A stretch of 43,535 nt of DNA from Hyphomicrobiales bacterium (GTDB taxonomy: Bacteria; Pseudomonadota; Alphaproteobacteria; Rhizobiales; Aestuariivirgaceae). This document shows, piece after piece, positions 1-43,535 of this stretch. The DNA is taken from NCBI GenBank assembly GCA_026982665.1, contig JALSGQ010000126.1, forward strand, positions 1 through 43,535, given 5' to 3'. A model generated the notes under the pieces. It was not told where the DNA came from. It saw nothing but the letters and a program-made list of their open reading frames with translations, and ran no database searches. A program made the position numbers and the translations under genes. Numbering within the stretch: position 1 is the stretch's first letter; each line of letters opens with the position of its first letter.

Positions 1-47
1 ACGCTGCCGCGCGCGCCTGCCACACCTGACATGGTGCTCCGGCCTGC

Positions 48-74
48 CTGATCGGTGCGGTTCGACCCGATCAG
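48..74 (-). terminator. Hairpin at the 3' end of the erpA-like gene
   Basis: The arms CTGATCGG (48-55) and CCGATCAG (67-74) are perfect 8-bp complements around an 11-nt loop. On the minus strand the stem begins inside the stop codon of the Fe-S carrier gene. No T-tract follows, so it may act as a weak terminator or as a 3' mRNA stabiliser rather than a classical intrinsic terminator. Confidence 0.4.
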
Positions 75-400
75 ATGGAAAAGCTCACGCCACAGCCGCA
101 GGAGCTGGTGGCGTTGGGATTGTCCACCACGAAGCGCCGTGCCGCCAGCGTGTCCTCGAAGTCGATGGTGCAGCCCAGCAGAAACGGCAGGCTCTCCGGG
201 TCTATGACCACCTTCGCGCCATGCGCCTCGACGACCTCGTCGCCATCCTCCGGCCCCTCGACGATGTCGAACTGATACTGGAAGCCGGAGCACCCTCCCC
301 CCACCACGGCCACGCGCAGGGCTGTCTTGCCCGGTTCATCGGCAAGGATTTCACGAATGCGGTTCGCGGCGGCTTCGCTCAGCGTTATATTCGCGCTCAT
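71..400 (-). CDS. erpA: HesB/IscA/ErpA-type iron-sulfur carrier protein
   Basis: A 109-residue A-type carrier that accepts Fe-S clusters from the Isc/Suf scaffold and delivers them to apo-proteins in the cytoplasm. The three conserved cysteines are in place: C37 in GGGCSG and C101/C103 in the C-terminal SSCGCG. The length is normal for the family. A reading with an upstream start would add 55 residues unlike the family, so the start at MSANITLSEAA is preferred. The gene is divergent from dgt, leaving a 152-bp shared promoter region. Placement next to dgt-argS is the usual alphaproteobacterial arrangement, where this gene is often annotated erpA or iscA-like; the exact paralogue is not certain. 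Confidence 0.9.
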   Translation of the reverse strand: MSANITLSEAAANRIREILADEPGKTALRVAVVGGGCSGFQYQFDIVEGPEDGDEVVEAHGAKVVIDPESLPFLLGCTIDFEDTLAARRFVVDNPNATSSCGCGVSFSI

Positions 401-552
401 CGGTTGCTGATTCCTCAAGTGGTTGCAGGGGCCGGCCCAGACGCCCCCGAACGGTTTGCCATGCATTGCACCATGCACATCATCCTGCCGCGGAATGTCT
501 GCATGCCTCAGCGTGGCGTCAACCCCCTTCCCGCGCATCGGAGGCCCCGGGC

Positions 553-1773
553 ATGAGCCACGCACCCTTCGCCTCGCGCCCGCAGCACAGCCGCGGGCGT
601 CTGCATCCGGAGCCGGATGATTCCTCGCGCTCGCCGTTTCAGCGCGACCGCGACCGCATCATCCATTCCACCGCCTTCCGCCGCCTGATGCACAAGACGC
701 AGGTGTTCATCTCGCTCGACGGAGACCATTTCCGCACGCGCCTGACACATTCGCTGGAGGTGGCGCAGATTGCCCGCTCCATCGCCCGCGCGCTGGGGCT
801 CGATGAAGACCTCGCGGAAGCGCTGGCGCTGGCCCACGACCTTGGCCACACGCCCTTCGGCCACGCCGGCGAGGAGGCGCTGGATGCCTGCATGCGCGAT
901 CTCGGCGGGTTCGAACACAATGCCCAGACATTGCGCATCGTTACCAGCCTGGAGCGCCGCTATGCCGCCTTCGACGGGCTGAACCTGACGTGGGAGACGC
1001 TGGAAGGGCTGGTGAAGCACAACGGCCCCCTGCTGGATGCCGAGGGGCATCCCACGGGCAAGTATCGCGCCCGGGGCATCCCGGTCGTCATCCGCCAATA
1101 CGTGCGCCGGCATGACCTGGAGCTGGCCACATGGCCGTCGGCAGAGGCGCAGGTGGCGGCAGTGGCCGACGACATCGCCTACAATGCCCATGACATCGAC
1201 GATGGCCTGCGCGCCGGGCTGATCGCCCCCATAGACCTTGCCGACCTGCCGCTGGCCGGGCCAATGCTGGAACAGGCGCTGAAGCTGGATCGCGACCTGG
1301 AGCAGCCGCGGCTTATCCATGAAACGGTGCGCCGCATGATCTCGGCCATGATATCCGACGTGGTGGAGCGCACGCAGCGCAAGGTGCGCAAGCTGAAGCC
1401 CGCCAGTGCCGAGGAGGTGCGGGCGCTGGGCGAGCCGCTGGTGTGCTTCTCTGCCCAGATGCAGGAGAACGTGCGGGTGCTGCAGCGCTTCCTGATGCGC
1501 CGGGTATATCGGCACGCGCGGGTAATGGATTCCATGCGTCGCGCCCAGCGCATCCTCACCGACCTGTTCGAGGCCTACATGGAAGACACGGCGCTACTGC
1601 CCGGGGAATGGCGCGCGCGGGTGGCGGCGGCGGAGCAGGATTCCCCGGAGCTGCCGGGAAAAGCGGAGCGCCTGCGGGCGCGGCTCATCTGCGACTTCAT
1701 CGCCGGCATGACGGACCGCTATGCGCAGCAGCAGCACCGCAAGCTGTTTGATCTGGACCCGTTGTTCAGGTAA
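553..1773 (+). CDS. dgt: Deoxyguanosinetriphosphate triphosphohydrolase-like protein
   Basis: A 406-residue HD-superfamily enzyme of the dGTPase-like group, which hydrolyses dNTPs to the deoxynucleoside and triphosphate and so influences dNTP pools. The metal-binding HD motif is visible as H66 (RLTHSLE) and H95-D96 (AHDLGHTPFGH), and a later Asp lies in the VADDIAYN segment. The signature RDRDRIIHSTAFRRLMHKTQ is typical of the bacterial family. The start at 553 is chosen because GGAGG lies 8 nt upstream and the family N-terminus begins here; the open frame runs further upstream without similarity. First gene of the conserved dgt-argS-SPOR-nagZ run, probably co-transcribed. Confidence 0.95.
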   Translation: MSHAPFASRPQHSRGRLHPEPDDSSRSPFQRDRDRIIHSTAFRRLMHKTQVFISLDGDHFRTRLTHSLEVAQIARSIARALGLDEDLAEALALAHDLGHTPFGHAGEEALDACMRDLGGFEHNAQTLRIVTSLERRYAAFDGLNLTWETLEGLVKHNGPLLDAEGHPTGKYRARGIPVVIRQYVRRHDLELATWPSAEAQVAAVADDIAYNAHDIDDGLRAGLIAPIDLADLPLAGPMLEQALKLDRDLEQPRLIHETVRRMISAMISDVVERTQRKVRKLKPASAEEVRALGEPLVCFSAQMQENVRVLQRFLMRRVYRHARVMDSMRRAQRILTDLFEAYMEDTALLPGEWRARVAAAEQDSPELPGKAERLRARLICDFIAGMTDRYAQQQHRKLFDLDPLFR

Positions 1774-1843
1774 GCGCACATCTTGACGTGGATGCTCTCC
1801 CCTGTGTGGATGAATGCATCGCAATGCATGACGAGGAAGGCCG

Positions 1844-3616
1844 ATGAACCTGTTTCATGAAATCGCCGGCAAGGTGGAAGATGCCCTGCAGGCGCTGGCG
1901 GCGGAAGGCATCCTGCCGGCCGATGTCGACACCGGCAACGTGAAGGTGGAGCCGCCGCGGGATCCCGAACATGGCGAGGTGAGCACCAATGCGGCGATGG
2001 TGCTGGCGAAGCAGGCGAAGATGCCGCCGCGGGAGCTGGCCGAACATGTTGCCGGCAGGCTGCGCGCCGATGCCGACCTGGCGGAAGTGGCGGTGGCAGG
2101 GCCGGGCTTCATCAACATGCGGCTGTCGCAGGTCTTCTGGAGCCGCCTGCTGGATGCCGTCCTGAGGCTGGGCGATTCCTATGGCCGCTCCGGCATTGGC
2201 GGCGGCATGAAGGTGAACGTGGAATACGTCTCCGCCAACCCCACCGGCCCGCTGCACGTGGGGCATACGCGCGGCGCGGTGTTTGGCGATGCGCTGGCCA
2301 ACCTGCTGGAGGCCACCGGGCACGAGGTGGTGCGTGAATATTACATCAACGACGCCGGCGCCCAGGTGGAGGTGCTGGCGCGCTCGGTGTTCCTGCGCTA
2401 CCGCGAGGCGCTGGGCGAGGACATCGGCGAGATTCCCGCAGGCCTCTACCCCGGCGAATACCTGAAGCCGGTGGGCGAGGCGCTGGCGGCGGAGCATGGC
2501 GATGCACTGCTGAAAATGGATGAGGCCGAATGGCTGCCGGTGGTGAAGGATTTCGCCATCGGGCGCATGATGGCGCTCATCCGCGATGACCTCGCGGCAC
2601 TGGGCATTGCGCACGAGGTGTTCTTCTCCGAGCGCACCTTGCACGAATCGGGTGCCATCGAGGACACCATTCGCGAGCTGGAGCAGCAGGGGCTGATCTA
2701 CACCGGCCAGCTGCCACCGCCGAAGGGCAAGCCGCCGGAGGACTGGGAGCCGCGCGAGCAGCTGCTGTTCAGGTCCACCGATTTCGGCGACGACATCGAC
2801 CGCCCGCTGAAGAAGTCGGATGGCAGCTATACCTATTTCGCCGCCGATGTCGCCTACATCCGCGAGAAGCTGAAGCGCGGCTTTGCCGAACTCGTCTATG
2901 TGCTGGGGGCTGATCACGGCGGCTACGTGAAGCGCCTGCAGGCGGCCAATGCGGCGCTGTCCGGCGGCAAGGCGCGGCTGATTGCGCGGCTGTGCCAGCT
3001 GGTGAAGCTGTTTCGCGGCGGCGAGCCGGTGAAGATGTCCAAGCGCGCCGGCGACTTCATCACCATGCGCGAGGTGGTGGACGAGGTGGGGCCGGACGTT
3101 ACCCGCTTCATGATGCTGACGCGCAACAACGACGCGCCGCTGGACTTCGACTTCGAGAAAGTCAAGGAGCAGTCGCGCGACAACCCGGTATTCTACGTGC
3201 AATATGCCCATGCGCGCATTGCCTCGGTATTCCGCAACGCCGCCGCCGAGCTGGCGTCGGAAATGGGTGGAGAAGGCATCGAAAGCCTCTTGCGGGCGGA
3301 CAGCGACTCGATAAGATGGGAACTGCTGGATGATCCGGCGGAACGCATGCTGATGCGGCACGTGGGGGACTATCCCAGGGTGCTGGAGATGGCGGCGCGG
3401 GCGCACGAGCCGCATCGCGTGGCCTTCTACCTGATGGAACTGGCGGGCAGTTTTCATGCGCTGTGGAACAAGGGCAAGGAAAATCCACAATTGCGCTTCA
3501 TATTGCCTGACGACCCCGGCCTCACCCGGGCGCGGCTGGCGCTGCTGGCGGCAGCGCGTCAGTGCCTGCGCAACGGCCTGCACCTGCTTGGCGTGAGGCC
3601 GGTGGAAGAAATGTGA
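1844..3616 (+). CDS. argS: Arginyl-tRNA synthetase
   Basis: A 590-residue class I aminoacyl-tRNA synthetase that charges tRNA-Arg with arginine. The HIGH-type motif is HVGH at residues 138-141 and the KMSK motif is at 397-400. The N-terminal additive domain (about 1-110) and the C-terminal DALR anticodon-binding domain are both present, and the length fits the family. The start has a GAGGAAGG ribosome site. The 70-nt gap after dgt contains ATGCAT-CGCA-ATGCAT (1814-1829), a 6-bp hairpin ending shortly before the ribosome site. It is very probably in one operon with dgt and the downstream SPOR gene. Confidence 0.97.
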
Positions 3617-3712
3617 GCAGGCCTGCCGGATCAACATCGGCATGGGGGCAAACATGGCGCATGCGGCCCAGGGCCGTGATGGCGCATCTCAACGGGGCGA
3701 AACGGCGGTATC

Positions 3713-6700
3713 ATGGCGGAAGATCAGGACAGCAGGAACAGCGCACAGGGGGCGCACGGCGCGGCAGACAAGAAGCCGGCAAAGCATGGCGCAACAGCGG
3801 CACCGGACCCGCGTGCGCGGCTGGCCGGCAAGGTTCCGCCGCCGCCACCGCCATTGCGGCAAGGTGCAGCACCGGGTGGGAGCAACGCACAGCCGGCAAG
3901 ACCTGCGCCGCGCAAGCCCGCGGCTGCCGCCCCAAAGGTGCCGCCACCACCCCCGCCTCCGCCTTCGATGCACAAACCTTCTGCAGCCGGCACGCCTGCG
4001 GGTGCGGCACCGCGCCCGCCATTGCCGCGCGTGCAGCCGGCACGGCCTGCGCCACGCATGCCGCAGCCTCCCGCGCGGCCTGCTGCAAAGCCCGCTGCAC
4101 CCGGGCATGCACCGGGCCACGCAGCACCATCAGGCAATGCCGCGGCCAGCCCGCCGGCTGGCGCGGCGACGAAGCAGCCTGACGCCAATGACTTCGCCGC
4201 CCGCCTGCGGGCGCAACGCGAAGCGGCCGAACGCCTGATCAGCAAGCGTGCGACAACAGCGCCCACGCCTGCACGTGCACCTGCATCAGGGCCATCGGCA
4301 ACCGCCAGGCCTGAGCCAATGGCAGCTGCGGAGCCTGCCAGCCCTCAAGCTCCAGCCGCAACGGTGAAGCCAGAGGGCACGCCTGCGGCGGCACGGCCAG
4401 TGCCGGGTGCAGCGCAGGAAAGCAGGGTCGCCACGCCAGCTACACCTGCCCCATCACCACAGCAGGCGGCAAAACCCGCCACGCCGGCCGCTCCGGCAGT
4501 GGCTTCTACACCACCGGCTCCTGCTGCTCCGGCTGCTCCGGCAGCGCCTGCAAAGGCTGCACCTGGCACCGAGGGCCAAACAGATACGCAGAAGGTATCT
4601 GCCGCCACGACCGCAGCCGCAGTCGCAGCCGCCCACGCCACAGCGGCACAGGCAAGGCCGGCGGCAGCCACTCCTGCACAAGGCGGAGCACAAGCCGCCA
4701 GCAAGGCCCCTGCCACGCAGGCGGATGCGCAGCCCGCGGAGGCTGCACAACAGCATGACGCGGCACACCACCCGGCCCCTGCGGCGGCTGCTCCGGCCTC
4801 TTCATCGCCTACGCAGGCAGATGACCTGTTGGGCCGGCCGCCAGTGGAAGAGGCAACGGCCATCCCGACTGCCCCTCCGGCTTCGCCAGCCGCCAGCCCG
4901 GCCGGTGTGCAGCCACAACATGCCGCAGGGGAGGTGCCACCACATCATGCTGCGCAGCCAGCCCCCGAGGCGGTTGCGCCGCAGGCCGCACCGGTGAATG
5001 ATCCATATGCCGATGTCTATGCCGACCTGCAGCAACATCATGAACCGCGCAGGACATCCATCTGGCTGCTGGTGGCGCTGTTCCTGCTCATTGCCGTGCT
5101 GGCGGCGGCTGCCGTCTTCCTGCTCTTCCGTACCGGGCTGCTCGGTGGCGGGCAGACGGGTGGCAACGTACCGGTGATCGAGGCTCCCGCCACGCCGGAG
5201 AAGGCAAGGCCGCAGGAGACGCAGGATGCACCAGCTGCCGTGCAGCAGCGCCGCCGCAAGCTCATCTATGACCGCATAACCGACGAGGATGCCGCACCCG
5301 GCAACGCACCGGCACAGCCTCCGGCCAATGCGCCACGCCCACCGGCTGCCACGCCCACCCCGGCACCGCCGCCGCTGCCGCCGCCTCCATCGCTGGGCGA
5401 TGATCAGGGCAAGATGGCACCGTCTGCCCCCAATCATCGCGCCACGCCAGGCGACACAGGAGCACAACGCACTGCCCGTGCCTCTGCGGGTGCTCCCGCG
5501 GATGGCGGGGCAGCGGCCCTGCAGGCTGGCGGTGAAGAGCTGCGCACCGCCGTCAACCGCTTCATGCGCTCTGCCTCCGGCAGCGCCGCAACGGCAAATG
5601 CTGGCAAGCCTGTCAGCGTTTCCCCTGCCGGCGCTGCTGCTGACAAGGCAGGAAGCAGTGCTCCCACGGCCATGACCGCCAACAGCAACGCGCGCCGTGC
5701 GCTGCAGGTGGCCACCAGCGAGCTGAGCGCCACCACCCGTGCCTTTGCCAACCGCATCGCTTCCGCCGAAGCCGCAAATGCAGGCGCTGGCACGAACAGG
5801 GAAGGGAACGGAACCACGGGCATTGCCACCGCGCCCGCCACGGCATCCACGTCGCGGATAACGCAGAAAGCGCAGCAGCCACGGGATGGCCAAACCGTCC
5901 CCAATACCGTCAAGAGGGAAACGCAGCAGCGCAAGGCAGTGAAACGGGCTGTGGTTCCCCTGCCTCCGCGCAAACCGCGGCCAGCCGCTGCACGCAAGGT
6001 CGCGCGCGCAGCAGCGCCTGCCACGCCCGCCAGGGCGCGTAACACGCCGCCTGCGGCTCGCCCGGCGAATGGTGGCCCCATCCCGCTGCCCGGCGCGGTG
6101 CCGAATGTTGCCGCTGCGGCTCCGGCTCCTGCCGTTACTGCCACGGTGCCTGCTGCCACGCCAATGCCACCGGCACGCGCAGCCGCACCTGCCGATGCAC
6201 GCGCTGCCGGACCAACGCCAATTGTTCCCACCCCCACGCCACGCAAGCGCACGAACTTCAACAGTGCCCGGCTGGCCAATGCGGCAACGGCCGCACAGGG
6301 CGCGCCAACGCCTGTTGCACCGGTGGCTGAGCCTGCACGCGCTGCTCTTCCTCGCACAGCAGCATCAACAGCACCACAACCGGCAGCGCGTAGCGGCAAT
6401 CCCGTCCGTGTTGCCGCACTGCCGCAGCAGCGCCGGGTGGCTGCACCACCGCGCAACCCCGCGCCTGCAAGGAGCAATGCCGCCACCCGTGGTGGCTACG
6501 TGGTGCAGCTCGCCGCCTTTCGCTCCCAGCAGGATGCGCAGCGTGCGTGGCAGCGCATTCGCGCCCGGCATGGCAACCTGCTGAACGGCCTGCAACCCGT
6601 CATCACCCGCAAGGATCTCGGCACTGCCGGCACCTTCTATCGCCTCAGCGTCGCCCCCCTGCCCTCGCGGCAGGCGGCCAGTCGCCTGTGCCAGCGGCTG

Positions 6701-6742
6701 ATTGCCCGCGGCGAGCCTGACTGCCTCATTCGCCGGCGCTGA
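3713..6742 (+). CDS. Very long Pro/Ala-rich SPOR-domain membrane protein
   Basis: A 1009-residue bitopic inner-membrane protein. Residues 1 to about 446 are a disordered Ala/Pro/Gln-rich cytoplasmic region with two KVPPPPPP runs (around 40-47 and 75-84). One hydrophobic helix follows at about 449-472, preceded by Arg residues, which predicts an N-in, C-out topology. A second long low-complexity periplasmic linker leads to a C-terminal SPOR domain at about 929-1009, beginning YVVQLAAFRSQQDA. SPOR domains bind denuded glycan strands at division sites. The gene occupies the conserved slot between argS and nagZ, where alphaproteobacteria carry a SPOR protein. From general knowledge those are usually much shorter, so this copy looks greatly expanded. 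Both linkers have biased composition but keep a single open frame. Confidence 0.88.
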   Translation: MAEDQDSRNSAQGAHGAADKKPAKHGATAAPDPRARLAGKVPPPPPPLRQGAAPGGSNAQPARPAPRKPAAAAPKVPPPPPPPPSMHKPSAAGTPAGAAPRPPLPRVQPARPAPRMPQPPARPAAKPAAPGHAPGHAAPSGNAAASPPAGAATKQPDANDFAARLRAQREAAERLISKRATTAPTPARAPASGPSATARPEPMAAAEPASPQAPAATVKPEGTPAAARPVPGAAQESRVATPATPAPSPQQAAKPATPAAPAVASTPPAPAAPAAPAAPAKAAPGTEGQTDTQKVSAATTAAAVAAAHATAAQARPAAATPAQGGAQAASKAPATQADAQPAEAAQQHDAAHHPAPAAAAPASSSPTQADDLLGRPPVEEATAIPTAPPASPAASPAGVQPQHAAGEVPPHHAAQPAPEAVAPQAAPVNDPYADVYADLQQHHEPRRTSIWLLVALFLLIAVLAAAAVFLLFRTGLLGGGQTGGNVPVIEAPATPEKARPQETQDAPAAVQQRRRKLIYDRITDEDAAPGNAPAQPPANAPRPPAATPTPAPPPLPPPPSLGDDQGKMAPSAPNHRATPGDTGAQRTARASAGAPADGGAAALQAGGEELRTAVNRFMRSASGSAATANAGKPVSVSPAGAAADKAGSSAPTAMTANSNARRALQVATSELSATTRAFANRIASAEAANAGAGTNREGNGTTGIATAPATASTSRITQKAQQPRDGQTVPNTVKRETQQRKAVKRAVVPLPPRKPRPAAARKVARAAAPATPARARNTPPAARPANGGPIPLPGAVPNVAAAAPAPAVTATVPAATPMPPARAAAPADARAAGPTPIVPTPTPRKRTNFNSARLANAATAAQGAPTPVAPVAEPARAALPRTAASTAPQPAARSGNPVRVAALPQQRRVAAPPRNPAPARSNAATRGGYVVQLAAFRSQQDAQRAWQRIRARHGNLLNGLQPVITRKDLGTAGTFYRLSVAPLPSRQAASRLCQRLIARGEPDCLIRRR

Positions 6743-6743
6743 T

Positions 6744-6779
6744 GCTGATGGCGGCTGCAACATGACGATTGCCATCAGC
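6744..6779 (+). terminator. Hairpin just after the SPOR gene
   Basis: GCTGATGGC (6744-6752) and GCCATCAGC (6771-6779) are perfect 9-bp complements with an 18-nt loop, starting 2 nt after the stop codon. A second small hairpin, GCCTC-ACAG-GAGGC (6830-6843), is followed by TTTCGTC. Neither has a proper U-tract. They may attenuate or process the transcript between the SPOR gene and nagZ. Confidence 0.35.
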
Positions 6780-6903
6780 GATGGCGGGATGCCCACCTCC
6801 ATGCGCCCGGGCAGCGCCAACCATCTTTCGCCTCACAGGAGGCTTTCGTCATACTCGGCAAAATCAGTATCTTGCACCAATAACTTCACATACCGGGGGA
6901 AAC

Positions 6904-7923
6904 ATGAAAGCATTCATCTGCAGCTGTGCCGGCACGCAATTGTCGGAAGCGGAGCGCACCTTCTTTCGTGAGGCGCGCCCCTTCGGCTTCATCCTGTTCG
7001 CCCGCAATATCGACAATCCGCAGCAGGTGCGCGACCTCGTCGAAGACTTCCGTACCTGCGTGGATCGACCCGACGCACCGGTGTTCATCGACCAGGAAGG
7101 CGGCCGCGTGCAGCGCCTGCGCCCGCCGCATTGGCGCGCCTATCCTCCGGCGGCGCGTTACGGCACCTTGTTCGACCATGATCCGCTGGCAGCACTGCGC
7201 GCCTGCCGCAACGTGCATCGTTTGCTGGCCCGCGAGCTGAAGCAGCTGGGCATCAATGCCGACTGCCTGCCGGTGCTGGACGTGCCGGTGCCGGGCAGCC
7301 ACGAGATCATCGGAGATCGCGCCTTTCATGATTCGCCACAGACAGCGGCGCTGCTGGCATCCACCGCCATCGCCGGCCTGCGGGCCGAGGGCGTGGCCCC
7401 GGTCATCAAGCACATTCCCGGCCACGGCCGCGCCGGGGCCGACAGCCACGAGGAACTGCCAGTGGTCGATGCCTCGCTGAATGAACTGCGCGCGCATGAT
7501 TTCCTGCCCTTCGCCGCGCTGGCCGATGCGCCAATGGCAATGACCGCGCATGTCATCTACAGCGCCATCGATGCACGCCGGCCAGCCACGACATCAGCCA
7601 TCGTCATCCAGGACATCATCCGTGGCGAACTGGGCTTTGACGGGCTGCTGATGAGCGACGACCTGAACATGCAGGCATTGAGCGGCCCGCTGGGCCGGCG
7701 CGCCGAGATGGCGCTTGCGGCTGGCTGCGATGTTGTCCTGCATTGCTCCGGCAGGCTGGAGGAAATGCGCGAGGTTGCCGCCGCCTGTCCGGAGCTGGGC
7801 GGCGATGCCCTGCCCCGCGCCAATGAGGCCATGCGCGCGGCCAATGCGCAGCCGCAGCCCTTCCCGGACATGAAGCAGGCGGAGGAATGGCTGGCGCGCC
7901 TGCTGGTGGATGCCTCCTCCTGA
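6904..7923 (+). CDS. nagZ: Beta-N-acetylhexosaminidase (NagZ), glycoside hydrolase family 3
   Basis: A 339-residue cytoplasmic enzyme that removes GlcNAc from GlcNAc-anhydroMur-peptides during peptidoglycan recycling. Diagnostic features are DQEGGRVQR (63-71), KHIPGHG (169-175) followed by D180-S-H182 of the catalytic His/Asp loop, and nucleophile D252 in LLMSDDLNMQ. No signal peptide is seen, as expected. The start follows a GGGGGA ribosome site 4 nt upstream; an upstream in-frame start would add 45 residues without similarity. The stop codon lies in a small GATGCC-TCTCT-GGCATC hairpin (7922-7938). In other alphaproteobacteria scpA-scpB-tat genes usually follow; here they do not. Confidence 0.96.
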   Translation: MKAFICSCAGTQLSEAERTFFREARPFGFILFARNIDNPQQVRDLVEDFRTCVDRPDAPVFIDQEGGRVQRLRPPHWRAYPPAARYGTLFDHDPLAALRACRNVHRLLARELKQLGINADCLPVLDVPVPGSHEIIGDRAFHDSPQTAALLASTAIAGLRAEGVAPVIKHIPGHGRAGADSHEELPVVDASLNELRAHDFLPFAALADAPMAMTAHVIYSAIDARRPATTSAIVIQDIIRGELGFDGLLMSDDLNMQALSGPLGRRAEMALAAGCDVVLHCSGRLEEMREVAAACPELGGDALPRANEAMRAANAQPQPFPDMKQAEEWLARLLVDASS

Positions 7924-8109
7924 TGCCTCTCTGGCATCCCGGCAGGTCCATGCTGCATGCCCCCGGCGAGTGGCCGGAAGAGATGCCTTCCTGCCAGCAG
8001 CCAGCCGACTTGAGCCACCGCCTCCGGCAGCAACGCGCGCATTGCCACAGAAAGTGGCCCGCGCCTGCATGACGCTGGCGCGGGCCGGCCTGTGCTGGCG
8101 TACCGGGGG

Positions 8110-8179
8110 CATATGCACCAGACAGGCATTCACATGTGAGCACATTCTGCGCGCAGATGCGAGTCATCATGTGCATATG
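8110..8179. repeat. Nested inverted repeats (possible operator or cruciform)
   Basis: CATATGCAC (8110-8118) is the exact reverse complement of GTGCATATG (8171-8179). Between them lie two perfect 10-bp palindromes, TCACATGTGA (8130-8139) and CTGCGCGCAG (8147-8156). The arrangement looks like an operator cluster or a multi-branched RNA or DNA structure. No binding protein can be named from the sequence. Confidence 0.4.
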
Positions 8180-8340
8180 GTCAACAGAAATCCATGCCGG
8201 CGTTGAAAAATCGATCCCGCATGCTCCCTTGCCACCCGCAGGCATACACCACCTGCCCGTTGCCACCCGGCACGCTTCCCGGGCCGGAAACCACGGCAGG
8301 CATATTCGATGCAGGCAATTTACCATTTGTTGGCATCTCC

Positions 8341-8355
8341 TTAGCCCGCCGTTAA
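8341..8355. promoter_or_regulatory. Near-consensus CtrA-type site
   Basis: TTAG-CCCGCCG-TTAA matches the CtrA full site TTAA-N7-TTAA except for one base in the first half. It lies 262 bp before the O-antigen ligase-like gene and just upstream of the hairpin run, so it could control either. One mismatch in a short motif makes it uncertain. Confidence 0.3.
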
Positions 8356-8360
8356 GCCTG

Positions 8361-8536
8361 AACGGATAGCTTCATCCGCGTTGGAAGTGAGTTGCGTAAC
8401 CTCTCGCAGCAAGCCGGGCCGCCGGGGGCATGTTCCAATACGGCCCGGCTCCGGGAGGCCCGTGTAAACCAGAAAGAACGCCGATGGGGCATGACCTTCA
8501 TCCAGGGTTTCCCTCATCGGCGTTCTGGATGGTTTT
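8361..8536 (+). ncRNA. Candidate structured RNA or long structured leader
   Basis: Three hairpins follow one another. The first is AACGGAT/ATCCG-c-GTT (8361-8382). The second has perfect 10-bp arms AGCCGGGCCG (8412-8421) and CGGCCCGGCT (8441-8450) with a 19-nt loop. The third has perfect 12-bp arms AGAACGCCGATG (8475-8486) and CATCGGCGTTCT (8515-8526), extendable by GGG/CCC across a bulged T, with TTTTT at 8532-8536. The last element resembles an intrinsic terminator with a 5-nt spacer. The whole could be a small RNA of roughly 170 nt or an attenuating leader for the downstream gene. No known RNA family was recognised. Confidence 0.4.
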
Positions 8537-8617
8537 TCCGGCACCCTTCCCATGTGCAGAAGCCCGGCAAGCGCGGCAGACTGCACGGGAGCAGCGCATC
8601 GAACACGGGCGGATGAC

Positions 8618-10003
8618 ATGCCTTCCGGCACTCCCAGCAGACCCGGCATGCCGTTCAACCAGATGACGGCGCATGCGCACCGGCCTGCGCATTCGGCCCT
8701 GTTGCGCTGGCCCACGGTGGCGGACATGCAGGCCGCGCTGCTGTGGATCTTCATCGCCTCCGGCTGGTTCGTGGTGGTGGAGCCGGCTCCTTACGAATTC
8801 CTGTTCGTGCTCACCTTCGCCCTGTTCCTGCCCGGCGGGCTGGTGGCCAGCGTCTTCACCGCGCCGATGATCATCTTTCTCATCCTCTACAACATCGGCG
8901 GATTCTTGAGCTCCGCACAACTGGCATCGCTGCCGCCACACGTTGCCGAAAAGGCCAACCGTTTCGTCTTCATCTCCAGCTACATGGCGGCGACCTCCCT
9001 GTTCTTCGCCATGGCCGCCACGGCGCGGCCGGAGCGCATCGCCGGCATCGTGCGCCATGCCTGGATCGTTGCCGGCGTCATTGCCGCCACGCTGGGCATG
9101 ATCGGCTATTTCGACATCGCCGGCATGGGGGCGAAATGGGCTCCCATCCAGCGCGCGCAAGGCACGTTCAAGGACCCCAACGTGCTCTCCACCTTCCTCG
9201 TGGCCCCGGCGATATTCCTGGCGCAGGACTTCATGCTGGGCAATGCCCGCCACCCGTGGCTGCGCGGCGCAGCCCTGCTCGTCATCCTTGGTGGCATCTT
9301 CCTGGCCTTCTCGCGCGGGGCATGGGCGGTTACCGTCGGCAGCATGCTGCTGCTGGCGCTGTTCACCTTCATCACCACCACGCGCACCTCCTTGCGCCGG
9401 CGCATCGTGATGATGGCGGCGCTGCTGACGGTGCTGGGTGCGGTGCTGCTGGTAGCGCTGCTGTCGGTGCCGGCAGTGCGGGAAATGTTTGCCGAGCGAT
9501 TCACCCTGTTCAAGGACTACGATGCCGGAGAAACCGGGCGCTTTGCCCGCCAGCTGCGCTCCATCCCCATGCTGCTGGAGCGGCCGCTGGGGTTTGGTCC
9601 CTTCGGGTTCAGCGAAATCTTCGGCGAGGACCCGCACAACGTCTATATCAACGCCTTCTCTGCCTACGGCTGGCTGGGCGGCATCTCCTACCTGCTGCTG
9701 ACCTTCGCCACCATTGCCATCGGCCTGCGTGCCATGCTGATTCCCACGCCGTGGCGGCGGCATGTCATTGCCTTCTTCGCCCCGCTGCTGATGCTCATCC
9801 TGCAGGGCATGCAGATCGATACCGACCACTGGCGGCACTTCTACCTGTTGCTTGGCATGGTGTGGGGGCTGTATGCAGCCAGTGAACTGTGGCTGCAACG
9901 CCAGCGCCGCCAGCACCACCAGCATCTGCAGCGCGGCGCAGCACCGCACATGACAGGCACGAGGGCATCCCATGAGCAACGACAACCGCCACCACAAGGC
10001 TGA
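8618..10003 (+). CDS. O-antigen ligase/polymerase-like (Wzy/WaaL) membrane protein
   Basis: A 461-residue polytopic inner-membrane protein with about ten or more hydrophobic helices. Motifs typical of the Wzy_C/O-antigen ligase superfamily are GTFKDPNVL (near residue 182), FSRGAW (near 232), and a periplasmic loop with ERPLGFGPFG and DPHNVYINAF (near 325-345), whose His is the kind of residue implicated in catalysis in this family. Such proteins polymerise or ligate surface polysaccharide on the periplasmic side. The start at 8618 has a GGGCGG-like ribosome site; starts at 8552 or 8648 are possible. No glycosyltransferase genes are adjacent, so the substrate is unknown. The gene ends 32 nt inside moeA. 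Confidence 0.8.
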   Translation: MPSGTPSRPGMPFNQMTAHAHRPAHSALLRWPTVADMQAALLWIFIASGWFVVVEPAPYEFLFVLTFALFLPGGLVASVFTAPMIIFLILYNIGGFLSSAQLASLPPHVAEKANRFVFISSYMAATSLFFAMAATARPERIAGIVRHAWIVAGVIAATLGMIGYFDIAGMGAKWAPIQRAQGTFKDPNVLSTFLVAPAIFLAQDFMLGNARHPWLRGAALLVILGGIFLAFSRGAWAVTVGSMLLLALFTFITTTRTSLRRRIVMMAALLTVLGAVLLVALLSVPAVREMFAERFTLFKDYDAGETGRFARQLRSIPMLLERPLGFGPFGFSEIFGEDPHNVYINAFSAYGWLGGISYLLLTFATIAIGLRAMLIPTPWRRHVIAFFAPLLMLILQGMQIDTDHWRHFYLLLGMVWGLYAASELWLQRQRRQHHQHLQRGAAPHMTGTRASHEQRQPPPQG

Positions 10004-11249
10004 AGGCAGCCCTTCCCTGCTGCCGGTGGACGATGCGCTCAAGCGTATCCTCGAGGACGTCAGGCCGCTGGATGCGGAAGAGGTTCCGCTTGCCGCTGCC
10101 ACCGGGCGCATCCTCGCCGAGCCGCTTGCGGCCAGCCGCGACATGCCACCGTTCGATGCCTCGTCCATGGACGGCTATGCCGTGCGCGCAAAGGACGTGC
10201 GGCAGGTGCCGGTGGAACTGCGGGTGATCGCCGAGGCCGCCGCCGGGCATGGTGTTGACGTTGAAGTCGGCGCGGGCGAGGCGGTGCGCATCTTCACCGG
10301 CTCGCCGTTGCCGAAGGGGGCAGACTGCATCATCATCCAGGAAAACACCGAGCGTGAAGGAGACGTGGTGCGGGTGCTGCAGCCGGGGGTGCGCGGGCGT
10401 TTCATCCGCGAGCGCGGCATGGATTATCGCGCCGGGGAAACCCTGCTGCAGCCGGGCACGAAGCTGGGGGCGCGGCAGATCAACCTTGCCGCCTCGCTGA
10501 ACTTTCCCGTGCTGCCGGTGCGCCGCAAGCCGCGCATCGCCATTCTCGCCACCGGGGACGAACTGGTGCTGCCGGGGCAGGAACCGGGGCCGGATCAGAT
10601 CATTGCCTCCAACAGCTTCGGCCTTGCCGCCTTCATCGAGCAGCATGGCGGCGAGCCCGTGGACCTGGGCCTGCAACCGGATGACGTGAATGCCATTGCG
10701 GAAGCCATCGAGCGCGGGGCAGAAGCGGATGTGCTCATCAGTATCGGTGGCGCGTCGGTGGGGGATTACGACTTCGTCGGCACGGCCTTCGACAAGCTCG
10801 GCATCGCGCGCGACTTCTGGCGCATCGCCATGCGCCCCGGCAAGCCGCTGATGTTCGCCCGCCGGGGGAAGCAGCGCATCCTGGGGCTGCCGGGCAATCC
10901 CGTCTCGGCGCTGGTGTGCTCCTTCGTCTTCCTGCGGCCGCTGATGGCGGCGCTGCTTGGCACCGACATGCCCCTGCCGCGGCAGATGGCGGTGCTGGGC
11001 GCGGACCTGCCGGAAAACGACCTGCGGCAGGATTACCTGCGCGTGCGCCTGCAATGGCCGCAAGAGGGCACGGAGCAGGCCGATGCGCCCGACGTGCGCC
11101 GTCTGCTGCCTGTTGCCCTGCCCTTCTCGCGGCAGGACAGCGCCATGCTGCGCCGGCTGGTGGAGGCCGATGCGCTGCTGGTGCGTCCACCCTTTGCTCC
11201 GCCGCTGGCCAAAGGAACGCTGGTGGAGGTATTGCGCATCGACTTCTGA
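9972..11249 (+). CDS. moeA: Molybdopterin molybdenumtransferase
   Basis: A 425-residue enzyme that inserts molybdate into adenylated molybdopterin, the last step of molybdenum cofactor synthesis. Family signatures are PPFDASSMDGYA near residue 60, GGASVGDYDF from residue 259, AMRPGKP, and GLPGNPVSALV around 305-315. Length and motif order are normal. The start overlaps the end of the preceding membrane-protein gene by 32 nt and has a GAGGG ribosome site 6 nt upstream, suggesting co-transcription. No other moa/mob genes are nearby, so the pathway is encoded elsewhere. Confidence 0.96.
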   Translation: MSNDNRHHKAEGSPSLLPVDDALKRILEDVRPLDAEEVPLAAATGRILAEPLAASRDMPPFDASSMDGYAVRAKDVRQVPVELRVIAEAAAGHGVDVEVGAGEAVRIFTGSPLPKGADCIIIQENTEREGDVVRVLQPGVRGRFIRERGMDYRAGETLLQPGTKLGARQINLAASLNFPVLPVRRKPRIAILATGDELVLPGQEPGPDQIIASNSFGLAAFIEQHGGEPVDLGLQPDDVNAIAEAIERGAEADVLISIGGASVGDYDFVGTAFDKLGIARDFWRIAMRPGKPLMFARRGKQRILGLPGNPVSALVCSFVFLRPLMAALLGTDMPLPRQMAVLGADLPENDLRQDYLRVRLQWPQEGTEQADAPDVRRLLPVALPFSRQDSAMLRRLVEADALLVRPPFAPPLAKGTLVEVLRIDF

Positions 11250-11250
11250 C

Positions 11251-11265
11251 TTAAGCCGCCATTAA
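11251..11265. promoter_or_regulatory. Consensus CtrA-type binding site upstream of ftsB
   Basis: TTAA-GCCGCCA-TTAA is an exact match to the TTAA-N7-TTAA consensus of the alphaproteobacterial cell-cycle regulator CtrA, followed by CC. It begins 1 nt after the moeA stop codon and 98 nt before the ftsB start. TTAA is rare in this GC-rich DNA, which raises its weight. Binding is inferred, not shown. Confidence 0.5.
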
Positions 11266-11348
11266 CCACATGCGGGCATATGGTATGGGGTGGCGGCTGC
11301 CGCGCCTGTTGCGTTGAACCTGCATGTTCCGGTGGAGCAAACGACCCC

Positions 11349-11645
11349 ATGCGCATGCCCCCCTTGAGGCCCGTTGTCTTCATGCTGCTGCTGGCGGCCT
11401 ACGGCCTGCTGGCGTGGCATGCGCTGCATGGCAAGCGCTCGCTGGAATACCAGGCGCAGGTGCGCGAGAAGCTGCGGCTGGCGCAGGAGGAAAACGACGA
11501 TGCCCGCCTGCGCCGCGAGGAGCTGCAGCGCCGCGTCGCCCGCCTGCGCGAGGAAACGCTGGACATGGACGTGCTGGACGAGGAAGCGCGCCGCCAGCTG
11601 GGCTACATCGCAGAGGACGAGGTGCTGGTGCTGCCGGCCGAGTAA
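11349..11645 (+). CDS. ftsB: Septum formation initiator FtsB/DivIC-like protein
   Basis: A 98-residue bitopic division protein: a hydrophobic helix at about 7-26 followed by a coiled coil (about 33-75) rich in Arg/Glu/Leu heptads, then a short C-terminal region ending EDEVLVLPAE. This is the FtsB/DivIC layout; FtsB forms a periplasmic complex with FtsL and FtsQ at the septum. The start is the first of two close ATG codons (11349, alternative 11355), with GGTGGAG upstream. In many alphaproteobacteria this gene sits by eno and pdhA; here it follows moeA with its own CtrA-type site, suggesting an independent cell-cycle promoter. Confidence 0.85.
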   Translation: MRMPPLRPVVFMLLLAAYGLLAWHALHGKRSLEYQAQVREKLRLAQEENDDARLRREELQRRVARLREETLDMDVLDEEARRQLGYIAEDEVLVLPAE

Positions 11646-11691
11646 CGGAAACCGGCAGCAACCGCCACCTTCAGCCCCCCAGCCATCTCCT

Positions 11692-12114
11692 TCAGTTTCC
11701 ATCCCCTCCGGCTGCCGGCACCGCCTCGATGATGACCACCGCCAGCGCGTGCCGGCGCTCGTCCGACAATGTCAGGTGCAATCGTGGCTGATGCCCCGCC
11801 GGCAGCAGCGCCTGCAACCGCTCTTCTGCCGCGGCATGCAGGTGCAGCCGTGGCGCGCCCAGTGCATCGTTGCGCACCTCCACGTCCACCCAGCGAATAC
11901 CGTGGCGAAAGCCGCAACCCAGCGCCTTCACCGCAGCTTCCTTTGCGGCAAAGCGCTTGGCCAGTGCTGCCACCATGCCCTGCCCCTGCCGCCCGGCCGC
12001 CAGCGCCTGTTCCGGTTCGCAAAAGACGCGCCGCAGGAAACGCTCACCGTGGCGCTTCAGCATCTGCTCGATGCGGGCAATGTCCACGATGTCGCTGCCC
12101 AGCCCGATGATCAT
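11692..12114 (-). CDS. acpS: Holo-[acyl-carrier-protein] synthase
   Basis: A 140-residue 4'-phosphopantetheinyl transferase that converts apo-ACP to holo-ACP for fatty acid synthesis. The Mg-binding residues are D8 in GLGSDIVDIARIE and E59 in KRFAAKEA, both in the expected positions. The ATG at 12114 is taken as the start; an in-frame GTG lies 6 nt upstream, and a GAGAGGGTGAGG purine stretch serves as ribosome site. The usual neighbours pdxJ, lepB, rnc and era are absent. It converges with ftsB across a 46-nt gap and is divergent from rnr. Confidence 0.93.
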   Translation of the reverse strand: MIIGLGSDIVDIARIEQMLKRHGERFLRRVFCEPEQALAAGRQGQGMVAALAKRFAAKEAAVKALGCGFRHGIRWVDVEVRNDALGAPRLHLHAAAEERLQALLPAGHQPRLHLTLSDERRHALAVVIIEAVPAAGGDGN

Positions 12115-12245
12115 CCTCACCCTCTCCCGCTTGCGCCCCTCGTTTCACCAATCTCGCCCCTGCCCCTTGTGTGCGGCAACGGCATGCGCCATGTAAAGAG
12201 CAAAGGCATGGCGATGGCCGTCATGACATTGACAGGAAAGAAGCA

Positions 12246-14627
12246 TTGAGCAGGAATACCTCCCAACCCAAGGCAAGAAAGAAGAAGAACACGGCAAAAC
12301 CCAAACGTGCCGGCCATCTGCCCACCGAGGCGGAAATTCTCGACTACATCCGGACTTCCGAGCGCAAGGTGGGCAAGCGCGAGATTGCGCGCGCCTTCGG
12401 CCTGAAGGGAGATGCCCGCATTGCGCTGAAGGAACGCCTGCGCGACATGGCCAGCCGCGGCCTGCTGGACAGGCGGGCGAAATCCTATGCCGTGGCCGGC
12501 GAGCTGCCGAAGGTGGCGGTGCTGGATGTCATCGGCCCCGATGACGAGGGCGAGCTGATCGCCCGGCCTTCCGTGTGGGACGAGGACGAGCAGGGCCCGC
12601 CGCCGACGGTGCTGCTGCTGAACGAGGGCCGCCCGGCGCGCTCGGCGCGCGGTGCAGACAAGCTGCCCGGTGCGGGTGATCGCGTGCTGGCGCGCATCCG
12701 CCCGGCGGATGATGCCCTGCCTTACCCCTACACCGCGCAGGTCATCCGCCGGCTGGATCACGCGGCGGACGAGATCCTCGGCGTGTTCGAGCGCGGGCCG
12801 GATGGCGGCGGCTGGCTGCAACCGGTGGAGCGCAAGGGCAAGAAGGTGCCCATCCTGGTGAAGCCCGGCGATGCGCTGGATGCCGTTGATGGCGAGCTGG
12901 TGCGGGCGGAAGTCAGGCGCGACAAACGCCGCGGCCTGATGTGGGCGCGGGTGAAGGAGCGCCTGGGCGATGTGGGAGATCAGCGCAACATCTCGCTGAT
13001 TGCCATTCACGAGCAGGGCATCCGCGAGCACTTCCCCGACGAGGTGCTGGCCGAGGTGGAGAAGCTGGGGCCGTGGATCGAGGAAGGGCGGCGCGACATT
13101 CGCGACATTCCGCTGGTTACCATCGACCCGCCCGATGCCCGCGACCATGACGATGCCGTGTGGGCCGCGCCCGATGACGACCCGGCCAACGAGGGGGGCT
13201 TCAAGGTCATCGTCGCCATTGCCGATGTCTCGGCCTACGTGCGCCCCGGCACGGCGCTGGACGCGGAGGCGCGGCTGCGCGGCAACTCCACCTATTTCCC
13301 CGACCGCGTGGTGCCGATGCTGCCCGAGCGCATCTCCAACGACCTGTGTTCCTTGCGCGAGGGCGAGGACAGGCCGGCGCTGGCCTGCTTCATGACCTTC
13401 GATGCCGAGGGCAACCGCATCCGCCACCGCTTCGAGCGCGTCATCATGCGCTCTGCCGCCTTCCTCTCCTACGAGCAGGCGCAGGCCGCCATCGACGGCC
13501 ATCCTGACGAGGTAACGGAACCGCTGCTGGAACCGGTGCTGAAACCCCTGTGGGCGGCCTACGAGGTGCTGATGAAGGGGCGCGCGCGCCGCCAGCCGCT
13601 GGAGCTGGACGTGCCGGAGCGCAAGCTGGTGCTGGACGCCACCGGGCTGATCGAGCGGGTGGTAACGCCGGTGCGGCTGGATGCGCACAAGCTCATCGAG
13701 GAGATGATGATCCAGGCCAACGTCTGCGCGGCGGAAACATTGGAAAAGCGCGGCAGCCCCCTCATCTACCGCGTGCATGACGCCCCGGCACCGGAAAAGG
13801 TGGCGGCGCTGCAGGAGTTCCTGAAGACGCTGGGGCTGTCCGCCCCACTGGGCCAGCGGCCGAAGCCGATGCACTTCAACCGCATCCTGCAGCAGGTGAA
13901 GGGCAAGGAATTCGAGCACGTGGTCAACGAGGTGGTGCTGCGCACCCAGAGCCAGGCCGTCTATGACACGGAAAACATCGGGCATTTCGGCCTCAACCTC
14001 ACGCACTATGCGCACTTCACCTCGCCCATCCGCCGCTATGCCGACCTCATCGTGCACCGGGCGCTGGTGAAGGCGCTGAAGCTGGGCGGCAGCGACGGGC
14101 GCGACGGCCTGTCGGCAGAAGACATCGAGCGGCTGGACGAAACGGCGGAGCTGATCTCGGCGGCAGAGCGCCGCTCCATGCAGGCGGAGCGCGACACCGT
14201 GGCGCGGCTGATGGCGGCGCACATGGCCGAGCGCACCGGCGCGGTGTTTCAGGCGCGCATCTCCGGCGTTACCCGCGCCGGGCTGTTCGTGGCGCTGCTG
14301 GAAAACGGCGCGGACGGCTTCATTCCCATCCGCACGCTGGGTGATGACTATTTCATCCACGACGAGAAGAACTTCGCGCTGGTGGGGCGGCACACGGGGC
14401 TGACCTATCGTCTGGGCGATGCGGTAGAAGTGCGGCTGGTGGAGGCAGCTCCGGTGGCCGGTGGCCTGCGCTTCGAGCTGGTTTCCGGCGGCAGGCCGCG
14501 CCCTGGCCGCAATCCAAATGGGCGCGGCGGCAACAGCATGCGCACCCAGCCCCGCAAGAAACGCAACAAGGCAAACTCCGGCAAGAAGCGCCGCGCAGCG
14601 ACATCTGGCAGACGATCCCGGCCCTGA
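12246..14627 (+). CDS. rnr: Ribonuclease R
   Basis: A 793-residue processive 3'-5' exoribonuclease that degrades structured RNA and takes part in rRNA and mRNA quality control. An N-terminal Lys-rich segment leads to a winged-helix region (about 24-75), cold-shock-like domains, then the RNB catalytic domain with D294, D300, D302 and D303 in IDPPDARDHDDAV. An S1 domain lies at about 665-745 and a basic Arg/Lys/Gly tail follows. The start is taken as TTG at 12246 because AGGAAAG lies 5 nt upstream; an in-frame GTG at 12171 would add 25 residues and lacks a good ribosome site. It is the first of four genes on this strand. Confidence 0.95.
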   Translation: MSRNTSQPKARKKKNTAKPKRAGHLPTEAEILDYIRTSERKVGKREIARAFGLKGDARIALKERLRDMASRGLLDRRAKSYAVAGELPKVAVLDVIGPDDEGELIARPSVWDEDEQGPPPTVLLLNEGRPARSARGADKLPGAGDRVLARIRPADDALPYPYTAQVIRRLDHAADEILGVFERGPDGGGWLQPVERKGKKVPILVKPGDALDAVDGELVRAEVRRDKRRGLMWARVKERLGDVGDQRNISLIAIHEQGIREHFPDEVLAEVEKLGPWIEEGRRDIRDIPLVTIDPPDARDHDDAVWAAPDDDPANEGGFKVIVAIADVSAYVRPGTALDAEARLRGNSTYFPDRVVPMLPERISNDLCSLREGEDRPALACFMTFDAEGNRIRHRFERVIMRSAAFLSYEQAQAAIDGHPDEVTEPLLEPVLKPLWAAYEVLMKGRARRQPLELDVPERKLVLDATGLIERVVTPVRLDAHKLIEEMMIQANVCAAETLEKRGSPLIYRVHDAPAPEKVAALQEFLKTLGLSAPLGQRPKPMHFNRILQQVKGKEFEHVVNEVVLRTQSQAVYDTENIGHFGLNLTHYAHFTSPIRRYADLIVHRALVKALKLGGSDGRDGLSAEDIERLDETAELISAAERRSMQAERDTVARLMAAHMAERTGAVFQARISGVTRAGLFVALLENGADGFIPIRTLGDDYFIHDEKNFALVGRHTGLTYRLGDAVEVRLVEAAPVAGGLRFELVSGGRPRPGRNPNGRGGNSMRTQPRKKRNKANSGKKRRAATSGRRSRP

Positions 14628-14664
14628 TTCATCAGGCCCGGCATCGCAACAGGAGGGAGGCACC

Positions 14665-15792
14665 ATGAAGATCATCTCAAGCCGCATCGCCCTTGGCATT
14701 GCACTGTGCCTGCCGCTGCTGGGCAATGCCCTGCCCGGTGCAAGCCCGACATGGGCAGATGACCAGCAGGCATCAACAACCGCCACCACGCACGCCACCA
14801 CGAAGACGCAACAGGGCTGGCGCATTCCGGCCCGTATCCTGCCACCGCCTGCGGATGCCAGCGAGGCGCTGCGCAAGGCCATTGCCGCCATGCCGGCACC
14901 GGACATCGATGCCGTGCTGAAGGCCACCCCCGGGAACCGCGAACAATGGCTGGCACTCATCCGCCAGAATGACGAGCAGGTGAAGAAAGGCGTGGAGCGC
15001 CTGCAGCGCAAATATGGCGTCAGCATCGAGGAAGGCAGCATCGCAGGAGTCCGGGTGTTCACGGTAACGCCACGGAAGATCAATGATGAGAACCGTGATC
15101 GCCTGTTCCTGCACGTGCATGGTGGTGCCTACATCCTCAATGGTGGCCGCGCCGCCCTGAGCGAACCCATCCTCTATGCGGCACACCTGGGCATAAGGGT
15201 CATCACCATCGACTATCGCATGCCGCCGGATCACCCCTTCCCGGCGGCGCTGGAGGATGCCTCTGCCGTTTATGCCGCGCTGCTGAAGCAGCATGCGCCG
15301 GAGAAGATCCTCATGGGTGGCACCTCTGCCGGGGCCGGGCTGGTGCTGGCCACGGTGCTGGAAATGAAGAAGAAGGGAACGCCTCTGCCTGGCGCGCTGT
15401 TCCTTGGCACGCCGTGGGCAGACCTGACCAAGACCGGCGACAGCTTCTTCATCAATGAGGGCATCGACCACACCCTCGTTACCTACGATGGCGTGCTGGA
15501 GGGTGCCGCCCGCCTGTATGCCAACGGGCACGACCTGCGTGATGCGCGCCTCTCGCCCATCTACGGCGACCTTGCCGGCCTGCCGCCGGTATTCCTGGTA
15601 ACCGGCACGCGCGACCTGTTCCTCAGCATCGTCGCCCGCCTGCACCGCAAGCTGCGCAAGGCCGGTGTTGCTGCAGACTTGCACGTGGTGGAAGGCTTTG
15701 CGCATGGCGATTACATCGGCCTTTCCGATACCCCCGAGGCAAGAGAAATATATGATGAGCTGCATACCTTCATCATGCGCACCCTGAAATAA
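14665..15792 (+). CDS. Exported alpha/beta-hydrolase (hormone-sensitive-lipase type esterase)
   Basis: A 375-residue esterase/lipase of the HSL family. A signal peptide is clear: basic MKIISSR, a hydrophobic core, and a probable cleavage site after TWA at residue 31. The oxyanion motif HGGA is at 152-155, the nucleophile elbow GGTSAG contains S221, and D317 (GTRDLF) and H347 (GFAHGDY) complete a plausible triad. The start has a strong AGGAGGGAGG ribosome site. The mature enzyme should act in the periplasm or outside the cell on short-chain esters; the natural substrate is unknown. Its stop codon overlaps an ATG (TAATG) in frame with the next gene. Confidence 0.9.
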   Translation: MKIISSRIALGIALCLPLLGNALPGASPTWADDQQASTTATTHATTKTQQGWRIPARILPPPADASEALRKAIAAMPAPDIDAVLKATPGNREQWLALIRQNDEQVKKGVERLQRKYGVSIEEGSIAGVRVFTVTPRKINDENRDRLFLHVHGGAYILNGGRAALSEPILYAAHLGIRVITIDYRMPPDHPFPAALEDASAVYAALLKQHAPEKILMGGTSAGAGLVLATVLEMKKKGTPLPGALFLGTPWADLTKTGDSFFINEGIDHTLVTYDGVLEGAARLYANGHDLRDARLSPIYGDLAGLPPVFLVTGTRDLFLSIVARLHRKLRKAGVAADLHVVEGFAHGDYIGLSDTPEAREIYDELHTFIMRTLK

Positions 15793-15818
15793 TGATCGCC
15801 TCTTGTCGGAGAAGGCCC

Positions 15819-16841
15819 ATGCAGGAGAATGCTTCATCAGGTGCTCTCCCGAATGCTTTCCAGCTGCCCGCTGATGATGACGCGGCGCTGCTGCAGGTGC
15901 TGGCCACGCAGGCGCTGGCAGCCGGATGGGCGGCGTTCGATGAAGTGCTCGGTGGTGTCGCACGTGATGGACAAGGTGCCTGCGGTGGGCAAGGTGGCGG
16001 AAAGGACGATGGTGCCAGGCTGCGCGGCAAGGCGGCACAGGCTTTCGGCCATGCTGCCGTGCAGCGGGTGGAAGAGCTGTTGCAGCGTTCCGGGCGCCCC
16101 ATGCTGCTGCTGCACGATGGTGCCCCCCGGCGCATTGGCCGTGGTGCGCCACTGGGGCGCATCATCCTGACGCCGGTGGATGACTTGGCCGCCCTTGCGC
16201 GCGGCCTGCCCTTCTCGGCCCTTGCGCACATGGCGCTGGTCATGGCACCGGCGGCCGGCCCCTTGAGCGCCGCTGCCGTGCGCGCGGCGCTGGTGCAGCC
16301 GCTGATGCAGGCAGATGACACCTGCTTTCTGCTGCGCCGGGGCAAGCCGCTGATGTCATGCGAAGGCATGCCCGGGAAATCGGCACGGCAGGTGCAGCCG
16401 CAAGCGCAGGCACAACACGATGCATCATCAGCCTGCCGCGAGCGTGCCGAGGTGCCCTTGCAGGTTTCCTCCGCTTCCTCGCTGGCCGATGCCGCCATTG
16501 CCGTCAACCTCACCGGCCATGCGCCCGGCAGGGCACTGGCGGAAGTCATCGGCTCGGCGCGCGAGGTGCTGGCCTCGAACAGCACCAGTGCGGCATTGCT
16601 GGCACTGGCGCGCGGGCAGGTGGATGTGTGCATCGACATGCGCGGAACCTTGAGCGCCCGCGACTGGCTGGCAGGCGCGGCGCTGGCACGGGCCGCGGGC
16701 GCGGTCATCATGCTGCTGGACGATGCGCTGGAGCAGGCCAACGCACCCGGCAACCTGATGCAGCGCCGCGGCATCATCGCCGCCGCCAGCCGACCGTTGC
16801 TGGAAGAGGTGCTGGCGGCATTGCGCCGCACATGGCTGTAG
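15819..16841 (+). CDS. Inositol monophosphatase-like protein with degraded active site
   Basis: A 340-residue protein that reads as a diverged IMPase/SuhB/CysQ fold. The segment TPVDDLAALARGLPF (118-132) sits where active family members have DPxDGTxNFxxGxPF: the first Asp is Thr, the Gly-Thr is Asp-Leu, but the second Asp (D121) remains. The Glu-Glu metal motif seems replaced by HD (99-100). Near the C-terminus RDWLAGAALARAAGAVI matches the WDxAAGxLLxxEAGG region, keeping D282. The chain then ends GIIAAASRPLLEEVLAAL, as in the family. Probably a pseudoenzyme or one of altered specificity. The start at 15819 has a GGAGAAGG site; an ATG at 15792 overlapping the previous stop is the alternative. 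Confidence 0.6.
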   Translation: MQENASSGALPNAFQLPADDDAALLQVLATQALAAGWAAFDEVLGGVARDGQGACGGQGGGKDDGARLRGKAAQAFGHAAVQRVEELLQRSGRPMLLLHDGAPRRIGRGAPLGRIILTPVDDLAALARGLPFSALAHMALVMAPAAGPLSAAAVRAALVQPLMQADDTCFLLRRGKPLMSCEGMPGKSARQVQPQAQAQHDASSACRERAEVPLQVSSASSLADAAIAVNLTGHAPGRALAEVIGSAREVLASNSTSAALLALARGQVDVCIDMRGTLSARDWLAGAALARAAGAVIMLLDDALEQANAPGNLMQRRGIIAAASRPLLEEVLAALRRTWL

Positions 16842-16895
16842 GGCCTGCTTTCGACGAACTGTCCGGGAAACAGCGCCGCATGGGAGAATGCGCAC

Positions 16896-17834
16896 ATGCA
16901 AAGGCAGGATGACAACAAGCCGGCCACAAGGCCGGAGCCCGGGTTGGGGCTGGCGCTGGGCGGCGGGGCGGCGCGCGGGCTGGCGCACATCGTGGTGCTG
17001 GAGGTGCTGGACGAGCTGGGCGTGCGCCCGGCAATGATTGCCGGAGCCTCCATGGGGGCAATGGTGGGCGCGGCCTATGCCGGCGGCATGGCAGCAAGGG
17101 ACATTCGCGAGCACGTGCTGCAGGTGCTGGGCAAGCCGGCAGAACTGGCGCGGCGGCTGCTGGGCATGGGCAGCAGCGAAACCAGCCTGTTCTCGCTGCT
17201 GAACTTCTCCATCTCGCGCGGCGTGATGATAGACGGACTGGCCCTGCTGGAGGCCTTCATGCCGCCACAGGTGCCGGAGCTGCTGGAAGAACTGCCCGTG
17301 CGGATGCTCATCAGCGCCACCGACTTCTACGGGGTTGAAGAAGTCGTGTTCCGCTCCGGCCCGGTGCGTGAGGCCGTGGCGGCCTCCATTGCCATTCCGG
17401 CGGTGATCGCCGCGCCACGGGTGAACGAACGGCTGCTGGTGGACGGGGCCATCGTCAACCCGGTGCCGTTCGACCTGCTGCAACAGGCCGGCTGCCGGCC
17501 GGTCATCGCGGTGGAGGTAACCGGCCGGCCAATGCCGCGGCTGAAGGCCGATGGCAGCATGCGCAAGCCGGGGATGACAGACCTCGGCATTGGCGCGATG
17601 CAGATCATGCAGCTGAAGCTGGCGGCCCTGAAACGTGCCAGCAGCCCGCCGGAATTGTGGATAGATCCGCCGCTCGATGACTACCGCGCCTACGACTTCC
17701 TGAAAGCACGCGAAATCCTCGAACGGGCCGATGCCATGCGCGACGCCATCCGCCACCACGTGGATCGCCTGCTGGAAGCCGGCGAAACCGGCGTGGTGGA
17801 CAGCCCCCTGCCCCCGGTGGCGGATGCTCCCTGA
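16896..17834 (+). CDS. Patatin-like phospholipase (RssA type)
   Basis: A 312-residue patatin-family acyl hydrolase. The glycine-rich oxyanion loop GGGAARGLAH starts near residue 22, the nucleophile is S52 in GASMG, and the catalytic Asp is D183 in VDGAIVNPVP, giving the Ser-Asp dyad. No signal peptide is seen, so it probably acts at the cytoplasmic face of the inner membrane on phospholipids or lysophospholipids. A GGGAG ribosome site precedes the ATG. It is 54 nt downstream of the IMPase-like gene and converges on the ybdK gene. Together with the exported esterase it gives this stretch two ester hydrolases. Confidence 0.92.
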   Translation: MQRQDDNKPATRPEPGLGLALGGGAARGLAHIVVLEVLDELGVRPAMIAGASMGAMVGAAYAGGMAARDIREHVLQVLGKPAELARRLLGMGSSETSLFSLLNFSISRGVMIDGLALLEAFMPPQVPELLEELPVRMLISATDFYGVEEVVFRSGPVREAVAASIAIPAVIAAPRVNERLLVDGAIVNPVPFDLLQQAGCRPVIAVEVTGRPMPRLKADGSMRKPGMTDLGIGAMQIMQLKLAALKRASSPPELWIDPPLDDYRAYDFLKAREILERADAMRDAIRHHVDRLLEAGETGVVDSPLPPVADAP

Positions 17835-17893
17835 AGCCACACAGAACACGGAAGCAGGCGGAGCAGAAAAGGCAAAAGACGAGCCTCTTCCTG

Positions 17894-19030
17894 CTACAGG
17901 TCCTGCACCGTCTCTCGTATGAGCAGGCGCACCACCTCGCGCGCCGCTTCATGCTCATCCGCGCCCTGCTCCCGCGCCTGCCCGTAGGCGGCGCGTTGCC
18001 GGTCGGCGCTGGTGCCGCGTTCCAGGATGCGCGCGGCATGCGCCAGCTGGCGCGTGCAATCCAGGGCCTCGGCATCCTCTCTCACCAGCTCCTGCAGCTC
18101 CGCCAGCAGTTCGGCATAGGCCACCGCCTCGCCACGGCCGAAGTCGATGAGACTGCCGTGCACCCCGTAGCGCTGTGCCCGCCAGCGGTTCTCGTCGATG
18201 AGAAAGCGGTCATACCGCCGCCAGCGCTGGTTGTTGCGGCGCAGGCGGTAGAGCATGCGCACCAGCGACTGCACCATGGCGGCGATGGCGGCGGTGTCGT
18301 CCAGCAGGGTGCAGACATCGCAGATGCGCGTTTCCAGCGTGGGAAAGCGGGCGGAGGGGCGCAGGTCCCACCAGATCTTCGTGCCGTCCTCGATGACGCC
18401 GGCATTCACCAGCACTTCCACGGCACGCTGGTATTCCCCCCAGCTCTCGAACTGCGGTGGCAGGCCGGTGCGCGGCAGGGTGTCGAACACCGTCAGGCGA
18501 TAGCTGTTCAGCCCCATGTCGTGCCCCTGCCAGAACGGCGAGGAAGTGGACAGCGCCAGCAGATGCGGCAGGAAGTAGGAAAGCTGGTTGAAGATGTCGA
18601 TGCGCAGGTCATCCGGCGCAATGCCCACATGCACGTGCATGCCGCAGATGAGCAGCCGCCTTCCCACGCCCTGCAGGTCTTCCGCCAGTTGCAGGTAGCG
18701 CGGCTTTTCGGTGAAGCGCATGCGCGACCAGTCGGCAAACGGGTGGGTGGAGGCGGCTATCAGCGCCAGGCCGTGCTCTGCGGCAATGCGCGCCAGCGTG
18801 GCGCGCAGGTGCGCCAGCTCCGCCCGTGCCTCGCCCACCGTGCGGCAGACGCTGGTTTCCACCTCTATCTGACATTGCAGGAACTCCGGCGACACGTGCC
18901 CGGCCAGCTCGCGCTCGGCCTGCTCCATCAGCCCTGCCGGCGCTTCCTCCACCAGGTCCAGCGTGTCCTGCCGCACCAGCAGGTATTCTTCCTCGATGCC
19001 GATGGTGAAATCGGGGTGCTGATCCGGCAT
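17894..19030 (-). CDS. YbdK-type carboxylate-amine ligase (GCS2 family)
   Basis: A 378-residue member of the glutamate-cysteine ligase 2 (YbdK) family, ATP-dependent ligases with weak glutamate-cysteine ligase activity in E. coli YbdK. Recognisable blocks are [11 protein letters not shown] at the N-terminus, GMHVHVGI in the middle, and the segment with [14 protein letters not shown] typical of the family. The start has AGGAG 7 nt upstream; the open frame extends 39 codons further without similarity. Glutathione reductase is encoded about 5.5 kb away, but nothing links the two as an operon. The physiological product is unknown. Confidence 0.9.
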
Positions 19031-19219
19031 GGTGTGCTCCTGCATGGGAGTTGTGGACAGGGCAATGCCCCTTCTGCAGGCCGGAGCATGGCAAAGCGGG
19101 GGCGTTTTTGCAATTTGCCGCCCTGCTGCTGCGACAATGAGGGGCACGCCGGCCGCACAGGATCCACACCAAGGGCCGCGACGCGGCCAATTACGCCATG
19201 CTGCTGCGAGCCTGCCGGC

Positions 19220-20020
19220 TCAGCGGCGCACCGCCATGCGGATGGGGCCTTCGGCACGACCGTGGATGAACTGATCGACGTATGCGTTGCCGGAGTTCTC
19301 CAGCCTTTCCACCGGCCCGTGCCAGATGATGCGCCCCTGGTGGATCATCGCCACCTCGTCGGCAATGCGCCGGACCGAGTTCATGTCATGGGTGATGGTG
19401 ATGGCGGTGGCCCCCACCTGCCTTACCGTGCGCACGATCAGCTCGTCGATGACTGCCGCCATGATGGGATCCAGCCCCGTGGTCGGTTCGTCGAAGAGAA
19501 TGATCTCCGGCTCGTGCGCAATGGCGCGGGCCAGCCCCACGCGCTTCTGCATGCCGCCGGAAAGCTCTGCCGGATACAGATCCGCCACCTGCTCCGGCAG
19601 CCCCACCTGCGCCAGCTTCTCCAGCGCCACCTCGCGCGCCTTGCGCCGCGCCATGCCGCGCCCCTGGATGAGGCCGAAGGCAACATTCTCCCACACGGGC
19701 AGCGAATCGAACAGTGCCGCGCCCTGGAACAGCATGCCGAACTTCGCCATCAGCGCCTCGCGTGCCCGCCCCTGCAGCCGTGCCGTGTCCTCGCCGTCGA
19801 TGACGATCTCGCCGCTGTCGGCCGCAAGCAGGCCAATGATGCACTTGATGAGCACCGACTTGCCGGTGCCCGACCCGCCGATGATGACCAGCGAGGAACG
19901 CCGGCGAACGTCCAGGTCAACGCCGTCCAGCACCACCTTCGGCCCGAAGCGCTTCTTCAGGCCGCGCACGCTGATGTGGATGCCAGATGCTGCATCACCC
20001 TGCCCTGCCGGTGTCTGCAT
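19220..20020 (-). CDS. mlaF: Phospholipid-transport ABC ATP-binding protein MlaF
   Basis: A 266-residue ABC ATPase of the Mla (Mkl) type, powering phospholipid movement between the membranes together with MlaE. Walker A is GGSGTGKS at 48-55, the signature is LSGGMQKR, and Walker B is IILFDEPTTGLDP, whose TTGLDP form is typical of MlaF. The ATG at 20020 is chosen because GAGGGAG lies about 6 nt upstream; an in-frame TTG at 20035 inside the mlaE stop region is less likely. It follows mlaE by only 11 nt. No mlaD-type MCE gene follows; the next gene is ybdK. Confidence 0.93.
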   Translation of the reverse strand: MQTPAGQGDAASGIHISVRGLKKRFGPKVVLDGVDLDVRRRSSLVIIGGSGTGKSVLIKCIIGLLAADSGEIVIDGEDTARLQGRAREALMAKFGMLFQGAALFDSLPVWENVAFGLIQGRGMARRKAREVALEKLAQVGLPEQVADLYPAELSGGMQKRVGLARAIAHEPEIILFDEPTTGLDPIMAAVIDELIVRTVRQVGATAITITHDMNSVRRIADEVAMIHQGRIIWHGPVERLENSGNAYVDQFIHGRAEGPIRMAVRR

Positions 20021-20031
20021 GCCCGTCTCCC

Positions 20032-20805
20032 TCAATCGGCGAACAGCGTGGCGGTGAGCACGTAGTTGGCGGCAAGGATGAGAATGGAGGCCGACACCAC
20101 CGCATTGGTGGTGGCCCGGCCCACGCCCTGCGCGCCGCCGCGCGAATGAAAACCGTGGTAACAGCCCATCAGGGCGATGATGAAACCGAACACCGCCGCC
20201 TTGATCAGGCCGGAGGTTACGTCTTCCAGCTTGAGGAAGTTCACCGTGTTGGCGAGGTATGAACCGGCGTTGAACCCCAGCTTCTGCGTGCCCACCACGA
20301 AACCGCCCATGATGCCGATGATGTCTGCCACCAGCACCAGCAGCGGCAGGGTAATGACGCCTGCCAGCAGGCGCGGGCCGACGAGGTATTTCATCGGATG
20401 GGTGGCCAGCGTGCGCAGGGCGTCGAGCTGTTCCGTTACCTTCATGGTGCCGATTTCCGCGGCAATGGCGGCGGAAACGCGCCCGGCCATCATCAGCCCG
20501 GCCAGCACCGGCCCCAGCTCCCGCGCAATGCCCAGCGCCACGATGGAAGATACCAGGTTCTCGGCATTGAAGCGGCTGGAGCCTATGTAGATCTGCAGCG
20601 CCAGCACACCGCCGGTGAAGAAGGCCGTCAACCCGATGACGGGCAGCGAATGGTAGCCCATGCGCAGCATCTGGACGAGCAGCTGGCGCGGATAGTAGCG
20701 CGGCAGCAGGCCGATGACGAGGGCATCGCGCAGGAACAGCGCCAGCCGGCCGATCTCGGCCAGCAGGTGCAGCACCGCCCGTCCGATGTGTGCCAACGGA
20801 TTCAC
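20032..20805 (-). CDS. mlaE: Phospholipid-transport ABC permease MlaE
   Basis: A 257-residue inner-membrane permease with five to six hydrophobic helices. The family-specific segment AAEIGTMKVTEQLDAL is present in the middle, and the N-terminal part carries the usual LPVIGLTAFFTGGVLALQ helix. The GTG at 20805 is taken as the start because AGGGGAG precedes it and the length then fits the family; the open frame continues upstream for 52 codons of Arg-rich sequence that looks non-coding. It lies 152 nt after alr and 11 nt before mlaF, all on the minus strand, probably one operon. Confidence 0.92.
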   Translation of the reverse strand: MNPLAHIGRAVLHLLAEIGRLALFLRDALVIGLLPRYYPRQLLVQMLRMGYHSLPVIGLTAFFTGGVLALQIYIGSSRFNAENLVSSIVALGIARELGPVLAGLMMAGRVSAAIAAEIGTMKVTEQLDALRTLATHPMKYLVGPRLLAGVITLPLLVLVADIIGIMGGFVVGTQKLGFNAGSYLANTVNFLKLEDVTSGLIKAAVFGFIIALMGCYHGFHSRGGAQGVGRATTNAVVSASILILAANYVLTATLFAD

Positions 20806-20957
20806 CCCCCGCTCCCCTTCTTCCTTCCTGCGCTGAAGCGCACCGCCCACCACCCCGCTCCCCCGCCCGACCACCCGGACATGGCCTGCAAGGCGGTCAG
20901 GCTGGGGCGCGGGGCACCTTGGTTTCTGCGCTGAAGCGCGTCGCTCCGGCCTGCTCC

Positions 20958-22121
20958 TCAAGCCGGTGTGTAAAGGCGTGTAAAGCGCTGGCCGAGGCTT
21001 GTCAAAATCTCGTAGGGGATGGTGCTGGCCCAGCGTGCCATTTCATCCACGCTGATGTGGCTGCCGAGAATCTCCGCCCGCATGCCGCGCTCCAGGGAAT
21101 CTGCCGGAATGTGGCTGACATCCACCGCCAGCAGGTCCATGGACACGCGCCCTGCATAGGGCGCGAACTGCCCGGCGATGAACACCTGCGCCGTGCCCTC
21201 CGCGCTGGAGGAAAGGCAGCGGCAGATGCCATCGGCATAGCCTACCCCGAGAATGGCGATGCGCGAATCGGCCCTTGCCCGCCAGCTGGCACCATAGCCC
21301 ACCGTCTCGCCCTTCTTCACCTCGCGCACCTGCAGCACCGTGGCATACAACGACACCACCGGCTGCATGGGGTTGGGGCGGTCGGAAAACGGATTGCCGC
21401 CATAAAGGGCAATGCCGGGGCGCAGCACGTCCTGCCGCCACTGTGGCCACGCCAGCGCCGCAGCGGAATTGGCCAGCGAGGTGGGCACACCATCGAACAG
21501 GGCCGCAATTTCCTCGAACAGCGCATGCTGGCGCGTGTTCATCTCGTGCCCCGGCGTGTCGGCGCAGGCCAGGTGGCTCATCAGCAGTTGCGGACGAAAG
21601 CACTCCAGCAGCTCCCGCCGCTGTGCCAGCCGCCGGGCATCTGCGGGCGGCAGGCCCAGGCGGTTCATGCCCGTGTCCACGTGCAATGCCGCCGGCAGGC
21701 GCAGCTCCCTGCGCCTGCAATAAGCTGCCCATTCCTCCACCTCGGCCATGTCGTTGAGCACCGGGACCACGGAATGCTCGTGAAAGAAGGCGGCCTCCCC
21801 CGCCGGCAGCCCGGAAAACACGAAGATGCGGGCCGAGGGCAGGAGGGCGCGCAGGCGCTCCGCCTCTGCCGGCAGCGCCACGAAGAAGCTGTTGCAACCG
21901 GCGCGCGCCAATGCCGGTGCCACCTGTTCCATCCCCAGCCCGTAGGCATCGGCCTTCACCACCGCGCCACACTCCGCCTGCGGGTGCTGCGCGGCGATGC
22001 GCTGCCAGTTGGCTGCCAGAGCCTTCAGATCAATGCCGAGAATGCCGCCCGCCAGCGCCGGTTCCTCCCCTGCCAAGCGTTGCGTGGGCGCATGTTGCGC
22101 CCCGGCCATCCATACCGTCAT
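20958..22121 (-). CDS. alr: Alanine racemase
   Basis: A 387-residue PLP enzyme interconverting L- and D-alanine for peptidoglycan synthesis. The PLP lysine is K56 in AVVKADAYGLG and the catalytic tyrosine is Y276 in VGYGASW. Other family blocks are HVDTGMNRLG and RPGIALYG. The start has AGGAGGGGAC directly upstream. The alr-mlaE-mlaF order has counterparts in other alphaproteobacteria and puts cell-wall precursor supply beside lipid transport. Between guaB and alr lies a 144-nt gap with GTGGCAA/TTGCCAC arms (22211-22256), a weak hairpin with a 32-nt loop. Confidence 0.96.
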   Translation of the reverse strand: MTVWMAGAQHAPTQRLAGEEPALAGGILGIDLKALAANWQRIAAQHPQAECGAVVKADAYGLGMEQVAPALARAGCNSFFVALPAEAERLRALLPSARIFVFSGLPAGEAAFFHEHSVVPVLNDMAEVEEWAAYCRRRELRLPAALHVDTGMNRLGLPPADARRLAQRRELLECFRPQLLMSHLACADTPGHEMNTRQHALFEEIAALFDGVPTSLANSAAALAWPQWRQDVLRPGIALYGGNPFSDRPNPMQPVVSLYATVLQVREVKKGETVGYGASWRARADSRIAILGVGYADGICRCLSSSAEGTAQVFIAGQFAPYAGRVSMDLLAVDVSHIPADSLERGMRAEILGSHISVDEMARWASTIPYEILTSLGQRFTRLYTPA

Positions 22122-22265
22122 GTCCCCTCCTGCACGGTTCCCCGCGCCCCCGGCAGGAAGCATGAGACATCAAGACACGGGCCTCTTTGTGGCCTCAACG
22201 GTTCGTGATTGTGGCAATTTCAGTCCATTCGGGCAGGATGCGCAGGCATTTGCCACCTTGTTGCC

Positions 22266-24480
<2,215 letters not shown>

Positions 24481-24522
24481 CTTCAAGCCTCTGCTTCCTT
24501 CACGTTTTTTCAGGAAACCCGC

Positions 24523-25896
24523 ATGAATTACGACTATGACCTGTTCGTGATAGGCGCAGGATCAGGCGGTGTGCGCGCAGCGCGCATTGCGGCCAGCCAC
24601 GGGGCGAAGGTGGCCATTGCCGAGGAATACCGCATCGGCGGCACCTGCGTCATCCGTGGCTGCGTGCCGAAGAAGCTGATGGTGCATGCCGCACGCTTTC
24701 GCGATTCCTTCCATGATGCGGTGGGGTTCGGCTGGCGCATCGACACGCAGCCGCAGTTTCACTGGCCCACCCTGCGCGAGAAACTGCGCGCGGAGGTCAG
24801 CCGCCTGAGCGGCCTCTACCGGCAGAACCTGGAACGCCACGGCGTCGAGATCTTCGACAGCCGCGCCGAGTTCGCCGGCCCGCACGAGATACTGCTGGTG
24901 TCGGAAGAGCGCATTGTCAGCGCCCGGCATATCCTGGTAGCCACCGGCTCCGCACCGTGGGTGCCGCACAACATTCCCGGCGCGGCCCATGCCATCACCT
25001 CCAACGAGATCTTCGAGCTGGACGAGCTGCCGGCCTCCATTGCCATCATCGGCGGCGGCTACATTGCCGTGGAGTTCGCCTGCATCCTGCACGGGCTGGG
25101 GGTGGAGACCCACCTGCTGTACCGCGGGCCGCTCATCCTGCGCGGCTTCGACACCGAGCTGCGCGAGCGCCTGATGGAAGCGCTCATGAAGCGCGGCATT
25201 CACGTGCATACGCATGCCGATGTCGATCGCATCGAGCGCTGCGAGGATGCCCGCCGCGTGGTGCACACCCGCAAGGGCGAGAGCCTGAAGGTGGACCAGG
25301 TGCTGTATGCCACCGGCCGCGAGCCCTACACCTTCGACCTGCACCTGGAAAAGGCCGGGGTGGAGCTGGCGGCCAACGGCGCGGTGAAGGTGGATGAACA
25401 CAACCGCACCAACGTGAAGCACATATTTGCCGTTGGCGATGTGGCTGATCATGGCGTGCAGCTCACGCCGGTAGCCATTCGCGAAGGGCATGCCGTGGCC
25501 GATCGCCTGTTCGGCGGGCGCGAGGTGCCTGCCCTGGACTACGCAGGCGTGCCGACGGCCGTGTTCACCACGCCGGAGATGGGCACCGCCGGCATGACCG
25601 AGGAACAGGCGCGCGAGGCACTGGGGGCGGATGGCGTGAAGGTCTTCCGCAGCAGCTTCCGGCCGCTGGCCCATAGTGTTTCAGGCCGCGAGGAGCGCAC
25701 CTTCATGAAGCTGCTCGTGGATGCCGCAAACGACCGCGTCATCGGTGCGCACCTGCTGGGGGAAGGCTCCGGCGAACTCATCCAGCTGCTGGGCACCATC
25801 ATCAGCGCCGGCATCACCAAGCAGCAGCTCGATGCCACCATTGCCGTGCATCCCACGGCGGCGGAAGAGCTGGTTACCATGCGCGAACCGTCCTGA
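24523..25896 (+). CDS. gor: Glutathione-disulfide reductase
   Basis: A 457-residue flavoprotein reducing glutathione disulfide with NADPH. The FAD site GAGSGGVRAARIAA starts at residue 11, the redox pair is C42 and C47 in GGTCVIRGCVPKKL, and the second dinucleotide site GGGYIAVEFA is near residue 180. FAVGDVADH and the C-terminal HPTAAEE (H443 with E448, the catalytic pair) complete the set. The VIRGCVPKK form points to glutathione reductase rather than lipoamide dehydrogenase. The start lies 42 nt after the DUF2093 gene, and an AGGAAACC-like ribosome site is near. It converges with the liv operon across 22 nt. Confidence 0.95.
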   Translation: MNYDYDLFVIGAGSGGVRAARIAASHGAKVAIAEEYRIGGTCVIRGCVPKKLMVHAARFRDSFHDAVGFGWRIDTQPQFHWPTLREKLRAEVSRLSGLYRQNLERHGVEIFDSRAEFAGPHEILLVSEERIVSARHILVATGSAPWVPHNIPGAAHAITSNEIFELDELPASIAIIGGGYIAVEFACILHGLGVETHLLYRGPLILRGFDTELRERLMEALMKRGIHVHTHADVDRIERCEDARRVVHTRKGESLKVDQVLYATGREPYTFDLHLEKAGVELAANGAVKVDEHNRTNVKHIFAVGDVADHGVQLTPVAIREGHAVADRLFGGREVPALDYAGVPTAVFTTPEMGTAGMTEEQAREALGADGVKVFRSSFRPLAHSVSGREERTFMKLLVDAANDRVIGAHLLGEGSGELIQLLGTIISAGITKQQLDATIAVHPTAAEELVTMREPS

Positions 25897-25918
25897 GGTG
25901 CCGGCGGCAGAAAGCGCT

Positions 25919-26293
25919 TCAGCTTCCGCCTGCATCCTGCGCCGTGCCGGTGCGCCGCTCGCGCCAGGCAAAGGGGCCGGCGCGCTCATACAGCCAGTAA
26001 TATTGCGTAACCATCTGCTTCACGCGGGTGAGGCGATAGCCCAGCCCGGCGGCGATGATCATGGAGAGATAATCCACCATGTAGTTGCGCAGGGAGAGGA
26101 ACACTTCCCCATACAGCGCGTAATGCAGGAAGCGCACCGCACCGGCCAGCAGCAGCATGTAGAGGAACATCTGCCACAAGGGCCGCCACTTCAGCGCCAG
26201 CGCCCGGCCGGAAAGCCATGCGGCGGCACCGCCCAGCACCACGTTCAGCAGCAGGAATACCCACGGCGATCCTTCATACAGCCAGCCCGGCAT
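25919..26293 (-). CDS. DUF6867-type small membrane protein linked to the liv operon
   Basis: A 124-residue protein with an N-terminal hydrophobic helix (about 11-30), a second near 38-58 and a third around 70-88, then a basic soluble tail (YYWLYERAGPFAWRERR). It resembles the DUF6867 proteins found at the end of branched-chain amino acid transporter operons in alphaproteobacteria. Its ATG overlaps the livF stop (TGATG), so translation is probably coupled to livF. A role in transporter assembly or regulation is inferred from position only. Confidence 0.7.
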   Translation of the reverse strand: MPGWLYEGSPWVFLLLNVVLGGAAAWLSGRALALKWRPLWQMFLYMLLLAGAVRFLHYALYGEVFLSLRNYMVDYLSMIIAAGLGYRLTRVKQMVTQYYWLYERAGPFAWRERRTGTAQDAGGS

Positions 26294-27045
26294 CAGTGTC
26301 CTCCTCCCAGATAGGCGGCGCGCACTTCCTCCTTCTCCAGCAGCTCCTTCCCGGTGCCGGACATCGTAACCCGGCCGTTCACCAGCACATAGGCGCGGTG
26401 CGCCAGCCGCAGGGCATGCCAGGCATTCTGCTCCACCAGGAAGATGGTCATGTTGTGCTCCTCGTTGAGCTGGCGCAGGGCATCGAACACCTGCTGCACC
26501 AGCAGCGGTGCCAGCCCCAGCGAGGGCTCGTCCAGCATCAGGAAGCGCGGCTTGCCCATCAGCGCGCGGCCAATGGCGAGCATCTGCTGCTCGCCGCCGG
26601 AAAGGGTGCCGGCGCGCTGGTTCTGGCGCTTCTGAAGCACCGGAAACAATGAATAGACGAAGGCGAGATCTTCGTCGAAGTGGCTGTCGGGTGCCAGCTC
26701 CGCCCCCAGCTGCAGGTTCTCCAGCACCGTCATGCGCTGGAAGATCCTGCGCCCTTCCGGCACCAGCGAGATGCCACGGCGGGCTATGTGATGCGTCGGC
26801 TCGTCGGTAATGTCCCAGCCGTCGAAGATGATGCGCCCGTTCCTGGCCCGCGGGTGGCCGAAGATGGTCATCATCAGGGTGGACTTGCCGGCCCCGTTGG
26901 CACCGATCATGGTAACGATCTCGCCATAATGCACATCCAATGACACGCCGTGCAGCGCCTGGATGTGTCCATAGAAGGCATCCACCCCCTGCACCTGCAG
27001 GATGGGGCGGCCCGCAGGCTGCTTGCCGGCGTCAGTGCTGCTCAT
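26293..27045 (-). CDS. livF: Branched-chain amino acid ABC transporter ATP-binding protein LivF
   Basis: A 250-residue ABC ATPase of the LivF group. Walker A is GANGAGKST at 48-56, the signature LSGGEQQM is present and Walker B is RFLMLDEPSLGLAP, the LivF-typical form. The ATG at 27045 is supported by AGGAGG upstream and lies 14 nt inside the livG gene, showing operon organisation. It energises uptake of Leu/Ile/Val or related substrates with LivG, LivH and LivM. Confidence 0.95.
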   Translation of the reverse strand: MSSTDAGKQPAGRPILQVQGVDAFYGHIQALHGVSLDVHYGEIVTMIGANGAGKSTLMMTIFGHPRARNGRIIFDGWDITDEPTHHIARRGISLVPEGRRIFQRMTVLENLQLGAELAPDSHFDEDLAFVYSLFPVLQKRQNQRAGTLSGGEQQMLAIGRALMGKPRFLMLDEPSLGLAPLLVQQVFDALRQLNEEHNMTIFLVEQNAWHALRLAHRAYVLVNGRVTMSGTGKELLEKEEVRAAYLGGGH

Positions 27046-27861
27046 GGATGACCTCCTGCACCTCGTCCTCGTCGGACACGCCCAGATAGGCGGCAATCAC
27101 CGCCGGGTCGTTGCGCACCTCTTCCGGCGTGCCTTCGGCAATCTTGCGCCCGTAGTCCAGCACCACGATGTGGTCGGAAATCTTCATTACCACGCCCATG
27201 TCATGCTCGATGAGCAGAATGGATATGCCCTCGTCATCGCGGATGGAAACCAGCAGCTCGTTGAGCTCTTCCGATTCCTTCGGGTTGAGGCCCGCTGCCG
27301 GCTCGTCAAGGCACAGCAGCACGGGCCGCGTGCACATGGCCCGCGCAATCTCCAGCCGGCGCTGTTCGCCATAGGGCAGGCTGCCTGCCGCCTCGTCGGC
27401 ACGGTGAATGAGGCCGGTCTTTTCCAGCCAGTACCTGGCCAGCTCCACCGCCTCCTTTTCCTTGCGCCGGTAGCTGGCAGGCCACAGCACGGCAGCCAGG
27501 CTGTAGCCGGAGGCCAGCATCAGCGGATTGTGCTGCGCCACCATCAGGTTCTCCAGCACCGTCATGCCGCCAAACAGGCGGATGTTCTGAAACGTCCGCG
27601 CCACCTTGGCGAGGTGGTTGATGCGGAAGTCATCCAGCCGCTCCAGCAGGAAGGCATCGCCGTTCTCGTGCGTCAGCGTCAGCCGCCCTGTCGTGGGCTT
27701 GTAGAAGCCGGTAATGCAATTGAACACCGTGGTCTTGCCCGCGCCGTTGGGGCCGATGATGGAGGTGATCTGCCGCCGCCCGGCGGTGAAGGACAGGTCA
27801 TCCACCGCCACCAGGCCGCCGAAGCGCATGGTCATGTGTTCCACTGTCAGCACAGGAGTGC

Positions 27862-27865
<4 letters not shown>
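27032..27865 (-). CDS. livG: Branched-chain amino acid ABC transporter ATP-binding protein LivG
   Basis: A 277-residue ABC ATPase of the LivG group. Walker A is GPNGAGKTT at 38-46, the LivG-type signature is [14 protein letters not shown], and Walker B with DEPAAGLNP follows. The C-terminal segment with [21 protein letters not shown] is the usual LivG end, extended here by an acidic tail. The start overlaps the livM stop as ATGA, with GGGAGGG upstream, so it is translationally coupled. Confidence 0.95.
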
Positions 27866-29202
<1,337 letters not shown>

Positions 29203-29313
29203 GGCTGCATCACTCCCCGAACATGCCCTGCACCGTATGCCTTTGCGGCTCCTTTCTTCCGCATGTCCCTGTCCCTTCTTCGCATGGCCTGTGGCATGCC
29301 CCTGCACCCCGGC

Positions 29314-30228
<915 letters not shown>

Positions 30229-30632
30229 TGGCCCCTCTCCCTTGAAGGCGCGGCAGGGATTTGGATGTGCACGGGTGGAGGCTGCGAAACAGGCGGGAAA
30301 ACGGATGCTGCCGCAGCCCTGCCCTCCACCCCGTGCAGGCTGCAACATGTGGGGGCTTTTAGCGCCGCTGCAGGGGGCTTGCAACCGTCAATCGACCGGG
30401 CATGCCATTTTTTGCCAAGCCATTGCAGCATGGTATCTTTTCGCTGCTCATGAGGCATGGTTGCATGGCGGGTAACCAAGATTGTGCCCGATGCTCGGCA
30501 CCGGGGCGGGAACATGCTAGCGCTGGGAAAGCGGCAATATTCATCTCCTGCCCTGCGTCGCGGACTGACGAAAGGATGGCCGAGGGCGCGACAGGTTGCA
30601 GGAGCAGGCACATCCAGGGAGCGGGCATTCCC
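30229..30632. other. 404-bp divergent intergenic region with the livH leader
   Basis: This stretch separates livH (minus) from the cupin-like gene (plus) and should contain both promoters. It holds the long hairpin at 30268-30337 and an AT-richer patch near 30400-30440 (TTTTTTGCC, then TATCTTTT), a likely promoter area. No gene with a convincing start or motif was found. Confidence 0.6.
30268..30337 (-). promoter_or_regulatory. Long hairpin in the livH 5' leader
   Basis: TGCACGGGTGGAGG (30268-30281) pairs with CCTCCACCCCGTGCA (30323-30337), 14 bp with one bulged base. An inner stem CTGCG (30282-30286) with CGCAG (30312-30316) extends it across a 6-nt side bulge, closing a 25-nt loop. On the minus strand it ends 39 nt before the livH start codon and has no U-tract, so it looks like a regulatory or stabilising leader structure rather than a terminator. 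Confidence 0.45.
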
Positions 30633-31259
30633 ATGACCCTGCAGGAACGACACAACGATGCACGTGATCACCTGACCTGGCTCATTGGTGCGCTGGCCCG
30701 CGCCCTGTTCCGCCACGCGGAGCATGATGCCACGGTGATGGGCGCGTTGCAGCGCCTGGCCGCCTGCAGCCCCGGTGCCGCACCGCTGACATCGGCAAGC
30801 AATGAAGCGGCAGGCCGTGCCGATGCACGCAAGCACCACGCGCACCGCATCGAGGCCTGCCACTTCCTGCCGCAGGCTGCCGTGGATGCCCTGCGCCATG
30901 CGCAGGAGGCAGCCATGGCGCTGGCGGCGGCGCTGGAACACCTGCGCTGGCAAGCGATGGGCAGTGCCGCCGCCATTGCCGAGGTGGCCGGGCCCGAGGG
31001 GCGCCTGTTGTGCAATGACGCGGCCTTGCGCCTGCTGATCACCGCGCCCGGCTGTCGCCCGCCCATCTCGGCCCTGCGACTGCCCGGCGCGGCGGCTGAT
31101 GAAGCACCTGTGCTGTTCGTGCTTTCCGGCGCAGCGCACGTGCAGGACGTGCATGGCGCACTGCGCCACGTGGCTGCCGGCCAGGCTCTGCAGGCAGGCT
31201 CGCACGCCCTGCAGGCGGATGAAAACGCGCCGCTGCTGGCCTGCCTGCTGCGCCCCTGA
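30633..31259 (+). CDS. Cupin-like protein, possibly a degenerate DMSP-lyase relative
   Basis: A 208-residue protein with no certain identity. The N-terminal half is helical and Ala-rich, with a single HFLP segment near 77-80. The C-terminal half reads like the cupin of the dimethylsulfoniopropionate-lyase family: GPEGRLLCNDAALRLLITAPG, then VLFVLSGAAHVQ, then AAGQALQAGSHALQADENAPLL. In that family the strand after APG carries an HxH metal motif; here it reads PPISALRLPG, with no His. H191 near the end remains. A catalytically inactive relative is possible. The start at 30633 is a best guess (AGGGAG 11 nt upstream). EamA exporter gene follows. The family call is tentative. Confidence 0.4.
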   Translation: MTLQERHNDARDHLTWLIGALARALFRHAEHDATVMGALQRLAACSPGAAPLTSASNEAAGRADARKHHAHRIEACHFLPQAAVDALRHAQEAAMALAAALEHLRWQAMGSAAAIAEVAGPEGRLLCNDAALRLLITAPGCRPPISALRLPGAAADEAPVLFVLSGAAHVQDVHGALRHVAAGQALQAGSHALQADENAPLLACLLRP

Positions 31260-31363
31260 TGCACGAACCGCACACCCCGCCGCTGCTGATTGTCCCCGCC
31301 CTGCCGGCTGCATGCATGATGATGCAGCAATGATGGCACTTGCGGCCATGCGTTGATCCGTGC

Positions 31364-32275
31364 ATGCAGCAATCCATGCGCAGGCATGCACACATTCTCG
31401 CCCCACTGCTGATGGCGCTGTCCATGGCCCTGTTCACGGCCAATGATGCCACGGTGAAGTTCCTTGGCGATTCGCTGCCGCTTGGTGTCATCATCGTCTG
31501 GCGCGGCTGGTTCATGATTGCGCTGCTGCTTGTCCTCATCCTGCTGCTGCCGGGACACGGGCCGGCGGCCCTGCCCCATGCGTGGCAGCGGCCGGTGCTG
31601 GTGCGCTCGGCATGGGACACGCTGGTTACGCTGAGCTACCTCACGGCGCTGATGCACATGCCCATTGCCAACGTGCTGGCCATCATGAACCTCTCGCCCC
31701 TGCTCATCCTGCCGCTGGCGGCGTGGCGGCTGGGCGAGCGGCTGCATGGGCGCGACATGCTGGCGCTGCTGGCGGGGCTGGGGGGCGCGCTGCTGGTGAT
31801 CCGCCCGGGGCCGGAGGGCTTCAACGCCTTCGCCCTGCTGGCGCTGCTGGCCGCCGCAGCCGCCGCCATGCGCGACATCGCCACCCGCCGCATCCCGCCC
31901 GCCACGCCAACGCTGGCGGTTACCCTCTCCAACATGGCGCTGGTGCAACTGGCAGGACTGGCACTGTGGCTGCTGCAGGGGCTTCTTGCTGGCACGGCAG
32001 AAAAACCGCTGATGATGCCGCAGAACGGCGGCCAGTGGGCGCTTCTGATGCTGGCGGCGGCGCTGCTGGCGGCGGCCATCGCCACGCTGGTGGCATCGGT
32101 GCGGGTTGCGCCGCTGCACATCTCCGCGCCGTGGCGCTATTCCGTCATCGTCTGGGGCGTGCTGGCGGGCTGGCTGGTGTTCGGCGAGGTGCCCGATGGC
32201 ATCACCCTGCTGGGCATCGGCATCATCCTTGCCAGCTCCATGCATGCCACCCTGCGCCGCGGCGATGGCGGCTGA
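31364..32275 (+). CDS. EamA/DMT-family transporter
   Basis: A 303-residue membrane protein with about ten hydrophobic helices in two EamA repeats, the drug/metabolite transporter layout. The first repeat includes ALFTANDATVKFLGDSLPLG and the AIMNLSPLLILPLAAWRLGERL segment typical of the family; the second ends with WLVFGEVPDGITLLGIGIILASS. Substrate unknown; relatives export metabolites or amino acids. The start is uncertain between ATG 31364 and 31376, since neither has a good ribosome site. The gap before it contains the hairpin GCTGCAT/ATGCAGC (31307-31328). It converges with the YihY gene. Confidence 0.87.
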   Translation: MQQSMRRHAHILAPLLMALSMALFTANDATVKFLGDSLPLGVIIVWRGWFMIALLLVLILLLPGHGPAALPHAWQRPVLVRSAWDTLVTLSYLTALMHMPIANVLAIMNLSPLLILPLAAWRLGERLHGRDMLALLAGLGGALLVIRPGPEGFNAFALLALLAAAAAAMRDIATRRIPPATPTLAVTLSNMALVQLAGLALWLLQGLLAGTAEKPLMMPQNGGQWALLMLAAALLAAAIATLVASVRVAPLHISAPWRYSVIVWGVLAGWLVFGEVPDGITLLGIGIILASSMHATLRRGDGG

Positions 32276-32320
32276 CCCCGGCAGGCCGGCCGCGCGGCGG
32301 GCCTGCCCTGGCAGCGCCGC

Positions 32321-33214
32321 TCAGCTCTCCACCGCCGATTGCGCCTCGGGCACTTCCGCGCCGCCCTGCTGCAGCAGCATGCAGAAGCGCAGGCCATGCA
32401 CCAGGATGGCCCAGGAAATGTATATCCACCACAACAGCAGAATGAGCGTGGCGATGACGCCATAGATGGTGGTGTAGGTGGAGCTGTGGGTGGCGTAGTA
32501 GAGGAAGGCGTCTCGCGACAGCACCCACACCAGCGCCACGATGAAGGCGGCGGTGGCAGTGGCTGCCGGGGCCATGCGGCGGTTGGGCGCGAACTGGTAG
32601 AACAGCCAGAAGATGCTCCACGCCAGCAGCAGCGACAGCAGCCACGACAGCACCGCCTGCAAAAGCTCCGGCACGGGCAGCCCCCACGCCGCAGGCAATG
32701 CCGCCAGCCAGCCATGCACGGCATGGGCCAGTGCCGCCATCAGCGGCACCGCCAGCGCCAGCCCGGCATAGGTGAACAGCGCCGCCAGCGGGCCACGGCG
32801 CGGAGCGTTGCAGACATCCTGCACGATGTCATCCAGGGTGCGGGAAAAGAACCATGCGGCCAGTGCCATCCAGCCCACGCCCAGCAGCCCCAGCTGCCCG
32901 GTGTTGGCGACGAAACGGTCCAGGTGCCGCATGATGAAGGCCGGGTCATCCAGCGGCAGGCTGTTGCGCAGCAGCGCCTCGAAGGCAGCGCGCAGCTGCT
33001 CGAACTGTGGCAGCGCCGTGAACACGGCAATCATGATGGCCATCAGCGGCACGATGGAGAACAGCGTGCTGAAGCTGAGCGACGCGGCATAATGCTCCAG
33101 CTTCGGCTCGAACAGGCTGCGCATGAAACCACGCAGAAAGGCCGCATACAGACGCAGCATGCGGCGCAGACGCGCACGGCGGCGCAAGCGGGCAAAGTGC
33201 TCACCGGGCCTCAT
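32321..33214 (-). CDS. YihY/virulence factor BrkB family membrane protein
   Basis: A 297-residue inner-membrane protein with about six helices. The N-terminal block HYAASLSFSTLFSIVPLMAI and the C-terminal RDAFLYYATHSSTYTTIYG with LLLWWIYISWAILVHG are diagnostic of the YihY/BrkB (formerly RNase BN) family. Its molecular function is not established. The start at 33214 has AGGGGGAC directly upstream; a longer reading adds 48 residues without similarity. It stands alone on the minus strand, downstream of the copper genes but separated by 180 nt. Confidence 0.92.
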   Translation of the reverse strand: MRPGEHFARLRRRARLRRMLRLYAAFLRGFMRSLFEPKLEHYAASLSFSTLFSIVPLMAIMIAVFTALPQFEQLRAAFEALLRNSLPLDDPAFIMRHLDRFVANTGQLGLLGVGWMALAAWFFSRTLDDIVQDVCNAPRRGPLAALFTYAGLALAVPLMAALAHAVHGWLAALPAAWGLPVPELLQAVLSWLLSLLLAWSIFWLFYQFAPNRRMAPAATATAAFIVALVWVLSRDAFLYYATHSSTYTTIYGVIATLILLLWWIYISWAILVHGLRFCMLLQQGGAEVPEAQSAVES

Positions 33215-33394
33215 GTCCCCCTGCTGGCAAAAAACGCCCGCCGGCACAAGGGGCGCAGTGCATGCTCCCTGCACCGGCAGGCCTTCAGGGTGTGTCATGA
33301 AACCGGGCAGGACAGGCTGGCATGAGCGCTCCACGGCAGCGTTTCGCCATGCCAGCATGCCAGCATCATGCCACCGCCCTGCCCGCGGCCTGCA

Positions 33395-33958
33395 TCACTT
33401 CTGCTGCATGCCACCGTGCTGCATGCCCTGCATCTTCTGCTTCATCATGTGCATCATGGTGGCGGAGACCTTCTTCACCGGCACCTGCACCTGCACCTTG
33501 CCGGCCTTTTCGAACACCAGCGTCAGGTCGAACACATCGCCGGGCTTCAGGTCCTTCCGCACGCCAATGAGCATGATGTGCAGGCCACCGGGCTTGAGCA
33601 CCGTCTCGCCCCCTGCCGGCACCTCCATGTATGGCACCTGGCGCATCTTCATCACCACCTGGCCGTCGCGCTGCTCCTTCACGTGGGTGTGCAGCTCGAT
33701 GCGTTCCGACACATCTCCCTCGGCACGCACCAGCTTGTCATCCTCCTTGCCGGTGTTCTTCAGCGTCATGTAGGCAGCCGCCACCTTCGCACCCCCCATG
33801 GGCGGGCGGGCATAGGGATTTTCGACCTTGATGGTGGCAGCGGCCACCGCCTCGGAGCCGGCGGCCTGTGCCGGCGAAAGCGCCATTCCACCAGTCATCA
33901 GGCCTGCACCCAGCAGCATGGCACCTGCCAGCGCCGTGAACATGATCTTCCCGTTCAT
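33395..33958 (-). CDS. Periplasmic PCu(A)C-type copper chaperone
   Basis: A 187-residue secreted protein of the PCu(A)C family, which holds Cu(I) in the periplasm and helps deliver copper to cytochrome c oxidase. The signal peptide is MNGKIMFTALAGAMLLGAG onward, with probable cleavage after AQA near residue 32. Copper ligands are H92, M103 or M105, H127 and M129 (GLHIM), close to the HX10MX21HXM motif. The C-terminal tail (168-187) is rich in Met, His and Gln and may add copper-binding capacity. GGGAG lies about 8 nt before the start. It follows a DUF2946-like gene on the same strand. Confidence 0.92.
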   Translation of the reverse strand: MNGKIMFTALAGAMLLGAGLMTGGMALSPAQAAGSEAVAAATIKVENPYARPPMGGAKVAAAYMTLKNTGKEDDKLVRAEGDVSERIELHTHVKEQRDGQVVMKMRQVPYMEVPAGGETVLKPGGLHIMLIGVRKDLKPGDVFDLTLVFEKAGKVQVQVPVKKVSATMMHMMKQKMQGMQHGGMQQK

Positions 33959-34102
33959 GAGAAAAACTCCCATTGCTTCCATGATTGTCTTCATCATCAT
34001 CAGGCAGCCGCGATGAGCCATGATGCGCTGCAATGCATGCGCAAGGCCGCACATCATCGTGCCCTGTGCGCTGCATGAACGCCTCATGCGGCTGCATCCT
34101 GC

Positions 34103-34170
34103 CGGCCCCATGGCCAGCGGCGGGGCCGGTCTTGCGAGGATTCGCGAGGAGACGAGGCGCATCCCTCGTC
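34103..34170 (-). other. Two hairpins between the DUF2946-like and PCu(A)C genes
   Basis: GACGAGG (34151-34157) pairs with CCTCGTC (34164-34170) around a 6-nt loop, 7 nt after the DUF2946-like stop codon on the minus strand. CCGGCCCC (34103-34110) pairs with GGGGCCGG (34123-34130) around a 12-nt loop. Neither has a U-tract. They could tune expression or mRNA processing within a copper operon. The rest of the 219-nt gap shows no gene. Confidence 0.35.
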
Positions 34171-34177
34171 GCATGCA

Positions 34178-34570
34178 TCATGGAAGCGGTGGCGCGCGGG
34201 CAAGCCATGAACGGGCAGCAGCGGCCGGCGGTGGCGCATGGCGCACCACCGGAAGGGAAACGGCACCTGGCGGCCAGGCACCAGCGAAGGGAGAAACATG
34301 GCGCGGCGCATCAAGCGCCGGAAGACAGCAGCACTCGCCCCCGCCAACGCAGCACGGCGGCAACTGCGCCTGCGATGATGAGGGGGCGGAAGACGCCGGC
34401 TGAGGCGGCACGGTGCGCACGGAGCAGATGATGCCGGTGGAAGCGCCTGCCGGCAGCAACATCAGCATGCCGTGCAGCAGCAGTTGCAGCGCCATCAGCC
34501 AGGCACCGAACGCCGCCGTCAGCGGCATGCGCCGCAACCGCGCCAGAAACAGTCGTTCAGTGCTGCTCAT
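34178..34570 (-). CDS. DUF2946-like small Cys-rich protein
   Basis: A 130-residue protein with a basic N-terminus, a hydrophobic segment at about 18-42 (signal anchor or signal peptide), then a low-complexity part with a Cys cluster: C49, C73-C74 and C80-C82 in PPCCVGGGECCCLP. It ends SWLARAPP, an ending typical of DUF2946 proteins, which are often found beside copper-uptake genes. Function unknown; metal binding by the Cys cluster is inferred. The start is ATG 34570, with GATGGGAAC just upstream. It precedes the PCu(A)C gene on the same strand and diverges from the SLC13 gene. Confidence 0.6.
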   Translation of the reverse strand: MSSTERLFLARLRRMPLTAAFGAWLMALQLLLHGMLMLLPAGASTGIICSVRTVPPQPASSAPSSSQAQLPPCCVGGGECCCLPALDAPRHVSPFAGAWPPGAVSLPVVRHAPPPAAAARSWLARAPPLP

Positions 34571-34787
34571 GTTCCCATCATATGGTGTGCTGCGCTGCCC
34601 TGTCATGTGGCACGCTGGCGCAGCGATGGCCGCCACACCCTTGCCCATATCGACATTTGGCCATATGTCTGTGGCATTGCCTGCCGGCAATCACATATTC
34701 ACGCCAATCCCGCGCCACGGCAACCCCCTGATGCGGCATGGCGCGGACATCCCGGCTCATCAACCGGCAACCGGACGGGACGGCTCC

Positions 34788-36356
34788 ATGACACGACCGA
34801 CAGCCGATCCGCATTCCTGCAAGGGTGCCTTCTCGCTGGCCCGCGACAGCCTGCAGGCACCGGAGGTGGACTACCTGGTGCACCTGCGCCGCCGCGGATA
34901 CCAGCGCTGGCTGCTGCTGCGCCAGTCGGTGAACCTGCATTACTTCATCGAGAAACGCTGGTTCTTCATTGCCATCATCATCGGCGCGGTGCTGCTGGCA
35001 ATGCCGACACCAGAGGGGCTGACGCGGGCCGGGCACATCGTGCTGGTGATCTCGCTGGTGGCCACCATCCTGTTCATCACCGAGCCGGTGCCGCTGCCCA
35101 CCGTGGCGCTGATGATCATCGTCGCCGAAGTGGCGCTGATGGGCATTGAATCGACGGAAGTGGCAAAGAGCCTGATGACCGATTCGGTGCTGTTCATCAT
35201 GGGCTCGCTGATGCTGGCGGTGGCCATCGTCAAGCAGAAGCTGGACACGCGCATTGCCTGGGGCATCGTGCGACTCACCGGCACGAAAACGCTCAACATC
35301 GCCTTCGGCATCTCGCTGGTTTCCGGCCTGCTGGCCTCGTTCATCGGCGAGCACACGGTGGCGGCAATGATGCTGCCGGTGGGCATCACCCTCATCACCC
35401 TCACCTCGCAGGACCCGGCGAAGGTGCGCAACCTGGCCGCCGTGCTGCTGTTCTCCATCTCCTACGGCTGCTCGGTGGCCGGCATCGGCACGCCGTCGGG
35501 CGGTGCGCGCAATGCCATCATGATCGGATACTGGCAGGAGTTCTTCCACGACCCCACCAACCCGGAAACGTGGAAGTATCTCGTCGATTACGCCACGTGG
35601 ATGGCCTATGCCTACCCCGTCTTCCTGGCGCAGCTGCCGTTCGTTACGCTCATCCTGTTCACGGCCTTCCGGCCGGAATACAAGCGGCTTGACCGTGCCG
35701 TCGCACGGCTGCGTGCACGCGTGCTGGAACAGGGGCCGCTGAAGCCGGCGGACTGGGTAGCCATCATCCTGTTCTTCGGCATCCTCTATGGCTGGATCAT
35801 GCTCTCCGGCGAAATCGGCATGGGCACCGTGGCGGTGGCCGGTGCCGCGGCCTTCCTCATCGCCGGGCTGGTGAAGTGGGAAGACGTCAACTCCGGCGTC
35901 AACTGGGGCGTGGTGCTGCTGTATGCGGCGGCCATCTCCCTTGGCGTGCAGATGAAGGAAACCGGTGCCGCCGGCTGGCTGGCAGGCAACTTCCTGGCGC
36001 TGCTGGCACCGCTGGGCATGGGCGAGGGCGTGGGCCTGTGGGCTGCCGTCTCGCTGCTCACCACCGCGGTTACCAACACCATGAGCAACGGTGCGGCGGT
36101 GGCGGTGCTGGGGCCCATCGTGCTCAACCTGGCGCAGGCCGCCGGCGAAAGCCCGCTGGTGATAGGCTTCATCACCGCCGTGTCCTCGGCCTTCGCCTAT
36201 CTCACCGTGGTGGGCACGCCGGCCAGCACCATCGTCTATGCATCGGGATACCTGAAGACCACCGATTTCCTGAAGGTCGGCTGGCGCATGGTCATCATGT
36301 CCACTATCATCCTGCTGCTGGCCGCCGCCTTCTACTGGCCGCTGCTGGGAACATGA
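34788..36356 (+). CDS. SLC13/DASS-family transporter
   Basis: A 522-residue transporter of the divalent anion:Na+ symporter superfamily, which imports dicarboxylates, sulfate or related anions. About 11-12 helices are visible after a hydrophilic N-terminus of about 60 residues. The SNT-type motif of the second repeat appears in TAVTNTMSNGAAVAVLGPI, and the first repeat has IGEHTVAAMMLPVG in place of the usual SNT form. GTPSGGARNAIMIGYW is another family block. The start at 34788 is a best guess; a long open frame continues upstream into the divergent DUF2946-like gene and is non-coding by composition. Substrate cannot be assigned. Confidence 0.88.
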   Translation: MTRPTADPHSCKGAFSLARDSLQAPEVDYLVHLRRRGYQRWLLLRQSVNLHYFIEKRWFFIAIIIGAVLLAMPTPEGLTRAGHIVLVISLVATILFITEPVPLPTVALMIIVAEVALMGIESTEVAKSLMTDSVLFIMGSLMLAVAIVKQKLDTRIAWGIVRLTGTKTLNIAFGISLVSGLLASFIGEHTVAAMMLPVGITLITLTSQDPAKVRNLAAVLLFSISYGCSVAGIGTPSGGARNAIMIGYWQEFFHDPTNPETWKYLVDYATWMAYAYPVFLAQLPFVTLILFTAFRPEYKRLDRAVARLRARVLEQGPLKPADWVAIILFFGILYGWIMLSGEIGMGTVAVAGAAAFLIAGLVKWEDVNSGVNWGVVLLYAAAISLGVQMKETGAAGWLAGNFLALLAPLGMGEGVGLWAAVSLLTTAVTNTMSNGAAVAVLGPIVLNLAQAAGESPLVIGFITAVSSAFAYLTVVGTPASTIVYASGYLKTTDFLKVGWRMVIMSTIILLLAAAFYWPLLGT

Positions 36357-36430
36357 GCGCACGGTTGATGTGCTGCGCATGATCGTGCACGCATGAACCG
36401 GATGCAAACCCGAACAGGTGGCAGGCAAAG

Positions 36431-37450
36431 ATGGGACTGCTGGACTTCCTGCGGCATTCGCCGCTGCATGAACGCACCGAAAAGGCGCTGCAGGAGCAGC
36501 TGCGCAAGCTGCGCGCCAGGCGGCGGCAGCGCTTTCGCGTGCTGGTGTCGCTGAAGGACGAGGAAACCCTCTACCCCGTGCGCATGGCGGCGCGCATTGC
36601 CGACTGCCCCACCTGCGACATCATCCTGCTGTTCGTGCGGCCGGTGGACCGCGACAGCGGCATGCACATGAAGGTGGCGCGGCAGAACATGCTGGAGGCC
36701 GGCGTGGAATTGCCGGGCCTTCGCGTGTTGCGCAAGGGGCTTGAGGTATTGCAGCAGGAGCTGGGGCTTTCCACCGAGGAGTGCGAGGCACGCCACAGCC
36801 ACATGGATGCATGGGGAGACCCGGTGGGCGACAACAAGGTAAGCTTCACCTGCCCCGATGGCCGCGAGCTGGTGCTGAAGCTGAAGGTGGCACCGGACAT
36901 CACCTCCGGCATTCTCGACCAGTACGAGCTTGGCCCCTACAACCTCATCATCCTTGGCGAGCCGGTGCGCTGGAAGAAGTCCGGCATCTGGGTGCTGTTT
37001 CACCACGTGGTGGCAGAGCGCATCCTGGCGCTGGCACCGTGCTCGGTGATGGTGGCGCGCAACACGCTGGAGAAGTCCGGCTTCTTCATCTACCTCGATG
37101 GCAGCGCACGCTCCTACAACGGCATGCGCCGCACCGCGGTGCTGGCCTGCGAGGCGGGCGAGCCCATCACCCTGTTCGCGGTGGCCGAGCCGGACGAAGA
37201 CCTGCGCAAGGCCCGGCGCATCATCGACAAGGGCCGCAAGATCCTGAGCGACCTGGGCATTCCGGTGCAGGCAACAAAAGCTGCAAGGGGAAAGGTGGTG
37301 GAAGAGATCATCCGCCACGGCAACGACCATCTCGTCATCGCCATCACCGACCGCGGCCGCTCGCGCCTGCAGCGCATCCTGTTCGGCTCCATCGCGGCGG
37401 AAACCGCCCGCCGTGCTGCCACCTCGGTGCTGGACGTGCGCCTGGGCTGA
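36431..37450 (+). CDS. Tandem universal stress protein
   Basis: A 339-residue cytoplasmic protein with two UspA-like halves. The N-terminal half (about 36-215) begins RFRVLVSLKDEET and the C-terminal half begins near 235. The second half ends with DRGRSRLQRILFGSIAAETARRA, the GX2GX9GS/T-like nucleotide-binding loop, so that half may bind ATP; the first lacks a clear copy. An inserted region (about 120-170) with HSHMDAWGDPVG is unusual. It starts 74 nt after the SLC13 gene with AGGTGGCAGG upstream, so the two are probably co-transcribed. A regulatory role for the transporter is inferred from position. Confidence 0.8.
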   Translation: MGLLDFLRHSPLHERTEKALQEQLRKLRARRRQRFRVLVSLKDEETLYPVRMAARIADCPTCDIILLFVRPVDRDSGMHMKVARQNMLEAGVELPGLRVLRKGLEVLQQELGLSTEECEARHSHMDAWGDPVGDNKVSFTCPDGRELVLKLKVAPDITSGILDQYELGPYNLIILGEPVRWKKSGIWVLFHHVVAERILALAPCSVMVARNTLEKSGFFIYLDGSARSYNGMRRTAVLACEAGEPITLFAVAEPDEDLRKARRIIDKGRKILSDLGIPVQATKAARGKVVEEIIRHGNDHLVIAITDRGRSRLQRILFGSIAAETARRAATSVLDVRLG

Positions 37451-37465
37451 AGTGGAAGTGCATGC

Positions 37466-37765
37466 TCACGCCGTCGGGCGCACCTCGAAGCCGGATGGGG
37501 TGTCGGCGGTGTCGCAAGGCACCTCCCGGGCATCGATGCGCTCCACCCTTGCTGCCGGCGGCCCCTCCTCCGCCCGGCGCAGCATCTCCTCCACCGCCTG
37601 CCGCGAACCGCGAAACAGTGCCTCCACCGTGCCGTCGCGGCGGTTGCGCACCCAGCCGGCAAGGCCCAGCGCCTGCGCCGTGCGTTGCGTCCAGGCGCGG
37701 TAGAACACGCCCTGCACCCGGCCATGAATGCGCGCGTGCACGCAGATGTCCTCCGCCGTCGTCAT
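37466..37765 (-). CDS. acyP: Acylphosphatase
   Basis: A 99-residue enzyme hydrolysing acyl phosphates such as acetyl or carbamoyl phosphate. The active site is complete: GRVQGVFYRAW with R23, and N41 in GWVRNRRDGTVEA. Length is normal. It lies on the minus strand between the universal stress protein gene, which converges on it 15 nt away, and rimO, which diverges 68 nt away, so it shares a short promoter region with rimO. Confidence 0.95.
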   Translation of the reverse strand: MTTAEDICVHARIHGRVQGVFYRAWTQRTAQALGLAGWVRNRRDGTVEALFRGSRQAVEEMLRRAEEGPPAARVERIDAREVPCDTADTPSGFEVRPTA

Positions 37766-37833
37766 GATCCTTGCCCCATCTTCCGCATGGGCCTATTTTC
37801 GCCGCCAACGCAACACCGCGCAAGGAGCGCTTC

Positions 37834-39210
37834 ATGCCGCAGGACAACGCACGTGTGCCGCGCATCGGCATCGTTTCGCTGGGATGTGCGAAGGCACTGG
37901 TCGACTCGGAGCAGATCATTTCGCTGCTGCGGGCGCAGGGCTATGGCTTTGCGCCTGATCATGCCGGGGCCGATGCCGTCATCGTCAACACCTGCGGCTT
38001 TCTCGATTCCGCCCGTGCCGAATCGCTGGCCGCCATTGCCGAGGCGCTGGATGAAAACGGCAAGGTGATCGTTACCGGCTGTCTGGGCGCGGAGCCGGAA
38101 GCTCTGGCCGAGCACGCGGAGAAGCTCATCGCCATCACCGGTCCGGCACAGGCGCACGAGGTGATCCGCGCCGTCAATGCCGCCGTGCCACCGCCGCATG
38201 ACCCGAAGCTGGAACTGCTGCCACCAGCGGGCCTGAAGCTGACGCCGGCGCACTATGCCTACCTGAAAATCTCCGAGGGCTGCTCCAACAGGTGCAGCTT
38301 CTGCATCATCCCGCGGCTGCGCGGGCCGCTGGCCTCGCGCCCGGCGGCAGAGGTGCTGGCCGAGGCCGAGGCACTACTGCGCCGCGGGGTGAAGGAGCTG
38401 CTCATCGTCTCGCAGGACACCGCCGCCTACGGGCAGGACATCCGCTATGCCAGCAGCCGCTGGCGCGATGCAGAAGTGCGCGCCCATATCCATGACCTGG
38501 CGCGCGCACTGGGCACACTGGCGCAGGAACACGGCGCATGGCTGCGGCTGCATTACCTCTATCCCTATCCCCATCTCGATGCGCTGGTGGAGCTGATGGC
38601 CGAGGGCCTTGCCCTGCCCTACCTGGACGTGCCCTTGCAGCACGCTGCACCAGCCGTGCTGAAGGCCATGAAACGCCCGGCCAACACGGAGAAGATGCTT
38701 CAGCGCATCGAGGCATGGCGGCGCATCTGCCCGGATGTTGCCATTCGCTCCACCTTCATCGTCGGCTTTCCCGGCGAGACGGAAGAGGACTTCGAGCAGC
38801 TCCTTGCCTTCCTGCGGGCGGCGCGGCTGGATCGCGTCGGCTGCTTCATCTACGAGCACGTGCAGGGTGCCGCCGCCAACGCCCTGGCCGGCGCAGTGCC
38901 GCCGCAGGTGGCCGAAGAGCGCCGGGCGCGGCTGATGCAGTTGCAGGAAGAGATCGCGGCAGAGAAGACGGCCGAACTGGTGGGGCACGAGGAGGTGGTG
39001 CTGGTGGATGGCATCGACGCGGAGCAGGATGTGGTCATCGCCCGCTCGCGGCGCGATGCGCCGGAGGTGGACGGGCTTGTCCTCATCCCGCGGGAGCTGG
39101 CACCGGCAGCGCAGCCGGGCGATTTCCTGCGCGTGCGCCACACGGCGGCGGAAGTGCATGACCTGTGGGCCGAACCCTCTGCTTCCCGCAAAGGAGCCGA
39201 AGCAACATGA
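37834..39210 (+). CDS. rimO: Ribosomal protein S12 methylthiotransferase RimO
   Basis: A 458-residue radical-SAM enzyme adding a methylthio group to an Asp of ribosomal protein S12. The N-terminal UPF0004 domain has C18 and C54 ([15 protein letters not shown], RimO-specific) and a third Cys in VTGCLGAE. The radical-SAM cluster motif CX3CX2C is C150, C154, C157 in [15 protein letters not shown]-terminal TRAM domain follows. The [11 protein letters not shown] block separates it from MiaB. The start has AAGGAGCGC upstream. The stop overlaps the crcB start (ATGA). Confidence 0.96.
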
Positions 39211-39608
39211 CGGCGGGCGTCAGCTTGGGCATGGTGGCGGCGGCGGCCATTGGCGGCGGCATCGGCGCGGCGGCGCGGCTGCTGGTGGTGGCGGCGAGCG
39301 CGCGGCTGCTGGGGCCTGCCTTTCCGTGGGGCACCTTTCTTGTCAACGTTGCAGGCTCGCTGCTGATGGGGCTGCTTACTGCCTGGCTCATCGCCCGCTG
39401 GGATGCGCCACAAACCATGCGCGTGTTCCTGGCCACCGGCATCCTGGGGGGGTTCACCACCTTCTCCGCCTTCGCCCTTGATTTCGCCATGCTGTGGGAA
39501 AACCGCCAGCATGCCGCCGCGCTGCTCTATGCCACCGGCTCGGTGCTGGCCTCGCTGGCCGCCGTGTTCGCCGGGCTGTGGCTGGGGCGCGGCCTGTGGC
39601 AGGGGTGA
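39207..39608 (+). CDS. crcB: Fluoride efflux channel CrcB/FluC
   Basis: A 133-residue membrane protein with four helices, exporting fluoride as an antiparallel dimer. Family motifs are [14 protein letters not shown], with the conserved Asn, and [15 protein letters not shown], with the TTFS pore segment. AAGGAG precedes the ATG, which overlaps the rimO stop. No fluoride riboswitch can fit because the gene is translationally coupled to rimO. It is followed after 5 nt by the pseudouridine synthase gene, as in related bacteria. Confidence 0.95.
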
Positions 39609-39613
39609 ACATC

Positions 39614-40666
39614 ATGCCTGCCAGATATCTCCAGATCCGCCCTGACGAGGCCGGGCAGCGGCTGGACCGCTGGCTGAAGGCGCGTTTTCCCGCCTTTGGC
39701 TGGCCGCGGCTGCAGAAGCTGCTGCGCAAGGGCGAGGTGCGCATCAACGGCCGCCGGGCAAGGCCGGATGCACGCCTGCAGGCGGGTGATGAGGTGCGCC
39801 TGCCCCCTGCCCTGGCACATGAGATGGATGCTGACAAAAGTGCCGATTCACCAGTCCTTTCCGAACAGGAGTGGGAGCGGTTTCGCAATATGGTCCTGTT
39901 CGAGGACGCTCACCTGCTGGTGCTGAACAAGCCATCCGGCCTGCCGGTGCAGGGAGGCAGCCGCACGCATCGCCACGTGGACCGTTACCTGGCGGCGCTG
40001 GCCGCCAGAGAGGGAGCACGCCATCGCTATCGGCTGGTGCACCGGCTTGACCGCGACACCTCCGGCGTGCTGGTGGTGGCGAAATCCCGCCACATCGCCG
40101 CGGCATTGGGCAAGCTGTTCGCCAGCCGCACCGTGCGCAAGATCTACTGGGCCGTGGTGCATGGCTGCCCGCAGCCGCGGCAGGGACTGATCGACAACGA
40201 GCTGGTGAAGGTGCGCATGGCCGATGGCGAGCGCATGGCCGCGGCCGATGCCCTGCCCGCCGGTGCCCGCATCATCGGCCAGCCGCAGCCGGCGAAGAGC
40301 CGCTACAACGTGCTCGGCTGCGCGAAAGACGACCACACCGGGCACCCGCTGGCCGCGTGGGTGTCGCTGAAACCCACCACCGGGCGCACGCATCAGCTGC
40401 GGGTGCACATGGCACACCTGGGCCATCCCATCATCGGCGATACCCGCTATGGCGGGCTTGTGCACATGGAGCGATTGCCCGAAGGCATGGAAAGCCGCCT
40501 GCACCTGCATGCCCGGCGCATCAGCTTTCCGCACCCGGAAAGCGGCGAGGTCATCGACATCAGCGCGCCGCTGCCGGAACACATGAAGCGCAGCTTCACC
40601 CTGCTGGGGTTTGACAGCAGGGATGACGAACGGGCATCACCACCTTCGAGACGACGCAAGGGCTGA
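39614..40666 (+). CDS. rluC: RluC/RluD-type 23S rRNA pseudouridine synthase
   Basis: A 350-residue enzyme isomerising uridines to pseudouridine in 23S rRNA. An S4 RNA-binding domain occupies about 12-65 (RLDRWLKARFP, then LRKGEVRINGRRA) and the catalytic domain holds HRLDRDTSG at 143-151, with D146 as nucleophile. TGRTHQLRVHMAHLGHPIIGD is the second family block. The crcB-rluC-HAD-ATP12 arrangement supports RluC rather than RluD, though the exact target uridines cannot be read from the sequence. AGGGGTGA lies just before the ATG. Confidence 0.92.
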   Translation: MPARYLQIRPDEAGQRLDRWLKARFPAFGWPRLQKLLRKGEVRINGRRARPDARLQAGDEVRLPPALAHEMDADKSADSPVLSEQEWERFRNMVLFEDAHLLVLNKPSGLPVQGGSRTHRHVDRYLAALAAREGARHRYRLVHRLDRDTSGVLVVAKSRHIAAALGKLFASRTVRKIYWAVVHGCPQPRQGLIDNELVKVRMADGERMAAADALPAGARIIGQPQPAKSRYNVLGCAKDDHTGHPLAAWVSLKPTTGRTHQLRVHMAHLGHPIIGDTRYGGLVHMERLPEGMESRLHLHARRISFPHPESGEVIDISAPLPEHMKRSFTLLGFDSRDDERASPPSRRRKG

Positions 40667-40682
40667 TGCCCGCAGCACCACC

Positions 40683-40696
40683 ACGGAAAAATCCGT
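40683..40696 (+). promoter_or_regulatory. Small hairpin over the HAD gene ribosome site
   Basis: ACGGA-AAAA-TCCGT forms a perfect 5-bp stem with a tetraloop ending 1 nt before the ATG at 40698. The only purine-rich ribosome-site candidate lies in the left arm and loop, so the structure could dampen initiation unless translation from the upstream gene opens it. Confidence 0.35.
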
Positions 40697-40697
40697 C

Positions 40698-41459
40698 ATG
40701 CACCTGATCCTGTTCGACTGCGACGGCACGCTGGTGGACAGCCAGCACAACATCATCACCGCCATGCGCCGTGCCTTCGCGGACGCCGGCCTGCCCGCCC
40801 CGGCGGATGCGGCGGTGCGCGGCATCATCGGGCTGTCGCTGCATGCGGCGGTGCAGGCGCTGGCACCGGAAGACACGGAGCCTGCCGTGCTGCAACGGCT
40901 GGAACAGGCCTACAAGGAGCACTTCTTCCGCCTGCGGCACGAGCCGGACTTTCACGAGCCGCTGTTTCCCGGCGTGCGCGAGGCGCTGCAGGCCCTGCAT
41001 GCACGTGATGACGTGCTGCTGGGCATCGTTACCGGCAAGTCGCGCCGCGGGCTGGAGGTGCTGCTGGAGCGCGAACGGCTGAAGGAGCACTTCATCACCC
41101 TGCAGACGGCGGATGATGCTCCATCGAAGCCCCACCCCGGCATGGTGCTGCAGGCGCTTGAAGAGACCGGAGCAGAGCCGCAGCGCACCGTGGTCATTGG
41201 CGACACCCGCTACGACATGCAGATGGCGCGCGCCGCCAATACGGCTGCACTGGGCGTGGGCTGGGGGTATCATCCTCCACGGGAGCTGCTGCAGGCCGGT
41301 GCGCACGCGCTGGTGCACGAGCAGGAAGCGCTGGCGCACGCGCCGCTGCAACTGCTGCAATGTGCAGGCATGCATCCAGCAGGGCAGCGGGCAGCGGCAG
41401 GAGATGCAACGGAAACCCACGCAACGGGAAGGCGTGAAGAAGAAGGCATGAAGTCATGA
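40698..41459 (+). CDS. HAD-superfamily hydrolase (phosphoglycolate-phosphatase-like)
   Basis: A 253-residue HAD phosphatase. All four motifs are visible: FDCDGTLVDS with D7 and D9, T112 in IVTGKSRRG, K144 in SKPHPGM, and D169/D173 in IGDTRYDM. A helical cap lies between motifs I and II. It resembles Gph-type phosphatases, but the substrate is not determinable. The last 30 or so residues (after QCAGMHP) are low-complexity. The stop overlaps the ATP12 start (ATGA), and the same HAD-ATP12 pairing is common in alphaproteobacteria. Confidence 0.92.
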   Translation: MHLILFDCDGTLVDSQHNIITAMRRAFADAGLPAPADAAVRGIIGLSLHAAVQALAPEDTEPAVLQRLEQAYKEHFFRLRHEPDFHEPLFPGVREALQALHARDDVLLGIVTGKSRRGLEVLLERERLKEHFITLQTADDAPSKPHPGMVLQALEETGAEPQRTVVIGDTRYDMQMARAANTAALGVGWGYHPPRELLQAGAHALVHEQEALAHAPLQLLQCAGMHPAGQRAAAGDATETHATGRREEEGMKS

Positions 41460-42346
41460 CGCGAGAGCATGAGGATGCATGTGCCCTGAGCGGAGAGCGG
41501 CTGCAGGAGCTGCTGCGCCAGCACGCCCGCCGTCCACTGCCGAAACGTTTCTACAAGGAGGTGGAGGTGTCGGCCGTGGCGGCAGGGGATGGCGCTCTTG
41601 CAGGCAGGAATGGTGCCTTTGCCGTGTTGCTGGATGGCCGCCCCCTGCGCACGCCGCTGAAACGCCCCCTGCATCTGCCGACGCTGGCGCTGGCCGAAGC
41701 CATCGCGGAGGAATGGCGCGCGCAGGAGCGGCACATCGACCCCGGCTCGATGCCGCTCACCGGCCTGGCCAACGTGGCCATCGACAAGGCCAGCGCGGCC
41801 TCCGGGGCCAACGTGGCCTCCGGGGCCAGCGTGGCCAGCGCGGCTTGCGGCGAGGCCAATGCCGCGGACAGCGAACGCGAGGCACTGCTGGCACACCTGC
41901 GCGAGCTGGCGGCGCATGACCTGCTGTGCTATCGCGCCGATGCCGCCACCCAGCCGCAACTGGCGCAATGGCAGCGCGAACACTGGGAGCCGCTGCTGCA
42001 ATGGGCGGAATCGGCGCTGGGGGCGCAACTGCAGGCGGCGCAGGGCATCATGCCGGTGGCGCAACCGGAACAGGCCGTGCAGGCTCTGGTGAACTCGTAT
42101 GCCGCACAGCCGCCCTTCGTCTTCGCCCCCCTGTTTCACATGGCCACGCTCACCCGCTCGGCCATCCTTCCCCTGGCGCTGCTCTCCGGGCGGCTGGATG
42201 CAGAGACGGCATGGCAGGCGGCAACGCTGGAGGAGCAGTGGAACATGCAGCAATGGGGCGAGGATGCCGAGGCTGCCGCTGCCCTGCAGCGGCAACGGCA
42301 GCAGTTCATGGCCGCCGCCCGCTTCCTGCAACTGATTTCACAGTGA
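41456..42346 (+). CDS. ATP12 family F1-ATPase assembly chaperone
   Basis: A 296-residue homologue of mitochondrial Atp12, which binds the F1 alpha subunit during ATP synthase assembly. Family blocks are PKRFYKEVEV, FAVLLDGRPLRTPLK, AEEWRAQERHIDPGSMPLTGLANVAID, and HDLLCYRAD, followed by QREHWEPLLQWAE. An insertion of about 28 residues (112-139, Ala/Ser/Gly-rich) splits the usual ANxAID...ERxxLL segment and is encoded by a tandem repeat. The protein is therefore somewhat longer than usual. The ATG overlaps the HAD stop, so it is translationally coupled. Confidence 0.9.
   Translation: MTREHEDACALSGERLQELLRQHARRPLPKRFYKEVEVSAVAAGDGALAGRNGAFAVLLDGRPLRTPLKRPLHLPTLALAEAIAEEWRAQERHIDPGSMPLTGLANVAIDKASAASGANVASGASVASAACGEANAADSEREALLAHLRELAAHDLLCYRADAATQPQLAQWQREHWEPLLQWAESALGAQLQAAQGIMPVAQPEQAVQALVNSYAAQPPFVFAPLFHMATLTRSAILPLALLSGRLDAETAWQAATLEEQWNMQQWGEDAEAAAALQRQRQQFMAAARFLQLISQ
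41795..41830 (+). repeat. 18-bp tandem repeat within the ATP12 gene
   Basis: Two 18-bp units, GCGGCCTCCGGGGCCAAC (41795-41812) and GTGGCCTCCGGGGCCAGC (41813-41830), differ at two positions and are followed by a partial third copy (GTGGCCAGC). Each adds six residues of the form ASGAxV. They lie in the insertion that is absent from typical ATP12 proteins and keep the frame. Confidence 0.75.
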
Positions 42347-42462
42347 ACAAACGCCACCTGCCGCAACCTCAGGGGCACCTGAAGGGCACCTCGCCCGCAT
42401 GAGGGCATTCCTGCCTGGCGACATTCATGGCAGGTCGATGGCCGGGAGGCTTGCTGCCCTGC

Positions 42463-43215
42463 TCATTTCCTGCCCATGTGCTGCAGCAGCAGCCGGGCGG
42501 CCGGCAGGGCCTGCGGCTGCTCGCGCACGGCTGCCTGCAGCGCCGGCAGGCCGCCGGCGGCATAGGTCGCCACCGCCTTCAGCAGCTCGCGCAGCTGATC
42601 GGCCGCACCTTCATCGAAGCGGCAATGCGCACCACCGGTGATGCGGGCGATCTCGGCAAAGGCGGTGGCCGCCTGCGGATCGTATCCCTCCTGGAACATG
42701 AACACCGGCACCCCCAGCAGGGCCACCTCGCCGGCGCGCTGCGCCAGCTCGTCGATGTTCTCCTCGCAGGCATCGCCAATGTGCACCGCCGCCTGCACGG
42801 CGCGGCGCTCCGCCTCCTTGCGCACATGCCCCAGCACCCGGCCTATCTGGGTATAACCGCCGCGGCAGTCGATGCGACTCATGAGATCGGCCAGCCGGCG
42901 CGGGTCATCCACCCATTTCGACGCCCGGCACTCGTTGAAGCCGCGGTAATAGACCAGCTGCACCTCCAGCCCCGGCACACCCTGCTGCCGCAAGTCGGCC
43001 ACGGCATGAAACATCTCCGCCTGCAGGTGCTGCGCCCGGTCCCACAGCGGCTGGCGGCTCATGGTGGCATCAAGCGAAAAGACGAGCCGCCCACGCGCAC
43101 CTGCAGCGCGCGAGGGCTTCGGCAATCTCTCCACCTGCTGCAGGAAGGCATCCACCTCGTCCGCCGCCGACGGCATGCTGCCGGTGCGTGGTGATGGCGT
43201 CGTCTCCTTCGCCAT
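42463..43215 (-). CDS. VWA-domain protein
   Basis: A 250-residue protein with a von Willebrand A fold. The MIDAS motif reads D49-A-T51-M-S53 in LVFSLDATMSRQPLWDRA, a DxTxS variant; a Thr in CRGGYTQIGR and an Asp in HIGDACEENID supply the other metal ligands. No signal peptide is seen, so it is cytoplasmic. The C-terminal 40 residues (LPALQAAVREQPQALPAARLLLQHM) form a helix-rich tail. Function unknown. GAGGGAG lies before the ATG at 43215. It converges with ATP12; that 116-nt gap has a CCTGCC/GGCAGG hairpin (42410-42434) that could end both transcripts. Confidence 0.8.
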   Translation of the reverse strand: MAKETTPSPRTGSMPSAADEVDAFLQQVERLPKPSRAAGARGRLVFSLDATMSRQPLWDRAQHLQAEMFHAVADLRQQGVPGLEVQLVYYRGFNECRASKWVDDPRRLADLMSRIDCRGGYTQIGRVLGHVRKEAERRAVQAAVHIGDACEENIDELAQRAGEVALLGVPVFMFQEGYDPQAATAFAEIARITGGAHCRFDEGAADQLRELLKAVATYAAGGLPALQAAVREQPQALPAARLLLQHMGRK

Positions 43216-43264
43216 GGCTGCTCCCTCTTGCCGTGCCAACCGGCATCAACTGTCCCGGAGAAAG

Positions 43265-43279
43265 AATTTTCGCAAAATT
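43265..43279. promoter_or_regulatory. AT-rich palindrome in the shared VWA / outer-membrane-protein promoter region
   Basis: AATTTT-CGC-AAAATT is a perfect 15-base palindrome around a 3-nt centre, flanked by GAGA and TCTC, and stands out in this GC-rich DNA. It lies 50 nt before the VWA start on one side and 78 nt before the outer-membrane gene start on the other, so it could be an operator for either. Confidence 0.4.
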
Positions 43280-43319
43280 TGTCTCGGAAACCAAGCATTA
43301 ACCTTAACGCCCTATGAAT

Positions 43320-43349
43320 GTTCCCATCAGTTCAACCGAAGATGGGAAC
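43320..43349 (+). promoter_or_regulatory. Leader hairpin before the outer-membrane protein gene
   Basis: GTTCCCATC (43320-43328) and GATGGGAAC (43341-43349) are perfect 9-bp complements with a 12-nt loop, ending 7 nt before the ATG at 43357. It may stabilise the mRNA or gate translation. An alternative in-frame ATG (43342) lies in the right arm. Confidence 0.45.
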
Positions 43350-43356
43350 CGGGAAC

Positions 43357-43535
43357 ATGAACAAGCGCACTTCTCTTCTTGCACTGTCCGCGGTGATGGC
43401 CGCCTTCGCCACCCATGCCGCTTCCGCCGCCGACCTCGCCCCGCCGCCGCCCCCGCCGGCACCGGAGATCCGCGCCACCGTTTCCGACTGGACGGGGCCC
43501 TACATCGGTGCCGTGCTGGGAGGCACCTGCATGGA
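43357..43535 (+). CDS. Outer-membrane beta-barrel protein, 5' part only
   Basis: The window ends inside this gene, so only the first 59 residues are seen. They form a signal peptide (MNKRTSLLALSAVMAAFATH, cleavage after ASA near residue 24), then ADLAPPPPPPAPEIRATV and SDWTGPYIGAVLGG. The linker followed by DWTGPYIG is typical of alphaproteobacterial Omp25/Omp31-type small beta-barrel proteins. GGGAAC upstream acts as ribosome site, just after the leader hairpin. A start at 43342 (MGTGN) is less likely. The barrel itself lies outside the window. Confidence 0.75.
   Translation, partial: MNKRTSLLALSAVMAAFATHAASAADLAPPPPPPAPEIRATVSDWTGPYIGAVLGGTCM

Follow-up and report, generated by a model that had tools for sequence, protein, structure and literature searches.

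The described RNAs that come closest to the element reported here are CcnA, EcpR1 and GspR, and we compare them as far as the available text of the publications describes them. CcnA is a CtrA-controlled non-coding RNA of Caulobacter crescentus that measures 182 nt, is located at the origin of replication and acts by means of a CCCC loop (PMC8959179). The family described here, in contrast, stands mostly at the NAD kinase gene (nadK) and carries other boxes, and targets are not among its known features. EcpR1 (SmelC291) of Sinorhizobium meliloti resembles the family in its occurrence in several families of the order, its two stem-loop domains, its own promoter and its kept neighbourhood. However, it lies downstream of divK-pleD, is transcribed from a sigma70 promoter and uses a loop for pairing, and a link to nadK was not seen in the available text (PMC4414408). 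GspR (SmelC775), also from S. meliloti, is a rhizobial trans-acting small RNA of similar length (143 nt) that is tied to CtrA, but it folds into three stem-loops, has no known promoter signature and is flanked by SMc03844/SMc03845. Furthermore, GspR represses ctrA and is not shown in that text to be activated by CtrA (PMC5928217). The published neighbourhoods of all three RNAs differ from those of the present family.

A literature search of titles, abstract beginnings and text passages, with figures, supplements and most subscription papers beyond its reach, found, among the papers listed, neither a published description of the RNA nor a small RNA linked to NAD kinase in Rhizobiales. The main text of a survey of trans-acting small RNAs in Rhizobiales contained no word beginning with NAD or kinase. 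Rfam, which an earlier sequence-only reading of this DNA had proposed to consult, gave no matches at the gathering threshold in the window, that is, in the whole analysed stretch of 43,535 nt, a contig of a 2.1-Mb genome. Permissive scans, which covered the 176-nt stretch that had been singled out and three relatives, gave no match on the RNA that reached gathering.

Here we report that two hairpins upstream of an O-antigen ligase gene very probably belong to a real small RNA gene that several related bacteria share. Judged by conservation and structure, a free-standing small RNA with a regulatory role is probably encoded at positions 8382-8537 (+); it would measure about 155 nt and bring a CtrA-type promoter and an intrinsic terminator of its own.

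Results

Structure of the element in the window

The features of the locus are given below by position and strand; R1 and R3 are covariance models, A8 is an alignment, and members are the homologues of the RNA.

6886-7923 (start provisional), +: upstream neighbour, nagZ-like glycoside hydrolase family 3 gene (PF00933, E 1.7e-54)
8048-8128, -: second structured RNA of two hairpins, the second a terminator, beside all five ligase-locus copies
8341-8355, +: CtrA-like promoter box TTAG-N7-TTAA, TTAGCCCGCCGTTAA, present as TTAG-N6/7-T[TC]AA in 27 of 27 members, 23-31 nt ahead of the 5' box
8365-8370, +: -10-like hexamer GATAGC, assigned by comparison with other members, in which a -10-like stretch is visible by eye
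8382-8537, +: predicted small RNA of the nadK-associated family (R1 and R3 reciprocally match the loci; 27-member alignment)
8387-8401, +: 5' box GTGAGTTGCGTAACC (A8 columns 6-17, 27 of 27 members agreeing at 9 of 12 positions)
8400-8458, +: helix P1, 8400-8406 with 8452-8458 (7 of 7 pairs changed on both sides, 94.4% of cells paired)
8462-8466, +: second box GTGTA, consensus GAGTA (A8 columns 111-115)
8475-8526, +: helix P2, the terminator stem, with 12 perfect pairs 8475-8486/8515-8526 (14 of 15 pairs changed on both sides, 93.4% of cells paired)
8533-8537, +: T-run closing the RNA (TTTTT; members have T-rich 3' ends)
8618-10003, +: O-antigen ligase (Wzy_C) gene (PF04932, E 9.6e-12; start one of 8552, 8618, 8648 and 8663)

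The sequence-only reading had described three consecutive hairpins as a possible small RNA or attenuator. Its perfect stems of 10 bp (8412-8421/8441-8450) and 12 bp, the TTTTT after the last stem and the near-CtrA motif at 8341 are all present, and in the window genome the 10-bp stem enlarges P1 from within. The first, weak hairpin (approximately 8361-8380) is outside the RNA, and only two of the three belong to it: it falls where promoter and transcription start are presumed to lie, and the corresponding stretch forms different, weak folds in the four clade relatives (-1.4 to -5.0 kcal/mol). The RNA proper probably begins near 8380. The T-run is poor in two of the relatives (G006 and G003; genomes are given by our own numbers).

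Perfect stems of at least 10 bp with loops of up to 40 nt occurred 10 times in the window versus 3 to 8 times in each of six Markov-1 shuffles of its 43.5 kb, while a perfect 12-bp stem occurred once in the real window and in none of the shuffles. Compared with dinucleotide shuffles, the 176-nt stretch folded better than 200 of 200 for each strand (z -4.7 on the plus and -5.3 on the minus strand), so that folding energy alone leaves the strand undecided. A simple terminator scan restricted to loops of 3-8 nt omits the 12-bp hairpin, whose loop measures 28 nt, and lists a 5-bp minus-strand site at 8492-8478. A DNA similarity search with the whole stretch gave partial matches only, the best in G006 (1-92, 74%) and G007.

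Homologues downstream of NAD kinase

Homologues of the O-antigen ligase were found in 10 of 11 genomes of the genus. In five of these ten (G000, G003, G006, G007 and G008) the RNA stands upstream of the ligase gene, and these copies share a block in which TTAG-N7-TTAA and the string GTGAGTTGCGTA are followed by a helix, a GAGTA-like sequence and the terminator helix. A covariance model of these five ligase-locus copies only (R1) was run on 69 genomes of the family. It scored 98.6-111 bits at its own five loci, with opposite-strand matches of 25-29 bits there, and further matches reached 31 bits in G009 and 22-24 bits in four cases. In G009, G023 and G018 the matches open with the 5' box of the ligase-locus copies, and NAD kinase is the gene directly upstream. 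Those in G023 and G018 (23-24 bits) score below the opposite-strand matches of R1 and were accepted as members because of their 5' box and neighbourhood; both copies were later used as seeds of R3. Two matches of about 22 bits (G075 and G019) are without the 5' box and were rejected.

A nadK match was obtained in 36 of 40 relatives. Of the 30 loci used, 29, all but that of G019, could be followed downstream of the gene. The RNA was found downstream of nadK at 11 loci (G005, G009, G010, G012, G016, G017, G018, G021, G022, G023 and G027). Nothing similar followed nadK in G000, G003, G007 and G008 of the window clade, in G002, or at the other loci read. R1 recovers seven of the 11 copies, with E-values between 3e-6 and 0.011 in 38 kb, and gives E 0.17 for an eighth; these E-values, like all those from covariance models here, rest on a short calibration. 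A second model (R3) was made from these seven nadK-locus copies and comprises P1 and P2 only, its alignment being laid out with the structure of R1. It matches the window at 8382-8535 with 40.1 bits (E 8e-9, 82 kb), as well as the copies of the four clade relatives and the four other nadK-locus copies on which it was run, and its best match in the window's own genome is the window copy (31.3 bits, E 4.3e-5). Thus, the homology holds in both directions: R1 recovers nadK loci and R3 recovers ligase loci. In G009 the next large ORF after the RNA, which we take by eye to be comEC-like, is antisense and as listed overlaps the RNA; there is therefore no evident co-directional gene after the RNA in this genome.

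In the R3 search of the 40 relatives, 21 had a match at E 0.05, and 14 were accepted as members. Weak matches were read and rejected in G035 (one of seven), G001 (one of two), G004 (two of three) and G014 (the sole one). Three of the four weak stretches from G004, G001 and G014 look like hairpin terminators after other sequence, and the G014 stretch has neither 5' box nor GAGUA box. The matches in G024, G034 and G038 were left outside this sorting, and three positional members (G012, G016 and G021) were missed by the search. Among 297 genomes of the order, 12 had R3 matches at E 0.001, of which three were accepted (G000, G122 and G158) in a search insensitive enough to miss G027. The other nine were rejected by eye as hairpin terminators after other sequence that lack the 5' box, the one in G035 sharing GCGTAACC only.

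A strict pattern of box plus motif found only the window's genome among 385 genomes of the class, most of them from other orders. A looser pattern matched 29 of the 69 family genomes, in 21 cases at the nadK (16) or ligase (5) locus. The scan of viral contigs for box plus motif gave one AT-rich match, which we took as chance. Genus g4, with 37 genomes, gave no pattern match at nadK; the region downstream of nadK was read there in G013 and G020 only. Within the window's genus, the searches gave no copy of the RNA in G001, G002 and G004; of these three, they covered the nadK locus in G002, since no nadK match was obtained for G001 and G004.

In total, 27 members were found, in eight genera and two families of the window's order, 22 of them beside nadK and five beside the ligase gene. 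Eight of the members (G077-G084) were found by a pattern that demands the 5' box and TTAA, and 19 are independent of the pattern. The usual position directly downstream of nadK (22 of 27) is not that of the window copy, which lies upstream of the ligase gene.

Conserved boxes and covariation

The three variable positions of the 12-nt 5' box are the same in 21, 25 and 26 of the 27 members, and nine of the 12 positions are identical also in the 19 members not found by pattern. In the window the box matches GURAGUUGCGUA exactly, at 8387-8398. The letters of the GAGTA box are found as G in 24 of 26, A in 20 of 26, G in 27 of 27, T in 22 of 23 and A in 19 of 23 sequences.

The sequence-only reading had named compensatory changes in homologues as a check, and they were found. 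In the 27-row alignment, which was fitted to the covariance model and hence favours pairing, 93.7% of the cells are paired versus 67.1% after shuffling (0 of 500 as high). Base changes on both sides affect 21 of the 22 pairs (shuffles 15.6, with one of 500 reaching 21), and the covariation score is 0.62 versus 0.20 (0 of 500), slid partners giving at most 0.20. When the members found by pattern are left out, the remaining 19 still show 92.5% paired cells and 21 of 22 pairs changed on both sides. RNAalifold on the five ligase-locus copies, whose MAFFT alignment was not fitted in this way, found both partners changed in 14 of 31 pairs.

As the aligned members show, the predicted genes follow one plan: TTAG-N6/7-TYAA, a -10-like site, GURAGUUGCGUA, P1, GAGUA, and P2 with a U-run. 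Members from genus g7 are without P1, and therefore the 5' box and the GAGUA box stand side by side there. In the ensemble, about half of the 5' box is free of pairing (0.42 to 0.70, 15 copies). A conserved leader peptide (GTG GAT GTG AGT TGC GTA) was considered and rejected by eye, the downstream frame being unconserved. The covariation, the homologues beside NAD kinase and the lack of an evident co-directional gene in G009 argue for an independent gene, which agrees with the free small RNA that had been suggested from the sequence.

Promoter box and transcription start

The TTAG-N6/7-T[TC]AA box is also found in 19 of 19 members that were not obtained with the pattern demanding TTAA (G010 has TCAA). 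Its distance to the 5' box is 31 nt in the window copy, and the chance expectation for TTAR-N7-TTAA is 0.02 per window. Between the two boxes the members have a -10-like stretch of the CTA/GTA/ATA type, as judged by eye, and by analogy transcription would start near 8377-8382. Since a -35 hexamer at normal spacing was not seen in the members, it is natural to assume an activator over the -35 region. The half-site of CtrA is TTAA, and the promoter box, which starts with TTAG, is one base off; compared with the consensus of a CtrA-type box over the -35 region, the window sequence fits with one mismatch. According to the available text of a published study, CtrA-type boxes are placed over the -35 region of CtrA-activated promoters (PMC11264516). 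Because the box of the RNA sits where a -35 element would be expected, we infer CtrA or a CtrA-like activator. Elsewhere in the window, a perfect TTAA-N7-TTAA lies at 11251-11265 upstream of a short plus-strand ORF (121 aa), which by eye we take to be FtsB/DivIC-like.

The ligase locus

In all five genomes of the genus that have the ligase and no RNA upstream of it (L013-L017), a TTAACCAT box lies 41-160 nt before the start of the ligase match, which suggests that the ligase itself may be CtrA-controlled there. None was found before the ligase in the five genomes that carry the RNA at this place. Since the RNA stands where relatives have the TTAACCAT box, it is possibly also a leaky leader in the window clade.

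The alternative that the element is a cis-acting leader or attenuator of the ligase gene, with transcription from the CtrA-like box either stopping at P2 or reading through, is possible, though we hold it to be unlikely. In five of five clade genomes the RNA lies between the ligase gene and the only CtrA-like box found, the TTAACCAT box of the other five genomes is missing, and in G006 the ligase ATG follows about 24 nt after an RNA whose T-run is degraded. However, 22 of the 27 members stand downstream of nadK, in G009 before no evident co-directional gene, and a competing anti-terminator was not seen in the folds made. The leader of the ligase gene that the sequence-only reading offered as its second option may be an additional role in the window clade; the nadK homologues favour an independent gene.

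The second, divergent RNA has a long and nearly invariant 5' stretch, and two of its 29 pairs, both in the terminator, changed on both sides. It scored at least 95 bits in five of the 69 family genomes, which are the very five with the RNA at the ligase locus, and the other matches listed reached 28.1 bits or less. An exact-pattern scan of genome contigs for this RNA returned four records, which match the four clade relatives, and Rfam gave no match for 8048-8128 (-). A 7-nt complement (GCGUACC/GGUACGC) connects the two RNAs in four genomes and is broken in the window. Across the five genomes, the 5' box paired with the divergent RNA no better than in shuffles (fraction at least as strong 0.14-0.73), and the same applied to the ligase leader (0.08-0.90). 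As both local pairing tests matched shuffles, we claim no cis target.

Probable relocation from nadK

The NadK proteins of four window-clade genomes form one clade (100/99) within a genus whose members G005, G009 and G010 have kept the RNA at nadK; G006, in which no nadK match was found, was left out. Given this nesting, one relocation suffices. The five ligases from the loci with the RNA group at 93/99 in a midpoint-rooted tree. A more elaborate scenario, which we consider rather doubtful, is that the RNA gene moved from nadK and its CtrA box replaced that of the ligase, giving a cell-cycle-controlled trans-acting RNA that is at the same time a leaky leader, with the divergent RNA newly arisen beside it as partner or antagonist.

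Discussion

In the mechanism that we propose for the free-standing small RNA, CtrA or a CtrA-like activator would switch the RNA on from the promoter box, and the RNA would act in trans. The 5' box and GAGUA would serve as pairing region or as site of an RNA-binding protein; judged by its conservation, the 5' box is the likeliest pairing region, with a protein site as the alternative. In the window clade, some read-through past P2 would also serve the ligase gene, which has no TTAACCAT box there.

Alternatively, the 5' box might be a DNA operator of some regulator and the transcript be without function. In genus g4, GTRAGTTGCGTA abuts the ATG of a peptidoglycan-binding-like gene (G046, G067 and G068) and of an M15/DUF882-like gene (G020), and away from the nadK and ligase loci the looser pattern gave 10 matches in eight of the 69 family genomes, about twice the five matches (four genomes) of the reversed control. 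An operator could explain part of the conservation of the 5' box. As a full account we consider it improbable, since the promoter box lies at a variable distance of 23 to 31 nt while P1, GAGUA and P2 stay conserved and covary. It is very improbable that P1 and P2 are just ordinary terminators in tandem and that the double hairpins of the family are unrelated to one another: the nine rejected order matches and three of the four weak stretches do look like hairpin terminators, but the members have in common the promoter box, the 12-nt 5' box and the GAGUA box, which are absent from these false matches.

If expressed as predicted, the free-standing RNA would represent a small-RNA family that Rfam lacks; the family covaries strongly, has NAD kinase as usual neighbour and carries a promoter that points to CtrA, the alphaproteobacterial cell-cycle regulator. 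The prediction is testable in any culturable member. The window clade provides a natural experiment, in which a relocated RNA gene now stands at the promoter position of a protein gene.

As a minor observation, GTGAGTTGCGT abuts the ATG at four loci of genus g4 (L117, L122, L123 and L119). The genes that follow are presumably, by eye, three orthologues of a peptidoglycan-binding-like gene and an M15/DUF882-like gene, and the arrangement may reflect chance or a second use of the motif.
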